Positions 1 to 64,000 of a DNA stretch of 64,000 bases are shown here, one piece after another (position 1 is the stretch's first letter; each line of letters starts with the position of its first letter). A program made the position numbers and the translations under genes. The notes under the pieces are model-generated. The model ran no database searches, was not told the DNA's origin, and was given only the letters and a program-made list of their open reading frames with translations. The DNA lies in contig JAFTTH010000007.1 in NCBI GenBank assembly GCA_017466885.1, positions 1-64,000 of the forward strand, written 5' to 3'. Source of the DNA: Oscillospiraceae bacterium. GTDB taxonomy: Bacteria; Bacillota; Clostridia; Oscillospirales; Ruminococcaceae.

Positions 1-402
1 GGCATCGATCAGCTGCATTGCATCGCCGGCGCCAACAGAGGGGCTCATATACTCTTTCGATCCATCTGCATTTCTCATTCTGAACACGATGGCGAAAGGA
101 GCATCGGGAGAGATCTCAGAGATATCCACATAGAACTCGAAGTACTCTCTACTGCTTGCATCTACGTTCTCAACACCGGCAGAGATGGAAACATCGCCGG
201 CGGTGACGGTCTTCATACCGATCAGACCCTCGTTGATCTCGATATCGGTGCTGCCGTCCGTCCAGGTACCGATTTTATCGGGGGTGGAAGCATCACCCAA
301 GACGAGGTAGTTATCGTCCGCCGCGGAGCTTGTGATCGCCAAGCCGCCCACAACAGACAAAGCCATTGCCAGGGAAAGAGAAATTGCCAGTAATTTCTTC
401 AT
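1..402 (-). CDS. Secreted protein, N-terminal part (runs off the window)
   Basis: The reading frame starts at the ATG at 402 and is open to base 1, so the C-terminus is missing. The start has an AAAGGAGG ribosome binding site. The visible 134 residues begin with a signal peptide (MKK, hydrophobic stretch, cleavage near SSAAD). The rest is an acidic beta-rich segment with the phrase EYFEFYVDIS. The gene upstream at 503-1564 has the matching phrase EYLEFYVDVS, so the two are paralogs, probably cotranscribed. I do not recognise the domain; a carbohydrate-binding-like surface fold is possible but not shown. Confidence 0.8.
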   Translation of the reverse strand, partial: MKKLLAISLSLAMALSVVGGLAITSSAADDNYLVLGDASTPDKIGTWTDGSTDIEINEGLIGMKTVTAGDVSISAGVENVDASSREYFEFYVDISEISPDAPFAIVFRMRNADGSKEYMSPSVGAGDAMQLIDA

Positions 403-430
403 AGGGTTTTCCTCCTTTAATATTAATTTC

Positions 431-455
431 ATTTATAGCACTTCCGGCTATAAAT
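431..455 (-). promoter_or_regulatory. Stem-loop between the two secreted-protein genes
   Basis: Nine perfect base pairs (431-439 with 447-455) enclose a 7-base loop. No T-tract follows, so it is not a simple terminator. It lies just ahead of the ribosome binding site of the downstream gene and could be a processing or stability element in the shared transcript. Function is inferred. Confidence 0.35.
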
Positions 456-502
456 TAAAAACTAGGTGGAAAAGAATCATTTCCGTGACGTTAACTTATC
501 AC

Positions 503-1564
503 TTATTTCGCAGAACCGGCCTTCTTCTTCTGCAGAACGATCACAGCAACAATCACGCCGGCCACAACCACAACACCAACAATGATACCGATGACCGCGC
601 CAATGGGGAAACCTGCGGGAGCATCTGCATCAGAGGAGGTATTGTCTTTGGAGGCAGTATCCTTAGAGGTGACATTTGCGGTACCCTCAGAGGAGACTTC
701 GCCGGTAGCTCCGTCTTCAGAGGTAACAGGAGTCTCTTCAGAGCTCTCAGGAGCTTCTTCAGAGCTTACGGGTGCTTCCTCAGAAGCAACAGGGGTAGAC
801 TCGGTGGGCTTATCGTTACCGGTAGCATTCAAACCGATCGGCTCTGCCACAGAGCTATCCACAAAATTGAACTCGCCAAAATAGATCGGCAGTTTTTTGT
901 TGGACCGGGTAAGAGTGAAAACGAACTGAATCTGCTTGAACTCATCAATATGACCGGGGCCACCGTTATTCTCATAACCGCAGGGGCTCTCCATCAGTTT
1001 TGCAAGGTCAACACGAACATAGCCTTTATAGCCGAAGGGGAAAAGGAAACGGCCATAGTCATCGGTGGATTCCTGCCATGCACCGTCAACCCAAAGCTGC
1101 CAGGGAACAGCTGCGCCGCCCTCAAAAGGCATCATATCAACACAATAATAGGTGCCGTCTTCCTCTTTTTCGTGACCGCCGGTCCAGTAGCGGGATGCGA
1201 GGGGGATGGGATTCTCCCCAGCCGTCTCATCGACAAACTCAGAAACATCCACATAGAACTCCAGATATTCAAAGCCTGTAGCATCAATATCACCATTGGG
1301 GGAGACAATTCTGACGCTGGCATCTCCGGCTCCCATTGTACCGGTCATAGAGACCAGCTTTTTGCCGTCCTTTTCCACAATTGCAATCTGCGTACGCTCC
1401 GGAGTCGCAGAGAACACGGAAGTATCTCCCAACGCAACTCCAACTTTTTCTGCAGCCAGATCATTGAACTTCAAAGAACCCTCTGCTGCCGATGCGGACA
1501 GCATCATAGTTGCGGCCAATGACGCGACCATAAGACTTGCCATGATTTTTTTGAAAACTGTCAT
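503..1564 (-). CDS. Secreted, membrane-anchored surface protein with Ser/Glu-rich stalk
   Basis: 353 residues. There is an N-terminal signal peptide (cleavage near ASAAE) and then a beta-rich ectodomain to about residue 245. A low-complexity stalk of SSEE/APVSSEEAPE repeats spans about 250-315. A single membrane helix (GAVIGIIVGVVVVAGVIVAV) and a KKK tail end the protein. There is no LPXTG, so anchoring is by the membrane helix. It is a paralog of the truncated gene downstream. A perfect SigA promoter and a TAAGGAGG ribosome binding site precede it, divergent from a DeoR regulator that may or may not control it. Function unknown; display on the cell surface is the safe inference. Confidence 0.85.
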   Translation of the reverse strand: MTVFKKIMASLMVASLAATMMLSASAAEGSLKFNDLAAEKVGVALGDTSVFSATPERTQIAIVEKDGKKLVSMTGTMGAGDASVRIVSPNGDIDATGFEYLEFYVDVSEFVDETAGENPIPLASRYWTGGHEKEEDGTYYCVDMMPFEGGAAVPWQLWVDGAWQESTDDYGRFLFPFGYKGYVRVDLAKLMESPCGYENNGGPGHIDEFKQIQFVFTLTRSNKKLPIYFGEFNFVDSSVAEPIGLNATGNDKPTESTPVASEEAPVSSEEAPESSEETPVTSEDGATGEVSSEGTANVTSKDTASKDNTSSDADAPAGFPIGAVIGIIVGVVVVAGVIVAVIVLQKKKAGSAK

Positions 1565-1595
1565 CGCTTTTTCCTCCTTAAGTAGTTATTTGATA

Positions 1596-1609
1596 GTTCC
1601 TGTGGGAAC
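1596..1609. promoter_or_regulatory. Small palindrome at the start of the 5' UTR
   Basis: GTTCC-TGTG-GGAAC lies just downstream of the -10 of the minus-strand promoter. It could be an operator for the divergent DeoR protein. Only one copy is seen, so this is weak. Confidence 0.3.
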
Positions 1610-1617
1610 CTAACTTG

Positions 1618-1646
1618 ATTATACGACCGAATCATTCATTTGTCAA
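1618..1646 (-). promoter_or_regulatory. SigA promoter for the secreted-protein pair
   Basis: On the minus strand TTGACA (1646-1641), a 17-base spacer and TATAAT (1623-1618): a full consensus match, implying strong expression of the surface proteins. Confidence 0.85.
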
Positions 1647-1749
1647 TAGCCTTTTTGAGTTATTTTTTGTTTTTATTTGGCATTTTATAACATCTTTGAC
1701 CGTTTCATTTGTTTTGCGTCGATTTTGAAGTTTTTTGCGCGAACAGCAG

Positions 1750-1778
1750 TTGACTTCTTTGTCAAAATGTATTATTAT
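1750..1778 (+). promoter_or_regulatory. SigA promoter of the DeoR gene
   Basis: TTGACT, 17 bases, TATTAT; about 45 bases before the start codon, with a GGAGG at 1808-1812. Confidence 0.65.
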
Positions 1779-1824
1779 TATAATAAGGTAAGCCCATTGA
1801 ATTTTTTGGAGGATTACACAGACA

Positions 1825-2604
1825 ATGAAAAAAACAGAACGACACGAGCACATTTTGATGGAAGCACTCCGTACTTCCGAGAAAATGACCCTGAGCGATG
1901 CCATGAATCTTCTGAAGGTTTCCGAATCCACCGCCCGCAGGTTATTTTGCCAGATGGAGTCCCACGGGAATGTGATCCGTGTTCACGGTGGCATTCAGTT
2001 TGTCGGCCCCACCCCTAAAGAATATTCATATGATATTGTTGAGGGCAGAAATACCATTGCTAAAAGAAAAATCGCCCTGGCTGCCGCTGAACTGATTCAG
2101 GATGGGGATATTATCTTTTTGGACTCCGGCTCTACCTTGGCATATTTGAGCGAGGCGATTGCCGAGAAGCTGAAATCCGGAAAATTGAATGATTTGGTCA
2201 TTTTTACAAACTCTTTGGTAAATCTCAACTACCTTTGCAACGAAACCCGGGTGACCATCATCGGCGGATACTACCGGGATAACCGGAAGGATTTCTGCGG
2301 ATATGTGGCGGAAGAGACGGCCAAGAGCCTGAACTTCACCAAATGCTTCCTGGGAACGGATGGATACAGCATCCATACCGGCTTTACCGCCATCGACTTT
2401 TCCACCGCCCGGCTCAATGAGGTGGTACTGAGCCGCTCCGCCTACCGGGTTGTTATGGCCGATACGGACAAGTTCCACGGCACGACTGTTGTCAGCTATT
2501 CCCGCAACCAGCAGATCCACCTGCTGATCACCGACCAGCTTCCCGAGGATGCTGTGCGGGCAGAGATCGAATCGGGCGGCACCACCATTTCCGTTCCCGA
2601 CTAA
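1825..2604 (+). CDS. DeoR/GlpR-family transcriptional regulator
   Basis: 259 residues, the usual family length. Residues 1-57 form the winged helix-turn-helix (MTLSDAMNLLKVSESTARRL). The C-terminal DeoR sensor domain starts with KIALAAAELIQDGDIIFLDS, the phosphosugar-binding part related to ribose-5-phosphate isomerase. Members usually repress sugar catabolic genes and respond to a phosphorylated sugar. No sugar operon lies next to it. The divergent neighbours are secreted proteins, so its target is not obvious. Start supported by a GGAGG 13 bases upstream. Confidence 0.88.
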   Translation: MKKTERHEHILMEALRTSEKMTLSDAMNLLKVSESTARRLFCQMESHGNVIRVHGGIQFVGPTPKEYSYDIVEGRNTIAKRKIALAAAELIQDGDIIFLDSGSTLAYLSEAIAEKLKSGKLNDLVIFTNSLVNLNYLCNETRVTIIGGYYRDNRKDFCGYVAEETAKSLNFTKCFLGTDGYSIHTGFTAIDFSTARLNEVVLSRSAYRVVMADTDKFHGTTVVSYSRNQQIHLLITDQLPEDAVRAEIESGGTTISVPD

Positions 2605-2620
2605 TATGATAGAAAAGAAA

Positions 2621-2659
2621 AAAGACTGCACCACGGTACATAGCTGTGATGCAGTCTTT
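2621..2659. terminator. Bidirectional terminator
   Basis: AAAGACTGCA pairs with TGCAGTCTTT around a 19-base loop, with T-rich flanks on both strands. It ends the DeoR gene and the convergent methyltransferase gene. Confidence 0.85.
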
Positions 2660-2674
2660 CTTTTTGTGTCATAT

Positions 2675-3424
2675 TTATTTTTTTCTGCAAACGAAAATCT
2701 TGCGCTGGCAATTCGGTGCGGGAGGCTGGAGATCCCCCTCCCCATAGCAGGCAACCAGCTCCATCCCGCTTTGGGTAATCACGTCAGAGAGCTCATCATC
2801 CGTCCAGCAGCGCTCCGAGAAGTGCTCCGCCCAGCGGTAATACTCCCCCTCCCCTTCTTCCTCAAAAAGGTCCAGATCGATGGTGGTCAGCCGGGCGGCG
2901 GGATCGTAGCTATTCTGCCAAACGCAGTAGACACCTTCACAATCGTAAACGAAGGTATTCTCCCCCAGGATCGTTTCGTGCTTATATAATGTATTGGCAT
3001 CAAAAATAAAAAGGCACCCCGGCTCAAGGAAAAGAGCGATCCGTCGGAAGGCTTTCAGCAGCTCGGCGGGGTCGGTAATGTGGTTGACGCTATCCAGAGT
3101 GCAGAGGGCTGCCTGAACGGTGCCATAAAGATCCAGCTCCGCCGCCGACTGGCACAAAAAGAGAGGGGAGGTCTCCTCCCCTGCCGCCTTTTCCATAGCG
3201 CAGGAGAGCATTTCGCCGCTGGCATCGGCGCCGATCATATCATAGCCCCGGCGGGCCAGGCAAAGGGCAAGACTCCCCGTTCCGCACCCAACATCCAGAA
3301 CGATCTCCGGTCTCTCCGGGCTATGGAGACGGAAAATCTTTTCGATCCCATCTGCCATCCCTTCATAATCCACGTTGGCAGTCAGCTCATCGTAAAACTG
3401 GGCGAAGGCTCCGTATCCGCTCAT
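2675..3424 (-). CDS. Class I SAM-dependent methyltransferase
   Basis: 249 residues. Motif I is DVGCGTGSLALCLARRGY, followed by the acidic strand end MIGADAS, the normal SAM-binding layout of a UbiE/small-molecule methyltransferase. The substrate cannot be told. The start ATG overlaps the stop of the YerC-like gene (ATGA, 3421-3424), so the two are translationally coupled. Confidence 0.85.
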   Translation of the reverse strand: MSGYGAFAQFYDELTANVDYEGMADGIEKIFRLHSPERPEIVLDVGCGTGSLALCLARRGYDMIGADASGEMLSCAMEKAAGEETSPLFLCQSAAELDLYGTVQAALCTLDSVNHITDPAELLKAFRRIALFLEPGCLFIFDANTLYKHETILGENTFVYDCEGVYCVWQNSYDPAARLTTIDLDLFEEEGEGEYYRWAEHFSERCWTDDELSDVITQSGMELVACYGEGDLQPPAPNCQRKIFVCRKK

Positions 3425-3711
3425 TTTTTCTCAAGCCTCTCAAAGATCGCCTGGTAGCCGTCACTTCCGTAATTCAAGGAGCGGTTGACCCGGCTGATGG
3501 TGGCAGTGCTGGCACCGGTCTCCCGGACAATATCGCTATATACCCGCTTTTCACTGAGCATTTTCGCCACGACCAGCCGCTGAGAAAGGGCCTTCAGCTC
3601 CTGAACAGTGCAAAGATCCTCAAAGAAGGTATAACATTCCTCCATATTTTCCAGCGCCAAAACTGCCTGAAAGAGAAAATCCAGGTTCTTGTCATTGATC
3701 TTATTATTCAT
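3421..3711 (-). CDS. YerC/YecD family TrpR-like regulator
   Basis: I place the start at the ATG at 3711, giving 96 residues (MNNKINDKNLDFLF); the frame is open to 3801, but the extra N-terminus is atypical. The family phrase CTVQELKALSQRLVVAKML and the helix-turn-helix TGASTATISRVNRSL identify a Trp-repressor-like DNA-binding protein of the YerC group. Its biological target is poorly known. It forms a two-gene unit with the methyltransferase. Confidence 0.85.
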   Translation of the reverse strand: MNNKINDKNLDFLFQAVLALENMEECYTFFEDLCTVQELKALSQRLVVAKMLSEKRVYSDIVRETGASTATISRVNRSLNYGSDGYQAIFERLEKK

Positions 3712-3852
3712 TGTCGTTCCACGGAGAGGGTCCAAGGGATCTCTCCTGCCGCCTTTCTGAATATCGTCCTGCTTGGCAGGTCTAATCATATAGTAACACA
3801 TTAAATCGAAAAAGTAAAGAGGGAGAAGAAAAATCCTTTTGAGGAAATCTCC

Positions 3853-3882
3853 TTGCCTTTTCTCCGAACACTATGATATAAT
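3853..3882 (+). promoter_or_regulatory. Promoter of the 3939 lipoprotein gene
   Basis: TTGCCT, 18 bases, TATAAT. Confidence 0.6.
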
Positions 3883-3938
3883 GAAAAGTAATATCAAATC
3901 TGCGTTGCCTCACATAAAGAAAAATGGAGGGTTTTCCT

Positions 3939-5390
3939 ATGAAACAAAAGCTTTTGACCCTTGGCATTGCGTTCCTGATGATTCTCTCTTTTGCCGGATG
4001 CTCTTTGCCCGATCCGGTGGATATTTCCTCGGATATTCAGTATGATTCCACCGATAACGGTGCCGCTCTGACCGACTATCCCGGTGAAGAAAAGCATATT
4101 TTGATCCCCGAGAAGGTCAACGGCACTCCTGTTACCCGGATTGAAAAATCCTTTGCGGAGGGCAAGAATTTTCAGTCGGTCACCCTGCCCACCTCTCTGA
4201 ATTTTTATTGCATTGAGGATGGCAAAGAAATCCTGACCTCCGAGCCCGCCGAGGGAAGCCGGAGTCTGCGGATCACCGCCGCCAACGCGGCCGGCGTTTA
4301 CTGCCGGTTTTTCGGCACCGACAGCATTCATATCAACGGTGTACAATATAAGGAGGATACCTCCAAGCTCTCCTTCAACGATCTGAAGGGAGAATGGTCT
4401 GCCAGCCATACCTGGGAGGGGGAGGAGATCCAGGTGGGTCTGGAGTTCCGCTCCGAGCAAACCCTTGCCATTCAGCCCAGCCATATGATCAACACTTTCG
4501 TGTACGATTACACCATCGAGGGCAACACCTTCACCTTCGTTCTCTGGACCGGCCCCACCGGAATGATCAACCCCGATGAGGTCTCTCAGCATGAAAAGCC
4601 GGTCACCTTTGAGCGGTTCGGAGATACTCTCGTTTGCTGGGAAGAAAACGTGACCTTCTACCGGGGCAAATCCTCCCACATTGAGGAGCCGGAGGGTGAG
4701 GACGTTTGGGTTTGGGAAGAGCTGGATGACGGCACCGTGATGATTACCGGTTACACCGGCAACGCCAGACACCTGGAATTCCCCATTGCTTTGGACGGAA
4801 AGGATGTTACCCTCATCCGGGATACCGTTGCCAACGGCTATGACTGCAAGCAGGTTTCGGTCCACGGCTTTAACTTCATTCTCAAAAAGCCGGATGGCCA
4901 CTATTACCTGACCAACGGAACGGTGGACGGGCAGTTCCAGTTTATCGGCGGCCATATTGGGATGAACCCCCCCAAGGGCCGGGAGGAAGCCGCTCTCTGC
5001 CGGTTCTTCAAGACTACCAGCATCAAGATGGCAAACACCGCCCTTTCCTTTGACCCCAACGCACTGACCGCAGAAGATTATGTGGGAACGTGGGGTGTGG
5101 CTGTTCCGGATACGGAAGATTATTATAATGTATATTTGTTCGCCAACGGCGGTGCCGAGATCCATAAAAACTGTGAAACGAAAAACCCCGTCTGCACTTA
5201 CGGAACCTACACTCTGAATCAGGGTCAGATCACCCTCTCCATTGAGGGTAAGACTGCCACCCTGGAGTATTACGGTGAGCGGCTGGTTTGCTGGGAGAAT
5301 ACCGATCTCTTTGGCGGCGAGCAGGTTCTCAATCTGGTGGGATACGAAGCCCTTCCCTCCCACAGCACCCCCAACTATGGGATCGAATAA
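3939..5390 (+). CDS. Lipoprotein with an internal two-fold duplication
   Basis: 483 residues from the ATG at 3939, chosen because GGAGGG lies 8 bases upstream; an upstream in-frame ATG at 3924 overlaps that site. Residues 1-20 are a lipoprotein signal ending in FAGC. The mature part seems to contain two halves. Each has a segment resembling the edge of a leucine-rich surface protein, then a lipocalin-like beta segment (LKGEWSASHTWEG; YVGTWGVAVPDTED) ending in a LVCWE phrase. I do not recognise a named family. Probably a cell-surface binding protein. Confidence 0.8.
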   Translation: MKQKLLTLGIAFLMILSFAGCSLPDPVDISSDIQYDSTDNGAALTDYPGEEKHILIPEKVNGTPVTRIEKSFAEGKNFQSVTLPTSLNFYCIEDGKEILTSEPAEGSRSLRITAANAAGVYCRFFGTDSIHINGVQYKEDTSKLSFNDLKGEWSASHTWEGEEIQVGLEFRSEQTLAIQPSHMINTFVYDYTIEGNTFTFVLWTGPTGMINPDEVSQHEKPVTFERFGDTLVCWEENVTFYRGKSSHIEEPEGEDVWVWEELDDGTVMITGYTGNARHLEFPIALDGKDVTLIRDTVANGYDCKQVSVHGFNFILKKPDGHYYLTNGTVDGQFQFIGGHIGMNPPKGREEAALCRFFKTTSIKMANTALSFDPNALTAEDYVGTWGVAVPDTEDYYNVYLFANGGAEIHKNCETKNPVCTYGTYTLNQGQITLSIEGKTATLEYYGERLVCWENTDLFGGEQVLNLVGYEALPSHSTPNYGIE

Positions 5391-5419
5391 AGGGGAAACT
5401 CCCCCTGAGGTGATACTTT

Positions 5420-6109
5420 ATGAAAATTTGCGGTCTGCAAAAGCTGACTCTCCTGGATTTCCCGGAGCACGTTGCCTGCACCGTCTTTTTGGGCGGCTGC
5501 AATCTCCGCTGCCCCTTCTGCCATAACCGGGATCTTGTTTTGGGCGGCGGAGAGGAGCTGATGGGCGAGGAGGAGCTTCTCCGCTTCCTTCAAAAGCGAA
5601 AAGGTCTGCTGGATGGGGTCTGCATTACCGGAGGAGAGCCTCTTTTGTGGGATCAGACGCTGGAGCTGGCGGCCAGAATCAAGGATCTTGGGTATCTGCT
5701 GAAGCTGGATACCAACGGTTTCTTTCCCCAGCGGCTCCGGACCTTCCTGGACCGCAGCCTGGCCGATTATATTGCTATGGATATCAAAAGCTCTCCTGAT
5801 GGCTACCCTGCGGCAACGGGACTTTCCCGGGTGGAGCTTGCACCGGTGGAGGAAAGCGTCCGGCTGATCCGGCAGAGTGGCGTAGCGCACGAGTTCCGCA
5901 CCACCGTGGTCCGGCAGCTGCACGGGCCGGAGGAAATGGCCGCCATCGGCGATTGGCTGGCCGGAACGGAGCGGTATTTCCTCCAGGGATTTGTGGATTC
6001 CGGGGCGTTGATTGACCCCGGTATGAGCGGATATTCCAAAGAAGAGATGGAAAAGCTACTGAAAATCGTTCAAAAGAAAATACCCAATGCGGCATTAAGG
6101 GGCGTTTGA
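5420..6109 (+). CDS. nrdG: Anaerobic ribonucleotide reductase activating protein (radical SAM)
   Basis: 229 residues. The radical-SAM cluster motif CNLRCPFC has cysteines at residues 27, 31 and 34; GGEPLLW is the SAM-binding glycine motif. It matches the NrdG2/PflA-like type of activase. Such enzymes use a 4Fe-4S cluster and SAM to install the glycyl radical on NrdD. It sits directly upstream of nrdD but has its own terminator overlapping its stop codon, so the two can be expressed separately. Confidence 0.9.
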   Translation: MKICGLQKLTLLDFPEHVACTVFLGGCNLRCPFCHNRDLVLGGGEELMGEEELLRFLQKRKGLLDGVCITGGEPLLWDQTLELAARIKDLGYLLKLDTNGFFPQRLRTFLDRSLADYIAMDIKSSPDGYPAATGLSRVELAPVEESVRLIRQSGVAHEFRTTVVRQLHGPEEMAAIGDWLAGTERYFLQGFVDSGALIDPGMSGYSKEEMEKLLKIVQKKIPNAALRGV

Positions 6110-6122
6110 AACGCCCCTTTTC
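6097..6122 (+). terminator. Terminator of nrdG
   Basis: AAGGGGCGTTT pairs with AACGCCCCTT. The nrdG stop codon TGA forms the loop region, and a T-run follows. Confidence 0.85.
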
Positions 6123-6128
6123 CCTTTC

Positions 6129-6174
6129 ACAAGATATATGGTTAAAAATAAAAAATAAATTCCATATATTGTGT
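6129..6174. promoter_or_regulatory. Candidate NrdR box pair
   Basis: Two 16-bp AT-rich sites at 6129-6144 (ACAAGATATATGGTTA) and 6159-6174 (ATTCCATATATTGTGT) resemble the NrdR consensus acaCwAtATaTwgTgt and begin 30 bp apart, close to the three-turn spacing typical of NrdR box pairs. The second is the better match. NrdR represses ribonucleotide reductase genes when dATP/ATP is sufficient. Confidence 0.6.
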
Positions 6175-6182
6175 TTTTTCTC

Positions 6183-6211
6183 TTGACAAGCCATATCTAC
6201 TATGATACTAT
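6183..6211 (+). promoter_or_regulatory. nrdD promoter
   Basis: TTGACA, 17 bases, TACTAT. The -10 lies inside the third NrdR-like box. Confidence 0.75.
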
Positions 6212-6220
6212 ATATAGGCG
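6205..6220. promoter_or_regulatory. Third candidate NrdR box, over the -10
   Basis: ATACTATATATAGGCG matches the core of the NrdR consensus and covers the -10 hexamer, where binding would block RNA polymerase. Confidence 0.5.
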
Positions 6221-6272
6221 AACCCTTTAACAATTTACATATTATAACAAAAGAAAAGAAAGGAAAACCGCT

Positions 6273-8648
6273 ATGTATCAGGTAGAGAAACGTACCGGGA
6301 AGGTCGTTGATTTCAAGCTTTCCAAAATCAGCGAAGCCATCCAGAGAGCCTTTGAAGCGCAGGAGCGCCAGTTTAACCAGGATATTATTGATTTTCTTGC
6401 CCTGAAGGTCACCGCAGACTTTGAGCCCAAAATCAAAGAGGGGCTTGTGAAGGTGGAGGATATTCAGGATAGCGTTGAGTCGGTGCTGGTCCAGGCCGGC
6501 TATGCCGATGTTGCCAAGGCCTACATCCTGTATCGCCGTCAGCACGAGAAGCTCCGGAATATGAAATCCACCATTCTGGACTATAAAGAGCTGGTAGACA
6601 GCTACGTTAAGGAGATCGACTGGCGTGTTAAGGAGAACTCCACCGTTACCTATTCGGTCGGCGGACTGATCCTGAGCAACAGTGGCGCCATCACCGCCAA
6701 CTACTGGCTCTCCGAGATTTATGACGATGAAATTGCCAATGCCCACCGGAATGCCGATATGCATATCCACGATCTGGCAATGCTCACCGGTTACTGCGCC
6801 GGCTGGTCTTTGAAGCAGCTGATTCAGGAGGGTCTGGGCGGCGTTCCCGGAAAGATCACCTCCTCCCCTGCCAGCCACCTGGCCACCCTCTGCAACCAGA
6901 TGGTCAACTTCCTGGGCATTATGCAGAATGAGTGGGCGGGCGCGCAGGCCTTCTCCTCCTTTGATACCTATCTTGCCCCCTTCGTTAAGGTGGACAACCT
7001 CTCTTACGATCAGGTCAAGAAGTGCATTGAGTCCTTTATTTACGGAGTGAATACCCCCAGCAGATGGGGTACCCAGGCGCCCTTCTCCAATATTACTCTG
7101 GACTGGGTCGTTCCTGCTGACCTGGCCGAGCTGCCTGCCATTGTCGGCGGCAAGGAGATGGACTTCAAATATAAAGACTGCAAGCCTGAGATGGATATGA
7201 TCAACAAAGCCTTCATCGAAACGATGATCGAAGGCGATGCCAACGGCCGAGGCTTCCAGTATCCCATCCCCACCTATTCCATCACCTCGGATTTTGATTG
7301 GTCGGATACCGAAAATAACCGTCTCCTTTTTGAGATGACCTCCAAGTACGGTACTCCCTACTTCTCCAACTATGTGAACAGCGATATGGAGCCCAGCGAT
7401 ATCCGGAGTATGTGCTGCCGGCTGCGTTTGGATCTGCGTGAGCTGAGAAAGAAGTCGGGCGGCTTCTTCGGAAGCGGCGAGAGCACCGGTTCTGTGGGTG
7501 TTGTTACCATCAATATGCCCCGGATCGCTTATGTTGCCGAGGATGAGGCAGATTTCTTCCGCCGGCTGAATAAGATTATGGATATTGCCGCCCGTTCTCT
7601 GAAGGTTAAGCGGGATGTTATCACCAAGCTGCTGGATGAGGGCCTGTATCCTTATACCAAGCGGTATCTCGGCACCTTCTCCAACCACTTCTCCACCATC
7701 GGTCTGATCGGTATGAACGAGGTCGGTCTCAATGCCAAATGGATCCGGAAGGATATGACCAGCACCGAGACGCAGGAGTTCACCAAGAAGGTTCTCAACC
7801 ATATGCGTGAGCGTCTGTCTGACTATCAGGAGATGTACGGCGACCTTTATAACCTGGAGGCAACTCCCGCCGAGTCCACCACCTACCGTCTGGCCAAGCA
7901 CGATGTCAAGCGCTTCCCCGGCATCATCACCGCCGCCGCGGAGGGCGAGACCCCCTATTACACCAACAGTTCCCACCTCCCCGTCGGATACACTGAGGAT
8001 ATCTTTGCCGCCCTGGATATTCAGGATGAGCTTCAGACCCTCTATACCTCCGGTACCGTATTCCACGGCTTCCTGGGTGAAAAGCTCCCCGACTGGAAGG
8101 CAGCTGCCTCCATCGTCCGGAAGATTGCCGAGAATTACCGTCTGCCCTATTATACCCTCTCTCCCACCTATTCCGTCTGCCGCGAGCATGGCTATCTTGC
8201 CGGCGAGCAGTTCACCTGCCCCGTCTGCGGCGGCCAGACCGAGGTATATAGCCGGATCACCGGTTACTACCGTCCTGTTCACGCCTGGAATGACGGTAAA
8301 TCCCAGGAATATAAAGACCGGAAAGAGTACGTAATCGAGCGTTCCATCCTCCGTCGTGAGGGGTGCCCTGCAGAAGCTCCCGCCGTTGCAGAGGCTCCTG
8401 TTGCCGCGGCAGAGGGAGAGGTTCTCCTCTTCGCCACCCAGACCTGCCCCAACTGCAAGGTTGCCGCTTCTATGCTGGAAAAGGCAGGGGTCAAGTATGA
8501 AAAGCTCTTCGTCAGCGAAAATCCTGAGCTGGCCGCCGAGCTTGGTTTGAAGCAGGCCCCCACCCTGATTATCCGCTCGGGTGACTCGGCGGAGAAGTTT
8601 GTAGGCGTTGCCGGAGTCAAACAATATCTGGATCAGGTCAAGGCCTGA
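6273..8648 (+). CDS. nrdD: Anaerobic ribonucleoside-triphosphate reductase with fused thioredoxin-like domain
   Basis: 791 residues. An N-terminal ATP-cone (about 1-90) gives allosteric control. The catalytic barrel follows, with vicinal cysteines C381-C382 in SMCCRL. A zinc site is formed by CREH (636-639) and CPVC (649-652), and the glycyl-radical site is G664 in RITGYYRPV. An Ala/Pro-rich linker then leads to a thioredoxin/glutaredoxin-like domain (about 715-791) with redox motif CPNC (725-728) and cis-Pro region QAPTL. This matches class III enzymes that take electrons from a redoxin rather than formate; the reductase gene follows 26 bases later. Ribosome binding site AGAAAGGA. Makes dNTPs under anoxia. 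Confidence 0.95.
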   Translation: MYQVEKRTGKVVDFKLSKISEAIQRAFEAQERQFNQDIIDFLALKVTADFEPKIKEGLVKVEDIQDSVESVLVQAGYADVAKAYILYRRQHEKLRNMKSTILDYKELVDSYVKEIDWRVKENSTVTYSVGGLILSNSGAITANYWLSEIYDDEIANAHRNADMHIHDLAMLTGYCAGWSLKQLIQEGLGGVPGKITSSPASHLATLCNQMVNFLGIMQNEWAGAQAFSSFDTYLAPFVKVDNLSYDQVKKCIESFIYGVNTPSRWGTQAPFSNITLDWVVPADLAELPAIVGGKEMDFKYKDCKPEMDMINKAFIETMIEGDANGRGFQYPIPTYSITSDFDWSDTENNRLLFEMTSKYGTPYFSNYVNSDMEPSDIRSMCCRLRLDLRELRKKSGGFFGSGESTGSVGVVTINMPRIAYVAEDEADFFRRLNKIMDIAARSLKVKRDVITKLLDEGLYPYTKRYLGTFSNHFSTIGLIGMNEVGLNAKWIRKDMTSTETQEFTKKVLNHMRERLSDYQEMYGDLYNLEATPAESTTYRLAKHDVKRFPGIITAAAEGETPYYTNSSHLPVGYTEDIFAALDIQDELQTLYTSGTVFHGFLGEKLPDWKAAASIVRKIAENYRLPYYTLSPTYSVCREHGYLAGEQFTCPVCGGQTEVYSRITGYYRPVHAWNDGKSQEYKDRKEYVIERSILRREGCPAEAPAVAEAPVAAAEGEVLLFATQTCPNCKVAASMLEKAGVKYEKLFVSENPELAAELGLKQAPTLIIRSGDSAEKFVGVAGVKQYLDQVKA

Positions 8649-8674
8649 CCTCCAAGAAAAAGGAGCCAAGCCTG

Positions 8675-9583
8675 ATGTATGATATGATCGTGGTCGGTGC
8701 AGGTCCTGCGGGACTGACTGCCGCCGTTTATGCCCTCCGGGCAAACAAAACCGTCCTGGTGCTGGAAAAGGCCTCCTTCGGAGGACAGATCACCCACAGT
8801 CCCAAGATTGAAAACTTCCCCGGCACCGTCCGGATCAGCGGCACAGAGCTGGCTGACCGGATGGTGGAGCACGCCATCTCCCAGGGCGCCGACCTGGAGC
8901 TTGGGGAGGTGACGGAGGTCTCCCGGGATGAGGAGGGCTTCACCGTTACCACCGAGGATGGCAGCTACCGGGGAAAAACGGTGGTTGCCGCGGTGGGCGT
9001 CCGCCACCGGACATTGCCTCTCACCTGTGCCGATGAAGCCCTTTGGGAATCGGTCTCCTACTGTGCCGTTTGTGACGGTGCCTTTTATAAGGATAAGGAG
9101 GTCGTGGTGGTCGGAGGAGGAAACAGCGCTCTTCAGGAAGCGCTGATGCTTTCCGAGCTTTGCAAAAAGGTTACCGTTGTTCAGAATCTCCCCTACTTAA
9201 CGGGGGAAGCCCGTTTGATCGAGCTGGTCAACGCAAACCCCACTATCACCGTGATCACCGGAACTGTTGCCACCGGTTTGTTGGGAAATGGCACCCTGGA
9301 GCGGGTTGCAGTGAAGGAGGAAGCCACCGGAAAAGAGGATTCCATTCCGGCGGACGGTCTCTTTATTGCGGTGGGCCTTGTTCCGGATAACGACCGGTAC
9401 GCATCCCTTGCCGAGCTAAACGAGTGGGGCTACTTTGCCTCGGGTGAGGATTGTCTGACCCGCACTCCCGGCTTTTACATTGCCGGAGACTGCCGGAGTA
9501 AGCAGATCCGCCAAATCACCACCGCCGTTTCGGACGGAGCAACTGCCGCTCTTGCGGCCTGCCGGTACCTGGAACAGCGCTAA
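8675..9583 (+). CDS. trxB: Thioredoxin-reductase-like flavoprotein
   Basis: 302 residues. The FAD motif GAGPAGLTAA starts at residue 8, the redox pair is CAVC (130-133), and a second Rossmann motif GGGNSALQEA follows. After that strand the sequence reads VTVVQNLPYLTG where classic NADPH-dependent enzymes have HRRxxxR, so the electron donor may not be NADPH. It is cotranscribed with nrdD and is the obvious partner of the redoxin domain fused to NrdD. The symbol reflects family membership, not proven NADPH specificity. Confidence 0.88.
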   Translation: MYDMIVVGAGPAGLTAAVYALRANKTVLVLEKASFGGQITHSPKIENFPGTVRISGTELADRMVEHAISQGADLELGEVTEVSRDEEGFTVTTEDGSYRGKTVVAAVGVRHRTLPLTCADEALWESVSYCAVCDGAFYKDKEVVVVGGGNSALQEALMLSELCKKVTVVQNLPYLTGEARLIELVNANPTITVITGTVATGLLGNGTLERVAVKEEATGKEDSIPADGLFIAVGLVPDNDRYASLAELNEWGYFASGEDCLTRTPGFYIAGDCRSKQIRQITTAVSDGATAALAACRYLEQR

Positions 9584-9605
9584 AAAATCATTCCAAATAA
9601 AAGCG

Positions 9606-9640
9606 ACCCGGAGCAGGTAATTTTCCTGCCCCGGGTTTTC
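9606..9640 (+). terminator. Terminator of the nrdD-trxB unit
   Basis: ACCCGG-A-GCAGG pairs with CCTGC-C-CCGGGT, followed by TTTTC. Confidence 0.85.
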
Positions 9641-10327
9641 TTATTTCTTCATTGCGTCCCGAAGGGTCAGGATCGCCCCCTTCTCAATCCGGGAAACATA
9701 AGACCGGGAGATCCCCAAAAGCTTTGCCGTCTCCTTTTGGGTCATAGGCGCTCTTCCCCCCAGCCCATATCGCAGGATCAGAACCGTTTTCTCCCGCTCT
9801 GAAAGGACCCGCTCCATCTGTCCGGCCAGGGTCTCCGCATTGATCCGCAGCTCCACCTCCTCCGTCATATCCCGGTCATCGGCGATCAGATCCATTAAGG
9901 TCAGTGAGCTATCCTCTCCGTCAGATTCGATGGGATCATTGATATAAATATCTCGGGCGGATCGCTTGGCAGAACGGAAATACATCAGGATTTCATTCTC
10001 AATGCATCGGGCCGCAAAGGTGGCAAACCGTGCGCCCCGGCGAAAATCAAAGCTGGAGACAGCCTTAATTAGCCCAATCGTCCCCACAGAAACCAGATCC
10101 TCCTGCTGCTGGGGCGGAACGTTATATTTCTTCACCACGTGAGCCACCAGTCGCAGGTTGTGCTCGATCAGACGGTTTCGGGCGGCTTTGTCTCCCTCGG
10201 CGGCCCGCTCAAAGCACTCCCGCTCCTCCTTGGCCGAAAGTGGCTTGGGAAAGGATCCCGTTTTTTCCAGATGCAGGGCAAAATATAAAAGATTGCCCAG
10301 CAAAAGCTCCAATATTGCGCCGAACAT
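9641..10327 (-). CDS. sigK: Sporulation sigma factor SigK with pro-sequence
   Basis: 228 residues. The start is placed at the ATG at 10327, because AAAGGAGG sits 7 bases before it; an in-frame ATG at 10333 is too close to that site. A hydrophobic N-terminus (ILELLLGNLLYFAL) precedes FPKPLSAKEER, as in pro-SigK of Bacillus, which SpoIVFB cleaves. Region 2 (NRLIEHNLRLVAHVVKKY, FATFAARCIENEILMY) and region 4 (LGISRSYVSRIEKGA) are complete. The gene is continuous, with no skin element. It directs late mother-cell transcription. A SpoIVFA/B-like pair lies at 45.0-46.5 kb. Confidence 0.95.
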   Translation of the reverse strand: MFGAILELLLGNLLYFALHLEKTGSFPKPLSAKEERECFERAAEGDKAARNRLIEHNLRLVAHVVKKYNVPPQQQEDLVSVGTIGLIKAVSSFDFRRGARFATFAARCIENEILMYFRSAKRSARDIYINDPIESDGEDSSLTLMDLIADDRDMTEEVELRINAETLAGQMERVLSEREKTVLILRYGLGGRAPMTQKETAKLLGISRSYVSRIEKGAILTLRDAMKK

Positions 10328-10434
10328 TTTCATTCCTCCTTTTGCGTCCCCGGAAATGGGGCAGTCTGTTTATGTATATGTGAGAGAAAGGAGGCCTTTG
10401 TCTGTCCCGGGAACGGTGCTCCCGTCATTTTTCG

Positions 10435-10463
10435 TTGACAGGCATCGTTTTTTCTTCTATAAT
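10435..10463 (+). promoter_or_regulatory. Consensus SigA promoter of the ECF-fusion gene
   Basis: TTGACA, 17 bases, TATAAT: a perfect match. The inferred transcription start near 10470 supports the second ATG (10502) as start codon. No second, ECF-type promoter is evident. Confidence 0.85.
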
Positions 10464-10501
10464 GTCTGTAAGTATCTGTACCGATGAAGGGTGGTGAGGA
10501 G

Positions 10502-12457
10502 ATGGAGCTGAAAGAATTCCCGGCAGAAGAGCTGGAGGCGCCCGTGGAGGAGCTGCAGGAGGTTCCCGGCAATCTGATTGCTTTTGAAAAGGCCTTTCCT
10601 CTCTCCGCACCCGAGATCACCGAGCTGGTCAAGCAGGCGACGGTGGGAGATAAAAATGCCTTCTCCGCCCTTTTTATGAATAGCTACCGGTATGTTTACG
10701 GCATTCTCCGCCGTCACCTCTCCAACGAGGAGGATATCCGGGATACCTTGCAGGAGGTATATATCCGCGTTTATACCAATATCTCCCAGCTCAAGGATCC
10801 CAAGGCCTTCCCCGCCTGGCTGACCCGGGTCACCCTCAACTGCGCCCGGGATAGCTTTGCCCGCACCCGGCGTTCCCTCCGGATACAGGATGAACTGCTT
10901 CAGCATACTGACCCGGAGGACTTTTTGCAGGAAGACACCGCCGAATCCGATCTTGCAATGGATGTTACGGATATTCTCAAGCAGCTCCCCGAGGATCAGG
11001 CAAGCCTTCTGGTAATGCTTTATTATGACGGGATGACCGTTGCAGAGATCGCCCGAATGCTGAAAAAGCCGGCAACCACCATATACAGTCAGGTCAATCG
11101 GGCAAAAAAACAGCTCAAGGTCCTCCTCAAGCACCGGGGAATCGACAAGCCCTTCTATGGCGGCAGCTTTGTTGCGATGATTACTACCGCACTGCGAAAT
11201 GCCATCGGCACCGAGATCCTCAGCGCAACGGTTGCAGAGGAAATCCTGCAGAATGTTTACGAGCAGTCCGAAAAGAAAAAGGCCGGAGCGGTGCTGACTA
11301 AGATCTCCAAACAGCAGAGAACTGCCTCCGTCCTACGGATCGCCTCCCTGATTGTCGCCCTTTCGGTGGTGACCTCTGGGGGAACCGTCTTACTGATCCG
11401 TTCTCAAAACCCCGGAGACACGGCGCAGGACGCTGTCACGTCCGATTCCTCTGCGATCCAAAGCGAAGGCGTGTCTTCTGTTCCGTCCTCCCCGGAAAAT
11501 GGGACTGTTTCTTCGGCGGCATCCTCTGCTGTGCAGAGTGAGGATTCCTTTCTTCCGGATTATTCTCCCGGGAAAGCCAACACCGTCGGAAACAGCCCCA
11601 ACAATCTTGGACTGGCTTACGGCGGCATCGCCCAGCAGGATGGCTGGCTTTATTTCACCACGGGAATGAACTGCACCTTCCTTTACAAGATGCGCACCGA
11701 TGGCTCCGAGCGGCAGCTGGTTACCGATGAAATCGGCTCTCACGCCGGTCTGAACGTGGTGGGAGACTGGATTTATTACGGTCGGAGTGCCGGAATCTGG
11801 AAGATCCGGACGGATGGCTCTCAAAAGACGCTACTTGACCCGATCGGCCCGCAAACCCTTTCTATCATCGGAAATACCGGATATTTTTCTATGGAAAATA
11901 ACGGTACCTCCATTTGCCAGATCGATCTCGAGACCGGGCTTATTTCCACCGTTCAGGGGAAAACGACCTCCTCGTATTTCGCCATCTACCAAGAAAAGCT
12001 CTATTACAGCAATGACGGACTTTGGGAAATGGACCTTTCCACCGGCACTAACCGAAAGCTCAGCTCCATCTCTGCGGAACGACTCCAGTTTGCCGGGGAT
12101 ATTCTCTTTTTCTCCAGTTCGGCCAACGCAGGCGGTAAGGTTTACTGGCTGTATCTTTCCGAATCCGAGCCGACAACCCGGTCGATCTTCTCGGCAGACA
12201 CATTTTCCTACTCCCCCGCCAATGGAGGCTGTTTGGTATACCGGGTGGATACATCGAATCATGAACAGATCTATCAGTCCAGCTCCTATCATACCTATTA
12301 TCTTTCCACCCACGAGACGGTGGATTGGACCGCCGTTGACTCAGATACCTACCTGGAAAACTTTTACTCAGTAGACGATACTTATTTTTACGCCTACCAT
12401 AACCACGCCCTCTACCGTTTTCGGGTGGATGGCTCCACTATGGAAAAGGTGGGATAA
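10502..12457 (+). CDS. ECF sigma factor fused to a membrane-anchored extracytoplasmic domain
   Basis: 651 residues from the ATG at 10502 (the frame also has an ATG at 10484 with no ribosome binding site). Residues about 50-120 are sigma region 2 (NEEDIRDTLQEVYIRVY) and about 155-210 sigma region 4 (LPEDQASLLVMLYYDGMTV). One transmembrane helix lies near 275-300. Then comes a Ser-rich linker and an extracytoplasmic domain with repeated WLYF/WIYYGR strands, like DUF5050/beta-propeller lipoproteins. ECF factors are normally held by a separate anti-sigma; here sensor and sigma are one chain. No anti-sigma gene is adjacent. Signal and targets unknown. Confidence 0.88.
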   Translation: MELKEFPAEELEAPVEELQEVPGNLIAFEKAFPLSAPEITELVKQATVGDKNAFSALFMNSYRYVYGILRRHLSNEEDIRDTLQEVYIRVYTNISQLKDPKAFPAWLTRVTLNCARDSFARTRRSLRIQDELLQHTDPEDFLQEDTAESDLAMDVTDILKQLPEDQASLLVMLYYDGMTVAEIARMLKKPATTIYSQVNRAKKQLKVLLKHRGIDKPFYGGSFVAMITTALRNAIGTEILSATVAEEILQNVYEQSEKKKAGAVLTKISKQQRTASVLRIASLIVALSVVTSGGTVLLIRSQNPGDTAQDAVTSDSSAIQSEGVSSVPSSPENGTVSSAASSAVQSEDSFLPDYSPGKANTVGNSPNNLGLAYGGIAQQDGWLYFTTGMNCTFLYKMRTDGSERQLVTDEIGSHAGLNVVGDWIYYGRSAGIWKIRTDGSQKTLLDPIGPQTLSIIGNTGYFSMENNGTSICQIDLETGLISTVQGKTTSSYFAIYQEKLYYSNDGLWEMDLSTGTNRKLSSISAERLQFAGDILFFSSSANAGGKVYWLYLSESEPTTRSIFSADTFSYSPANGGCLVYRVDTSNHEQIYQSSSYHTYYLSTHETVDWTAVDSDTYLENFYSVDDTYFYAYHNHALYRFRVDGSTMEKVG

Positions 12458-12480
12458 GCCTCTGTTTTTTCTCATAATCA

Positions 12481-12534
12481 TCGGGGATTTTTCATGCCAT
12501 ACCGGCTTTGAAAGGTCCCCGACTTTTTCTTTTG
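12481..12534 (+). terminator. Probable terminator after the ECF-fusion gene
   Basis: TCGGGGA pairs with TCCCCGA across a 28-base loop, followed by a CTTTTTCTTTT tract. The long loop lowers certainty. Confidence 0.5.
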
Positions 12535-12663
12535 CAACGGAATAAATCACCCCTCTCAGTTTCTCTTTGATCCGGTAACCTGCATCAAAAGTCCCTGTCA
12601 GGCAGAATGAAAAATATCCCCTTCTTATTTCCAAAAACTTCCGGATTTTCCCTCTCCTTTGCC

Positions 12664-12692
12664 TTGACACTACGCCTGGAAACAGGTATAAT
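12664..12692 (+). promoter_or_regulatory. Consensus SigA promoter of the exporter operon
   Basis: TTGACA, 17 bases, TATAAT. Confidence 0.85.
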
Positions 12693-12749
12693 AAAAGGTG
12701 AATATATTCTGCCCTTCCCGGCAGAACCAAAAGGAGGGCCCGACACAAC

Positions 12750-13547
12750 TTGACTACTATTTTCAAGGAACACCGCCATAAACTCAAGCAGATCTTCCTC
12801 CTGGCAAAAAACGATCTGATCAAAACTTATAAGGGTGCTTTTTTGGGTCCTCTCTGGTCTGTTGTCAAACCGCTGACCACCTTGTTTGTTTACTGGTTCG
12901 CCTTTGACATTGGACTGCGGGGCTCGGCGCCCATCTCCGGCTATCCCCGGTTTCAGTTTATGCTGCCGGCATTTGTGGCCTGGTTCTTTATCAGTGACGC
13001 CATTCTCTTCGGTTCCAGCTCTATCCGGTCCAATAGCCAGTTTGTCAATAAAATGTCCTTCCCGGTTTCCACCATTATGACCTTCACGTTGCTGTCCAAG
13101 ATGTTCGTTCACCTTGGGCTGACGGTGCTGATGTATATCTTCCTGATCTGCACCGGGTATGGACCGATGCTTTCCAACCTGCAGTTTTTCTATTACTGTC
13201 CGTTGATGTATCTGTTCTTCCTGGCCCTTTCCTGGTCCACCGCTCCTATGAGCGCCTTCAGTCGGGACTTTGAAAACCTGGTCAAATCCATCACCACTCC
13301 CCTGTTCTGGTTCTCCAGCATCATTTACAACAGCTACGATATGTCTCCCGATTGGCTCCGGAAGCTGATGTATTTCAACCCGGTCAACTATTTTGTCAAC
13401 GGCTACCGCAAATCCTTCCTCACCGGAGAAGGAATCTTCACAAGAGATTGGGAGACCATCATCTTCTTTGCGGAGTTTGCCGTTATTATCGTAATCGGCA
13501 TCTTCAATTACAAGCGTTTGCGCAAAACCCTGCCCGACGTCCTCTGA
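12750..13547 (+). CDS. ABC-2 polysaccharide/teichoic-acid exporter permease (TagG/Wzm type)
   Basis: 265 residues, with TTG as the likely start, 12 bases after AGGAGG. Six hydrophobic helices and an N-terminal amphipathic NDLIKTYKGAFLGPLWSVVKP region are typical of the ABC-2 membrane family. The matching ATPase follows 34 bases later. Such pairs move lipid-linked glycans (teichoic acid, O-antigen-like or capsular) across the membrane. No glycosyltransferase genes are nearby, so the cargo cannot be assigned. Confidence 0.9.
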   Translation: MTTIFKEHRHKLKQIFLLAKNDLIKTYKGAFLGPLWSVVKPLTTLFVYWFAFDIGLRGSAPISGYPRFQFMLPAFVAWFFISDAILFGSSSIRSNSQFVNKMSFPVSTIMTFTLLSKMFVHLGLTVLMYIFLICTGYGPMLSNLQFFYYCPLMYLFFLALSWSTAPMSAFSRDFENLVKSITTPLFWFSSIIYNSYDMSPDWLRKLMYFNPVNYFVNGYRKSFLTGEGIFTRDWETIIFFAEFAVIIVIGIFNYKRLRKTLPDVL

Positions 13548-13581
13548 GTTTTTCCATTACATTGAGAGGAGGGCCCGTCTG

Positions 13582-14310
13582 ATGAGCCAACAGGCCCCTG
13601 CCATTATCTTTGAAAACGTTTCAAAGACTTACTATCTTTATAAAAACAGTCAAGAGCAGTTTTTGGCCCTTTTCCGCCGCAGAAAGAGCAACCGGACTCA
13701 CGAGGCGCTCAAAAACGTTTCTCTGACCATCCAGCCGGGTGAAGCGGTGGGAATCATCGGCAATAACGGTGCCGGAAAATCCACCCTTTTGAAGATGATT
13801 ACCGGCGTTACCTTCCCCACCAGCGGCACCGTTACCGTCAACGGACGGGTCGCCGCCCTGCTGGAGCTGACCGCCGGATTTTCGGGTGAGATGACCGGCC
13901 GGGAAAATATCGGTCTGAAGGGTCTGATTCTTGGGCTGACCGCCGAGGAAATCAAGGCCATCGAGCCGAATATCATTGAGTTTGCGGATCTGGGAGAGTA
14001 TATCGACCAGCCGGTCCGCACCTATTCCAGCGGTATGAAAATGCGGCTGGGATTTGCCATTAACATTAACATTCGCCCTGATATTCTCGTCATTGACGAG
14101 GCTTTGAGCGTTGGTGACGCAACCTTCCGTAAAAAATGCACCTCCAAGATCTCGGAGCTCCAGAAAACCGGGATCACCGTTTTGTACGTCAGCCATTCCC
14201 CCAGCGGCATCCGGGACGTTTGCACCCGTACCGTATATCTGAAAAAGGGACAGGTCATTTTTGACGGCGGCGTGGAGGAAGGTCTGAAGATCTACGCGGC
14301 AGATAAATAA
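13582..14310 (+). CDS. ABC transporter ATPase (TagH/Wzt type)
   Basis: 242 residues. Walker A is GNNGAGKST, the signature YSSGMKMRLGFA, and Walker B ILVIDEALSVGD, the last two being hallmarks of polysaccharide exporters. It lacks the C-terminal carbohydrate-binding extension of some Wzt proteins. An AGGAGG ribosome binding site is present. Works with the preceding permease. Confidence 0.92.
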   Translation: MSQQAPAIIFENVSKTYYLYKNSQEQFLALFRRRKSNRTHEALKNVSLTIQPGEAVGIIGNNGAGKSTLLKMITGVTFPTSGTVTVNGRVAALLELTAGFSGEMTGRENIGLKGLILGLTAEEIKAIEPNIIEFADLGEYIDQPVRTYSSGMKMRLGFAININIRPDILVIDEALSVGDATFRKKCTSKISELQKTGITVLYVSHSPSGIRDVCTRTVYLKKGQVIFDGGVEEGLKIYAADK

Positions 14311-14360
14311 TGCTGATTATACCGCCGGTGGGCCTCTCACCGGCGAAAGGATGGTAAACA

Positions 14361-15479
14361 TTGGAGCCCTTTCGATTTGTATGTCCCTGCCTTTTTGGAC
14401 TTGAGGGGATCCTTGCCGGCGAGATGAGACGTCTCGGCCTGCAGGAGGTCGCCGCCGAAAATGGCAGGGTTTGTTTTCGGGGAAATGCGGAGGATCTTGC
14501 CCGGGCCAGTCTTTGGCTGAGAACCGCCGAGCGGATTCTTATTGAGGTTGCGGCATTCCCCGCCCCCACCTTTGACGCACTTTTTGAGGGTGTCAAGGCG
14601 GTGCCCTGGGAAAATTTCATCGGCAGGCAGGATGCTTTTCCAGTGAAGGGATGGGCTCTCAACTCCGCCCTCCACAGCATCCCCGACTGCCAATCCATCA
14701 TCAAAAAAGCGGTGGTAGAACGGCTGAAATCAGCTTACAGCATTACCTGGTTTGAGGAAACCGGCGTTAAGTACCAGATTCAGTTTTCCATAATGAAGGA
14801 TCAGGCCTCCATTATGCTGGATACCTCCGGCGCGGGCCTGCATAAGCGGGGCTACCGGGAAAACGCCAACGCCGCACCCCTGAGGGAGACCCTCGCCGCC
14901 GCTATTGCCGATCTGGCCTTCGTTAAGAAGGATACCATCCTCTGCGATCCCTTCTGCGGCAGCGGCACCATTCTGATTGAAAGCGCCCTCCGGGCCAAGA
15001 ATATTGCCCCCGGGATCCGTCGGCGGTTTGCCGCTGAGACCTGGGACTGGGTGGGGCGGAAGCCCTTTGAGGAAGCCCGCGCTGAGGCGCTGGAAAAGAT
15101 CGACCCCACCGCCGGTTTCCACGCTTACGGGGGAGACATTGACCCCGGAGCGGTCCGGCTGACCCTGCAGAATGCCAAAAAGGCCGGTGTGGGCAAGATG
15201 ATCGATGCCGTTTGCCGGGATGTGGCAGACTTCTCCCTCCCCACGGAGGAGGCGGTGGTCATTTGCAATCCGCCTTACGGTGAGCGGATGCTGGACCGTC
15301 CGGCGGCGGACGCGCTGGCCAAAAAAATGGGCGAGGTATTTCGTCGTGCCGGGGCAAAGAAAATTTACGTTATCACCGAAAACGAATCCTTCGAGACCCT
15401 GTTTGGCCGCCCGGCCGATAAGCGGCGAAAGCTTTATAACGGTATGCTTCGCTGCAACCTTTATTTGTATTTCCGTTAA
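14361..15479 (+). CDS. THUMP-domain class I SAM-dependent RNA methyltransferase (YpsC/RlmL-like)
   Basis: 372 residues, with a TTG start following GAAAGGA. The N-terminal half carries a THUMP RNA-binding region. The C-terminal half has the SAM-binding segment ILCDPFCGSGTILIESAL and the catalytic NPPY motif (ICNPPYGERM), as in rRNA guanine-N2 methyltransferases. It is probably cotranscribed with rarA, whose start is 26 bases downstream. Confidence 0.88.
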   Translation: MEPFRFVCPCLFGLEGILAGEMRRLGLQEVAAENGRVCFRGNAEDLARASLWLRTAERILIEVAAFPAPTFDALFEGVKAVPWENFIGRQDAFPVKGWALNSALHSIPDCQSIIKKAVVERLKSAYSITWFEETGVKYQIQFSIMKDQASIMLDTSGAGLHKRGYRENANAAPLRETLAAAIADLAFVKKDTILCDPFCGSGTILIESALRAKNIAPGIRRRFAAETWDWVGRKPFEEARAEALEKIDPTAGFHAYGGDIDPGAVRLTLQNAKKAGVGKMIDAVCRDVADFSLPTEEAVVICNPPYGERMLDRPAADALAKKMGEVFRRAGAKKIYVITENESFETLFGRPADKRRKLYNGMLRCNLYLYFR

Positions 15480-15505
15480 CAACGAATGGATAGGAGGTGC
15501 TGAAT

Positions 15506-16777
15506 ATGGCTTCCCCGTTGGCTGATACCATCCGCCCGGACGGGCTGGAGGATGTGGTGGGGCAGACCCATCTTTTGGGAGAAGGAAAGCTGCTTCGCCG
15601 GATCGTGGATTCGGGCCGGATCCCCAACCTGATCTTTTACGGTCCCTCCGGAACAGGAAAAACCACCGTTGCCCGGATCATCGCCCGGAAGTCCAATAAA
15701 AAGCTTTTCCACCTCAACGGCACCTCTGCCTCCACCGCAGATATTAAGGAGGTCATTGCCGAGACCGGCGGAATTGACGGATATAACGGCATCCTCCTTT
15801 ACCTGGACGAGATTCAGTACCTGAATAAAAAACAGCAGCAATCTCTGTTGGAATATATTGAGGACGGAAGCATCACCCTCATTGCCTCCACCACTGAAAA
15901 TCCTTATTTTTATGTATATAACGCCATTCTCAGCCGGTGCACGGTGTTTGAATTTCACCCGGTTGAGGCAGCCGAGCTGGAGCGGGCCGTCTGCCGCGCC
16001 TTTGACCAGTATCGGAAGCTCTATTCTGCCGAGTTGACCCTGGAGGATGGGGTTTGTGCCTATATTGCCGCAAGCTGCGGCGGGGATGTGCGAAAGGCCA
16101 TCAATGCCGCGGAGCTTGCCGCTTTGGGCGCGGAAAACAGCCGGATAACGATGGAGGATGTCCGTCAGCTTTCCCAGCGGAGCGCCATGCGGTACGACCG
16201 GGATGGGGATGCCCATTACGACATTCTCTCCGCCTTCCAGAAATCCATTCGCGGGTCAGATGAAAATGCCGCCCTTCACTATCTTGCCCGGCTTTTGGAG
16301 GCAGGCGACCTGATCTCCCCCTGCCGGCGGCTTCTGGTGATTGCGGCAGAGGATATCGGGTTGGCATACCCTGCGGCAATTCACGTAGTCAATGCCTGCG
16401 TGGAGGCGGCAAATAAGCTGGGTCTGCCCGAAGCACGGATCCCCCTGGCGGAGGCTGTGATCTTTTTGGCCACCTGCCCCAAATCCAATTCCGCCATCTG
16501 CGCCATTGACGAGGCTTTAGCCGACGTCCGCAAGGGCAACACCGGGGATATTCCCTCTTCCCTGAAGGATGCACATTTCGCCGGTGCCGAAAAGTTGGGG
16601 CACGTGGGGTACCAGTATGCCCACAGCTTCCCCGGTCATTACGTCCGTCAGCAATATCTCCCCGACCCGCTGAAGGATCGGGTTTACTACCAGTTTGGGG
16701 ATAATAAAACCGAGCAGGCGGCTCTCACCTACCGCCAGCATATCCTGCAGATCAGTCAGGAAAAAGAGAAAAAATAA
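15506..16777 (+). CDS. rarA: Replication-associated recombination protein A (MgsA/RarA)
   Basis: 423 residues from the ATG at 15506, 8 bases after AGGAGG; an upstream in-frame GTG at 15497 overlaps that site. Walker A is GPSGTGKTT, Walker B LYLDEI, and a sensor-1 ASTTENPYF follows. The C-terminal clamp-loader-like tetramerisation domain is complete (YQYAHSFPGHYVRQQYLP). It acts at stalled replication forks. Confidence 0.93.
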   Translation: MASPLADTIRPDGLEDVVGQTHLLGEGKLLRRIVDSGRIPNLIFYGPSGTGKTTVARIIARKSNKKLFHLNGTSASTADIKEVIAETGGIDGYNGILLYLDEIQYLNKKQQQSLLEYIEDGSITLIASTTENPYFYVYNAILSRCTVFEFHPVEAAELERAVCRAFDQYRKLYSAELTLEDGVCAYIAASCGGDVRKAINAAELAALGAENSRITMEDVRQLSQRSAMRYDRDGDAHYDILSAFQKSIRGSDENAALHYLARLLEAGDLISPCRRLLVIAAEDIGLAYPAAIHVVNACVEAANKLGLPEARIPLAEAVIFLATCPKSNSAICAIDEALADVRKGNTGDIPSSLKDAHFAGAEKLGHVGYQYAHSFPGHYVRQQYLPDPLKDRVYYQFGDNKTEQAALTYRQHILQISQEKEKK

Positions 16778-16823
16778 AAACGGAGGCTGTTTTCCCAATC
16801 ATCGGGAGCACAGCTTCCGTTTT
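16777..16823. terminator. Bidirectional terminator after rarA
   Basis: AAAACGGAGGCTGT pairs with ACAGCTTCCGTTTT (one wobble). A/T runs on both sides serve both strands. It also ends the small minus-strand gene at 16830. Confidence 0.8.
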
Positions 16824-16829
16824 CAGCAT

Positions 16830-17015
16830 TTAGTGGCCGGAAGGGGGCTGGGTATTATCCTGTTGAGACTGCTGCATCAGCTGCTGGGCACAGGCGCGAA
16901 GCTCATCTTCGTTACGGATGTCTGTATGGCCTTGCAGAATCGTTTCCTGCACAATGGCCGGAAGAGACTGAAAATATGCATTCTGTGGCAGGGTGTGATA
17001 GAAGCTTGAAACCAT
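16830..17015 (-). CDS. Small conserved-looking protein, 61 aa
   Basis: 61 residues, cytoplasmic, ending in a Gln/Pro-rich tail. The core YFQSLPAIVQETILQ followed by an EDELRACAQQLM helix looks like a small alpha-helical protein common in Clostridia; I know no function. The nearest Shine-Dalgarno (AAGGAGGAG) is about 27 bases upstream and no closer start codon exists, so the start is uncertain. It lies between rarA and pgi on the opposite strand. Confidence 0.55.
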   Translation of the reverse strand: MVSSFYHTLPQNAYFQSLPAIVQETILQGHTDIRNEDELRACAQQLMQQSQQDNTQPPSGH

Positions 17016-17179
17016 AATTGGGATACCGCAGGGATTCCCGCGGGCTCCTCCTTCCTATTTTATTTTGAATTATTGTTACCGGGAAATGTAAAAAAATGCG
17101 GAGTTCCTCCGTATACGTGCAAAATGGTGTCCATTCGGACAAGATTGTATGTGCAAAGTGTAAATTCGGTAATTTTATC

Positions 17180-17208
17180 TTGAAATCTTCCGCAAGATAG
17201 GTTAAAAT
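17180..17208 (+). promoter_or_regulatory. pgi promoter
   Basis: TTGAAA, 17 bases, TAAAAT. Confidence 0.6.
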
Positions 17209-17224
17209 ATACTCATACAAACAA

Positions 17225-17243
17225 TTGAGAGACCATCTCTCAA
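17225..17243 (+). promoter_or_regulatory. Hairpin just before the pgi ribosome binding site
   Basis: TTGAGAG-ACCAT-CTCTCAA, a perfect 7-bp stem at the start of the 5' UTR, next to AAAAAAGGAG. It could stabilise the mRNA end. Role inferred. Confidence 0.4.
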
Positions 17244-17259
17244 AAAAGGAGACTGTATT

Positions 17260-18588
17260 TTGAGCGTTTCACTTTCTGCAAAGCATACCGAAGCCTTCAT
17301 CGCTCCTCACGAGCTGGAGGGCATGACCGCGCAGCTTTCCGCCGCCGCTGAGCTGGTCCAAACCAAATCGGGGCTGGGGAATGATTTTCTCGGCTGGGTA
17401 GACCTCCCCGTTGATTACGACAAAGACGAAGTTTGCCGCATCAAGGCCGCCGCAGAACGAATCCGGAAAAACTGCGATATTTTTATTTGCATCGGAATCG
17501 GCGGTTCCTACCTCGGCGCAAGAGCCGTAATTGAGTTGCTCAAGGGCCCGATGCATAACACCACCGGCTCCACCACTCCCCAGATTTATTTTGCGGGGAA
17601 TAACATTGATTCCGAATATCTGACCAACCTCCTGGCTATCTGTGAGGGGAAGGATATTACCGTTAACGTCATCTCCAAATCGGGGACGACCACCGAGCCG
17701 GCCATTGCGTTCCGGGTTTTTTCCGAGCTGGTTCGGAATAAGTACGGCGCGGAAGGCGCCAAGGATCACATTTTCGTCACCACAGACCGGCAAAAGGGCA
17801 CCCTCAAGGCGCTGGCCGATAAAGAGGGCTACGAAACCTTCGTCGTACCGGATGATATTGGCGGACGCTTCTCGGTGCTGACCGCTGTAGGCTTGCTTCC
17901 CATTGCCGTTGCCGGGATCGACCTGGACGGTCTGTTTGCCGGTGCGCAGGCTGCCCGGAAAGAGCTTTCCCTCCCCGGGAACGATTGCTACCGTTATGCC
18001 GCTCTGCGGAATATTCTCTATCGGAAGGGTAAGAGCATTGAGCTGTTGGCCTCCTTCTCCACCGCCTTCGGGCAGTTCAGCGAGTGGTGGAAGCAGCTTT
18101 ATGGCGAAAGCGAAGGGAAGGACGGTAAGGGCCTCTTCCCCGCTTCGGTCACCTATTCTACCGACCTGCACTCTCTGGGCCAATTCGTTCAGCAGGGAAG
18201 CCGGAATCTTTTCGAGACAATGCTTTGGATCGAAAAGCCGGTTGCCGACCTGACCATCGGCATTGACCCCGAAAATACGGACGGCTTGAACTTCCTGGCC
18301 GGCAAGCAGGTTTCGGAGGTCAACCTCGCAGCCTTCCGCGGGACGGTGCTGGCCCATAATGAGGGCGGTGTTCCCTGCATTCTGCTGAGCATCCCCGCCG
18401 TGAATGAATACGAGGTGGGGTATCTGATCTATTTCTTCGAGAAGGCCTGCGCCGTATCGGGTTATATGTTGGGGGTCAACCCCTTCGACCAGCCGGGCGT
18501 TGAGGCGTATAAGAAGAATATGTTTGCATTGCTGGGCAAGCCCGGCTTTGAGGACCGTCAGCAGGAGCTGCTGGCAAAGCTTGACTGA
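17260..18588 (+). CDS. pgi: Glucose-6-phosphate isomerase
   Basis: 442 residues, TTG start after AAAAAAGGAGA. Typical motifs are [14 protein letters not shown], the phosphate-binding [24 protein letters not shown] and the catalytic-lysine region [12 protein letters not shown] near the C-terminus. It is the short Firmicutes form. Interconverts glucose-6-phosphate and fructose-6-phosphate in glycolysis. Confidence 0.96.
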
Positions 18589-18666
18589 TTACTGTCTATC
18601 TCCGGCTTCGGCCGGTGGAATAGAGGCGGCACACACCGCCGCACAAAACCATTAGGAGGACTCACC

Positions 18667-19077
18667 ATGATTAAACTCATCGTTGGAAACAAAGGCTCCG
18701 GCAAGACCAAAACCCTCATCGGCATGATTAACGAGGCCGCAAAGAACTCTCCGGGAAACGTTGTCTGCATTGAGAAGGGCTCTAAGCTTACCTATGATAT
18801 ACCGCACAGCATCCGCTTGGTTGACACCGAGCATTACGGCATCTCCTGCTACGACGCTTTCTATGGCTTCGTTGCCGGTCTCTTTGCCGGAAACTATGAC
18901 ATTACCGATATTTACGTTGACTCCATCCTGAAGGTGGGTGGTAAAGATCTGGAGGCGCTGACCAACCTGATCGACCGCCTCTCCGCCCTCTGCGAGGAGA
19001 CCCACGCCCGGATGGTCTTTACCGTCTCGGCGGATAAAGAGGAGCTCCCCGCCGCTCTGGCTGAGCTGGCTCTCTAA
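18667..19077 (+). CDS. Small P-loop ATP-binding protein
   Basis: 136 residues. Walker A GNKGSGKT lies at residues 7-14 and a DIYVDSIL strand could be a Walker-B-like element. The protein is too short for a full motor ATPase. I do not recognise a named family; twitching-motility-like ATP-binding protein is a common loose label for such proteins in Clostridia. Strong TTAGGAGG ribosome binding site; own terminator follows. Confidence 0.75.
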   Translation: MIKLIVGNKGSGKTKTLIGMINEAAKNSPGNVVCIEKGSKLTYDIPHSIRLVDTEHYGISCYDAFYGFVAGLFAGNYDITDIYVDSILKVGGKDLEALTNLIDRLSALCEETHARMVFTVSADKEELPAALAELAL

Positions 19078-19094
19078 TCTGACGCAAGTCACAC

Positions 19095-19138
19095 AAAAGC
19101 GGAAGTACCCTTTGCGGGCTGCTTCCGCTTTTTCTTTT
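19095..19138 (+). terminator. Terminator after the P-loop gene
   Basis: AAAAGCGGAAG pairs with CTTCCGCTTTT, then a T-rich tail. Confidence 0.85.
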
Positions 19139-19146
19139 TCCAAAAA

Positions 19147-19194
19147 GTTACACAATGGTTACAATTTGCCCAAAATAGTTACAATTTGGTTACA
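19147..19194 (-). promoter_or_regulatory. Four GTTACA repeats (TGTAAC on the minus strand), OmpR-type operator
   Basis: GTTACA begins at 19147, 19158, 19178 and 19189: two pairs at 11-bp spacing set 20 bp apart. Each pair fits the WalR consensus TGTWAH-N5-TGTWAH on the minus strand; PhoP-type direct repeats are similar. The array ends 5 bases before the candidate -35 of the next gene, an activator-like position. Confidence 0.6.
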
Positions 19195-19199
19195 AACTA

Positions 19200-19228
19200 T
19201 TGACAATAATTGACCAGTATGATAGACT
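19200..19228 (+). promoter_or_regulatory. Candidate promoter of the first leucine-rich lipoprotein gene
   Basis: TTGACA, 17 bases, TAGACT. The poor -10 fits a promoter that needs an activator. Confidence 0.5.
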
Positions 19229-19280
19229 AAACACAAAGGAAGAAAATTCCTCAAAATAATAACGAAAAGAGGCGATGGTT

Positions 19281-20765
19281 ATGATGAAGACTCGATCTAT
19301 ATGGGCAGTTATTCTCTCTGCTGTCTTGCCGGTGATTGCTTTATGCTCCTGCCAGTCCGGGCCGGAGATCAATTCCACTTCAACACCGGAGATCAATTCC
19401 ACTTCAACATTGGAAATCATCCCTACCCCCATTCCGGAAGGATTAAATCGCATTGAAATTGTTATGGAGGGGGATCAGCAGGAGTTTGGACCTGTTGAGG
19501 AAACGGTTTATGTGATTCCCAAAGAGATGGAAGTTTTCAACCATCAAGCGGTCTATAACCGGGGAATCCGGTGGATAGAGGTGGAGGAGGGCAATCAAAC
19601 CTTTGTGGTTTCGGATGGTGTGCTTTTCACTAAAGATATGAAAGAGTTGGTTTACTGTCCAATCGGAAGAGAAACTGTTCACTATGAAATTCCATCCTCG
19701 GTTAAAATTATAGGAAAAGCAGCGTTTCAAAATTGCAGAAACATGAAGTCAGTCACGTTGCCCGCTGGGATTACCGAAATCGGTTCAAGTGCTTTTTCCA
19801 ACTGTATGTCATTAGAATCAATCGCACTTCCTTCAGAGTTAAAGACAATCCCTAATAATGTTTTTAGCCATTGTATCTCGTTAGAGGAAATTATCATTCC
19901 AGAGGGTGTCACTACTATCGGTGAGTATGCTTTTTCCGGCTGCAAAAGTCTAAAGAGCGTTACCCTTCCTTCCACATTAACCCAAATTGATGCATACGCC
20001 TTTCAAGCCTGTGAAAGTCTGACCACAATTTCCTTCCCGAAGAATCTGAAAACGATTGGAAAAAATGCTTTTTATACCTGCTATCGGCTGGAGTCTTACC
20101 CCTCCGGAAACGTTGCGATTGGAGAGAATGCCTTTTTTGAAACTCGCTATGAAAAGAATCAGAAGGATATTTTTGAAATCACCGCAAAAGGAATTCTCAA
20201 CAAATATAACGGAACGGATTCGATCGTGATTCTGCCGGAGGGAATCACCAATATTCAGGGAATGGTCTTTTCTGATGCAGAAATTACCTCTATAACGATT
20301 CCTGCATCCCTCAAAAGCTCTACGCAAGAAATAGATGATGGGGTTCTGGTTTACCACACCTTTTTAATCAACCTGAACAATCAAAAACTACTGATGAACA
20401 GCGGCAAAACTTTCAACGAAATCATTGTTCATCCGGATAATCCGTATTATACCGTGATTGATGGTGTTCTCTACTCCAAAGATCTGACCAATCTGATCCT
20501 CTATCCCCAAGGAAAGCCGGACAAAGAGTTTGTCATTCCCGATCATGTTAAAGTGATTGCCCCCGCCGCATTTTTGAACTGCAACCAACTGGAATCGGTC
20601 TATATTCCTGATTCTGTTGTGGATATTCAGTATGAAGCCTTTTCCGGATGCAAGTCCTTGCGGGAGGCTCGCATTCCGGAGCATTTATCCGGTCGCAGTA
20701 GCTGTGCAGAAGCCTTCTATGGAACTCCCTTCTTTGAACTAAGCGGATTCCAAATTGCCCAGTAA
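19281..20765 (+). CDS. BspA-type leucine-rich-repeat lipoprotein 1
   Basis: About 494 residues. Possible starts are ATGs at 19275, 19281 and 19284; AGAGG upstream favours 19281. A lipoprotein signal ends at LCSC. A short linker contains two identical PEINSTST units, then about nine LRR_5 repeats of roughly 23 residues (SVTLPAGITEIGSSAFSNC pattern) form a curved solenoid. Such proteins bind host or matrix molecules. AT-rich relative to neighbours. Paralog of the next gene. Confidence 0.88.
   Translation: MMKTRSIWAVILSAVLPVIALCSCQSGPEINSTSTPEINSTSTLEIIPTPIPEGLNRIEIVMEGDQQEFGPVEETVYVIPKEMEVFNHQAVYNRGIRWIEVEEGNQTFVVSDGVLFTKDMKELVYCPIGRETVHYEIPSSVKIIGKAAFQNCRNMKSVTLPAGITEIGSSAFSNCMSLESIALPSELKTIPNNVFSHCISLEEIIIPEGVTTIGEYAFSGCKSLKSVTLPSTLTQIDAYAFQACESLTTISFPKNLKTIGKNAFYTCYRLESYPSGNVAIGENAFFETRYEKNQKDIFEITAKGILNKYNGTDSIVILPEGITNIQGMVFSDAEITSITIPASLKSSTQEIDDGVLVYHTFLINLNNQKLLMNSGKTFNEIIVHPDNPYYTVIDGVLYSKDLTNLILYPQGKPDKEFVIPDHVKVIAPAAFLNCNQLESVYIPDSVVDIQYEAFSGCKSLREARIPEHLSGRSSCAEAFYGTPFFELSGFQIAQ
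19362..19409 (+). repeat. Tandem 24-bp duplication inside the lipoprotein gene
   Basis: Two exact 24-bp copies (19362-19385 and 19386-19409) encode the repeated PEINSTST linker units; a degenerate third copy follows. Confidence 0.9.
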
Positions 20766-20770
20766 CCCTA

Positions 20771-20788
20771 CCGCCCCTTCGGGGGCGG
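20771..20788 (+). terminator. GC-rich stem-loop between the two lipoprotein genes
   Basis: CCGCCCC-TTCG-GGGGCGG with no proper T-run. It may partly terminate or protect transcript ends, so the second gene could be expressed less. Confidence 0.45.
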
Positions 20789-20821
20789 GGACCCTTTATA
20801 TTTTTGGAAAGGAGATCGACG

Positions 20822-22411
20822 ATGAAAAAGAAAGTAGTCGCGTGTTTTATTGCTGCGATGATAGGAGCTGTTGCGTTGCTTTCCTCTTGTGCCCCTGTTT
20901 CAACTGCTTCTCTGGATAACTTTATCATTGAAGATGGCGTTCTCCTCTCTTACACCGGCACCGCCTCCGAGGTTGTTATCCCGGAAGGGGTCACCTCCAT
21001 TGCCGCCCTTGCCTTTGAAGGAAATAAGAATATGGAGACCCTCCGCCTTTCCGCAACGGTGGAGAAAGTGGAAGAGAATGCTCTCGCTGATTGCGTTTCC
21101 CTTAATGAGATTGTTTTGAGCAAGGGAATGAAGGATTTAAGAGGGGTAATCGTAAAAGATCTTTCGAAAGTTACTTTTGTCATCCCTGATGATATGGATG
21201 AGTTTGACTTGTCTATATTTTATAACAAAAACATTCAGCTTCTTTCGGTTGACGAGGGGAATCCCAAATATAAATCGGTAGAAAATGTGTTATTCACCAA
21301 AGATATGAAAGAGCTGGTCTATTTCCCGATTGGGAACGCTCAGAAGAATTATGTTGTTCCCGATTCCGTTGAGCGTATTGGTGCAACTGCTTTTAAACTT
21401 TGCCGCTATTTAGAATCTGTTACACTTCCCGAATCTATTGAAGAAATCGGAGAAGAAGCATTTACCGGTTGTATAAGCCTAAAGACTATCAATTTGCCTT
21501 CAAACCTCAAAAAAGTTGCGCGAAATGCATTTGCGTTTTGTCGTCAACTGACGGAGATCGTAATCCCAGAGGGTGTAACGGTGATCGAAGAATACGCATT
21601 TGATTCTTGCCAAAATCTCCAGCGAGTGGTTTTTCCTTCTACTTTGGAAACGATTGGAAAAAATGCCTTTCGTGAATGTATGCTACTGGAAACGGCAACT
21701 TTCCCTGACAAATTGAAGTCGATTGGTGAAGCGGCCTTTCTTAATTGTGTGAAGCTGGAAAGTTACCCTTCCGGCAAGACAACAATCGGTGTGGATGCTT
21801 TTAAAAACACCCGATACGAACGGAAAACCCAAGAAGAATTTATTATCAGTGATGATGGAATTTTGACGGATTATAATGGAATCGGGGGCGAAGTGGTTAT
21901 TCCGGAGGGAGTTGTTGACATCAGAGATTCCGCTTTTGAAAACCTCTCGATTCGAAAAATAGTAATTCCCTCCACTTATCAGCCGAAGGGAATCACTTTA
22001 AATAATCCATATATAGGCTCGACGTTAAACGATCAGAAAGCTCATTCAATGAATGATTTGATGTTTGAAGAAATTGTCGTTGCAGAAGATAACCCGTATT
22101 TAACCGTCGTGGATGGCGTGCTCTATACCAAAGATCTCTCGGTGCTCTTGTTTTATCCACAAGGAAAGCCGGACAAAGAGTTTGTCATTCCCGATCATGT
22201 AACACAAATTGCTATGGGCGCCTTTTACAACTGTTTCAATCTGGAATCGCTTTATATTCCTGACTCGGTTGAGAGAATCGGGGACAATGTATTCCATAAC
22301 TGTACCTCCTTGACCGAGGTGCGGATGCCGGAGGATATTATATATTGGGGAGAAACCTTTAGCAATACCCCCTTTGCCGAACTGAATGATATTGATACCA
22401 GTGAGTATTGA
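20822..22411 (+). CDS. BspA-type leucine-rich-repeat lipoprotein 2
   Basis: 529 residues from the ATG at 20822 (ribosome binding site AAAGGAG). Lipoprotein signal MKKKVVACFIAAMIGAVA ending LLSSC. LRR_5 repeats run nearly the whole length (TEIVIPEGVTVIEEYAF type). The segment around LYTKDLSVLLFYPQGKPDKEFVIPDHV is almost the same as in lipoprotein 1, so the pair arose by duplication. Likely surface adhesin or binding protein. No promoter of its own is evident. Confidence 0.88.
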   Translation: MKKKVVACFIAAMIGAVALLSSCAPVSTASLDNFIIEDGVLLSYTGTASEVVIPEGVTSIAALAFEGNKNMETLRLSATVEKVEENALADCVSLNEIVLSKGMKDLRGVIVKDLSKVTFVIPDDMDEFDLSIFYNKNIQLLSVDEGNPKYKSVENVLFTKDMKELVYFPIGNAQKNYVVPDSVERIGATAFKLCRYLESVTLPESIEEIGEEAFTGCISLKTINLPSNLKKVARNAFAFCRQLTEIVIPEGVTVIEEYAFDSCQNLQRVVFPSTLETIGKNAFRECMLLETATFPDKLKSIGEAAFLNCVKLESYPSGKTTIGVDAFKNTRYERKTQEEFIISDDGILTDYNGIGGEVVIPEGVVDIRDSAFENLSIRKIVIPSTYQPKGITLNNPYIGSTLNDQKAHSMNDLMFEEIVVAEDNPYLTVVDGVLYTKDLSVLLFYPQGKPDKEFVIPDHVTQIAMGAFYNCFNLESLYIPDSVERIGDNVFHNCTSLTEVRMPEDIIYWGETFSNTPFAELNDIDTSEY

Positions 22412-22427
22412 GAAAACCGTTATTGCG

Positions 22428-22452
22428 CCGCCCCTTCGGGGGCGGTTTTTTT
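22428..22452 (+). terminator. Terminator of the lipoprotein pair
   Basis: Same CCGCCCC-TTCG-GGGGCGG stem as at 20771, here followed by seven Ts. Confidence 0.88.
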
Positions 22453-22465
22453 GAATAAGATTCCC

Positions 22466-22494
22466 TTGCCAAATATCCCGGGAGGTAGTATAAT
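22466..22494 (+). promoter_or_regulatory. Promoter of the zinc-ribbon gene
   Basis: TTGCCA, 17 bases, TATAAT. Confidence 0.65.
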
Positions 22495-22571
22495 AGGGGT
22501 GTAAGGAGGGGTGTGTTTCTCCTCCGGAATGGATGGAAAAGTAACCGGCATTGCCGGAAAGGAGTTCCTCT

Positions 22572-22928
22572 ATGAATGATTTTGACCTGATTATGGAAAG
22601 AACGAAGGACGCACTCTCTGTTGCCGGGCAGAAGGCCGGTGAGTTTGTGGAGATTTCCAAGCTGCGGCTCCACGCTTCCAAACTCAAAAGCCGGATCAAT
22701 AACCGTTATCAGCGGATCGGAAAGCTCTACTTCGACCAGAAGGAGCTGGGCATCTCCTGCGAGGAAAAGATCGAGGACGCCTGCACCGAGGTTTACGCTT
22801 TGAAGCTGGAGCTGGAGTGGACTCTGGAAAAGCTGGATGAGGCGCAGGATACCCGCCATTGCCCTCATTGCGGGCAGTTCAACCCCTCTGCCGCCAGTTA
22901 CTGCAACCGTTGCAGCAAAAAGCTCTGA
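22572..22928 (+). CDS. Small coiled-coil protein with C-terminal zinc ribbon
   Basis: 118 residues from the ATG at 22572, after AAAGGAG. Residues 1-90 are mostly helical and charged (KLRLHASKLKSRINNRYQRI) and likely form a coiled coil. The last 25 residues carry two CxxC pairs (CPHCGQF, CNRC), a zinc-ribbon. No enzymatic motif. First gene of a run with two acetyltransferases. Confidence 0.82.
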   Translation: MNDFDLIMERTKDALSVAGQKAGEFVEISKLRLHASKLKSRINNRYQRIGKLYFDQKELGISCEEKIEDACTEVYALKLELEWTLEKLDEAQDTRHCPHCGQFNPSAASYCNRCSKKL

Positions 22929-22943
22929 AAATAGGAGAATCGT

Positions 22944-23462
22944 ATGCTTGATCTTGCTTACAAATACCGTGGCGAGCTTTCTACCCGGTATCGGGAGATC
23001 CCTTACACGGAAAAATACAAGTTTTATAACTATCATAGCTACTGGTCTTATGATATTGCGGTGTCCGACTCCTCCTGGGATAATCTGGATATGGTCAGCC
23101 TTTCCCCCGAGGGGCGGGTGCTGGGCTTTTTCCGGGCCGCCATCAAGCGGGAGACCTTCTCGGTCCACCAGCTTTATATCATCAACTTTGGGGAGCCCAA
23201 CCCCATCTTTTCCCGGGATATGAGCCGGTTTCTCAAGGAGCTTTTCACCCGGCATAATTTCCGCAAGGTGGAGTTTTCGGTCATCTGCGGCAACCCCGCA
23301 GAAAAGCTCTTTGATAAGCTCTGTGAGCGGTATGACGGGCGGATCGTCGGGACAAAACGGCTTTCCATCCTTTTAAGTGACGGCCAGTACTATGACGAAA
23401 AATGGTACGAATTTTTCGGAGAGGACGTAAAACGATGCCTGAACGGGGACAAGCAACAATGA
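22944..23462 (+). CDS. GNAT-like acetyltransferase 1
   Basis: 172 residues, TAGGAGA ribosome binding site. The middle strand GRVLGFFRAAIKR and the later KVEFSVICGNPAEKLFDKLC fit a GNAT fold, but the Q/RxxGxG/A acetyl-CoA loop is not clear, so assignment is tentative. Its stop codon overlaps the start of the next gene (ATGA). Confidence 0.65.
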   Translation: MLDLAYKYRGELSTRYREIPYTEKYKFYNYHSYWSYDIAVSDSSWDNLDMVSLSPEGRVLGFFRAAIKRETFSVHQLYIINFGEPNPIFSRDMSRFLKELFTRHNFRKVEFSVICGNPAEKLFDKLCERYDGRIVGTKRLSILLSDGQYYDEKWYEFFGEDVKRCLNGDKQQ

Positions 23463-23941
23463 CCCTTCGCTTCGCGGAACGAAAGGACATTCCTGTAATA
23501 CTCGGATTTATCCGCGCGCTGGCGGAATACGAACACATGGCCGATCAGATCACCACCGACGAAGCCCTTCTCGCCCAACAGATTTTTGACCGGAAGGGCG
23601 CCGAGGTGCTGTTTGTGGAAGAGGAGGGGAATCCGGTGGGGTTTGCCCTCTTTTGCCATAACTTCTCCACCTTTTTGGGGCGGAGAGGACTTTGGCTGGA
23701 GGACCTTTTCGTTTTGCCGGAGCATCGGGGCAAGGGGTACGGTAAAGCCCTCCTCCGCTCCCTTGCGCAGATCGCCCTGGAGTGGGAATGCGGTCGGCTG
23801 GAGTGGAACTGTTTGGATTGGAATGCGCCCTCCATTGCCTTTTACCGATCCTTGGGTGCTGTCCCGATGGATGAATGGACAACCTATCGGCTGACAGGGG
23901 AAACCCTGCATCGGCTTGCCGGGGAAGCGGGTCAAAACTGA
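23459..23941 (+). CDS. GNAT acetyltransferase 2 (diamine/spermidine acetyltransferase-like)
   Basis: 160 residues from the ATG at 23459, coupled by ATGA overlap to the previous gene. The acetyl-CoA loop is EHRGKGYGKALL; the phrases WLEDLFVLPEHRG and NAPSIAFYRSLGAVPMDEW match the SSAT-like group. The substrate may be a polyamine or small amine; not proven. Confidence 0.85.
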   Translation: MTLRFAERKDIPVILGFIRALAEYEHMADQITTDEALLAQQIFDRKGAEVLFVEEEGNPVGFALFCHNFSTFLGRRGLWLEDLFVLPEHRGKGYGKALLRSLAQIALEWECGRLEWNCLDWNAPSIAFYRSLGAVPMDEWTTYRLTGETLHRLAGEAGQN

Positions 23942-23961
23942 CCCCTCCCCTATTTTGAACC

Positions 23962-24000
23962 GGAGGAAACGCAAAGCGAAACCCGCTTTGCTTTTTATTT
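23962..24000 (+). promoter_or_regulatory. GGAGG followed by a terminator-like hairpin before recD2
   Basis: GGAGG sits at 23962-23967. The stem GCAAAGCG (23971-23978) pairs with CGCTTTGC (23984-23991), and a T-rich run reaches directly to the recD2 ATG. It looks like an intrinsic terminator for the acetyltransferase operon, but if folded it also brings the GGAGG to about 12 bases from the ATG. Confidence 0.6.
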
Positions 24001-26259
24001 ATGGCGGAAACGGAGCTTCTGGAAATTACCGGTACGGTGGAGGATGTGGTATTTCACAATCCCGAAACCGGATATATTGTGCTGGAGCTTTTCTGCGACG
24101 GTGAGGGGATCACCGCCGTCGGGGAGCTGGGCGAATGCTTTGAGGGGGAAGAACTGATCCTCCACGGCAATTTTACCAGCCACCCCACCTTCGGCAGACA
24201 GTTTAAGGCTGTGTTCTGTGAACATCGGCTTCCTTCGGCGTTGCCGGAAATCATCCGGTTCCTTTCCTCGGGAGCGGTGCGGGGAATCGGTGAGGTCACC
24301 GCGCAGAAGCTGGTCAAATATTTCGGTGCGGATACGCTAACCATTCTGGAAGAAGATCCCGGCCGAATCTTTGAAGTGCCGGGACTTTCCCACAACCGGG
24401 CGGAAAAGCTTCGGGCCAACCTTGCCAAGCTCTTTGATGCCCGGATCACCATGCAGGCTCTTTCGGAGCTCTCCCTCAACGGCTCTGAGGCAGTCAACCT
24501 CTTTAAGCTATACGGCCACCTTGCGGCGGATGTTCTGCGGGAAAATCCCTTTGTCGTCTGCTGTGAGGAGGTGGGGGTCTCCTTCTCCCGGGCGGACGAA
24601 ATCCGGATCTCTCTGGGGTATCCGGATGCTGCACCCGTCCGGCTGGGCGCGGGATTATTATATGTTTTTCGTGTTTGTCTGGATAGTGGGCATACCTGCA
24701 TTTCCCGGGATCAGCTACTGAATCTGGCGGGCTCCCTCCTTTCGGTGAACTTGGATTCCATTGAGGTAGAGCTGGATCAAAAGATTGAGGACGGAGATAT
24801 TATTTCCGAGATTCTGGGAGACAAAGAACGCCTTTTTCTCCGCAGATATTACGAATCGGAACGGTACATTGCCGGGCGGATCGCCATGCTTAACGAGCTT
24901 CCGCCTGTTTTCGGCTGTGATTGCCGGACGGCCATCGGCATTCTGGAGGAGGCCTCCGGAATGACCTACGCCGCCCTCCAACGGCAGGCCATTGAGGAGG
25001 CTCTGAGCGGTGGGGTCTTTGTTCTGACCGGCGGCCCCGGCACAGGAAAAACTACCACTATCCGGGCGATCATCTCCATTTTGGAAAGTGCCGGGTTGGA
25101 GGTTGCTTTGGCTGCCCCCACAGGACGGGCCGCCAAGCGGATGTCTGAGCTGACGGGGCGGGAGGCAAAGACCATCCACCGGATGCTGGAGGTGGGCTTT
25201 TCGGATGCCGCCGGTGCTATTTTTCAGCGAAACGAGAATAACACTCTCAAATGTGATGCGGTAATTATTGACGAGATGTCCATGGTGGACACCCTGCTTT
25301 TCGAAGCGCTCCTCAAGGCAATGCGCTTGAGCTGTCGGCTGATTTTGGTGGGCGACTCGGATCAGCTCCCCTCGGTGGGGGCGGGAAATATTCTGAAATG
25401 TTTGGTGGGAAGCGGAAAGGTTCGCACCGTTCAACTGACAGAGGTTTTCCGGCAGGCGGCGGAGAGTCTGATTATTACCAATGCACACCGGATCGTCCGG
25501 GGAGAATATCCGGTACTGGATGAAAAAAAACAGGACTTTTTCTTCCTCCCCGCCCCCCGGTCAGATCAAGCGGCAGAGCTTGTTTGCGATCTTGTCAGCC
25601 GCAGACTCCCCACCAGCTACGGCTACTCCCCCTTTTGGGACATTCAGGTGCTTTGCCCCGGCCGAAAGGGGGAGCTTGGCACCTTCTCCCTCAACCAGCG
25701 GCTGGGTGGAATCCTCAATCCTCCCGCCAAGCAGAAGCCGGAGCTGAAATACGGCTCCTACACCTTCCGCCTGGGAGATAAGGTGATGCAGACCCGGAAT
25801 AACTACGACATTCCCTGGACTGCCGGCCGAAAGGACGGTGCCGGAATTTTCAACGGGGACATCGGAATGATCGAGGCCATTGATAAGCACGCCGGAACGC
25901 TGATCGTCCGGTTTGACGATCGGGTCGCTTCCCTCTCCACCGACCATCTTGCCGACCTGGAGCCTGCTTACGCCATTACAGTGCATAAGGCCCAGGGCAG
26001 CGAGTTTGATGCGGTGATCCTTCCCCTTTTGGGCGGCTTTGAAAAGCTCTACTACCGCAATCTTCTTTACACGGCGGTCACCCGCGCCAAAAAGCTACTG
26101 ATTATCGTTGGAAAGCGGGAAACTGTTTTTCAAATGGTGGATAACAACCGCCGGATGCTCCGGTACACCGGACTGAAGGTGTTTTTACAGGAGGCAGAAA
26201 AGGCCGGGATTGCCGGCGCACCCGAGCCCATTGTGATCCTTTCCCCCGACGAAATATAA
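24001..26259 (+). CDS. recD2: ATP-dependent RecD2-like DNA helicase
   Basis: 752 residues. The N-terminal OB/helix-hairpin-helix region (GTVEDVVFHNPETGYIVLEL, AVRGIGEVTAQKL) is diagnostic for RecD2. The motor has Walker A GGPGTGKTT, Walker B VIIDEMSMVD, GDSDQLPSVGAGNIL, and the UvrD-C2 motif VHKAQGSEFDAVI. A 5'-3' helicase outside RecBCD, acting in repair. The start is the only candidate in frame before the conserved N-terminus. Confidence 0.94.
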   Translation: MAETELLEITGTVEDVVFHNPETGYIVLELFCDGEGITAVGELGECFEGEELILHGNFTSHPTFGRQFKAVFCEHRLPSALPEIIRFLSSGAVRGIGEVTAQKLVKYFGADTLTILEEDPGRIFEVPGLSHNRAEKLRANLAKLFDARITMQALSELSLNGSEAVNLFKLYGHLAADVLRENPFVVCCEEVGVSFSRADEIRISLGYPDAAPVRLGAGLLYVFRVCLDSGHTCISRDQLLNLAGSLLSVNLDSIEVELDQKIEDGDIISEILGDKERLFLRRYYESERYIAGRIAMLNELPPVFGCDCRTAIGILEEASGMTYAALQRQAIEEALSGGVFVLTGGPGTGKTTTIRAIISILESAGLEVALAAPTGRAAKRMSELTGREAKTIHRMLEVGFSDAAGAIFQRNENNTLKCDAVIIDEMSMVDTLLFEALLKAMRLSCRLILVGDSDQLPSVGAGNILKCLVGSGKVRTVQLTEVFRQAAESLIITNAHRIVRGEYPVLDEKKQDFFFLPAPRSDQAAELVCDLVSRRLPTSYGYSPFWDIQVLCPGRKGELGTFSLNQRLGGILNPPAKQKPELKYGSYTFRLGDKVMQTRNNYDIPWTAGRKDGAGIFNGDIGMIEAIDKHAGTLIVRFDDRVASLSTDHLADLEPAYAITVHKAQGSEFDAVILPLLGGFEKLYYRNLLYTAVTRAKKLLIIVGKRETVFQMVDNNRRMLRYTGLKVFLQEAEKAGIAGAPEPIVILSPDEI

Positions 26260-26260
26260 A

Positions 26261-26295
26261 AGAGCGGTGTCCGTATTGGACACCGCTCTGATTCT
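26261..26295. terminator. Bidirectional terminator between recD2 and hpf
   Basis: A perfect 12-bp stem AGAGCGGTGTCC / GGACACCGCTCT with loop GTATT; flanks are A/T-rich on both sides. Confidence 0.9.
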
Positions 26296-26298
26296 TTT

Positions 26299-26817
26299 TT
26301 ACAGACGTTCCGGCTCCAGCAGACCATACCCGCCGTTTTTCCGACGATAAACAAGGTTGATCTCCCCGGCCTTAACATTCTGGAAGAGGAAAAATTCGTG
26401 CCCAGAAAGATCCATCTGCAAAATTGCCTCCTCCACATCCATCGGCTTAACGGGAAAGCTCTTGCGTTTGACCAGGTCCATCGGTTCCTCAGGCAGATCC
26501 TCCGGAATGGAATCAATGGCCTCCTTGGAATAGCGGGTGGCAAGCCGTCCCTTATTCTTAACGATCTGCTTGACAATGGCATCACAGGCGGCCTCCAGTG
26601 CATCCACACCGTCTGCCGCCGTCCGCTCGGCGCGGAAAACCAGGCTCTTATTCCGGACGGTGACCTCCACCGTTACCTTATCCCGGATCTCGCTGACGAC
26701 GAGGTTGGCCTCAGCGTCAGCATCGAAAAATTTGTCCAGCTTGGCAAGCTTCTTCTCCGAACGGTTACGAAATGCTTCGGTCACGGTAATTTTTCTTGCT
26801 GTGATGTTGATCTTCAT
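26299..26817 (-). CDS. hpf: Long-form ribosome hibernation promoting factor
   Basis: 172 residues from the ATG at 26817 (AAAGGTG upstream; the frame is open to 26850). The N-terminal S30AE domain begins MKINITARKITVTEAF. The C-terminal dimerisation domain (DVEEAILQMDLSGHEFFLF, INLVYRRKNGGYGLLEP) marks the long form, which joins two 70S ribosomes into inactive 100S particles in stationary phase. Confidence 0.93.
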   Translation of the reverse strand: MKINITARKITVTEAFRNRSEKKLAKLDKFFDADAEANLVVSEIRDKVTVEVTVRNKSLVFRAERTAADGVDALEAACDAIVKQIVKNKGRLATRYSKEAIDSIPEDLPEEPMDLVKRKSFPVKPMDVEEAILQMDLSGHEFFLFQNVKAGEINLVYRRKNGGYGLLEPERL

Positions 26818-26903
26818 ACTCTTCACCTTTTCTGCCCGCAGAGCGGACAAATTTTCCTTTCTCTTCTTTATTTTTACCTCCTATTGGAGGGTCGTGCCAA
26901 TAT

Positions 26904-27254
26904 TCAATCCACCTCTGCCAGCTCCTGCAACAGCGCAGGCAGACCGGAATAGGTACTGAAACGGATATTTCCGAAATCCCGATCCAGCATTTGGCAGCGT
27001 TCCCGGAGAGAAGTATCCTCCCCCGCAACGATCACAAAACCCCGCCGTTCCCGGCGGCCCTCCAGCTCCCGCTCCGCGGAACGGATCAGCTGCTCGGCAT
27101 CCTCCTGCTCCCGCTGAGGGTAAAGGATGCAAAGGGTTACGGTATGTTTCCCCCGGCTGGCCAGTCCCTTTCGGACCAGTGCCCCCACGGATGCCACGCC
27201 AAAAACCGCAAAAATTCCCAGGATAATCAGAGAAACCGTTTCATAGCCATTCAT
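26904..27254 (-). CDS. Membrane-anchored small protein, 116 aa
   Basis: One N-terminal transmembrane helix (VSLIILGIFAVFGVASVGAL), then a cytoplasmic basic/charged domain with REQEDAEQLIRSAERELEGR and an alternating strand-helix pattern. No recognised family. It lies downstream of coaE on the same strand, after a weak terminator-like stem. Confidence 0.7.
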   Translation of the reverse strand: MNGYETVSLIILGIFAVFGVASVGALVRKGLASRGKHTVTLCILYPQREQEDAEQLIRSAERELEGRRERRGFVIVAGEDTSLRERCQMLDRDFGNIRFSTYSGLPALLQELAEVD

Positions 27255-27273
27255 CTTCTCCGCCCCATTTTAT

Positions 27274-27318
27274 GTAAAAACAGAGGAGTCCACCTCCGGC
27301 GGAAGTCCCGCTGTTTTT
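27274..27318 (-). terminator. Weak stem-loop after coaE
   Basis: AAAAACAG pairs with CTGTTTTT, with an inner ACTTCC/GGAGGT stem; only a short T-run follows on the minus strand. Confidence 0.4.
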
Positions 27319-27319
27319 A

Positions 27320-27946
27320 TTATATGCAGGGAGTGGAATTTGGTGCGGCGATTTTCCGGAGTAAGTCGGCGGCATTTTTGCAGAGAGGAATCAACTCCTC
27401 CAGGCTACCGTCATTCCGGATGACAAGGTCAGCCCGAGCAGTATAAAATTCGTCTCCGCCCTGGGCGGACATCCGGCGCTCTGCCTCCTGAGGGGTGATG
27501 CCATCCCGGGAAAGAATCCGTTCCCGGCGAATTTGCGGATCGGCGATCACCGCAATCACATACCCGCAAAGGGAATCGCACCCGCTCTCATAAAGGGTGG
27601 GCGCATCCAAAAGGAGGATATCCGCCTCCCGGAAGGCCTCCACCGTCTGCCGGCGGATCTCCTCCTTGATAAAGGGATGGGTGATCCGGTTCAAAAGGGC
27701 TGTATTTTCGGGGGATGAGAAGGCTTTTTTTGCCAATCCCCGGCGATCCAACACCTGTCCCGGCAGGAGAATCTCCTCACCAAAAGCCTCCGCCAGCGCC
27801 AGCACGCAGGGCATTCCCGGGCCGCATACCGTCCGCGAAACGGCATCCGCATCGATCCGCCCAAACCCTTCCTTCTGCAAAAGCTCCGAAACGGTACTTT
27901 TCCCGGCCCCGGTCTGGCCGGTCAGTCCCACCAAAAGCTTGCCCAT
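27320..27946 (-). CDS. coaE: Dephospho-CoA kinase
   Basis: 208 residues, close to the family length. P-loop GQTGAGKST, then the conserved RIDADAVSR and LDAPTLYESG (CoA-domain Asp and active-site region). Catalyses the last step of CoA synthesis. Twelve bases after the patatin gene, so cotranscribed. Confidence 0.94.
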   Translation of the reverse strand: MGKLLVGLTGQTGAGKSTVSELLQKEGFGRIDADAVSRTVCGPGMPCVLALAEAFGEEILLPGQVLDRRGLAKKAFSSPENTALLNRITHPFIKEEIRRQTVEAFREADILLLDAPTLYESGCDSLCGYVIAVIADPQIRRERILSRDGITPQEAERRMSAQGGDEFYTARADLVIRNDGSLEELIPLCKNAADLLRKIAAPNSTPCI

Positions 27947-27958
27947 CCTGATCCCTCC

Positions 27959-29284
27959 TCATTTTCGTTTCTTTCCCCGCATCAGCCACAAATAGCAGGC
28001 GGCGATCGTTTCGGGCGGAACTACGCCCGCAATGGTTCTCAAAAGTTTTTTCCGTTCCTTCGGCTCATATTCCTCCATAATATGCAGGATGGCCGCTACT
28101 GTTTTCCCTTTTCCCGGCTTGAGGATCTCCCGAAGCTGACTCCGACCCTCCCGGGAAAGATCTCCCGGAAGGAACAACCGTTCCCGGAGCTCCTCTGCCA
28201 CCCGGACGGCCAGCTGATGCTCCTCCAGCGCATTTTTCAGCGCTTCCGAGAAGGTTTCCACCGTATAACATTCTTCGGGGGACACCCCCATATATTCCCC
28301 TGCGAACTCTGCCGCGCGGAGCAAAAGCTTGGATAAGGGCGCTTTTCTCCCCAGATTACCGAACAGCCACCGCACCAGCACCAGCCGCGCATACCGCTCG
28401 GAGGTACTGAAGGCAAGCCCGGTCATTTCAATCCCCAAAAGCTGGGAAAACTCCTCATAAAGGAGAGGCAAAGCACCGCCATAGCCCTTGAAGGCATCCT
28501 TTTGGAAGGTATATTTTTCGCCGTCCGCCAAACCGAAGGCTTTCTTTGCATCCAGATAACCCAACCGCATATTCCTGCGGGCTGTTTCGGCGGAAAAATT
28601 CAGAATATGCCCCAAATCCCACTGGGAACGGATATATTTCACCGGGCGGTCTCCGGTATCAATCTTTTTCACAACGCCCGGCGAACCGAGCTCAACCACA
28701 ACCAGCTCCTCTGCGCCCCGTTCCAGGGCCATATCCACCGGAGTGTTATTCCAATAGCCTCCGTCAATATAAGAGACCTCACCGATGGGGTAGGCCCGCA
28801 TAGTGGGAAAGAAGGAGGCGCTGGCCAATAGATAGTCAATCAACTGTCCCCGGGGAATTTCCTCCAGGAAAACGTTTTTCCCCTTCATCCGGGGCCACTC
28901 TACCATTGTTACACCAAAGTCAATCCCTGATGAGCGGATCGTTTCCTCGGACAGATATTCCTCCAAAAGCTGACGCAGAGGGGCACAATCCGTTCCTCCC
29001 TGGAGGATCGCCTCCTTGGCAAGCCAGGCCGGGGATTCCTCAATCCCCTTCCGGCGCATCTGCTCCAGATCCACGTCCAGCACAAGGTCGGTGGAGATCC
29101 TGGACCAAATATCACAGGCAACCTCATAGTCTCCCTGAAGGATAACAGCACCATTCAGACCGCCCACCGAGCATCCCGTTACCACCGAGGGCTCATAGCC
29201 GATCTCCCGCAGAAGCTTCCATACACCGATCTGATAACTTCCCCTTGCTCCTCCTCCGGCGAGCACAAGCCCTATCCTTGGCAT
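27959..29284 (-). CDS. Patatin-like phospholipase
   Basis: 441 residues. Oxyanion loop GGGARGSYQIG, nucleophile elbow GCSVGG (Ser in GxSxG) and catalytic Asp in DGGYWNNTP. After the patatin core (about 1-270) is a C-terminal helical region of unknown role. No signal peptide, so it acts in the cytoplasm or at the inner membrane face. First gene of the patatin-coaE unit. Confidence 0.9.
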   Translation of the reverse strand: MPRIGLVLAGGGARGSYQIGVWKLLREIGYEPSVVTGCSVGGLNGAVILQGDYEVACDIWSRISTDLVLDVDLEQMRRKGIEESPAWLAKEAILQGGTDCAPLRQLLEEYLSEETIRSSGIDFGVTMVEWPRMKGKNVFLEEIPRGQLIDYLLASASFFPTMRAYPIGEVSYIDGGYWNNTPVDMALERGAEELVVVELGSPGVVKKIDTGDRPVKYIRSQWDLGHILNFSAETARRNMRLGYLDAKKAFGLADGEKYTFQKDAFKGYGGALPLLYEEFSQLLGIEMTGLAFSTSERYARLVLVRWLFGNLGRKAPLSKLLLRAAEFAGEYMGVSPEECYTVETFSEALKNALEEHQLAVRVAEELRERLFLPGDLSREGRSQLREILKPGKGKTVAAILHIMEEYEPKERKKLLRTIAGVVPPETIAACYLWLMRGKKRK

Positions 29285-29355
29285 CTGTCATCCTCCTTTG
29301 CCGTCCGCTTTCTGCCTCTATCATACCATAGACAGATCACAAATCTGAGAAGGAT

Positions 29356-30492
29356 TTATGAATTTTCCGATTCGTAAAATGCACCGCCGATCATTACCCG
29401 GTGAATGGAAAGATCCTCATTGAGAATCACAAGGTCAGCCTCTTTCCCCACAGCAATGCTCCCCAAAGTCCGGTCCAGCCCAATGGAGCGGGCGGGGTTG
29501 AAGGAGGCCGCCTTGACTGCCTTTTCAAAGGGTATCCCAAAGGAGACCGCTTTTTTCATACAGTCGAAAAGGTTGGTGGCGCTACCGGAGATGGTACCGT
29601 CCGCAAGGGTCGCAAGGGGGCCCTTCACCGTGACCTCCTGGCCACCCATCTGATATTTTCCGTCCCGGAAGCCGGTGGCGGCCATAGAGTCGCTGATCAG
29701 AGTCAGCCGATCCTCTCCAAAGATCCGGAAGGCGGCCCGCACCATAGAAGGATGAACGTGGATTCCGTCAGAAATCAGCTCCGCAAAGGCACCGCAATCT
29801 GCTGCCGCACCGATCACGCCCGGCTGACGGTGAGAAAACGCCGTCATTGCGTTAAAGGTGTGGGTCAGGTGGTTTGCTCCCGCATCAAAGGCCTTACAGC
29901 CCAGCTCGTAATCCCCGGCGGTATGGGCGATGGAGAGGGTCGTCTTCCCCTTGAGGGCGGCAATAAACTCCACCGCACCCGGAAGCTCCGGTGCAAGGCT
30001 GACCAACCGGATCCGGCCGCCTGCCGCCCGGTTGAGACGCTCAAACTCCTCCGGGTCAGGGTTCCGAAGATACTGGGGATTATGGGCGCCTCTCCGGTCG
30101 TAGGACAGATAAGGGCCCTCCAGATGAATTCCCAGGCATCGGCTCCCCTTCCCATTCTCAGCCATCTCCGCCGCTTCAGCGCAGGCTGCCGCGAGGGTTT
30201 CCTCCGGCAGGGTCATCGTGGTGGGAAGATGGGCGGTGACACCGTTCCGGGCAAGATAGTCGGCCATTCTCCTATGGCTTTCAGGGTCTCCCTCACTATA
30301 ATCTCCGCCTACACAGCCGTGAGAATGGATGTCCACCAGACCGGGGATAATCAGTTTCCCATCAAAAGAATATTCTTCACAACCGTCCGGAGAAATGGCT
30401 CCGACCGCCGCGATCTTTCCCTGTTTAATTTTTATTTCGGCTTTCCGGAGGATAAAATCCTCCCCCAGAATCTTTGCGCCCTTCAAAAGCAT
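29356..30492 (-). CDS. nagA: N-acetylglucosamine-6-phosphate deacetylase
   Basis: 378 residues. Metal and substrate motifs: DIHSHG (HxH), GIHLEGPYL (Glu ligand), IAHTAGDY, NHLTHTFNAM and the catalytic Asp in LISDSMAATG. Converts GlcNAc-6-P to GlcN-6-P during amino-sugar or peptidoglycan recycling. AGGAGGCGG ribosome binding site. nagB is not nearby. Confidence 0.94.
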   Translation of the reverse strand: MLLKGAKILGEDFILRKAEIKIKQGKIAAVGAISPDGCEEYSFDGKLIIPGLVDIHSHGCVGGDYSEGDPESHRRMADYLARNGVTAHLPTTMTLPEETLAAACAEAAEMAENGKGSRCLGIHLEGPYLSYDRRGAHNPQYLRNPDPEEFERLNRAAGGRIRLVSLAPELPGAVEFIAALKGKTTLSIAHTAGDYELGCKAFDAGANHLTHTFNAMTAFSHRQPGVIGAAADCGAFAELISDGIHVHPSMVRAAFRIFGEDRLTLISDSMAATGFRDGKYQMGGQEVTVKGPLATLADGTISGSATNLFDCMKKAVSFGIPFEKAVKAASFNPARSIGLDRTLGSIAVGKEADLVILNEDLSIHRVMIGGAFYESENS

Positions 30493-30550
30493 ATCGATCC
30501 GCCTCCTGCGACCTTTTCTTCCGGATTATATATGCACAAAGCTTGTCAGA

Positions 30551-32317
30551 TTATTCCTTCTTTTCCGCCAGCCGGCGGCACAGTTCGGGATCCGGATCCA
30601 CAAAAACGCTCCGGAAATTCTCATAAATTACCATTCCGGGACGGGCTCCCGAAGGTTTTCGGACATTCCGCACCTCGGTCAGATCCACCCGCACCTTTCG
30701 TGATTCAGCAGCACGGCTTCGCGTTGCGGCGATAACGGCGGCTTCCTCCAGCGTCCGATCCGGGACGGAACGCCCGCCGCATTCGATAACCACGTGCGAC
30801 CCGGGGATGTTCCCCACATGGAACCACATATCACTCTTTGCGGCCTTCTTTAGGGAGAGTGTATCGTTTTGAATATTGTTTCGCCCGGCAAGGATGGAAA
30901 AGCCGTCCGACGAGCAGAAGCTCTCAAAGGGCAAGGGGGGACGCTTCTTTTCCTTCCCTTTTCCGCCCCGCTCCCGAAGGTAACCCGATTCCCGCAGCTC
31001 GGCCTTGATATCGGTAAGCTCAGCCTCGGAGGTCGCCCGGGAAAGCGCATCAAAAACACTATCCAGGTAGGTGATCTCCTGCTGCCCCTCTGCAACAAAC
31101 CGGGTCAGCATCCGCTCTGCCTTATCCAGCTTTTTATACTCTTTATAACATTTTTGAATATTCTCCCGGGGGGAAAGAGCCGGGTCAAGGGGAATGGTGA
31201 TCTCCTCCCCCGTTTCGGAATAGATATCCGGCAGAGTAACGGTATGCATTCCCTTGGCAAGCTGCCAAACGTTTGCGCTGAGAATATCTCCCCATTTGCG
31301 GAACTGCTCCCGCTCGGCACACTCCTTCAGCTCCTCCCGCTGAACGGCAACCCGGCGGGTCACCTTGTCGGAGGCGGCGGAAAGGACCTTCAAAAGCTGC
31401 TCTGCGGCGGCATTCTTCCGCAAAACTCCAAACTTCCGCCGGTAAAAATCATCCAGCATACTGCTGAAATCGGGATACTCCTCCAGGGTGGCAAGGTGGC
31501 CATACTGGTGGCAGGGCAAAAAGGCAAAATCCCGGGGCTTGCCGTTGGTTTCGCAAAGAAGGGTGGGCCTGGGGGCTTTTTCGGTCAGCATCCGCTGGAT
31601 CCCCCGGAGATAAAAGGTGAGCCGATCCCGCTCCTCCCCGGTCAGCGCAAGGGCAGATTCGTCCCGACCCCGCTGGGTATAAAAAGCGCCCTCCTGCGCA
31701 ATGATGGGACTGACTCCCTCGGTATATTTTAGGATCGCCTTGGAAAGGGGGGCATCCGTCCCACAGATCCGTTCCACCAGCTCTTCACAGGAACATTCCA
31801 GCAAAGAGATCTGATCCCGGGCGGGTGGGGGGGTATACCGCATCCCGGGAAGGACCGACCGCACCGAGGAGATCTCGGGGGTGATCCGCTTGACGGCATC
31901 CACAATCCGTTCCTCCTCATCCAGGAGGATAATATTGCTATGCCGCCCCATAATTTCCACGCAAAGGGAGAGCCGGACCCGGTCGCCCAGATCATTGGTC
32001 GCCTCAAAATCCAAAAATGCGGTGCGATCCAATCCCTGCTGGCGCACTCCCATCAGCCGACCTCCTGAGAGCTTTTTTCGCAAAAGCATACAAAGCATGG
32101 GGGGAGTATCGGGATTTTCCCGGGTTTGGGTGGTAAAATGCAGTCGGGGTGCATCTGCCGCGGCGGTAATCAAAAGCCGACGGCTTCCCCCGGCCGACCG
32201 CAGAAGGAGAATGAGGGTATCCTTCGCGGGCTGGTAGATCTTTTCCACCCGGGCATTTTCCGCCCCCGCCCGGATCTCCTCCAACAAAAAATGAAGGGTA
32301 ATGCCATCCAATGCCAT
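30551..32317 (-). CDS. rqcH: Rqc2 homolog RqcH (NFACT family)
   Basis: 588 residues. The N-terminal NFACT-N domain starts MALDGITLHFLLEEI and includes the GLDR pair needed for alanine tailing in RqcH. A long coiled coil lies in the middle (about 300-430), and the NFACT-R domain has DMWFHVGNIPGSHVVI. Adds Ala tails to nascent chains on obstructed 50S subunits. Older databases call it a fibronectin-binding protein. Confidence 0.93.
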   Translation of the reverse strand: MALDGITLHFLLEEIRAGAENARVEKIYQPAKDTLILLLRSAGGSRRLLITAAADAPRLHFTTQTRENPDTPPMLCMLLRKKLSGGRLMGVRQQGLDRTAFLDFEATNDLGDRVRLSLCVEIMGRHSNIILLDEEERIVDAVKRITPEISSVRSVLPGMRYTPPPARDQISLLECSCEELVERICGTDAPLSKAILKYTEGVSPIIAQEGAFYTQRGRDESALALTGEERDRLTFYLRGIQRMLTEKAPRPTLLCETNGKPRDFAFLPCHQYGHLATLEEYPDFSSMLDDFYRRKFGVLRKNAAAEQLLKVLSAASDKVTRRVAVQREELKECAEREQFRKWGDILSANVWQLAKGMHTVTLPDIYSETGEEITIPLDPALSPRENIQKCYKEYKKLDKAERMLTRFVAEGQQEITYLDSVFDALSRATSEAELTDIKAELRESGYLRERGGKGKEKKRPPLPFESFCSSDGFSILAGRNNIQNDTLSLKKAAKSDMWFHVGNIPGSHVVIECGGRSVPDRTLEEAAVIAATRSRAAESRKVRVDLTEVRNVRKPSGARPGMVIYENFRSVFVDPDPELCRRLAEKKE

Positions 32318-32351
32318 TGGTTAAACCTTGCCTTTCCCAAAAACGGAGACC

Positions 32352-33437
32352 TTATGCCTCCTGAAAAATCTGTTCCGTTTCGCCCAGCACCGAGATGGGC
32401 AGTTGAGGGAACCGTTCCCGAAGCTGTCTGCGCAGCGGGCGGAGCACACATACCTCAGTGGAGAAATGTCCCCCGTCAAAAATGGGGAAGCCCGCCCAGA
32501 GAGACTGGATCATCACCGAGTGCTTTACATCGCCGGTCAGGAGGGCATCCGCCCCTGCCGCCATTGCATCCTCCAGCAGATCGCCTCCCGCTCCGCCACA
32601 GACAGCCAGCCGGCGGATTGGCTTACCGAAATCGGTAAACCGGATGGTTTCTCCTCCCAAAAGTTCCCGGATCATCCCGGCAAGCTCCGGCGCAGAGTAC
32701 TCCCGATCCAGCACGCCGATCCGCCCCATTCCATATTCCCGCAGGACACCGCTATCCTCAAAAATATCAAAAGCGGGCATCTCGTAGGGGTGAACCTCCT
32801 GGATGGCGCGAATGGCATCCGCCACCCGTTCCGACGGGCAGATCGCCTCGATCCGCACCTCCCGAACCCGTTCCAGACGACCCTGCTGGCCCAAATAGGG
32901 GTCAGAGCCCTCCACCGGGCGGAAGCATCCCGTTCCGGCGGAAAGAAAGGAGCAATCCCGGTAATTTCCCAACGCACCGGCACCGGCATCTGCCAGAGCT
33001 TGCCGCACCTGCTCTGCCGCCTCCTCCGGGGCAAAGACGACGATCTTTTTCCCTGCCTCCCGGCGCAGAATCCCCAGGGGCTCGATCTGTCGCAGGCCCA
33101 GCCGCTCGCAAAGGCAATCGTTGACGCCACCAGAGGCAACATCCATATTTGTATGAGCGGCGATGACAGAGATTCCTGCCCGAAGCAGCTGCCCCACCAC
33201 CGACTCGCTATCCACCCGGGAAAGAGGATGAAAGATCACCGGATGATGGCAGATCAAAAGCTCGATCTCCTCCTCAATGGCCGCCTTCAGCACCGCCGGA
33301 GTAATATCCAAGCAAACACCGGCCCGGCTGATCTCCTCCTCGGGATTCCCCACCAAAAGGCCGCAATTATCCCATTCCTCGCAAAGGCGCCGAGGGAAAA
33401 GCTCCTCCATCGCCTCCATAATTTGACGGATTCTCAT
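32352..33437 (-). CDS. Nif3-like dinuclear metal centre protein (YqfO/GTP cyclohydrolase I type 2)
   Basis: 361 residues from the ATG at 33437 with AAGGAGG upstream; the open frame reaches 33572 but that part is non-family. LICHHPVIFHP and AAHTNMDVA carry metal-binding His/Asp; the C-terminal VCGGAGGDLLEDAMAAGADALLTGDVKH completes the site. The middle insertion is the PII-like domain of the YqfO form. Biochemical role still debated. Confidence 0.92.
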   Translation of the reverse strand: MRIRQIMEAMEELFPRRLCEEWDNCGLLVGNPEEEISRAGVCLDITPAVLKAAIEEEIELLICHHPVIFHPLSRVDSESVVGQLLRAGISVIAAHTNMDVASGGVNDCLCERLGLRQIEPLGILRREAGKKIVVFAPEEAAEQVRQALADAGAGALGNYRDCSFLSAGTGCFRPVEGSDPYLGQQGRLERVREVRIEAICPSERVADAIRAIQEVHPYEMPAFDIFEDSGVLREYGMGRIGVLDREYSAPELAGMIRELLGGETIRFTDFGKPIRRLAVCGGAGGDLLEDAMAAGADALLTGDVKHSVMIQSLWAGFPIFDGGHFSTEVCVLRPLRRQLRERFPQLPISVLGETEQIFQEA

Positions 33438-33470
33438 TCTTCCGCCTCCTTGTCGGTTTTCTCTACTCAT

Positions 33471-33499
33471 ATTATACCATTTTTTTCTTTCCTTCGCAA
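33471..33499 (-). promoter_or_regulatory. Promoter of the Nif3-rqcH-nagA strand
   Basis: On the minus strand TTGCGA, 17 bases, TATAAT. Confidence 0.65.
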
Positions 33500-33546
33500 T
33501 AGGAATGGCGCATTTGACCCCTCTTGGAAACAAAAAAGTGAGGCCG

Positions 33547-33577
33547 GACATTTTCCGGATATTCTCTTGCATACATT
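33547..33577 (+). promoter_or_regulatory. Candidate SigE promoter for yabP-yabQ
   Basis: A GACATTTT -35-like element and a CATACATT -10 match the mother-cell SigE pattern, about 15 bases apart. yabP and yabQ are SigE-dependent in Bacillus. Confidence 0.5.
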
Positions 33578-33608
33578 ATTTTGAATAACACAGAAAGGAT
33601 GAGCCGCT

Positions 33609-33896
33609 ATGGCCGATGCAAAACGCCCCAATCCCACCGTACCCCACAACGTCACCCTGCAGGAACGAACCAAGCTGACAGTGACCGGGGTAGCCGGAGT
33701 AGATAATTTTGATGACACCACCATCTCCGCCTCCCTTTTTCAGGGAGGTTTACAGATCCGCGGCCGGGGGCTGCATATCAACCGGATGAGTGTGGAAACG
33801 GGGGAGCTTTTGGTGGAAGGAACCGTCCAGGCTATCGTTTATACCGATTCCTCCCCCAGAGAGCACACCGGATTTTTCGGCAAGCTTTTCCGCTGA
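33609..33896 (+). CDS. yabP: Sporulation protein YabP
   Basis: 95 residues, the normal length. HNVTLQERTKLTVTGVAGVDNFDDT and the basic end are characteristic. Needed at the spore cortex/coat stage in Bacillus. First gene of the conserved yabP-yabQ-divIC-yabR order. Confidence 0.92.
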   Translation: MADAKRPNPTVPHNVTLQERTKLTVTGVAGVDNFDDTTISASLFQGGLQIRGRGLHINRMSVETGELLVEGTVQAIVYTDSSPREHTGFFGKLFR

Positions 33897-33914
33897 CAGC
33901 AAAGGAGGATCCCT

Positions 33915-34457
33915 TTGGAAATTTCGGTACATCAACAGTTGATCGATTTTCTTCTTTCAATGGTTCTCGGCGGGATGATCTGTCTTGTCTTTGACGGATT
34001 CCGGATCCTCCGCCGGGGGATCCCCCATCATTTTATCGCTGTGTTAGGGGAGGATCTGCTGACCTTTTGTATTGCGTCAGCGGCAAGCTATCTTTTTATG
34101 ATGACCGCAAGCAGCGGAGAGGTCCGGCTTTATATTCTGCTGGGTGAGCTGCTTGGATTTATCCTTTGGCGGCTGACACTGGGGGATCTGCTGGTACGGT
34201 TTTTCGGCAAAATCGCCGCAACGGTATGGGGCTGGATCCGCCGGGGTGTTTTGGCTCTTTGGAAAACCATTCGAAAGATTTCTGCCCATTTCAAGCAAAA
34301 AAGAAATATTTCCCGAAAAAAATCGGAAAAACGACCTAAAAAACCAAGAAAAAATCAAAAAAACCTCTTGCAATCCAATGCAACTTTGCAGTATAATGAT
34401 GTGGGTACACCTCCAACAAGGGGGAGGTACGTCCGGAGAAAAAGCTCGGGAGCATAA
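33915..34457 (+). CDS. yabQ: Spore cortex biosynthesis protein YabQ
   Basis: 180 residues, TTG start after AAAGGAGG. Four hydrophobic segments lie in residues 5-95 (FLLSMVLGGMICLVFDGFRI), then a very basic Lys/Arg-rich tail that varies between species. Membrane protein required for cortex formation in Bacillus. Confidence 0.88.
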   Translation: MEISVHQQLIDFLLSMVLGGMICLVFDGFRILRRGIPHHFIAVLGEDLLTFCIASAASYLFMMTASSGEVRLYILLGELLGFILWRLTLGDLLVRFFGKIAATVWGWIRRGVLALWKTIRKISAHFKQKRNISRKKSEKRPKKPRKNQKNLLQSNATLQYNDVGTPPTRGRYVRRKSSGA

Positions 34458-34461
34458 GAGG

Positions 34462-34794
34462 ATGAAGCTTCGGTTCGGCTCGTCGGAGAAAGGAAAGCTC
34501 GGTTCCAGACTGCTGCGGATATCGCTGGCGGTCTTTTTGGCGTACATAGCTGTCCTGATCGTTAACGATACCACCCAGCTTTCTCAGATCCAGCAGAAGC
34601 TGGAGGAGACCAATCAAAGAATCCAGGCTGCTGAGCTGGAGCGGAAGGATCTGGAATATCTGCTCTCCAAAACCGGAGACAAAGAGTATATTGAATATAT
34701 CGCCCGGGAGAAGCTCCGTTTCGCCTACCCGGATGAGATCGTTTATATTCCCCGGATCTCGGGGCAGACCGGAGGCAACTCCGCCAAAGAATGA
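34462..34794 (+). CDS. divIC: Septum formation initiator DivIC/FtsB
   Basis: 110 residues from the ATG at 34462, 4 bases after yabQ. One transmembrane helix (LLRISLAVFLAYIAVLIV), then a coiled coil (QIQQKLEETNQRIQAAELER) and the family ending EYIEYIAREKLRFAYPDEI. Part of the divisome core with FtsL and DivIB. Confidence 0.92.
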   Translation: MKLRFGSSEKGKLGSRLLRISLAVFLAYIAVLIVNDTTQLSQIQQKLEETNQRIQAAELERKDLEYLLSKTGDKEYIEYIAREKLRFAYPDEIVYIPRISGQTGGNSAKE

Positions 34795-34864
34795 AGCACT
34801 CGCCCAAAGGGCGTTGCATATTAGCGGCAGGTGCCGCAAATCAGAGGAAGGATCAGTCAGTCTT

Positions 34865-35281
34865 ATGCAGCTTGAAGTCGGAAGCATTTATGAAGGCAAG
34901 GTAACAGGCATCACCAAGTTTGGCGCGTTTGTCGAGCTGGAAAACGGCAAAACCGGTATGGTGCACATCTCAGAGGTCGCTTCGGTATACGTTAAGGAGA
35001 TCAAGGATCACCTTCAGCTGAACCAGACCGTGAAAGTCAAGGTTCTCACCATTGGGGAGGACGGAAAGGTCAGCCTTTCCATTAAGCAGTGCGAGCCTCC
35101 CAAACCCAAGCCCCAGCGCAGCCATCAGGGCAGAACCTTTGAGGGTCTCCCCCGCTCCGCTGAGCCCACCAACTTTGAGGATATGCTGACCAAATTCAAG
35201 CAATCCAGCGATGAGCGGATGTCTGACCTGAAGCGGAATGTGGATTCCAAACGGGGCAGTTATTCCCGTCGCGGCCACTAA
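34865..35281 (+). CDS. yabR: S1-domain RNA-binding protein (YabR-like)
   Basis: 138 residues from the ATG at 34865. A single S1 domain (VGSIYEGKVTGITKFGAFVE, GMVHISEVA, VKVKVLTI) is followed by a Pro/Arg-rich linker and a helical C-terminus (NFEDMLTKFKQSSDERMSDL). Position after divIC matches yabR of Bacillus. Probably ribosome-associated. Confidence 0.9.
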   Translation: MQLEVGSIYEGKVTGITKFGAFVELENGKTGMVHISEVASVYVKEIKDHLQLNQTVKVKVLTIGEDGKVSLSIKQCEPPKPKPQRSHQGRTFEGLPRSAEPTNFEDMLTKFKQSSDERMSDLKRNVDSKRGSYSRRGH

Positions 35282-35294
35282 TGTTTGAACACCG

Positions 35295-35327
35295 GGGCTG
35301 TTGTATGATCCCATACAGCAGCCCTTT
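35295..35327 (+). terminator. Terminator of the yabP-yabR cluster
   Basis: A 13-bp stem GGGCTGTTGTATG / CATACAGCAGCCC with loop ATCC, then TTTCCTACTATTT. Confidence 0.85.
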
Positions 35328-35357
35328 CCTACTATTTCAACCGAAATGAGGGTTACT

Positions 35358-36518
35358 ATGCTGATCGTTAACGCGAAAATTTACACCATGGAGCAGGAAC
35401 TTGGCGTCATTGAGTCGGGCTACCTGCGGACGGAGGGCACCCGGATTGCCGAAATAGGCCCGATGTCCGGGCTGACGGCAGATCCCGCCGAAGAGGTGAT
35501 CGATGCCGCCGGTGCCTCTCTCTTCCCCGGATTTATTGACGCTCACTGCCATATTGGTATGTGGGAGGATTCTATTGGCTTTGAAGGGGATGACGGAAAC
35601 GAGGAAACGGATCCCTCCACTCCCCATCTCCGCGCTGTGGATGCCATCAACCCCTTGGACCGCTGCTTCCGGGAGGCGGCCGCCGCAGGAATCACCACCG
35701 TTATGACCGGGCCGGGAAGTGCCAACCCCATTGGGGGACAACTGCTGGCTATGAAAACCGTGGGCCGCCGGATCGACGATATGATCCTTCTGGCTCCTGC
35801 CGCCATTAAATTTGCCCTGGGTGAAAATCCCAAAACCGTTTATCACGGAAAAAACCAGGCTCCCATTACCCGGATGGCCACCGCCGCCATCATCCGGGAG
35901 CAACTGGTCAAGGCAGAGCGGTATCTCCAGGACTGCCGCCATGCCGATACGGATGAGGATACCGATCTGCCCGACCCCGATGCCAAATGTGAGGCCCTTC
36001 TTCCCCTTCTGCGGGGCGAGGTTCCGGCGCATTTCCACGCCCATCGCTCGGACGATATTTTCACCGCCATCCGGATTGCCAAGGAGTTTAACCTCAATTT
36101 TGCCATCGTTCATGGAACGGAGGGCTACCTGACTGAGGATATTTTGGCCAAGGAGGGTGTCGCTGTGATCAGCGGGCCCTTCCTGACCGATCGCAGTAAG
36201 CCGGAGCTCCGCAACCAAACGCCTCAGGCTCCCGGGATCCTTTCCCGCGGCGGGGTCATTACCGCCATCTGCACCGACCACCCTGTAATCCCCATCCAGT
36301 ATCTCCCCCTCTGTGCCGGCCTGGCTGTCCGGGAGGGAATGCCCTGGGAGGATGCGCTTGCGGCCATCACCATCGTTGCGGCGCAGATCTGCGGGATCGA
36401 CGAGCGGGTCGGCTCCCTCAAACCCGGCAAGGATGCGGACTTCCTGCTCTTTGAGGGCAACCCCCTGACTCTGGAAGCCAAACCCAAGCTTGTGGTGGTA
36501 AACGGCGCCCAAATCTGA
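35358..36518 (+). CDS. Amidohydrolase (imidazolonepropionase-like)
   Basis: 386 residues from the ATG at 35358. Metal sites: DAHCHIGMW (HxH), HFHAHRSDD, AIVHGTEG and the catalytic Asp in ICTDHPVIP. The C-terminal VGSLKPGKDADFLLFEGNPL is the usual composite beta-sandwich. Substrate unknown; no histidine-degradation genes are adjacent, so HutI itself is unlikely. Confidence 0.88.
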   Translation: MLIVNAKIYTMEQELGVIESGYLRTEGTRIAEIGPMSGLTADPAEEVIDAAGASLFPGFIDAHCHIGMWEDSIGFEGDDGNEETDPSTPHLRAVDAINPLDRCFREAAAAGITTVMTGPGSANPIGGQLLAMKTVGRRIDDMILLAPAAIKFALGENPKTVYHGKNQAPITRMATAAIIREQLVKAERYLQDCRHADTDEDTDLPDPDAKCEALLPLLRGEVPAHFHAHRSDDIFTAIRIAKEFNLNFAIVHGTEGYLTEDILAKEGVAVISGPFLTDRSKPELRNQTPQAPGILSRGGVITAICTDHPVIPIQYLPLCAGLAVREGMPWEDALAAITIVAAQICGIDERVGSLKPGKDADFLLFEGNPLTLEAKPKLVVVNGAQI

Positions 36519-36536
36519 CACAACCCCAAACGATAA

Positions 36537-36582
36537 AGGGACACCTTCCTGACCGACCGTCAGAAGGGTGTCCCTCTTTTTT
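36537..36582. terminator. Bidirectional terminator
   Basis: AGGGACACCTTC pairs with GAAGGGTGTCCCT (one bulge), T-run on the plus strand; shared by the amidohydrolase and the convergent phosphatase gene. Confidence 0.8.
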
Positions 36583-37046
36583 TACCAGCCTGTTCCCCGC
36601 TCTAACGCATCCGCCAGGGCGGTGCAACCGGCCAGGATATCCTCATAGGTTTTCTCGAAGTCCCCGGTATACCAGGGGTCATCCACATCTCGGGAAAGGC
36701 CGGCATATTCCATCATCAGCCGAATTTTGCACTCCGGATCGCCTCCCGAAATCCGCCGGAGATTGGATAGATTCCATTGATCCATCCCGATGATCCGGTC
36801 GTATTCCCCGTAATCCCGGCGGGTCATCTGCACCGCACGGCGGGATGAACAGGGAATCCCCTTTTTTCGCAGGATATTCCGTGTTCCGTAATGAATATCG
36901 TTCCCCAGCTCCTCGGTGCTGGTGGCCATAGAAGCAACCGCAAACCGATCCTCCAGCCCCCTCCGGCGCAACAACTCCTTCAACACAAATTCCGCCATAG
37001 GCGACCGACAGATATTGCCGTGGCAAACAAAGAGAATTTTGCGCAT
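36582..37046 (-). CDS. Low-molecular-weight protein tyrosine phosphatase
   Basis: 154 residues. P-loop CHGNICRSP (residues 9-17) has the nucleophile Cys and the Arg; the general acid lies in DPWYTGDF. Such enzymes often regulate tyrosine kinases in polysaccharide synthesis; no kinase is nearby. A 12-residue remnant of a second copy lies at 38182-38220. Confidence 0.92.
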   Translation of the reverse strand: MRKILFVCHGNICRSPMAEFVLKELLRRRGLEDRFAVASMATSTEELGNDIHYGTRNILRKKGIPCSSRRAVQMTRRDYGEYDRIIGMDQWNLSNLRRISGGDPECKIRLMMEYAGLSRDVDDPWYTGDFEKTYEDILAGCTALADALERGTGW

Positions 37047-37149
37047 AAGGTTTCCTCGTTTCTATATGTCATTGTGAGGGCGCTTGCGCCCGTGGCAATC
37101 TTTTGCTGGATGGGGGTATTATAGCATGGATTTCCAGGGATTGCAACTC

Positions 37150-37319
37150 AAAGGCCCCCTTGTGCAAAGGGCTGATTCCTCCGTCAGCGGGGGAAATGTC
37201 CGCGTAGCGGACAAAGGGGGCGCGGGCTCGGCAGAGTTGTCAGCTACGCTGACTGGGGGATTGACAATCCCTCCGTCTTGCCTTCGGCAATCCACCTCCC
37301 TTTACACAAGGGAGGCTTT
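37150..37319. repeat. MITE-like element with 22-bp imperfect terminal inverted repeats
   Basis: The ends 37150-37171 and 37298-37319 are inverted repeats (AAAGGCCCCCTTGTGCAAAG against AAAGCCTCCCTTGTGTAAAG). The 170-bp body has smaller palindromes and no coding potential. A related half-element lies at 62228-62280. It fills most of the 515-base gap between 37047 and 37561; the rest of that gap holds nothing I can name except the upstream region of the next gene. Confidence 0.65.
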
Positions 37320-37561
37320 TTCGTCGGCAAGAGTTACGCATCTATAGTAGATGACGAAAAAACGGCTTTTGAGCAGCGGAGCAAACACCGACAAAATGGG
37401 CATAAAAAATCCCGCTACCGTCATCATAGCTACTTTTACAGATATGGACGGGTAGCGGCGATTGAGGATTGATACGAAATTTCTTGATTTCTGTGTGTTG
37501 GCAGTATATAATTCAATTAGGCAACCAGTTTGATAAATAAAAATCGAAAGGAGTCCTATTG

Positions 37562-38002
37562 ATGAAAAAGATAATTTGCTTTACCTTGGTTCTATTTGCC
37601 CTCCTTGGCTGCTTAACCGCCTGTAATTTTACACAAAACATGTCAGGTGCGATAGCAGGAGAGGCAGAAGCTACTCCGAAAGTAGAGGAAATGATGGCAG
37701 CATTAGCTGATGATAACGCATCCGATGCCAAAGCCTTGCTACATCCCCAGGTTGCAGAAACATCCGATAATGCTATCGCCCAAATGAGTGCCTATCTGGC
37801 AGGAAAAAAAGCAAGCGCCATTGAATTGATAAGCATCAACGTCAATACCTCCACTGGCACTGCTGGTACAACCAGACAAGAGCGAGTAGGCTACCGAGTT
37901 ACGCTGAATGATGATGCTGTTATTTACATAAATGCAGTATATCTTTCCAACAATCAAGGCACTGGCTTCGCTTCATTCCAAATAGTTCTGGGTGTAGTTT
38001 AA
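37562..38002 (+). CDS. Small lipoprotein, unknown function
   Basis: 146 residues from the ATG at 37562 (AAAGGAG upstream). Lipoprotein signal ends GCLTAC. The mature part is a small alpha/beta domain: helices with VEEMMAALADDNASDAKALL, then strands ending in a hydrophobic beta segment, like DUF4878/NTF2-type secreted domains. More AT-rich than neighbours. Followed by its own terminator. Confidence 0.78.
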   Translation: MKKIICFTLVLFALLGCLTACNFTQNMSGAIAGEAEATPKVEEMMAALADDNASDAKALLHPQVAETSDNAIAQMSAYLAGKKASAIELISINVNTSTGTAGTTRQERVGYRVTLNDDAVIYINAVYLSNNQGTGFASFQIVLGVV

Positions 38003-38027
38003 AAGTATTAGGTATTGAAATGATAAA

Positions 38028-38062
38028 ACAGCCGCCTCCATCACAGAGGCGGCTGTGCTATT
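38028..38062 (+). terminator. Terminator of the small lipoprotein gene
   Basis: ACAGCCGCCTC pairs with GAGGCGGCTGT. The same stem sequence recurs at 38394-38421. Confidence 0.7.
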
Positions 38063-38181
38063 TGTGTCATGTTGGGGCAAAATGTGGTTATTTTGAAAAG
38101 TAGTATGCGAGTAGTACAAATGGCATAAACCCGTTGCAAAAGGTCGTATAGCATTGTATAGCTTGGTATGCCGTGCCTGGC

Positions 38182-38220
38182 TTAAATCTTCCCGTGGCAG
38201 ACGAACAAAATTTTTATCAT
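38182..38220 (-). pseudogene. Remnant of a second LMW protein tyrosine phosphatase
   Basis: MIKILFVCHGKI then a stop codon: 10 of 12 residues match the start of the intact phosphatase (36582-37046), including the P-loop Cys. Nothing more of the gene follows. A GAGGATGGG ribosome-binding-like site is retained. The rest of the gap 38003-38449 has two similar stem-loops and no gene I can support. Confidence 0.65.
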
Positions 38221-38393
38221 AACCCATCCTCGCTCTTTCGGCACCATTCCGCATCGGCACGGCGCCCTCTGAATCGCACAGAGTATTATACCATATCTCC
38301 CGCCGGGAGTAAACCCCGCCCTCCCGGCTTGCCCCGAAACCTTAACTGACCTTACAACGCCGGAAACACCAACTGATGGCCACAACACAGAAT

Positions 38394-38421
38394 CAGCCGC
38401 CTCCGTTATTGGGGGCGGCTG
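38394..38421 (-). terminator. Stem-loop downstream of the DUF188 gene
   Basis: CAGCCGCCTCC / GGGGGCGGCTG with a 6-base loop; no clear T-run, so termination is weakly supported. Confidence 0.35.
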
Positions 38422-38449
38422 TGTTGCTCCTATCGCGGTTTTTCCGGGT

Positions 38450-38893
38450 TTATTTTACGATCCGGTTCAGGATCGCCTCCAATGCGGCGGCAAAACGGGC
38501 ATCATCCTCCGGGGTTCTGGCCCGGGGGCCCTTCCAATGATGCTTGGCTGATGCCCGGAGCTTTTTGGCTGTGTGGCGCTCGGCCAGCAGGCCGTCAATA
38601 TTGGCGGCGGTATACTCCATCCCGCTTTGGTGCAGGGCATAACCGCCCTTCCCCAGCACCATCGCCGCCACGCCGTAATCCTGGGTGATGACAAGATCTC
38701 CCCGCTGGCAACGGTTCACCAGGGCAAAGTCGGCGGCATCCGCCCCCTTCCCCACCGTCACGACCTCTCCTGCAAACTCCGAAAAAACGTGGCTGGTATC
38801 GCAAAACAAAACCAGCGGAATCTGATACCGGAGCGCCATCCGCTCTGCAATCCGCACAACCGGGCAACCGTCTCCATCAATCAGAAGCTTCAT
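38450..38893 (-). CDS. DUF188 (YaiI/YqxD) family protein
   Basis: 147 residues from the ATG at 38893, overlapping the LacI gene stop (ATGA). LIDGDGCPVV at the start, CDTSHVF and LVITQDYGVAAMVL are family hallmarks; related to PIN-type nuclease folds. Function unproven. Translationally coupled to the LacI regulator. Confidence 0.9.
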   Translation of the reverse strand: MKLLIDGDGCPVVRIAERMALRYQIPLVLFCDTSHVFSEFAGEVVTVGKGADAADFALVNRCQRGDLVITQDYGVAAMVLGKGGYALHQSGMEYTAANIDGLLAERHTAKKLRASAKHHWKGPRARTPEDDARFAAALEAILNRIVK

Positions 38894-39882
38894 TCCGTCT
38901 GCTCCCTCCCGACGGTGGAGGAGCGGATCATCAGCTCTGTTCCAAACCGGGAGCAGGCTGCGGGTTTTCCGTCCATCCGGTCCACTAAAAGCCGGCAAGC
39001 CTCCCCGCAAATCTCCTCCATCTGCAGCGCCGCAGAGGTCAGAGAGGGGGTCAGGATCCGCGCAATCAAAATGTTATCAAAGCCGGTTACAGCGATCTCC
39101 TCCGGCACCTTCACACCGTGATCCAAAAGCATCCGCAAACAGCCCGCCGCAATAATGTCGTTTTCGCAAACAATTCCGTCAGGGAACTGTCCCCGGCGGA
39201 TCATCTCCTCAGCCGCCGCGGTTCCGCCCTGGAAACTGGAGGGGCCTTCAAAAATATCCTCCGGACGGAGAACGATTCCCATTTCGCCGGCCGCCTCCGC
39301 AAAGCCCTTCCGTTTCAGGGTAGAAAGGTAGCAGTCCTCGCTCCCGCCCACGTAGGCCAACCGCTTTTTGCCGCACTGACCCAGATGACGGGTCGCGGCA
39401 CGGGCACCGCCCTCAATATCCACCAGCACATAGGAAAGATCACCCGCCGGCGGAACACCGCAGATGGAGACCACCGGAAGCTTCCCGCCCGTCAGCCGGG
39501 CAACGCGATCCGCCGTTTCGCCGTCATCCACCAGACAGATAATCACACCGTCCACCCCCGCAAAGTCGGCAGGCTCGGCGGGTTTTGCATCGGTCGTTTG
39601 GAGAACGGTGGTATACCCCTGGCGGGATAATGCCAGACGGATATATTCAAATGCCTCCGCGAAAAAGGGGTTTCGAATGCTCTCGGTAATGGCTTTGACT
39701 GTATAGCTCCGCTTGGTGCGGAGAGACTGCGCCGCCACAGAAGGAATGTAATTCAGCTCCGCAATGGCCGCCTCGATCCGCTCCCGGGAGGAGGGAAGAA
39801 CGCTCTCCGGATTTTTCAGATATTTGGAAACGCAGGCAACCGAAAGACCGGCCTTTGCCGCAACACCTTTGATATTCGCCAT
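38890..39882 (-). CDS. LacI-family transcriptional regulator
   Basis: 330 residues from the ATG at 39882 (GAGG upstream; open frame to 39942). The HTH reads NIKGVAAKAGLSVACVSKYL and the hinge SVAAQSLRTKRSYTVKAI. The periplasmic-binding-like sensor domain follows (TGFDNILIARILTPSLTSAAL). The ligand is presumably a sugar. No sugar genes adjoin it, so the target regulon is elsewhere or includes itself. Confidence 0.9.
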   Translation of the reverse strand: MANIKGVAAKAGLSVACVSKYLKNPESVLPSSRERIEAAIAELNYIPSVAAQSLRTKRSYTVKAITESIRNPFFAEAFEYIRLALSRQGYTTVLQTTDAKPAEPADFAGVDGVIICLVDDGETADRVARLTGGKLPVVSICGVPPAGDLSYVLVDIEGGARAATRHLGQCGKKRLAYVGGSEDCYLSTLKRKGFAEAAGEMGIVLRPEDIFEGPSSFQGGTAAAEEMIRRGQFPDGIVCENDIIAAGCLRMLLDHGVKVPEEIAVTGFDNILIARILTPSLTSAALQMEEICGEACRLLVDRMDGKPAACSRFGTELMIRSSTVGREQTE

Positions 39883-40038
39883 CTGTCTACCTCGCTGGAA
39901 TTTTGATGATAATAGTGTAACATTTTGCCGGGGATTCGTCAACTCTCCGGCCGCTCTTTTCCCTTTGTTTCGGCCATTTTCCGGGGAGATTCCTCTGTTT
40001 CCTTTTTCCGGTCAACAAAATAAAAAAGAGAAAAAGGG

Positions 40039-40066
40039 TTGCTTTTTCCGGATTTTTGAGTATAAT
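40039..40066 (+). promoter_or_regulatory. Promoter of the first M23 gene
   Basis: TTGCTT, 16 bases, TATAAT. The same arrangement precedes the second copy. Confidence 0.65.
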
Positions 40067-40072
40067 ATGGTT

Positions 40073-40120
40073 TGTAACTGTTTGTTACCGTTTTGTAACC
40101 TTTTGTAACCAATTTGTAAT
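40073..40120 (+). promoter_or_regulatory. Five TGTWAY repeats: OmpR-type (WalR/PhoP-like) operator
   Basis: TGTAAC (40073), TGTTAC (40083), TGTAAC (40094), TGTAAC (40104) and TGTAAT (40115): spacings 10, 11, 10, 11, one helical turn each. The array starts at the inferred transcription start, a repressor-like position. Consensus as for WalR (TGTWAH-N5-TGTWAH). Confidence 0.65.
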
Positions 40121-40157
40121 AATCAGGATGATTTCATCCACAGAAAGGAGCGATTTG

Positions 40158-41810
40158 ATGTTTTCCAAAAAATTCGGAGAAGCCCGCAAACCAGCGGAAA
40201 AGTCTGAAAAAGGGAGAACAGCTCAACGCGAAAAAACAAAAACGTTATCTTCATTTTTCAAACAAGTCCAAAGCCTCTCCACCCGATTTTGTTTTGCCGC
40301 CGGAGAGGCAGTCATCACTCTTTTCTCCCAAATTTTCCGGAGACTGGGGCGGTGGCTGCGATCCGTTCCGGCCGGGACAGCACATTTTTGCCGCAGATTT
40401 TTCTCCGGTGTGGGGCGGTTTTTCCTCCGGCGGGGACACACCATCCTCAATTACGTTCTTCCGGTGGCCGGACTTTTTCTTTTTCTGGGTGTGACCCAGC
40501 ATTTTATGGGGCTGACCTTCGGCCTTGCGGTGGAATACCGGGGAAAAACCATCGGGTACGTGCAGGATGAGGAGGTTGTTTGCTCTGCCCAGCAGATGCT
40601 CCGGGAGCAGATCGTTTACGGTGCCGGGCAGGAAGAGATCGCCATTGAGCCCACCTGGACCGTCACTTTGGTGGAAAAAGATCGGCTTTCCGATGCCGAC
40701 GATGTCTGCAGTCAGTTGATCGAGGCCTCCCGGCAGGTGATTCAGCCGGCCTTCGGGCTGACCGTCAAGGGGGAATTTCTGGGCGCTGTCACCGACGGGG
40801 AAATACTGACCCGCACGCTGGACGGTCTTTTGGAGGCTTATCGGGAGGCATATGATTTCGAAACCGTCTCCTTTATCGATGAGGTGGAGGTCAAAGAGGG
40901 ACTTTATCCGGTGGACGATATTCTTCCGGTTCAGGAGCTGACGGCGCTGGTCACCTCAGAGGTATCTGCGCAGATCTCTTACACCGTAAAGGCCGGCGAT
41001 GCTCCTTATACCGTTGCCCGGGAATTTGGCATTACTTTAGAGGAGCTTTATGCCAATAATCCCATCATTGACAACGGTAACCGCTTTCTGCCGGGGGATG
41101 TGCTGCTGATTGCCGGTGCAGAGCCCTTCCTTTCCATTCAGGGCACCCGCACCGAGATTCACACCGAAGCAATTCCCTACCCGGTGGAGAAGGTTTCCAC
41201 CTCCTCCCTCTATCAGGGGCAGACCCAGATCAAAAAGGCCGGTGTGAAGGGGGAGCAGGAGGTAACCTATTCCGTCACCTACCGGAATGATACCGTCGCA
41301 GAAAAAACTGCCCTTTCCACAACGGTCATCCGGGAACCGACCACGCAGATTCTTTGGGTGGGAACAAAAAAGGTTCCCCAGTCCGTTTCCACCATCACCC
41401 CCTCCACCGGAAACGGAAAGATCGGGGATCTGACCTTTCTTTGGCCGGTGGACGGCGGCTACTACTCCCGGGGCTGGGCCAGTTACCATAAAGCCATTGA
41501 TATTGCCGCGCCTCTCAACACCCCTCTCCGCGCCGCGGCAGACGGCGTTGTGGTCTCGGCCTACACCAGCGGCTGGAACACCGGCTACGGCCGATACGTT
41601 AAAATCGACCACGGCAACGGTGTTTGCACCCTTTACGCCCATTGCAACGTCCTGAAGGTTACTGTGGGACAGCAGGTAAAGCAGGGAGACCTGATTGCTC
41701 TGGTGGGCGATACCGGAAATTCCTCCGGCACCCACGTGCATTTTGAGATCCAGGTCAATGGCAACCGGATTGATCCCGAGCCTTATATTGGCAGATATTG
41801 TAACCGTTAA
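40158..41810 (+). CDS. Membrane-bound LysM-G5-M23 cell-wall endopeptidase 1
   Basis: 550 residues from the ATG at 40158 (AAAGGAG). The N-terminal part is basic and cytoplasmic, and a membrane helix spans about 95-122 (YVLPVAGLFLFLG). A LysM domain (about 273-318, YTVKAGDAPYTVAREFGI) is followed by a G5 domain (about 325-400). The LytM/M23 peptidase domain has zinc ligands in HKAIDIAAP (H444, D448) and HVHFE. All catalytic residues are present, so it should cut peptidoglycan cross-bridges. Tandem paralog of the next gene. Confidence 0.92.
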   Translation: MFSKKFGEARKPAEKSEKGRTAQREKTKTLSSFFKQVQSLSTRFCFAAGEAVITLFSQIFRRLGRWLRSVPAGTAHFCRRFFSGVGRFFLRRGHTILNYVLPVAGLFLFLGVTQHFMGLTFGLAVEYRGKTIGYVQDEEVVCSAQQMLREQIVYGAGQEEIAIEPTWTVTLVEKDRLSDADDVCSQLIEASRQVIQPAFGLTVKGEFLGAVTDGEILTRTLDGLLEAYREAYDFETVSFIDEVEVKEGLYPVDDILPVQELTALVTSEVSAQISYTVKAGDAPYTVAREFGITLEELYANNPIIDNGNRFLPGDVLLIAGAEPFLSIQGTRTEIHTEAIPYPVEKVSTSSLYQGQTQIKKAGVKGEQEVTYSVTYRNDTVAEKTALSTTVIREPTTQILWVGTKKVPQSVSTITPSTGNGKIGDLTFLWPVDGGYYSRGWASYHKAIDIAAPLNTPLRAAADGVVVSAYTSGWNTGYGRYVKIDHGNGVCTLYAHCNVLKVTVGQQVKQGDLIALVGDTGNSSGTHVHFEIQVNGNRIDPEPYIGRYCNR

Positions 41811-41917
41811 GGGGTGTTTGCGGGAAAAAACAGCAGAATTCTAACGCTATTCTTCTGAAAAATCCCTTCTTTTCCTCTGGAAAATATCTCCAAACGGCCT
41901 GAAATCGTAAAAAAGGG

Positions 41918-41945
41918 TTGCATTTTCCGGATTTCCGTGTATAAT
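41918..41945 (+). promoter_or_regulatory. Promoter of the second M23 gene
   Basis: TTGCAT, 16 bases, TATAAT. Confidence 0.65.
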
Positions 41946-41951
41946 ATGCTT

Positions 41952-41999
41952 TGTAACCGTTTGTTACCGTTTTGTAATAATTTGATACCAATTTGTAAC
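41952..41999 (+). promoter_or_regulatory. Second five-unit OmpR-type operator
   Basis: TGTAAC (41952), TGTTAC (41962), TGTAAT (41973), TGATAC (41983), TGTAAC (41994): spacings 10, 11, 10, 11 and the same distance from the -10 as in the first copy. The fourth unit is degenerate. Confidence 0.65.
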
Positions 42000-42014
42000 G
42001 AAAGGAGCGATTCG

Positions 42015-43853
42015 ATGTTTCCCGAAGAATTCGGAGAAGCCCGCGACGAGGCAGTTGAGGCCGCCGAAACCGCGGAAAAGTCTGAACATGGGATAACAGC
42101 TGAAAGCGCCGTCATAAACAAAAATCAGGAACGTTTCAATCAATGCAAAAAAGCTTTCATCCGTTTTCAATGCGCCACCGGTGAGGAGACCATTGGGTTT
42201 GTTTCTTTGGTTGGCCGTCTTTGTATTAAGACGATCCGTCGCATCCCCACCCGCTTTTTTGACCGGATCAAGAAATTCGGTCGATCGATCTTGACATTTT
42301 TCCGCCGGCGGTATGACCGCGCAGTCGGTCGTGTTCTGAAGTTCCGCACAATGCTCGTCCGGGGTGTTCACCGGTTTGGCGAGCGGGTCCGAGAAGGGTT
42401 TGGCAAAAACCTCTTCGCCGGGCTGGGATCGGTTTTTTATTGCTTATTCCGGTCGGTGCAGTTCTTCTGCAGATATCTTGCAACCCTGTTCAACTATACC
42501 GTTCCGGTCGCCGGCCTGTGTCTGCTTTTGGCGGTGGTCAACCATTATATGGGGCTGACCTTTGGCCTTGCGGTGGAATATGAAGGAAAAACCATTGGTT
42601 ATGTCAGCAATGAAAATGTCGTCTTCTCTGCTCAGCAGATGATGCAGGAGCGGATCGTTTACGGAGACGGCGAGGAGCATATCACCGTTGATCCCACCTT
42701 TACCATCACCGTTGTGGATCAAAATAAACTGGCGGACGCCAACGATGTCTGCAACGAAATGATCGCCATTTCGGGCGGTGTGATCGAAGAAGCCTGGGGG
42801 CTTTATATTAACGATGAATTCATGGGTGCAACGGTGGAGGGCCAGGCCCTGACTGACACTTTGGACACTCTGCTGGCTGACTACCAGAAAAAGTATGGCT
42901 TTGAGACCGTTTCCTTTGTGGATACAGTGGAGATCAAGGAAGGTCTTTACCCCATTAACGGTGTTGTGGAGCTTTCCAAGCTGACCGATCTGGTCACCTC
43001 GGATGTTGCCTCCCAGATCACCTACACTGTTCAGCTGGGAGATGCTCCTTATAATGTTGCCAAGGAGTTTGGCATCACCCTTGAGGAGCTTTACGCCAAC
43101 AACCCCGGTATGGATAACGGCAACCGCTTTATCCCGGGAGATGTTCTGATGATCGCCGGTGCCAAGCCCTATCTTTCCATTCAGGGCACCCGCACCGAAA
43201 CCTTTAAGGAGTCGGTCGCTTTCTCGGTTGAGAAGACCAACACCTCCTCCCTCTATCAGGGGCAGACGCAGATCAAAAAGGCCGGCAAAAACGGTGAAAA
43301 CGAAGTGACCTATATCGTCACCTATATTGATGAAACGGTGCAGAGCAAGCAGGCCATTGCCACCAAGGTCATCAAAAAGCCGGTTGCACAGATTCTCCTT
43401 GTAGGAACCAAAAAGGTTCCCAACTCCGTTTCCTCCATCAAGCCCTCCTCCGGAAACGGAAAGATCGGAAATCTGACCTTTATGTGGCCGGTGGACGGCG
43501 GATACTACTCCAGAGGCTGGAAGTATTACCACAAGGCGATGGATATTGCCGCCCCGATGAATACCCCCCTTCGCGCTTCGGCGGACGGAATTGTGGTTTC
43601 GGCCTTCACCAGCGGCTGGAACACCGGGTACGGACGGTACGTTAAAATCGATCACGGCAACGGCGTATGCACTCTTTACGCTCACTGCAACACTCTGAAG
43701 GTTAAGGTTGGCCAAAAGGTCAAGAAGGGCGATTTGATTGCGCTAATGGGTTCTACCGGTAACTCCACCGGAAGCCACGTTCACTTTGAGATTCAGGTCA
43801 ACGGCAACCGCATTGATCCCGAGCCCTATATCGGCCGGTATTATAACAGATAA
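42015..43853 (+). CDS. Membrane-bound LysM-G5-M23 cell-wall endopeptidase 2
   Basis: 612 residues from the ATG at 42015. Same order as copy 1: a longer basic cytoplasmic N-terminus (about 155 residues, Arg-rich), membrane helix (YTVPVAGLCLLLAVVNHY), LysM near 335-380, G5, then M23 with HKAMDIAAP and HVHFE. It differs from copy 1 mainly before the membrane helix, while the extracellular part is strongly conserved. Likely peptidoglycan DD-endopeptidase under the same control. Confidence 0.92.
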   Translation: MFPEEFGEARDEAVEAAETAEKSEHGITAESAVINKNQERFNQCKKAFIRFQCATGEETIGFVSLVGRLCIKTIRRIPTRFFDRIKKFGRSILTFFRRRYDRAVGRVLKFRTMLVRGVHRFGERVREGFGKNLFAGLGSVFYCLFRSVQFFCRYLATLFNYTVPVAGLCLLLAVVNHYMGLTFGLAVEYEGKTIGYVSNENVVFSAQQMMQERIVYGDGEEHITVDPTFTITVVDQNKLADANDVCNEMIAISGGVIEEAWGLYINDEFMGATVEGQALTDTLDTLLADYQKKYGFETVSFVDTVEIKEGLYPINGVVELSKLTDLVTSDVASQITYTVQLGDAPYNVAKEFGITLEELYANNPGMDNGNRFIPGDVLMIAGAKPYLSIQGTRTETFKESVAFSVEKTNTSSLYQGQTQIKKAGKNGENEVTYIVTYIDETVQSKQAIATKVIKKPVAQILLVGTKKVPNSVSSIKPSSGNGKIGNLTFMWPVDGGYYSRGWKYYHKAMDIAAPMNTPLRASADGIVVSAFTSGWNTGYGRYVKIDHGNGVCTLYAHCNTLKVKVGQKVKKGDLIALMGSTGNSTGSHVHFEIQVNGNRIDPEPYIGRYYNR

Positions 43854-43855
43854 AA

Positions 43856-43903
43856 AACTACCCGAAGAAGAGCATCTCACTCTTTTTCGGGTAGTTATTT
43901 TTT
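43856..43903. terminator. Bidirectional terminator
   Basis: AACTACCCGAAGAAGAG pairs with CTCTTTTTCGGGTAGTT (wobbles), then a T-run; shared with convergent prmA. Confidence 0.88.
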
Positions 43904-43909
43904 ACTCGC

Positions 43910-44881
43910 TTATCCGTTTTTCCGGTAGATGATGCAGTTCCAGTCATTCTCAGAGGCGCGGTCCAGCTTGGTCAGCCCGGTGGCCGCCAAAGCCGCTTCC
44001 ACCTCTGCCCGCCGCGGCTCAATAATCCCTGAGGAAATCAGCGTTCCGCCCGGCACAAGGAGCTTGCAAAGAAGGGGCGCCATTCCAATGATTACATCCG
44101 CAACAATATTGGCCGCCACCACGTCAAAGCAGGCTTCCCCCAAAGAGTCGGCGAAGGCCCTATCGGAAAGGGCGTTGCCGCAGAAAAGCTGCAGCCGGTC
44201 GGGCCCGATTCCGTTTTGGGCGGCGTTTTCCCCGGCAATGCTGACCGCCAGCTCATCAATATCCACCCCAACAGCCTCCTTTGCTCCCAGCAAAAGCGCC
44301 GCAATACTCAAAATACCGCTGCCGCAGCCCATATCCATCAGCCGCTCACCGCCCTTGATCTGCCCCTCCAGCTTGGAAAGGCAAAGGCGGGTGGTTTGGT
44401 GGGTACCGGTCCCGAAAGCCATTCCCGGATCCAGCCGGAGGACGATCTGATCCTCCTTTTGGTCGTAATCCTCCCAGGAAGGGCAAATGACCAGCCGCTC
44501 TCCCACCTGAACGGGATGATAAAATTCCTTCCAGGCATTGGCCCAATCTTCTTCATTTACAGTAGCCGTTTCCATCCGGAGCTTTCCGAAATCCAGGGGA
44601 GAATGTTCCGCCAGCTGCTTCAGCTCGCTGACGATCTGCCCCAGAATGGCCGCACCCTGGTCGTTTTCGGGAAGGTAAAACCGCACGAAGGTTTTTCCCC
44701 GCAGCTCCTTTTCCAGCTCCTCATCCACGTAATCCCAGTAGGCGCCCTCTCCGGCCATAAACTCTTCAAAATCAGCAGGATCGCAAACCTGCGCACCGTC
44801 CGCCCCGGCACCGATCAGCACCCCGCAGATGGTATCAATGCATTCGGGAACGGTATACAGGGTAATTTCTTTCCAGTTCAT
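43910..44881 (-). CDS. prmA: Ribosomal protein L11 methyltransferase
   Basis: 323 residues. The N-terminal substrate-recognition domain precedes LDPGMAFGTGTHQTTRLCL and motif I DMGCGSGILSIAALLLGA, both diagnostic of PrmA; NIVADVI corresponds to the catalytic-region motif. Trimethylates ribosomal protein L11. AAAGGACAGAG ribosome binding site. Confidence 0.94.
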   Translation of the reverse strand: MNWKEITLYTVPECIDTICGVLIGAGADGAQVCDPADFEEFMAGEGAYWDYVDEELEKELRGKTFVRFYLPENDQGAAILGQIVSELKQLAEHSPLDFGKLRMETATVNEEDWANAWKEFYHPVQVGERLVICPSWEDYDQKEDQIVLRLDPGMAFGTGTHQTTRLCLSKLEGQIKGGERLMDMGCGSGILSIAALLLGAKEAVGVDIDELAVSIAGENAAQNGIGPDRLQLFCGNALSDRAFADSLGEACFDVVAANIVADVIIGMAPLLCKLLVPGGTLISSGIIEPRRAEVEAALAATGLTKLDRASENDWNCIIYRKNG

Positions 44882-44919
44882 ATTCTCTGTCCTTTCTTTC
44901 GGGAAACAGTTCTACCGTT

Positions 44920-44948
44920 ATTTTACCATAATCTGCGTGTCTTTGCAA
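44920..44948 (-). promoter_or_regulatory. prmA promoter
   Basis: On the minus strand TTGCAA, 17 bases, TAAAAT. Confidence 0.6.
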
Positions 44949-44982
44949 CTGAGGATTTGGGTATGAAGGAAGCCCCTGTCCG

Positions 44983-44990
44983 CATATAAT
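44983..44990 (+). promoter_or_regulatory. Possible SigE -10 before the spoIVFA-like gene
   Basis: CATATAAT differs by one base from the SigE -10 CATACAAT. The -35 (GGTATGAA) is weak. Also readable as a TATAAT lacking a SigA -35. Confidence 0.3.
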
Positions 44991-45018
44991 GGAGGGATGA
45001 CTTTCGGGAGGAATGACA

Positions 45019-45909
45019 ATGGATTTGCGTGATCCGCGGTTTGACCATATGTACGATAAAATCGTTGCGGCGGAGCGTTCCGGTGAATTGGAACAATCCG
45101 ACACAACTGCTCCGGCGAAGGAAGACTCCTTTTTCCGGGTAACAGTTTTTCAGGTTGCCGCCTGTCTCGTTCTGCTGGGGGCGGGATTTTTGTTGAAAAC
45201 ACAAGGGGGAACGCTCTACCAATCCCTGCGTGACGGCTTTGCCAATATGATCGCCGCCCCTCAGGAGAGTAATTTTTCCGACCGCCTGGACGATATTGCC
45301 GCCGCAATGAAGAACTTTTTCGGCACAGAAAATGACACAGAAGAGGACACTTCCCAGGAAACCGCCTCCGAAGAAGAGGCTGTTTCCTCCCTACCGGAGG
45401 ATGTGCCGCCTATCGAAGGGCCCTCTCTGCTGCAGGTTTCCGCCGGGGTCTCATCCAAAAATGAGGTGCAATATTATTCGGCGCCCTCTTATGCAAGCTT
45501 TTCCCCGGTGGTGGCAAGCTGCCGGCTGGTACTCCCTCTGGAGGAATATACCGTTACCTCCCCTTACGGGTATCGGGAGAATCCCGTTGGTGAGGGGGTG
45601 GATTTCCACGCGGGGGTTGACCTGAAGGCCCCTGAAGGGACTCCCATCTTCGCAGCGATGAGCGGCACCGTTACCAAGGTTTCCACCACCGGAAATGCCG
45701 GTCTCCATGTGGAAATCACCCACGGAGAGGGGTTTGTGACTGCCTATTCTCATATGAGCCGGATTTTGGTGCGGGAGGGAATGCTCCTGCGGCGGGGAGA
45801 ACGGATCGGCTTTGTGGGACAAACGGGACTGACCACCGGACCTCATCTTCATTTTGCCTTAAAGGTGGACGGCAAATATGCCGACCCTGCCTGGCTGCTG
45901 GAGTTTTGA
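45019..45909 (+). CDS. spoIVFA: SpoIVFA-like membrane protein with M23 domain
   Basis: 296 residues. Start set at the ATG at 45019, since GGGAGG is 7 bases away and too close to the ATG at 45013. One membrane helix lies at about 41-62 and an acidic Ser-rich linker follows. The C-terminal LytM/M23 domain keeps H197 and D201 (HAGVD) and the HLH pair (276, 278). Adjacent to a SpoIVFB-type protease and overlapping in expression, it fits the SpoIVFA regulator. Retained zinc ligands leave open that it is an active peptidase. Confidence 0.75.
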   Translation: MDLRDPRFDHMYDKIVAAERSGELEQSDTTAPAKEDSFFRVTVFQVAACLVLLGAGFLLKTQGGTLYQSLRDGFANMIAAPQESNFSDRLDDIAAAMKNFFGTENDTEEDTSQETASEEEAVSSLPEDVPPIEGPSLLQVSAGVSSKNEVQYYSAPSYASFSPVVASCRLVLPLEEYTVTSPYGYRENPVGEGVDFHAGVDLKAPEGTPIFAAMSGTVTKVSTTGNAGLHVEITHGEGFVTAYSHMSRILVREGMLLRRGERIGFVGQTGLTTGPHLHFALKVDGKYADPAWLLEF

Positions 45910-45910
45910 G

Positions 45911-46495
45911 ATGGAGTTTCAGGTCCGGGGTGTTTCGGTACAGATCAGCTTTTATTTTTTTGCCGTTCTCGCTCTGCTTTTTCTTCTGGATCGGTCCGGT
46001 ACCCTCTCGGCTGGTTTTCTCAGCTGCCTTTGTCATGAAGCGGGACATCTGGCCGCCTTTGCCCTTTTGGGGGATCCTCCGAAAAGTCTCGCCTTCCTCC
46101 CTTTCGGCCTGCGGATCATTCCACGCGCCGGACTTTCCTCCCCCCGCCACGAGTTGATCACTCTGCTTGCCGGACCGGGGGTCAATCTGGGGCTTTTTGC
46201 TCTTTTTTTACTAACCGGTGTGCATCTTCCTTTTGCGGCCGCCAATCTTTTGATCGGAATTTTCAATCTTCTTCCCATTGCGCCGCTGGACGGCGGACGG
46301 GCAATCCTGCTTCTTTTAGAGCGGTTTTTCCCCGAAGGAAGGGCCTATCTGACCGGAAGAATCCTTTCGGGGATCACTCTGCTGGGGCTAGGGGTAGGAG
46401 GTGTTTGGCTCCTTCTTTGCACCGGATATAATTTTTCCCTTCTGCTTTGCACCGGCTATCTTTTCGTTCTGACCTTTTGCAAAAAGGAAGTCTGA
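45911..46495 (+). CDS. spoIVFB: SpoIVFB-type M50 intramembrane metalloprotease
   Basis: 194 residues, starting 1 base after the upstream stop. HEAGH at residues 42-46 is the zinc site and NLLPIAPLDGG carries the third ligand near D127; about six hydrophobic segments. It lacks the CBS domain of some SpoIVFB proteins. Expected role: cleaves the pro-sequence of SigK (gene at 9641-10327) in the forespore outer membrane. Confidence 0.85.
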   Translation: MEFQVRGVSVQISFYFFAVLALLFLLDRSGTLSAGFLSCLCHEAGHLAAFALLGDPPKSLAFLPFGLRIIPRAGLSSPRHELITLLAGPGVNLGLFALFLLTGVHLPFAAANLLIGIFNLLPIAPLDGGRAILLLLERFFPEGRAYLTGRILSGITLLGLGVGGVWLLLCTGYNFSLLLCTGYLFVLTFCKKEV

Positions 46496-46536
46496 TTTCT
46501 CCCCCAAAGAGTAGTATATTGTTATCGTCATCAAAA

Positions 46537-46566
46537 AAGGCCACCTGCATTCGCGCAGGTGGCCTT
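46537..46566 (-). terminator. Terminator of the DUF2284 gene
   Basis: AAGGCCACCTGC pairs with GCAGGTGGCCTT; the T-run lies on the minus strand. Confidence 0.8.
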
Positions 46567-46577
46567 GTCCTATCCCG

Positions 46578-47117
46578 TCAGGGCAGAAGGAAACAGCTGG
46601 TATAAGCAATGGTGTTTTTTCCGTAGGAATAGGGGATCCCCGACTTTTCGCATACATCGCTGACCCACAAACCGTATGCCTCCATTGAGGGAATCGCCCG
46701 GTCAGGGAATCGACAGGGAGCCTCCGGGTAGGTACACTCCTTGCAGATGGTGCAGGTGCCGGCACCCATTGGAAAAACCTCCGGCCACTTGGTCTTCAAC
46801 TGCGCTACAAGCTTTGCAAACCGTTCCTGGTGAATGCGGGCAGTCTCCTGCATGGATTCGAAGTCAAACTCATCCTCCAACTGGCCCACTGTCTGGACAA
46901 TGACTCCCCGAGAATATCCTTCCACCCGCTGTGCGGCTTCCTCGATGGTGCCGCACCCGGGAGGACAGCACCAGTTTTTTCCATATGCGTGGCACCGATC
47001 CGCACTACACATCTGCCGGACCTCCGCACGGAAAATCAACGCTTCCCGCTTCAGTTCGCCCACACCCTCAAAACCCATTTGGTTGGCAAGGGCAATTCCT
47101 TCCTCAATTCGGTTCAT
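46578..47117 (-). CDS. DUF2284 metal-binding protein
   Basis: 179 residues from the ATG at 47117 (AAAGGAG upstream). Many cysteines: MCSADRCHAYGKNWCCPPGCG and TCTICKECTYPEAPCRFP. This arrangement suggests iron-sulfur or zinc binding; the family has no settled function. Overlaps the 3' end of the TrmN6-like gene by 14 bases, so it belongs to that transcript. Confidence 0.88.
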   Translation of the reverse strand: MNRIEEGIALANQMGFEGVGELKREALIFRAEVRQMCSADRCHAYGKNWCCPPGCGTIEEAAQRVEGYSRGVIVQTVGQLEDEFDFESMQETARIHQERFAKLVAQLKTKWPEVFPMGAGTCTICKECTYPEAPCRFPDRAIPSMEAYGLWVSDVCEKSGIPYSYGKNTIAYTSCFLLP

Positions 47118-47853
47118 CCTGCATCGCTCCTTTTGATGGAATCTCGTAAATTCTTTGAAACTCCTCCGTCTGGGTTCCGTCCGGACGGTATAAGAGGAGG
47201 GGCGGCTCCACACGCAAAAAGGGCTTACCGCATTTTCTTGCCTCCACCAGCAAAAGCCAGGGGGCGCTCCCCTCATTTTTCTGAACCATTCGCAGCCGCT
47301 TGGGCTCCAGCCGCGCCTTGCGCAACTCAAAAAAGAGATCTGCCATCCGCTCCGGCTTGAAGGACAAGCAGACACTCCCGCCCACCCGGAGCAAGCGAAA
47401 TGCCGTCTCCACCACATCCTCGAGGGTACATTCCATTTCGTGCCGGGCAACCTGCGCCGCTTTGGACCGGCTGAGCTTTCCCGTCCCTTCTGCATAATAA
47501 GGCGGATTGCAAACCACCAAATCAAACTGCCCTGCGTATTCCCGGCCTCCGAGCTTGCGCAGGTCAGCGCAGACCGGCTGGACCCGCCCCAAAGCGGGAT
47601 ATGTCTCTACTGTTCGGTTGCAGAGGGAAATGGCATCGGCAGAAAGATCCACGCAGGTGATATGGGCCGCTTTCTCTCTTGCCGCCAGCAAAAAAGCAAT
47701 GATCCCGCACCCTGTTCCCAGGTCACAGCACCGTTCCGCCCGGTATTCGCCGGCAAAATCAGCCAAGAGAAAAGCATCCGTTCCAAAGGTGTGCTCCTTC
47801 GAAACAAAAAGGGAAAGCTGTTCTGTCAGCGGCTCGCAGCTCACCTTTTCCAT
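47104..47853 (-). CDS. tRNA1(Val) A37 N6-methyltransferase-like (TrmN6/YfiC)
   Basis: 249 residues. FGTDAFLLADFA precedes motif I CDLGTGCGIIAFLLA; the catalytic motif is NPPYYAEG. Members methylate A37 of tRNA or related RNA/DNA adenines; the exact substrate is inferred. A truncated GIY-YIG partner, often seen in other Firmicutes, is absent here. Confidence 0.88.
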   Translation of the reverse strand: MEKVSCEPLTEQLSLFVSKEHTFGTDAFLLADFAGEYRAERCCDLGTGCGIIAFLLAAREKAAHITCVDLSADAISLCNRTVETYPALGRVQPVCADLRKLGGREYAGQFDLVVCNPPYYAEGTGKLSRSKAAQVARHEMECTLEDVVETAFRLLRVGGSVCLSFKPERMADLFFELRKARLEPKRLRMVQKNEGSAPWLLLVEARKCGKPFLRVEPPLLLYRPDGTQTEEFQRIYEIPSKGAMQDEPN

Positions 47854-47935
47854 CCATCTTCCCTCCTGACTCGTTTTCTATCATTCTACCACGCCAATCA
47901 CAGATTGACAATGAAGATTTTTGCGAAAAAAGAAA

Positions 47936-47959
47936 AGCCGCCGGCAACTGCCAGCAGCT
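47936..47959 (-). terminator. Terminator of the DUF4190 gene
   Basis: AGCTGCTGGCA pairs with TGCCGGCGGCT (wobbles) on the minus strand, followed by TTTTCTTTTTT. Confidence 0.75.
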
Positions 47960-47967
47960 TCCTTGAT

Positions 47968-48231
47968 TTAAATGAAGAATACGAAGAATCCAAGTCCCGC
48001 CGTTATCGCGGTGATAAAGACGTCCATAAAAATCTGGCTACAACCGGCGACCAAACCCAGAATCAATCCGGCAATCGCCATTCCCTTGGGTTTATCTTTC
48101 GCTGCAATTCCGACAATGCCGGTAATGATAGCGGCAAGAGGAACCAAACCCAGAGGATTGAAGAAAAAGGCTACGATTCCGCAGATTAAGGACGCAACAC
48201 CGGCGCCATTATTTTTGCTTTGCTGACTCAT
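47968..48231 (-). CDS. DUF4190-type small membrane protein
   Basis: 87 residues, two or three hydrophobic helices (VASLICGIVAFFFNPLGLVP, GMAIAGLILGLVAG) with the typical GI-x-A-KDK loop. Function unknown. Its promoter carries a degenerate copy of the S24-associated palindrome (48285-48294), so it may be in the same regulon. Confidence 0.85.
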   Translation of the reverse strand: MSQQSKNNGAGVASLICGIVAFFFNPLGLVPLAAIITGIVGIAAKDKPKGMAIAGLILGLVAGCSQIFMDVFITAITAGLGFFVFFI

Positions 48232-48268
48232 AATTCCGCTCTCCCTTTTTAAGTTTTATTTTATACAT

Positions 48269-48297
48269 ATTATATGGGGCGATGCGAAATTTGTCAA
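48269..48297 (-). promoter_or_regulatory. Consensus promoter of the DUF4190 gene with operator half-match
   Basis: Minus strand TTGACA, 17 bases, TATAAT. CGAAATTTGT (48285-48294) over the -35/spacer matches 8 of 10 bases of the CGAAATTTCG palindrome found at the S24 locus. Confidence 0.75.
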
Positions 48298-48329
48298 GAA
48301 AAAGACTTTTTCGAAGGCTCAATCACTGC

Positions 48330-48494
48330 TTACGCGGCGCGATGGCTCTGCAACTCCTCGAAACAGATCCGGCGAGGCAGGGCAACAGTCTTCTTGGCCG
48401 GGCCAAACACAACTCTCCGGAGCAGACGGTCTGCACCGTAAACAACAGCGCAAAGAGCGGGGACAAACAGCAAGGTCAGGATGATTTCAAGCAT
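48330..48494 (-). CDS. Small membrane protein, 54 aa, divergent from S24 repressor
   Basis: 54 residues, too short for usual gene calling but well supported: AAAGGAG 7 bases before the ATG at 48494, a perfect SigA promoter, and codon use like neighbours. One N-terminal hydrophobic helix (LEIILTLLFVPALCAVVYG) followed by a basic, cytoplasmic tail (DRLLRRVVFGPAKK). I do not recognise it. Its control by palindromes next to an S24 regulator suggests an SOS-like inhibitor or membrane-acting stress peptide; this is inference. Confidence 0.75.
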   Translation of the reverse strand: MLEIILTLLFVPALCAVVYGADRLLRRVVFGPAKKTVALPRRICFEELQSHRAA

Positions 48495-48537
48495 TTTTAT
48501 TACTCCTTTATCATAAACATGGAAACGGTTTATTGTG

Positions 48538-48619
48538 CGATATTTCGTTCGTTTTCTTTATTATATTCGATATTTCGGACATTGTCAAGGGGTTTTTTGA
48601 AAAAATGTGCGAAATTTCG
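48538..48619. promoter_or_regulatory. Three CGAWATTTCG operators in the divergent promoter region
   Basis: CGATATTTCG at 48538-48547 and 48568-48577, CGAAATTTCG at 48610-48619. The first and third share TGTGCGAWATTTCG. Site 2 lies in the spacer of the minus promoter, site 1 just after its start, and site 3 next to the -35 of the S24 gene. Probable binding sites of the S24 protein. Not the Firmicutes LexA box. Confidence 0.7.
48560..48588 (-). promoter_or_regulatory. Consensus promoter of the 54-aa gene
   Basis: Minus strand TTGACA (48588-48583), 17 bases, TATAAT (48565-48560). Confidence 0.85.
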
Positions 48620-48628
48620 AATTTTTAT

Positions 48629-48657
48629 TTGACAATCTCTTTTTTCTGTGATATGAT
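48629..48657 (+). promoter_or_regulatory. Promoter of the S24 repressor gene
   Basis: TTGACA, 17 bases, TATGAT. Confidence 0.75.
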
Positions 48658-48709
48658 ATAGCCATAGAAGCTGTCGACCGTATTGCAATTCTGAAAGGAG
48701 CGGCGCAAA

Positions 48710-49474
48710 ATGCCAGGGGCAAGAGAGGAAAAACTCAAGGAAGCCATTAAGGCGCAATATAAAAGTCAGCGGGAATTTTCCAAACAAACGGGGATTCCTG
48801 CCTCCACCCTTTCCAGTATGTTTAAAAACGGAATCGGCGGCACTGCGCTGGACACTTTAATGCGGGTCTGCGCTGCTCTGGGAATGGAGCTGCGGGAGCT
48901 TGCCGTGAGCAACGAGGTCTCTTTGGCGCAGAATTACTCCAAAAAAGAGCAGCAACTGATTGCTGACTTCCGGCGGCTGGACTCCTTCGGCCAGGAAATG
49001 GTCCTCTGCGTTTTGGAAAAACAACTGGAGCATGTTCCCGCTGCCAGTCCCGAGATCATTGCCATCCGGGAGCCGGAGGAGCGGAGAAATCTTCGGCCCA
49101 TCCGTCTGTATCAGATCGCAGCCTCTGCCGGCACCGGGAACTTTTTGGACGGTGAGGAATTTGACGAAGTGATGGTGGACGATGCCGTTCCTGCTTCGGC
49201 AGAATTCGGCATCCGGATCCAGGGAGACAGCATGGAGCCCCGGATTCCCAACGGATCGGTGGTTTGGATCCGTCCCCAGCAAATGCTGGACGATGGAGAT
49301 ATCGGTATTTTCGTCCTCAACGGGGACTCTTACTGCAAGCGGCTGATGCAAACCGGCAGCCGTGCCCGGCTTGTTTCCCTGAATAAGCGGTATAGCGATA
49401 TTCAGATCGGAGAGTATGACGAGCTTTATGTTGTGGGGAAGGTTGTTGGCGTGGAGCAGACTCCCGCCTTCTGA
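48710..49474 (+). CDS. XRE-family repressor with S24 (LexA/CI-like) autopeptidase domain
   Basis: 254 residues, AAAGGAG ribosome binding site. N-terminal helix-turn-helix (SQREFSKQTGIPASTLSSMF). C-terminal S24 domain with nucleophile S174 (GDSMEP) and general base K210 (YCKRL); A140-G141 in ASAGTG is a plausible self-cleavage site. Like LexA or phage CI it should lose DNA binding on RecA-stimulated cleavage. It is chromosomal with no phage genes near. Likely binds the palindromes in its own promoter region. Confidence 0.9.
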   Translation: MPGAREEKLKEAIKAQYKSQREFSKQTGIPASTLSSMFKNGIGGTALDTLMRVCAALGMELRELAVSNEVSLAQNYSKKEQQLIADFRRLDSFGQEMVLCVLEKQLEHVPAASPEIIAIREPEERRNLRPIRLYQIAASAGTGNFLDGEEFDEVMVDDAVPASAEFGIRIQGDSMEPRIPNGSVVWIRPQQMLDDGDIGIFVLNGDSYCKRLMQTGSRARLVSLNKRYSDIQIGEYDELYVVGKVVGVEQTPAF

Positions 49475-49521
49475 TCCCTCTATTCTCCCGCCCTGACCGG
49501 CGGGCAAACCGCAGGTGAACA

Positions 49522-49950
49522 ATGAAAAAAACACCTCTCCCTCTTTTTGGCCGGGGCGGATGGATCCTTTTGGGAGCGATCCTGGCAATTGGGGGCGGAT
49601 GGCTGGCACTCCGTCAGCTAACTGCGCCCTCCTCCACCCGGGCAACCGTTTTGCTCCACTCCCAGCCGGTAGGGTCAATCCCTCTGGCGGGTGGTGCGGA
49701 GCGTTGGTATCACCTGGATCCCGATTCGGGCCGTCTGATGGAAACCGACTCTGCCTCTGCCCCCGAAGAAGGGATTCTGTTTCATCTTTTTTCGGATGGA
49801 TCGGTTTGTTTTGAGAGCTCCGACTGTCCCGACCGGCTTTGCGTGCAGAAGGGGCGGCTCTCCCTGGCGGGGGATGTTGCCGTGTGCCTTCCCAACGGTG
49901 TAGTTCTGCGGCTGGAGGGCGAGGGCGACCATCCTGACGTGATCGTATAA
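49522..49950 (+). CDS. NusG domain II-containing secreted/membrane protein
   Basis: 142 residues. One N-terminal membrane helix (WILLGAILAIGGGWLAL), then an extracytoplasmic NusG_II domain with the CPDRLCVQKGRLS and AVCLPNGVVLRL pattern (paired cysteines). Widespread in Clostridia, often near FMN-binding or Rnf/ApbE genes; none here. Function unknown. Confidence 0.85.
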   Translation: MKKTPLPLFGRGGWILLGAILAIGGGWLALRQLTAPSSTRATVLLHSQPVGSIPLAGGAERWYHLDPDSGRLMETDSASAPEEGILFHLFSDGSVCFESSDCPDRLCVQKGRLSLAGDVAVCLPNGVVLRLEGEGDHPDVIV

Positions 49951-49952
49951 AT

Positions 49953-49993
49953 AAGACTCCCTTTCTGTTGCCAAAGAAGGGAGTCTTTCATTT
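49953..49993 (+). terminator. Terminator of the NusG_II gene
   Basis: AAGACTCCCTT pairs with AAGGGAGTCTT, then T-rich. Confidence 0.85.
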
Positions 49994-50020
49994 TTCCAAG
50001 GATTTGATACGCTCTTTTTC

Positions 50021-50049
50021 TTGCTATTTTTTCTAATTTCTGTTATAAT
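50021..50049 (+). promoter_or_regulatory. rex promoter
   Basis: TTGCTA, 17 bases, TATAAT. Confidence 0.65.
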
Positions 50050-50089
50050 GACAGGATAGAATGATTTGGCACAAGAAAGGCTGGTGGCG

Positions 50090-50746
50090 ATGAAAACAGA
50101 AACCGTTTCCTTTTCGGTGGTGCGCCGACTCCCCCGGTATTACCGGTTCCTCTCGGACCTTCACGCCGCTGAGGTCACCCGGATCTCTTCCCGCCAGCTT
50201 GCTGAGCTGATGGGGATTACCTCCTCTCAGATCCGCCAGGATCTAAACTGCTTTGGCGGCTTTGGGCAGCAAGGGTACGGATATAACGTAGAGCAGCTTC
50301 ATTCTGCCATTGGCAGGATTTTGGGACTGGATGGACTATACCCCACGGTGCTGATCGGTGCCGGTAACTTGGGCCGTGCCATCGGAACGAAAATGGATTT
50401 TGAGGCCAACGGCTTCCGTCTCATCGGTGCCTTTGATCAGTCCCCCGAAAAAATCGGGAAGGAGATGCGGAATCTGACAGTGCAGGATGTTGCAACCCTT
50501 GCCGCATTTTGCAGGGAGGAGCACCCGTTGGTAGCCATGATCTGTCTCCCACCCGATGCGGCGAAGGCTGTTTGCGCCGTTCTTTACGAAGGGGGCGTCC
50601 GTGCATTCTGGAACTTCAGCCATTATAATATTTTGGCCGATTATCCCGATGCGGCGGTAGAAAACGTTCACCTGGAGGATAGCCTTATGACCCTCTGCTA
50701 CCGACTGACCCACCCAACCGGGGTTCCGGAACAGGACGAAACCTGA
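50090..50746 (+). CDS. rex: Redox-sensing transcriptional repressor Rex
   Basis: 218 residues from the ATG at 50090 (AAAGGCTGG upstream; a TTG at 50066 is an alternative). The N-terminal winged helix has SRQLAELMGITSSQIRQDL; the Rossmann NADH site is VLIGAGNLGRAI. Rex leaves DNA when NADH/NAD+ is high, controlling fermentation genes. Its own targets are not visible here. Confidence 0.94.
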   Translation: MKTETVSFSVVRRLPRYYRFLSDLHAAEVTRISSRQLAELMGITSSQIRQDLNCFGGFGQQGYGYNVEQLHSAIGRILGLDGLYPTVLIGAGNLGRAIGTKMDFEANGFRLIGAFDQSPEKIGKEMRNLTVQDVATLAAFCREEHPLVAMICLPPDAAKAVCAVLYEGGVRAFWNFSHYNILADYPDAAVENVHLEDSLMTLCYRLTHPTGVPEQDET

Positions 50747-50773
50747 TTTCCGCCTTTATTTTCCGCTTTTTTA

Positions 50774-50802
50774 TTTACAATCGGGCAAAAAAGCGGTATA
50801 CT
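50774..50802 (+). promoter_or_regulatory. prfB promoter
   Basis: TTTACA, 17 bases, TATACT. Confidence 0.55.
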
Positions 50803-50842
50803 ATTCCAGTAGCGCAAAACGCAATCATAACGGAGGATCACT

Positions 50843-51955
50843 ATGCTTGAATATGATGAAATAAAGCTGGAGCTGGAGGGCTTGAAGCCCCAGCTTTCCG
50901 ATTTGGCAGATGCCATTGCTTTGCCGAAGCTCCGGGAGGAAGTGTCCGGACTGGAGGAGCAGGCAGCTGCTCCCAATTTTTGGGATAATATGGAAGAGTC
51001 CCAAAAGGTCCTGCAGCATACTGCTCAGCTCAAAGGCAAGATCAATGAGTACGAGCATCTGGTCGCCCAGTTTGAAGATGCTGAGACACTTTTGGCCATT
51101 GCCGTGGAGGAAAATGATCCGGATATGCTGGAGGAGATCCGCACCGCAGTGGATCAGGTGATTGCCGGGCTGGAGACCCAGCGGCTTTCCACCCTTCTCT
51201 CGGGAGAGTACGATTCCAAAAACGCCATTCTTTCCTTCCATGCCGGTGCCGGCGGCACAGAGGCCCAGGACTGGGCGGAAATGCTTTACCGGATGTACGG
51301 TCGGTGGGCGGAGCGGCACGGTTTCAAGCTCAAGACTCTGGACTATCTGGACGGGGACGAGGCCGGTCTGAAGAGCGCTTCGATTCTCATTGAGGGCTTT
51401 AACGCATACGGTTACCTGAAGTCCGAGTCGGGTGTGCATCGGCTGGTTCGTGTCTCCCCCTTTGACTCCTCGGGTCGGCGCCATACCTCCTTTGCTTCCA
51501 TTGAGGTTATGCCTGAAATTGACGATAGCGTTGCCATTGAGATCCGGGATGAGGATCTGAAGGTGGATACCTACCGTTCCGGCGGTGCCGGCGGTCAGCA
51601 CGTCAACAAAACCGAATCCGCCATCCGGATCACCCACATCCCCACCGGAATCATCGTTGCCTGCCAGAACGAGCGCAGTCAGCACCAAAACCGGGAGGTC
51701 GCGATGAAAATGCTCCGTTCCAAGCTGATCGAGATTAAGGAACGGGAGCATCTGGATAAGATTGAGGATATTAAGGGCGAGCAGATGCAGATCGCCTGGG
51801 GTTCTCAGATCCGTTCTTATGTTTTTATGCCATATACCCTGGCCAAGGACCACCGCACCGGTTTTGAATCAGGCAATATCAACGCTGTAATGGACGGCGA
51901 GATCGACGGCTTTATCAATGCCTATTTGAAGGCGGCAAGCCGGGGCGAGATCTGA
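50843..51955 (+). CDS. prfB: Peptide chain release factor 2, without programmed frameshift
   Basis: 370 residues in one continuous frame. The UGA-recognition tripeptide is SPF (VSPFDSSGRRHTSFAS) and the catalytic GGQ lies in GGAGGQHVNKT. In most bacteria prfB has an in-frame TGA after about codon 25 that needs a +1 shift; here codons 24-28 read ATGCC-type sense codons straight through (GCC ATT GCT TTG CCG). So RF2 is not self-regulated in that way. Confidence 0.96.
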   Translation: MLEYDEIKLELEGLKPQLSDLADAIALPKLREEVSGLEEQAAAPNFWDNMEESQKVLQHTAQLKGKINEYEHLVAQFEDAETLLAIAVEENDPDMLEEIRTAVDQVIAGLETQRLSTLLSGEYDSKNAILSFHAGAGGTEAQDWAEMLYRMYGRWAERHGFKLKTLDYLDGDEAGLKSASILIEGFNAYGYLKSESGVHRLVRVSPFDSSGRRHTSFASIEVMPEIDDSVAIEIRDEDLKVDTYRSGGAGGQHVNKTESAIRITHIPTGIIVACQNERSQHQNREVAMKMLRSKLIEIKEREHLDKIEDIKGEQMQIAWGSQIRSYVFMPYTLAKDHRTGFESGNINAVMDGEIDGFINAYLKAASRGEI

Positions 51956-51980
51956 CCGATATTTCTGTCGTAAACAAAAC

Positions 51981-52020
51981 AAGGCGCCACAGATGCTCAT
52001 TTCGTCTGTGGTGCCTTTCT
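51981..52020 (+). terminator. Terminator of prfB
   Basis: AAGGCGCCACAGA pairs with TCTGTGGTGCCTT (one wobble); the T-run is short. Confidence 0.65.
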
Positions 52021-52046
52021 CAAATAGAAAAGGAAGGATGAGCCGT

Positions 52047-52718
52047 ATGCCTTTTACGCCCCGTTCTCTGGAGTTTTTATTCGAGAACCGTATCCTTAAC
52101 AACCGGGATTGGTTCCTGGAGCATAAGTCCGAATATCAGCAGGTGGTGGTTGCGCCTATGGCGGAGCTGGTGGAAGCACTGGAGCCGACTCTGCACGCCA
52201 TTGACCCCCATCTTCTCTGCGATCCCCGGGTGGGAAAATCCATCTCACGGATTTATCGGGATGTTCGGTTTTCCCGGGATAAATCCCTCTATCGGGATAC
52301 CGCGTGGTGCGTTTTTATGCGGGATAAGAAGCTCTATAACGGCCTTCCGGGGTATTTTTTTGAGATTTCCCCTGCCGGCTTCCGGTACGGCTGCGGGTAT
52401 TATACCACCTCCAACGAATCCCTTGAGGCCATCCGCACCCTGATTCTCCGGGGGGAGCGCTCTGCCAAGGAGGCACTCCGCTGCTTTGAGAAGCAGGATG
52501 TCTTTTCTCTGGAGGGGGATTGCTATAAACGGAGCCGTCACCCCGATCAACCCGAGGCACTTCGCGCCTGGCTGGACCGGAAAAATATCTGCCTAATCCA
52601 TAATGAGGGAGACCTTTCCCTCCTTTTCTCGGAGGAGCTTGCCCACCGGGTCAGCTGTGATTTTGAAAAAATTGCTCCCATCTACCGCTTTCTGATGAAT
52701 GCGGAAGCCTTCAAATAA
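52047..52718 (+). CDS. DUF2461 family protein
   Basis: 223 residues from the ATG at 52047; AAGGAAGG is 9 bases upstream and would overlap the ATG at 52038. The family phrases NRDWFLEHKSEYQQ, SRIYRDVRFSRDKSLYRD and GGYYT-like GCGYYTTSNESL are present. Function unknown. Follows prfB after a moderate terminator. Confidence 0.9.
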   Translation: MPFTPRSLEFLFENRILNNRDWFLEHKSEYQQVVVAPMAELVEALEPTLHAIDPHLLCDPRVGKSISRIYRDVRFSRDKSLYRDTAWCVFMRDKKLYNGLPGYFFEISPAGFRYGCGYYTTSNESLEAIRTLILRGERSAKEALRCFEKQDVFSLEGDCYKRSRHPDQPEALRAWLDRKNICLIHNEGDLSLLFSEELAHRVSCDFEKIAPIYRFLMNAEAFK

Positions 52719-52737
52719 ATACCACCTTACGAAAAAA

Positions 52738-52797
52738 CTCCCTTTGTTTGCACAAACACGCTCAACAGCGCATTTTCAAACAAAGGGAGACTTTTTA
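52738..52797. terminator. Bidirectional terminator
   Basis: A 13-bp perfect stem CTCCCTTTGTTTG / CAAACAAAGGGAG with a 26-base loop and A/T-rich flanks; shared with convergent mrp. Confidence 0.85.
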
Positions 52798-52821
52798 TTC
52801 TACCGGCACAGGCCGCAGAGC

Positions 52822-53646
52822 TTACTCCAGCTCGGAGATGGTTTTGATGATGCCATCCAGCCATTCGCCCTCAAAGAGCTCGATGGTACCCTTATCGCAG
52901 GCGGCGGCAAGGGAGGGGTTGATGGGAATCCGGGCGGTCTGATCGATCCCGAGTTTCTTTGCAAGGCCCTCAATATCGCTATTGCCAAAGATATGGTGCT
53001 TTCCGCCGCAGTCGGGGCACTCAAAGTAGGACATATTTTCCACCAGGCCCAGCACCGGAACCTCCATCAGCTTGGCCATATTCACAGCCTTCTCCACGAT
53101 CATCCCCACCAGCTCCTGCGGTGTGGTAACGATCACAATCCCATCCACCGGGAGGGACTGGAAGACCGTCAGGGGAACATCCCCCGTTCCGGGAGGCATA
53201 TCGATAAACATATAGTCAATATCGCTCCAGATCACATCCGTCCAGAACTGCTTGACCGCTCCGGCAATCACAGGACCTCTCCAAACCACCGGGTCAGTCT
53301 CGTTGGGAAGGAGCAGATTCAGGGACATAATCTCAATTCCGGTGGCGCTGGCCACGGGATAAAGCCCGTCATTACTGGCCTCCGCCCGACGCTGAATATG
53401 AAATGCCTTGGGGATAGACGGACCGGTAATATCCGCATCCAGGATGGCGGTCTTAAAGCCGCACCGGGCCGACAAAACAGCAAGCATTGAGGTGACGATA
53501 GACTTTCCGACGCCGCCCTTTCCGCTGACAACACCAATCACCTTCCGGACGCTGCTCAGAGCATTCAGCTCCTCCCGGAAGCTCTCCTTACGATCCGAAC
53601 AATTCTGCGAGCAACTCGCGCAATCGTGGTTGCAACCACCGCTCAT
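52822..53646 (-). CDS. Mrp/NBP35-type ATP-binding iron-sulfur carrier
   Basis: 274 residues from the ATG at 53646, because the upstream ATG at 53661 lies inside the GGAGG itself. N-terminal Cys cluster CNHDCASCSQNC, deviant Walker A GKGGVGKSIVT, Walker B FIDMPPGTGD and a C-terminal CPDC motif that bridges the cluster between subunits. A cytosolic Fe-S scaffold/carrier. Confidence 0.92.
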   Translation of the reverse strand: MSGGCNHDCASCSQNCSDRKESFREELNALSSVRKVIGVVSGKGGVGKSIVTSMLAVLSARCGFKTAILDADITGPSIPKAFHIQRRAEASNDGLYPVASATGIEIMSLNLLLPNETDPVVWRGPVIAGAVKQFWTDVIWSDIDYMFIDMPPGTGDVPLTVFQSLPVDGIVIVTTPQELVGMIVEKAVNMAKLMEVPVLGLVENMSYFECPDCGGKHHIFGNSDIEGLAKKLGIDQTARIPINPSLAAACDKGTIELFEGEWLDGIIKTISELE

Positions 53647-53712
53647 TTGAAATTCCTCCATTTACCAAATAGTTTCCTTGAATCGCACCACAGGGTGGAT
53701 TCGCTATAGAGA

Positions 53713-53741
53713 AGTGTACCACCCTTTGAGGAAAATGTCAA
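53713..53741 (-). promoter_or_regulatory. mrp promoter
   Basis: Minus strand TTGACA, 17 bases, TACACT. Confidence 0.6.
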
Positions 53742-53861
53742 GCCGGGATCGGTGGAAGGAGTCCCGGCCGAGGGGATTCCGGCCGTTTTTCGGCATACCG
53801 TTTTTCGCTGTGTTTTAACAGGAAATCCCTCCTTTTCCGACAAATTTCTATCCCGGAACGA

Positions 53862-53890
53862 TTGCAATATAGGGGCATTTTTGATATAAT
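53862..53890 (+). promoter_or_regulatory. recJ promoter
   Basis: TTGCAA, 17 bases, TATAAT. Confidence 0.7.
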
Positions 53891-53939
53891 GTTATTGATG
53901 TTATTATGCCCATTTATCGACAGAAAGGATCTCTGCCTC

Positions 53940-55982
53940 ATGAAGACCCGTATGATGAAATGGAACCTGCTCCCGCCCCAGCCAGAACGTGCCCGGGCGC
54001 TTTCTGAAGCGCTTGGCCTTCCCCTTCTTCCGGCGCGGGTGCTGGCCGCCCGGGGGATCACCGATCCTGCCGGGGCAGAGGCACTTCTTTCCGGTGGCGA
54101 GTTCCCCGAGTCCCCCTTTGAGATGATGGATATGGAAAAGGCCGCCCGGCGGATTGCCCAGGCCATCGGAGATGGGGAGCGGATCATCGTTTACGGTGAC
54201 TATGATGCGGACGGTGTCAGCGCCACTGTGGCGCTTTACAGCTATCTCTCCCTTCAGGGGGGAGACGTTGGGTACTATATTCCCGAGCGGGACGGCGAAG
54301 GGTACGGTCTTTCCACCGCCGCTGTCCGCCAGCTGGCCGATGAAGGCTGCAGGCTGATTGTAACGGTGGATAACGGAATTACTGCCCTCAAGGAGATCGA
54401 ATATGCCAACAGCCTTGGTCTTTGCGTGGTGGTGACCGACCATCATCAGCCTCTGGAGGTTCTTCCTCCCGCTTACGCGGTGGTCAATCCCCACCGGAAG
54501 GATTGCCCTTCCTCCTTTAAGCAGCTTTGCGGCGCAGGAATTGTTTTGAAGCTGATCTGCGCCATGGAGGGCGGTGATTACGATTCCGCCCTGGACTTTT
54601 GCAGCGATATTGTCACTTTGGGAACGGTGGGAGATATTGTTCCGCTGACCGGGGAGAACCGCATCATCGTTTCCCACGGACTGCAGCATATTGAGCAGAC
54701 GGAAAATCCCGGTCTTGCCGCACTCATCAGCGTTGCCGGCTTTGCCGGGAAGGAGATCACCTCCGGCCGGGTGGCCTTTGGGCTTGTTCCCCGGATCAAC
54801 GCCGCGGGACGGCTGGGGAGCGCGGAGCTTGCCTGCCGTCTGCTGCTCTGCGAGGAGGAAGAGGAGGCTGCCTTTCTGGCCGGTGAGGTGGACCGGCTCA
54901 ACACCCTGCGCCGCCAAACCGAGACCGAGATTCTGACCAAGATCCGGGATCAGATGGACGCCGCTCCCGAAATGGCCAACCAACCGGTGCTGATGGCTGT
55001 GGGAGAGGACTGGAACACCGGAGTGGTGGGAATCGTTGCCTCCCGGGCGGTAGAGCAGACCGGAAAACCCGCCTTTCTTTTTGCCCCGGATGGCGAGGAT
55101 TGTCTCCGGGCTTCGGGTCGGAGCGTGGAGGGCTTTTCCCTTTTTGAGCTGCTCTGTGATTCCAGGGAACTGCTGGTCCGCTTTGGAGGACACGAAATGG
55201 CCGCCGGGCTGACGGTGCGGCGGGAGGATTTCCCCGCTCTCTGCCAGCGGATCTACCGGTACTGCGCCGAGCGGTTTCCTATTATGCCTGCGCCCACCCT
55301 TCGGGTGGATCTTCTCGTTTCACCGGCTGAGCTGACGGTGGATGAGGTGGCCGCTCTCTCCATGCTGGAGCCCTTCGGCTCAGGCAACCCTTCTCCGGTA
55401 TTCGGGATCAAAAATGCGGTGCTGGATCATGTGACCTCTCTTTCGGAGGGAAAGCATTCCAAGCTCCGCTTCCGTTGCGGTAACGATTATATCCAGACCC
55501 TTTTCTTCGGTGTCTCCCCCAAGGATCTGCCCTATCAGCCAGGGGATGCTCTGGACATTGCCTTCACCTGCGAGATCAACCGTTTCAACGGCACCGAAAG
55601 CGTTTCCTGCACGCTGAAAGAAATATCCCCGGCAGGCTTTGACTGCGACGCTGTTTGGCTGGGCGCCTCCCGGTACGATCATCTACTCACCGGACGTCCC
55701 CTTTCAGCGGCGGACCGGATCGCCCTTCTGCCCAATCGGGAGGAGTTTGCGTTTTTATTCCGTTATCTTGTGAAAAATCAGGGCTTCTCGGGAGGTCGTC
55801 AGCTTCTCTGGCACAGGGTTTGCCGGGAGTTGCCCTCCTTTGGCAAGCTTTGCGTGATCCTTCACGCCTTTGAGGAGCTGGGTCTGACCTGCGAAACAAA
55901 GCAGCGGATCGAACTTTCTCCGCAACAGCAGAAGGTCCACCTTGAGGATGCTCCCATTATGCAGCTTTTGACGCAACAATAA
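53940..55982 (+). CDS. recJ: Single-stranded-DNA-specific exonuclease RecJ
   Basis: 680 residues from the ATG at 53940 (AAAGGAT). DHH motifs DYDADGVSA and VVTDHHQP, the DHHA1 part with GRSVEGFSLFELL and GGHEMAAGLTV, then an OB-like region. The C-terminal 120 residues are an extension common in Firmicutes RecJ. Digests 5' ends in recombination and mismatch repair. It starts a plus-strand unit that includes the amidase. Confidence 0.93.
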   Translation: MKTRMMKWNLLPPQPERARALSEALGLPLLPARVLAARGITDPAGAEALLSGGEFPESPFEMMDMEKAARRIAQAIGDGERIIVYGDYDADGVSATVALYSYLSLQGGDVGYYIPERDGEGYGLSTAAVRQLADEGCRLIVTVDNGITALKEIEYANSLGLCVVVTDHHQPLEVLPPAYAVVNPHRKDCPSSFKQLCGAGIVLKLICAMEGGDYDSALDFCSDIVTLGTVGDIVPLTGENRIIVSHGLQHIEQTENPGLAALISVAGFAGKEITSGRVAFGLVPRINAAGRLGSAELACRLLLCEEEEEAAFLAGEVDRLNTLRRQTETEILTKIRDQMDAAPEMANQPVLMAVGEDWNTGVVGIVASRAVEQTGKPAFLFAPDGEDCLRASGRSVEGFSLFELLCDSRELLVRFGGHEMAAGLTVRREDFPALCQRIYRYCAERFPIMPAPTLRVDLLVSPAELTVDEVAALSMLEPFGSGNPSPVFGIKNAVLDHVTSLSEGKHSKLRFRCGNDYIQTLFFGVSPKDLPYQPGDALDIAFTCEINRFNGTESVSCTLKEISPAGFDCDAVWLGASRYDHLLTGRPLSAADRIALLPNREEFAFLFRYLVKNQGFSGGRQLLWHRVCRELPSFGKLCVILHAFEELGLTCETKQRIELSPQQQKVHLEDAPIMQLLTQQ

Positions 55983-56027
55983 GACCGTTCATCTCTTGCA
56001 AGCCTATGGAAAGCGAGTGATTGTCTT

Positions 56028-59000
56028 TTGAGAATCAACCGGAAATTTTATATTCTTCTTGCGGCAATTTTCGGGGGGCTGACCCTTGCGGCCGCGGCAA
56101 CGGCCGCCATCACCTCCCTCCCCAGCTGGCTCCCTTCCGGCCAGGAGGTCTCCTCTGCTCCTACCTCCTCCGGAACGGAAAGCGAAACTGTTTCCCAGCC
56201 GGAGATACTTCCTCCCGAGCCGGAATACCCCACCCGAACCTTCTCCTTCCCCAACCAGATGCAGGCGCTGTTCCTCCGGTATGGGGTGGATTATATCGGA
56301 GATGAGGATGCCATCCGGCAGGCCGAGCTGACCGCCGCCCTCGCCAAGGGGGTGGAGTGGGGCTTCAATACCGTGATTATCTCCGCCTTTGACCCGGAAG
56401 GGAAGCCCTTATTCAACTCTCCCCTCCGCGGGATGGCTCCTGAGGGAACAAACCGGATCGCGGAGGCCGCTGAAGCGGTGAAGGAGGCGGGTCTGAACCT
56501 TTATATTCTTTATCCCCTCCCCAAAACCGGCACAGACGAGCAGATGATCGGGGAGCTCTCAGCTCTTCTGACTGACCACCCGGTGGACGGTGTTATCTTT
56601 ACCGACTATCTCCCCTCGGAGGAGGCTCTGACCGCCGCAAAGGCCGATGGAGATTCCGGGATGGCCGCTTTGCGGGGCGCCCGCCATTCTCTCTTCTCCG
56701 CCTATCGGGAGCTTTTGCTCAAGGAATTTCCCAGCGTTGGAATGGGACTGGCTGCCAACGCGCTTTACGCCTCCCAAACCGAAGTCTCCGGTGAGGGGAT
56801 TCCCCTTACCTTGAAAGAGACCGACCACGCCCGGGGCTTTGATCTGCTGGGAGCAGTAAAAAGTGGATTGTTGGATTTCGTATTTGTTTCGGGGCTTCCC
56901 TCCACCGAAAATAAAGCTACCCCCTTCGAAACAGTAGCCAAAAGCTGGGCTGCCCTTTCGGAGCACACCGCCGTTTGTTTTACATATCAGCAGAACCGGA
57001 TCGGAAATGATGACGGCTTTATGAGTCCCGATCAGCTGGTCCGCCAACATCTGACCGCCAAGGAGCTGGAAGGCTTCCGGGGCTGCGGTGTGGATTCCTA
57101 TTTGGGGATGCTCCAAAACTACGACTCCTCTGCCGACGCTCTGGTCAAAACGCTTGCCAGCAAAACGGAGGATAAATATATTCTCTCCATTCTTCGGATG
57201 TCCAATCCTCCCAAGGCAACCTTTACCACCGAGGAGTCTGCCCTGACCTTCCGGGGCGCCTCCGACCCCAACTTCCCCGTCTATCTCAACGGAGAGCGGC
57301 TTCAGACCGATGCCAACGGATATATTTCCGTCCGGCTGGAGCTGAAATACGGACTGAACACCATTGCATTTAAGCATAAAACAAAAACCGTTACCTATAA
57401 AATCACCCGCACCCAGACACTTATCAAGGAGGTCTACCCCTCCACCTCTCTGACCATTGACGGCGGAACGATCTTTAATGTTTCTGCTTTGGGATATAAG
57501 GATGCTGTGATTACCGCTACAGTGGGCGGAAAAACCATTACCCTGAAAATGAAAGAGGAGCAGGACACGGATGAGGAGTCCAGCTTCCGGATCTTTGAGG
57601 GGGAGTTTACCGCCCCTGCCGCCACCAGCGAGGAGCAAAAGCTGGGCACCGTCAGTTATTCGGCGACCTATGCCGACTTCAAAGAGACTAAAAAGGGTGC
57701 TTCCGTTACCATCAACCCCAAAGCCACCTACACCTCCGAAAATGCTGTGATCGTTACAGCAGAGGAAGCCATTGTATACTCTCTGTATTATACTGACAAA
57801 AACGGCACCCAAAAGCCTGCGTCCGTGGGGGAGGACGGCACCCAGACCTATTATATGAAGCGTCCCCAGAATTTCTATCTTCCCAAGGGGACCATCGCGT
57901 TCATTTCAGGAAACGCCACCAAGATCAACGGTGTTTCCTTCTATCCCATCCGGTCGGGTGGCTGGCTCAATGCCGCTGATTTCGACTGGGCAACCTCTGA
58001 AGAGGAGGAGCGAACCGCCTCCCGCCTTTCGGATGCCACCTTCACCGCCGATGGAATCTACGAATATCTCCGTCTGAAAACCGAATGGGCAATTCCCATT
58101 GCGGCGGAGCTTTCTCCCCTGACCTTCACCACCGCGCATATCAACGATTATGATGTAACGAGCTACAAGCCTACCAAGCTGACCCTGACCTTCCATTACG
58201 CTCAGGCTGACGCCCAAACATTGATTCCTGCTCTTTCTGCCAGCGGCCTCTTTACCAAGATCGAGGTTGCTCAAAAAGAAGATCCAATGGCCGTTACCCT
58301 GACGTTGACGCTGAAAAATGCCGGCGGCTTTTACGGCGTGCGGTACTATTTTGAGGATGGACAGATCGTTTTTCGGTTCACCCGGCCTTTGAGTGTTTCC
58401 AAGGCGGAGAATTCCTTTGGGTATAGCCTGGCCGGCTCGGTGATCGTCATTGACCCGGGCCATAGTCCCTGCTTCTGCAAGACCTGCCAGGATTATATGG
58501 GCACCACCGGAATGGGATACCCTGTTTCCTCCAAGCATAATTCTCAAAAGGATCCCGGTGCGCTGGGCTCCAACGATTATTTCCACGAGGCGCAACTGAA
58601 TATGCGGCTGGCGGTGATGATTAAAAAACGGCTGGAAGGAATTGGCGCAACGGTAAAATTCCTTGATGTAACCAACAACCCCACCGCCGCCAAGGACCGG
58701 ATGCCCTTAATTGAGGCCGCCAACGGCCAGATTGCTATCTCTGTTCACCATAATAGCGGCTCTTACTCGGCAAAGGGTGTTTCCGACTTTTACTATACCC
58801 CTTACTCTATGACCCTCTGCCAGTCGATTCTCGATAAGGTCAACGCCGTTTATAAGGATATTTATGGCAGCTCCTTCAAGCCCCGCAACAGCGGAAAAAC
58901 TGCATTCGGCCGGTATATGGTCACCACCTCCCAGGAGCTCCCCTCCCTGATTATGGAGTATGGGTTTGTTTCCAACCCCACCGAATACTCTCATCTGGTC

Positions 59001-59258
59001 AAGGATGAGGTGGCTGAGGCCTTTGCCGATGCAACGGTCAAGGGAATCATCGAATACGCCTTAGCGCAGAACTGGCAGCCACCCCTTCCCCCGGAGGATT
59101 CCTCTTCCTCCACCCCCTCGGGTGACTCCTCCACTCCTTCCTCCGACACAACCTCCTCCGAGGCGACTTCCTCTGACGTCAGCTCGGAAACATCCTCGGA
59201 AGTCCCCTCTGAAGGGAGTTCTTCCGCCAATTCCGCCTCAACCAGCACCGAAGTTTGA
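56028..59258 (+). CDS. Large cell-wall amidase with GHL10-like domain
   Basis: 1076 residues, TTG start. An N-terminal signal anchor (7-28) and Ser/Pro linker precede a glycoside-hydrolase-like barrel (about 70-330, GHL10/DUF4015 style: [34 protein letters not shown]). Ig/sandwich-like domains occupy about 385-640, and an N-acetylmuramoyl-L-alanine amidase (Amidase_3) spans about 803-1025. Zinc ligands include H812 (IDPGH), the Glu of HEAQLN, SVHHN, and E977 (IMEYGF). A Ser/Thr-rich tail (SSTPSGDSS) ends it. Its long insert after DPGH is unusual. Two hydrolase domains suggest cell separation or lysis. Confidence 0.88.
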
Positions 59259-59289
59259 AGAAAGGACAGGGCCCGCCCCTGACATTGCT

Positions 59290-60462
59290 ATGAACAAGCA
59301 GCCTTTTGTTTCTGTGATTATCGTTGCCGCCGGGACTGCCTCCCGAATGAACGGCATCGATAAAATCATCTATCCTCTCAAAGGCACTCCGGTCATTATC
59401 CGCACCCTCCGGCCCTTTCTTGCCCTTCCCTTTGTCCGGGAGATTGTAATCGTGACCCGGAAGGAGCTCCATCAAACCATCGGAGATGCCGCAAAGGAGC
59501 TGGAAAGCACCGTTCCCATTCGGTTCACCGAGGGAGGCTCCTGCCGGCAGGAATCGGTATTCCGCGGCATTGAAATGACCTCGCCCCAGGCAGAATATTT
59601 TATGATTCACGACGGCGCCCGTCCCCTGATCACCCCGGATTGCCTGACCGGGATTCTGGAGGCCGCCATTGCCCATCAGGCCGCCGCTCCCGGCGTCCCG
59701 GTGAAGGATACCATCAAGCGGTGCGATGAAGCGGGAATGATCGTGGAAACCCCGCCCCGTGCCGCGCTCCGCGCCATCCAGACACCCCAAACCTTCTCGG
59801 CCGCTCTTTACCGCAGGGCAATGGATACTGCCCGCGCTACCGGCAAAGACTATACCGACGATTGCCAGCTGGTGGAGGCGATGGGTGTTCCGGTCTTTGT
59901 TGCCCCGGGGGAATATACCAACATCAAAATCACAACGCCGGAGGACCTGCTCCTCGCAGAGGCGCTGATCAAGGAGGAAAACGCTATGATCCGGATTGGA
60001 CACGGTTATGACGTTCATCGCCTGGTGGAGGAACGGAAGCTGATTCTCGGCGGAGTGGAGATCCCCTGGGAAAAGGGTCTGCTGGGCCACTCAGATGCGG
60101 ACGTTCTGGCCCACGCCATCTCGGATGCCCTTTTGGGGGCCGCCGCCCTTGGGGATATTGGCAAGCACTTTCCTGACAACGATCCCGCCTTCTCCGGTGC
60201 CGACAGCATCCTTCTTCTGAAGGAGGTTTGTGCCATCCTTCGCAGAGAGGGCTACCGCCCTGGAAACGTGGATGCTACCGTCATTGCGCAGGCACCCAAG
60301 CTCGCCTCTCATATCCCCGCCATGCGGCAGATCCTTGCCAACGCTATGGGGCTTTCCCTCAAAGATGTCAGCGTGAAAGCAACCACCGAGGAAAAGCTGG
60401 GCTTCACTGGGCAAGGAGAAGGAATCTCCGCTCACGCTGTTTGCACCATTGTCGGGATATAA
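59290..60462 (+). CDS. ispDF: Bifunctional IspD-IspF (MEP isoprenoid pathway)
   Basis: 390 residues. IspD part about 1-230 ([42 protein letters not shown]); IspF part from M233 ([27 protein letters not shown], zinc/diphosphate residues). The fused form makes 4-diphosphocytidyl-ME and cyclises it. The ATG at 59290 has no close Shine-Dalgarno, while AAGGAGG stands 8 bases before codon 233, so IspF alone may also be made. IspE is not here. Confidence 0.94.
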
Positions 60463-60484
60463 TCCCGGAAGGGAGGCATTTTGA

Positions 60485-60880
60485 ATGTTCCACGAGGATT
60501 GGTTTTTGCGCCAGATTGAAATGTATATTCACGCCATTGCGCAGATCGTTTTTGGCAAAAAATCGCCCCGCTTTGAGCAGGGAGAAAGGGTTTCCCTCTC
60601 CCCGGACGATCTGCATTATCTGCTCCTCCCCCTGCTGGAGGAGGGACGCTACTGTGAAGCGGAGGACCTGCTTTTTGAGGCCGCCGGAGATGGATCGGAC
60701 CTTTCCGTCCTGGAGACCGGTCTGGACTTTTACAGCCGTCTCAACACCCTGACTGACTCCCAGCTTGAGGCCGGAAGCTTCTCCCGGGAGGAAATCCGGG
60801 AGGGGCTGGACGACCTATTGCGAATCCACCGCTTTGACCCTGCACTTTTTTCTGATACGAAATCTGACCCCAAGGAGTAA
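60485..60880 (+). CDS. Small helical protein (DUF6483-like)
   Basis: 131 residues, all helical and acidic (WFLRQIEMYIHAIAQIVFGK, LEEGRYCEAEDLLFEAAGDG). GGGAGG ribosome binding site. Resembles the DUF6483 group of Clostridia, which has no known function. Between ispDF and queT in a compact operon. Confidence 0.72.
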   Translation: MFHEDWFLRQIEMYIHAIAQIVFGKKSPRFEQGERVSLSPDDLHYLLLPLLEEGRYCEAEDLLFEAAGDGSDLSVLETGLDFYSRLNTLTDSQLEAGSFSREEIREGLDDLLRIHRFDPALFSDTKSDPKE

Positions 60881-60885
60881 CCCTG

Positions 60886-61422
60886 ATGAAGCTGACCACC
60901 CGGTTTATCACCTTATCGGCATTGATTGCCGCCGCTTATGTTGTCCTGACTACCCTGCTGGCGCCCATTTCCTTCGGTGTTTTGCAGGTGCGGGTCGCAG
61001 AATGTATGTCCGTTTTATGCGTGTTTGGCCCAATTCCCCTTTGCGGCCTGACAGCAGGCTGCGCCATCTCCAATGCCATTGGCGTTGCTACCGGGCAAAA
61101 CCTTGCCGGCGTACTGGATATTCTGATTGGCACCTCTGCCACCCTGATTGCCGGCATTTTATCCTATCTTTTGCGGAATATTACCCTCAAGGGCCTTCCC
61201 CTGCTCTCGGTGCTCCCCCCTATCCTTATTAACGCGGTAGTCATCGGCATTGAGCTGACGGTCGTGCTCTATCCCGGGGAATTTTCCCCCTGGCTTTTTG
61301 CGCTGAATATGCTGACCATCGCCGGGGAACAGACGATTGCCTGCGCCGGCCTGGGAATTCCCTTCTATCTGCTGGTGAAAAAAGCCCGGCTGGATCGGTA
61401 TTTTTCCTACCAACGTCTGTAA
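60886..61422 (+). CDS. queT: QueT-type queuosine-precursor ECF transporter S component
   Basis: 178 residues, six hydrophobic helices. The start MKLTTRFITLSALIAAAYVVL and LQVRVAECMSVLCVFGPI match the QueT family (DUF988). These substrate-binding membrane subunits work with a shared ECF energising module. No preQ1 riboswitch is seen before it, as it sits inside an operon. Ligand assignment is by family. Confidence 0.82.
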   Translation: MKLTTRFITLSALIAAAYVVLTTLLAPISFGVLQVRVAECMSVLCVFGPIPLCGLTAGCAISNAIGVATGQNLAGVLDILIGTSATLIAGILSYLLRNITLKGLPLLSVLPPILINAVVIGIELTVVLYPGEFSPWLFALNMLTIAGEQTIACAGLGIPFYLLVKKARLDRYFSYQRL

Positions 61423-61462
61423 ATACCTCCCGCAACCCCAACGCAGAAGGAGCACTGATTCT

Positions 61463-62023
61463 ATGATTAAAGTAACATTGCTGGGAGATTCCATCCGTTT
61501 GATCGGATATGGCCATGAAGTTCCCAAGCTTTTGGGAGAGGATTTTGAGGTTTTTCAGCCGGACGATAACTGCAGATTTGCAAAATATACCCTTCGGGGA
61601 TTATTTGATTGGGAAAATGAGATGTCCGGGTCGAGGATTGTTCATTGGAACAACGGTCTTTGGGATATTTGCAATCTGTTCGGCGACGGAGTTTTTACCT
61701 CCGAATCGGAATATGTGGAAAATATGCTGAGAATTGCCGATATTCTCCTTTCAAGGTACGACAAGGTGATTTTTGCAACAACCACCCCGGTCACCCCTCA
61801 AAACGAATACAATCAAAACTCCGATATTGAAAAATACAATGATTTAATTGTTCCGCTTTTGGAGGAAAAAGGAATTCTCATCAATGATCTGCACAAGCTG
61901 GTCGCATCGGATGTCGACCGATACATCCGAAAAGATGACAACATTCATCTGACGGAGGCAGGCATTGACGCATGTGCAAAACAGGTTTCTGAAATCATCC
62001 GTAAGGTTGCGCAAACGCTGTAA
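61463..62023 (+). CDS. SGNH/GDSL-like hydrolase
   Basis: 186 residues, AGAAGGAG ribosome binding site. Block I GDSIRLIGYG (Ser nucleophile), an Asn block at HWNNGLWD and block V DNIHLTEAG (Asp-x-x-His). No signal peptide. More AT-rich than the preceding operon. Substrate unknown; esterase or acyl-deacylase activity is likely. Confidence 0.8.
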   Translation: MIKVTLLGDSIRLIGYGHEVPKLLGEDFEVFQPDDNCRFAKYTLRGLFDWENEMSGSRIVHWNNGLWDICNLFGDGVFTSESEYVENMLRIADILLSRYDKVIFATTTPVTPQNEYNQNSDIEKYNDLIVPLLEEKGILINDLHKLVASDVDRYIRKDDNIHLTEAGIDACAKQVSEIIRKVAQTL

Positions 62024-62168
62024 CGATGCGACAGAAAAGGGGTACAATCGGCCGGCAGCAGAATAGCGTGTCTGGTATAAAAGGAAAAAGCACTTCTTTA
62101 GGAGCGTTCTCATAAGGATGCTTGGATAACCCAAAATTGTAGGGACAGGCGTCCTCGACTGTCCGTGA

Positions 62169-62217
62169 CACAAAAATTTCGGCAGAGATGTTGTTTTCTC
62201 TGCCGATTTGTGTTTTT
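62169..62217 (+). terminator. Terminator of the SGNH hydrolase gene
   Basis: TCGGCAGAGA pairs with TCTCTGCCGA, extended by CACAAA/TTTGTG, then TTTTT. Confidence 0.85.
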
Positions 62218-62227
62218 GGGGATAATG

Positions 62228-62280
62228 AAAAAACCTCTCCCTTGGGGAGAGGTGGAGGCGAAGCCGACGGAGAGGGTTAG
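62228..62280. repeat. Half-element related to the 37150 repeat
   Basis: CCTCTCCC-TTG-GGGAGAGG followed by GTGG, a variable spacer and GACGGAGAGGGTT. The reverse complement of the 3' arm of the 37150-37319 element has the same layout. Just upstream (62138-62169) is a GGACAG/CTGTCC hairpin. The gap 62024-62495 holds this repeat, the terminator at 62169 and the comB remnant; nothing else. Confidence 0.6.
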
Positions 62281-62499
62281 ATGATGGATTGAAATGCCCT
62301 CTCTCCCGCCAAAATGAATTGCGGGTTTTCCTTCTTCAGCCTATAGGCAAGCTCGGCATCCCCCACGGGAATGATCATCTCCGCCCCCCTGTGCAAACAG
62401 ATAGGCTTCCACAGAAAATGCGCGAAAAACGTCAATGATAACAGTCAGTCCTCGAGCGGCTTTTGCTCCTTCAATCAACTGCAAAATTTGAACATTTAT
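62277..62499 (-). pseudogene. comB: 2-phosphosulfolactate phosphatase (ComB) N-terminal remnant
   Basis: Reading the minus strand, NVQILQLIEGAKAARGLTV, then IIDVFRAFSVEAYLFAQG, then (after a frame change at a run of six Gs, 62384-62389) MIIPVGDAELAYRLKKENP and FILAGERAF. This is the ComB N-terminal pattern. Three lesions: the start codon position reads ATA; one extra G shifts the frame; and the coding sequence stops where the repeat at 62228-62280 begins. The remaining two thirds of the gene is missing. Confidence 0.75.
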
Positions 62500-63338
62500 A
62501 TAATCTCAGCTTTCATCAAAGACTCAAGAAACACAAGAGAATCATAATTGTGCTTGGCGAATGAGCGTAGCAAGTCCTCGTTATCATACCAGCAACGCGT
62601 TTCAAGCGTCAACGGACCTTGATAACCGATAGATGCTAATGAGGTCATTACACTATCCCATTTGATATTTCCGTAAATTGGGGGAGCGTGATCGTCACGC
62701 GTTCCCCAGTTATTATGAATATGGGTGCATTTTATTCTGTTTCCTAAAAAGGAAACAGCAGCCGCAAAATCTACTTCGTCAATGTTCGCGTGACCTGTGT
62801 CAAGGCAGATTCCAATATTATCCGTACGGAAGCTATCACACAGGCGAGCCAGCGTCTCAACCCCGCCATACATCAAGCTTCTGAAAAGGTTTTCGAGTGC
62901 TATTCCGGTTCCGAATTTCTTTGCTTGTTCCAAATAATGAGGTACTGTTTCGTGGTTATAGTAAAAAGTTCTCTCTTCGTCGTATACGCCGTTATTCCAT
63001 TCTCCGGATTTAAAATAGCGGGGATGCCACACACACCAAGGAGCTCCGATCTTTCCGCTGACCTCGATCTCTCGCAATACCCTATGCTCAAGTTCATCCT
63101 CGATTTTATCGGCAGAGGAAAGCGGATAATAATAGTACAGATGCGTCTGTACCGCTTTGAGATCATATTTTTCAAGAATTGCAGAAATATATTCGGGAGC
63201 TTTGTCGTAGGTTGTATCGGATGGCTCCGATGTATCATCAAAATTTACGGAGATGTACCGAAATCCGACATCATGGGCGATTTTACACTTCTTTTCAAAA
63301 TTTTCGTCATACGCAATTTGAATTGCTTTTTGCATCAT
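62496..63338 (-). CDS. Sugar phosphate isomerase/epimerase (xylose-isomerase-like TIM barrel)
   Basis: 280 residues, AGAAGGAG ribosome binding site. Metal ligands in IALENL (Glu), CLDTGHANIDE (Asp/His), THIHNNWG (His) and LTLETR (Glu). The AP-endonuclease-2/xylose isomerase fold is clear; substrate not. Unlike its GC-rich neighbours, codon use is AT-rich. No partner sugar genes are intact here; the comB remnant follows directly. Confidence 0.85.
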   Translation of the reverse strand: MMQKAIQIAYDENFEKKCKIAHDVGFRYISVNFDDTSEPSDTTYDKAPEYISAILEKYDLKAVQTHLYYYYPLSSADKIEDELEHRVLREIEVSGKIGAPWCVWHPRYFKSGEWNNGVYDEERTFYYNHETVPHYLEQAKKFGTGIALENLFRSLMYGGVETLARLCDSFRTDNIGICLDTGHANIDEVDFAAAVSFLGNRIKCTHIHNNWGTRDDHAPPIYGNIKWDSVMTSLASIGYQGPLTLETRCWYDNEDLLRSFAKHNYDSLVFLESLMKAEII

Positions 63339-63356
63339 CGTTCTCCTTCTGAAATT

Positions 63357-63587
63357 TTAGTTTTGTATTTTAAATATTATAACATTAGCTCGAGCTTCGC
63401 GTATAGAATTTTCATCTTTAATTTGCTTCACAAAAATCAAAGATAAAATGCTGGCTGCTAACACAAGCAGTATGGCGCAAACACTCAATGCTAACGGAAT
63501 TTCGATGAATAAATCCAAAAGCTTTATAATACAGCTGAACAATAAGCATAATGTTCCGATTAGTGGAATAACATTGACCTTTTTCAT
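63357..63587 (-). CDS. Small membrane protein, 76 aa
   Basis: Two hydrophobic helices (LIGTLCLLFSCIIKLLDLF and LALSVCAILLVLAASILSLI) and a charged tail. AAAGG and GGAG upstream give a plausible ribosome binding site. AT-rich. No recognised family. Precedes the isomerase gene by 18 bases, probably cotranscribed. Confidence 0.6.
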   Translation of the reverse strand: MKKVNVIPLIGTLCLLFSCIIKLLDLFIEIPLALSVCAILLVLAASILSLIFVKQIKDENSIREARANVIIFKIQN

Positions 63588-63684
63588 TTCTCCACAGCCT
63601 TTCTGATTTCATTATATCGCAAAACCTCTTACTTTTCAAGCTTTATAATAAAAATGCTTTTCGCCACGGTGAAAAGCTACCTTA

Positions 63685-63775
63685 CCTCTTCACTATTCAC
63701 TATTACTTATTACTTTCAAAAAATTCCGTGCACGCGAAATTAGTGAAAAGTGAAGAGTGAAAAGTGAAAAAGTAA
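63685..63775. repeat. Imperfect inverted repeat made of heptamer units
   Basis: The left arm (63685-63717) has CACTATT-type units and the right arm (63741-63775) GTGAAAA/GTGAAGA units; the arms are roughly reverse complements. Low-complexity intergenic repeat. Confidence 0.65.
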
Positions 63776-63778
63776 AAA

Positions 63779-63809
63779 ATTCCGCACACTTGCGTGTACG
63801 GAATCTTTT
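63779..63809. terminator. Bidirectional terminator-like hairpin
   Basis: ATTCCGCACAC pairs with GTGTACGGAAT (one mismatch), loop TTGC; T-runs on both strands. Confidence 0.7.
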
Positions 63810-63874
63810 GGCTCGTCTTGACAAAAAAGATGCCATCATTTATTTTGACTTTTTATTTTGTTTTAAGAACATTT

Positions 63875-64000
63875 TTATTCGGGGATCTTAAAATCGTATA
63901 TTGACCCTTCCGGGAAATTTTCCATAAATACTGATGTATAGTACTGCATGGTATGACTATCAAAGTCGTATTTCATAATATAAACGCAACTTGGGTATCC
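63875..64000 (-). CDS. C-terminal end of a protein entering from beyond the window
   Basis: 41 residues are visible before the stop at 63875, rich in Tyr/Phe (YIMKYDFDSH, QYYTSVFMENF). The start lies outside. No family assignable. It reads toward the hairpin at 63779. Confidence 0.55.
   Translation of the reverse strand, partial: GYPSCVYIMKYDFDSHTMQYYTSVFMENFPEGSIYDFKIPE

Follow-up and report, generated by a model that had tools for sequence, protein, structure and literature searches.

Direct-repeat arrays of probable WalR/MtrA type at two tandem M23 peptidase genes of an Oscillospiraceae bacterium

The window analyzed here is a stretch of 64,000 nucleotides of contig C48 from an Oscillospiraceae bacterium (family Ruminococcaceae), whose draft genome comprises 1.82 Mb on 56 contigs and is 84% complete. 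It harbors two M23 peptidase genes in tandem, the products of which share 68% identity over residues 73-550. Among named organisms, the closest relative found for the M23 protein comes from Candidatus Aristotella avistercoris (Clostridia), at 42% identity. Both genes are preceded by sigma-A-like promoters that combine TTGCTT or TTGCAT with a 16-bp spacer and TATAAT. Behind each -10 element lies an array of short direct repeats, and a third array is found upstream of a gene for a BspA-type leucine-rich-repeat (LRR) lipoprotein (Table 1). A second LRR lipoprotein gene follows the latter at 20804-22411.

Table 1. Repeat arrays, promoter elements and genes in the window
Feature	Coordinates	Strand	Basis or detail
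Array 3, two perfect N5 dimers 31 bp apart	19147..19194	-	dimers 19147-19163 and 19178-19194
Putative -35 TTGACA downstream of array 3	19200..19205, plus or minus 1	+	sequence, read from ruler
BspA-type LRR lipoprotein gene, 496 aa	19275..20765	+	putative activated target of array 3
-35 TTGCTT, first M23 promoter	40039..40044	+	sequence; 16-bp spacer to -10
-10 TATAAT, first M23 promoter	40061..40066	+	sequence
Array 1, five perfect TGTWAY units	40073..40120	+	10/11/10/11 bp spacing
Ribosome-binding site AAAGGAG, M23 gene 1	40144..40150	+	sequence
M23 gene 1, 550 aa	40158..41810	+	N-terminal hydrophobic segment, LysM, G5, Peptidase_M23
-35 TTGCAT, second M23 promoter	41918..41923	+	sequence
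-10 TATAAT, second M23 promoter	41940..41945	+	sequence
Array 2, five positions at 10/11/10/11 bp	41952..41999	+	extends to ribosome-binding site
Ribosome-binding site AAAGGAG, M23 gene 2	42001..42007	+	sequence
M23 gene 2, 612 aa	42015..43853	+	LysM, G5, Peptidase_M23

Array 1 consists of the units TGTAAC at 40073, TGTTAC at 40083, TGTAAC at 40094 and again at 40104, and TGTAAT at 40115. The five positions of array 2 read TGTAAC, TGTTAC, TGTAAT, TGATAC and TGTAAC, and the fourth of them misfits TGTWAY. An earlier note on this DNA had described five TGTWAY units at each M23 gene, in two identical arrays. This is correct for the first gene, while the second has four such units and only 41 of the 48 aligned bases are the same in both arrays. 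The spacing of 10/11/10/11 bp, also described there, is kept in both arrays according to the unit positions, and in both copies unit 1 indeed starts 12 bases past the first base of the -10 (TATAAT at 40061 and 41940). With this spacing, units 2 and 3 pair up as one canonical N5 dimer and units 4 and 5 as another, 21 bp further on, and unit 1 is left as a half-site in front; in array 1 these dimers occupy 40083-40099 and 40104-40120. Perfect TGTWAH-N5-TGTWAH dimers are found at promoters of the window at 40083, 40104, 41962, 19147 and 19178, and a dimer with one mismatch at 41983. Array 3, which the earlier note had missed, is likewise in phase, and its plus strand reads GTTACA units, the last one just upstream of TTGACA. 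The bases around the M23 arrays had been said to differ between the two copies. That is true of the leader from the array end to the ATG (37 nt for gene 1 and 15 nt for gene 2), but from the -35 through the array 78 of 92 bases are identical, as counted from the alignment. With this identity the second M23 array mostly reflects duplication. Judged by the alignment, the second promoter and its array are a tandem duplicate and represent weak independent evidence.

Sites of this type are non-random in the window, in the genome and in the family. TGTWAY-N5-TGTWAY with at most one mismatch has 6 matches in the window, where 0.81 are expected; in 100 shuffles, six matches were never attained. A scan of the 1.82 Mb genome for the three-unit pattern, a check that the earlier note had proposed, returned four matches and none for the reversed control; all four lie at the two M23 promoters. 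The loose pair pattern is only mildly above its controls in the genome (34 matches vs 21), and single pairs elsewhere therefore need context. Dimers with a plausible promoter were found in this genome at murA, a second LRR lipoprotein gene, and genes for a transglutaminase-like lipoprotein and a Wzy-type membrane protein; the murA promoter reads TATAAT-N6-TGTTAC and then the dimer. One small ORF on contig C17 is also marked by a pair. The pair TGTTAGTATTTGTAA on contig C12 and TGTTAT pairs within genes were discarded, since at such match numbers they are likely due to chance or are repeat copies.

The repeats recur at some orthologous promoters; their absence there would have refuted the reading of the earlier note, which thus withstands this check. 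Among the best relatives from other genera, 7 of 29 orthologous G5-M23 promoters carry a perfect dimer located 34-82 bp upstream of the ATG, and shuffled upstream regions reach each of these seven dimer scores in 1% or less. The dimers lie about 10-16 bp past a TATAAT-like -10 in six genomes (G022, G009, G029, G012, G035 and G054), while in the M23 promoter of G014 additional units come after a TATGAT. A perfect same-strand dimer is missing from the other 22 orthologous M23 promoters and from that of Ca. Aristotella avistercoris (L039), the closest named relative. Across the family, the three-unit pattern has 155 matches in 74 of 299 genomes, compared to 15 matches in 14 genomes for reversed controls, and the longest arrays have six units (L263, L265). 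The spacer, which was left free by the search, has the consensus CRWWT in the family arrays. This results in an 11-bp unit, TGTWAYCRWWT, that agrees with the MtrA-type box KTRACC-N5-GTKAC (PMC5650626, PMC3353115).

Candidate genes beside 82 arrays in 80 fetched loci were surveyed. They encode, among others, M23 proteins, NlpC/P60 proteins with a PcsB coiled coil, G5/3D/DUF348 proteins, a PASTA kinase and PucR-type regulators. M23, NlpC/P60, G5, LysM, 3D and DUF348 recur beside the arrays and are absent from the control families listed. Lipobox proteins make up 20 of 73 array neighbors and 2 of 95 control neighbors (p=1e-6), and proteins with a hydrophobic N-terminus 38 of 73 and 16 of 95, respectively (p=2e-6), where both rules are simple patterns and possibly wrong candidate ORFs dilute both sets. 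Across the family, the genes next to arrays are enriched in peptidoglycan hydrolases, lipoproteins and envelope proteins. Most family arrays are located upstream of the -35 (28 on one strand and 17 on the other vs about 2.7 expected on each), and fewer are found downstream of the -10 (9 and 10 vs 3.3 and 2.3 expected), which makes the repressor-type position of the M23 arrays a minority class. A hint of helical phasing in the array-promoter spacing was set aside because it is inflated by homologous promoters. Some individual cases were also noted. Six relatives (L209, L214, L228, L233, L235, L236) have a common three-unit array upstream of genes for PucR-type regulators (HTH_30 with a GGDEF-like domain). 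A four-unit array lies upstream of a gene for a PASTA-domain serine/threonine kinase in a genome of genus g119 (L205:199-2463), with a similar array in a second g119 genome (L206). In genus g88, the genes for small membrane proteins of 105-108 aa (L190, L196, L198) are preceded at a distance of about 150 bp by four-unit arrays, which lie on the opposite strand.

The genome encodes four Trans_reg_C proteins. One of them, the candidate regulator encoded on contig C17 (G000:C17:18943-19632; L122:3944-4633), has 230 aa with a receiver domain (PF00072) and PF00486. It scores 258.4 bits on the MtrA and YycF models alike and 239.6 bits on PhoB; its 258.4 bits are below the curated cut-offs of both the YycF equivalog (NF040534, 340 bits) and MtrA (NF040689, 300 bits). 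At E <= 1e-85, a regulator of this type was found in 258 of the 299 genomes of the family, with 71-86% identity in those for which identities are listed. In relatives the regulator gene is followed, in one cluster, by genes for a HAMP/HisKA/HATPase kinase and an HtrA-like protease. Here, a WalK-like HAMP/HisKA kinase gene (C54:114514-115953), the product of which shows 55% identity, lies together with an HtrA-like gene on contig C54 (L304), and the regulator gene stands alone on C17. The order regulator-kinase-HtrA resembles the wal operon of B. subtilis. These findings support a putative WalR-type assignment, though not membership by curated cut-offs. An alkaline phosphatase gene (L122:4893-6257) is convergent to the orphan regulator gene. 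Inspection of the region upstream of the C17-type regulator gene revealed no array, and autoregulation was dropped as a candidate; published wal operons are not autoregulated (PMC9210968).

The reading given in the earlier note, a WalR-class operator of the OmpR family, remains the best one in view of the sites at orthologous promoters, the envelope neighbors and the presence of a regulator and a likely kinase in the genome. However, the arrays might bind another OmpR-family regulator, above all that of the two-component system on contig C50 (a 224-aa regulator with an adjacent kinase of about 496 aa), or both regulators might compete for them. We regard this as unlikely, though it is the most serious of the alternatives. 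Genera g15 (G014, G156, G229, G283) and g119 (G118, G205, G265, G316) are array-rich with a C50-type but without a C17-type regulator at threshold. Arrays occur in 10 of 17 genomes with only the C50-type regulator (2.76 matches per genome), in 21 of 105 with the C17 type but without the C50 type and in 1 of 24 with neither, groups that are phylogenetically non-independent and include incomplete genomes. The 21 genomes speak against the C50 system, as do the M23 operators of G009, G012 and G035, which have the C17 type only, and the limited spread of the C50-type system, which at the chosen threshold is seen in no more than 170 of 299 genomes. Presence and absence cannot single out one regulator, with arrays in C17-only and C50-only genomes alike. 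A unique assignment does not follow, since the array-rich genera include some with one and some with the other of two different OmpR-family systems; that the regulator gene lies outside the window, as had been noted earlier, agrees with the position of the candidate on another contig. The array-rich genera g15 and g119, which lack a close WalR/MtrA-like regulator, suggest a regulator swap on similar operators.

PhoP repeats of B. subtilis read TTHACA-N5, and PhoP-P represses the tagAB and tagDEF promoters. A resemblance of the arrays to PhoP repeats on the other strand had been pointed out before, and it holds for the units themselves, since the minus strand shows GTWACA every 10-11 bp. Phosphate boxes of PhoP/PhoB type would also be in line with the repression that PhoP-P exerts on tagAB/tagDEF (cited in PMC4415409) and with the alkaline phosphatase gene that adjoins the candidate regulator. 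We nevertheless consider such boxes improbable: no phosphate-uptake family is among the 25 commonest array-adjacent families, a partial list, the genome scan found no pair at the alkaline phosphatase gene, and the PhoB score of the regulator is below its YycF and MtrA scores. The kinase-htrA synteny fits WalRK instead. It is hardly credible that the repeats act in the leader RNA, as an attenuator or a riboswitch-like structure, and not at the DNA level. In favor of such an action, GTAAC units can pair with GTTAC units, and folding of the second leader is slightly better than that of its shuffles (z=-1.79). The first leader shows no such advantage (z=0.40), there is no Rfam match, and the majority of the arrays in the family are positioned upstream of the -35, on one strand or the other. 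Equally far-fetched is the idea that tandem duplication or a skewed base composition produced the repeats without any regulatory function. Their 78/92 identity does mark the two M23 promoters as products of a tandem duplication; the shuffle and reversed-pattern controls, the recurrence at orthologous promoters of other genera and the bias toward envelope genes all argue against this explanation.

Taken together, the arrays are probably operators of an OmpR/PhoB-family regulator, most likely of the WalR/MtrA-like C17 protein, which would block transcription past +1 at the M23 genes and activate it elsewhere. In S. aureus, WalR acts as an activator from sites upstream of the -35 and as a repressor from those that lie between the -35 and the -10 or downstream of them, whatever the orientation of the site (PMC10746227). 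MtrA of C. glutamicum obeys the same position rule (PMC3353115) and represses mepA and nlpC (PMC9602371). Which regulator binds, where transcription starts, whether the effect is activation or repression and how the dimers cooperate are inferred as follows. The C17 regulator would be phosphorylated by the WalK-like kinase on C54, and its dimers would bind head-to-tail TGTWAC-N5-TGTWAY sites, with consecutive dimers on one helix face, 21 or 31 bp apart. In the predicted transcript, the M23 arrays would extend from about +1 to +48 and by the position rule should repress. Here, bound regulator would block initiation or promoter clearance, and cell-wall cutting would be turned down. Sites upstream of the -35 at genes for BspA-like lipoproteins and other envelope proteins, including the array at 19147-19194, would lead to activation. 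More tentatively, this could be a family-wide form of WalR/MtrA-type control, in which three to six in-phase half-sites, in place of single dimers, allow a graded assembly of dimers, with a roadblock from +1 to +48 at M23 genes and upstream activation of lipoprotein genes, and in which a second OmpR-family system may act on these operators in genera that lost the WalR-like regulator; we see this wider proposal as possible, but rather doubtful.

If the preferred reading is right, an operator of cell-wall homeostasis from Bacilli and Actinobacteria would extend to a large and little-studied clostridial family, with a predicted regulon of M23 enzymes, murA, and BspA-like and other lipoproteins. 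The arrays offer a test of graded control by multi-dimer sites. With array-rich genera that have no WalR-like regulator, it also becomes testable whether regulators were swapped while the operators were conserved.

Several known systems resemble the arrays. PHO boxes of PhoP/PhoB share direct-repeat units of 11 bp, the number of which varies between operators (PMC4415409). They differ in unit sequence and apparently in target genes, with no phosphate genes seen in the partial list of the commonest array targets. The operator of WalR (YycF/VicR) in Bacillota is TGTWAH-N5-TGTWAH, and in S. aureus 5'-TGTHH[N]6WGTNDD-3' (PMC10746227, PMC9210968). The unit, the direct-repeat N5 dimer, and the wall hydrolase and envelope targets all match the arrays described here. 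In contrast to WalR sites, up to five units, and six in relatives, are in phase at alternating 10/11 spacing, the half-sites prefer GTWACC, and the walR-like gene lies apart from walK-htrA in this genome; our literature search found no report of multi-unit WalR arrays. The fit to WalR that had been proposed earlier thus stands for the TGTWAH-N5-TGTWAH dimers, but actinobacterial MtrA boxes fit at least as well (GTAACC-N5-GTWAC). For MtrA of C. glutamicum, Streptomyces and Mycobacterium, the boxes (A/G)TAACAATttn(A/G)TAACAAT (PMC3353115) and KTRACC-N5-GTKACN (PMC5650626) have been described. The family unit agrees with them, with the first one as its reverse complement, and MtrA sites near the -10 repress while those upstream of the -35 activate (PMC3353115, PMC9602371), the same logic as proposed here. 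Unlike in MtrA systems, the host is a member of the Bacillota, the arrays are long and in phase, and the regulator's neighbors in relatives are kinase-htrA instead of mtrB-lpqB. The type of operator and its logic are therefore already known, and the control element is not wholly new. What is new is that a little-studied clostridial family has extended in-phase arrays, that walR is separated from walK-htrA in the present genome, and that there are array-rich genera without a WalR-like regulator.
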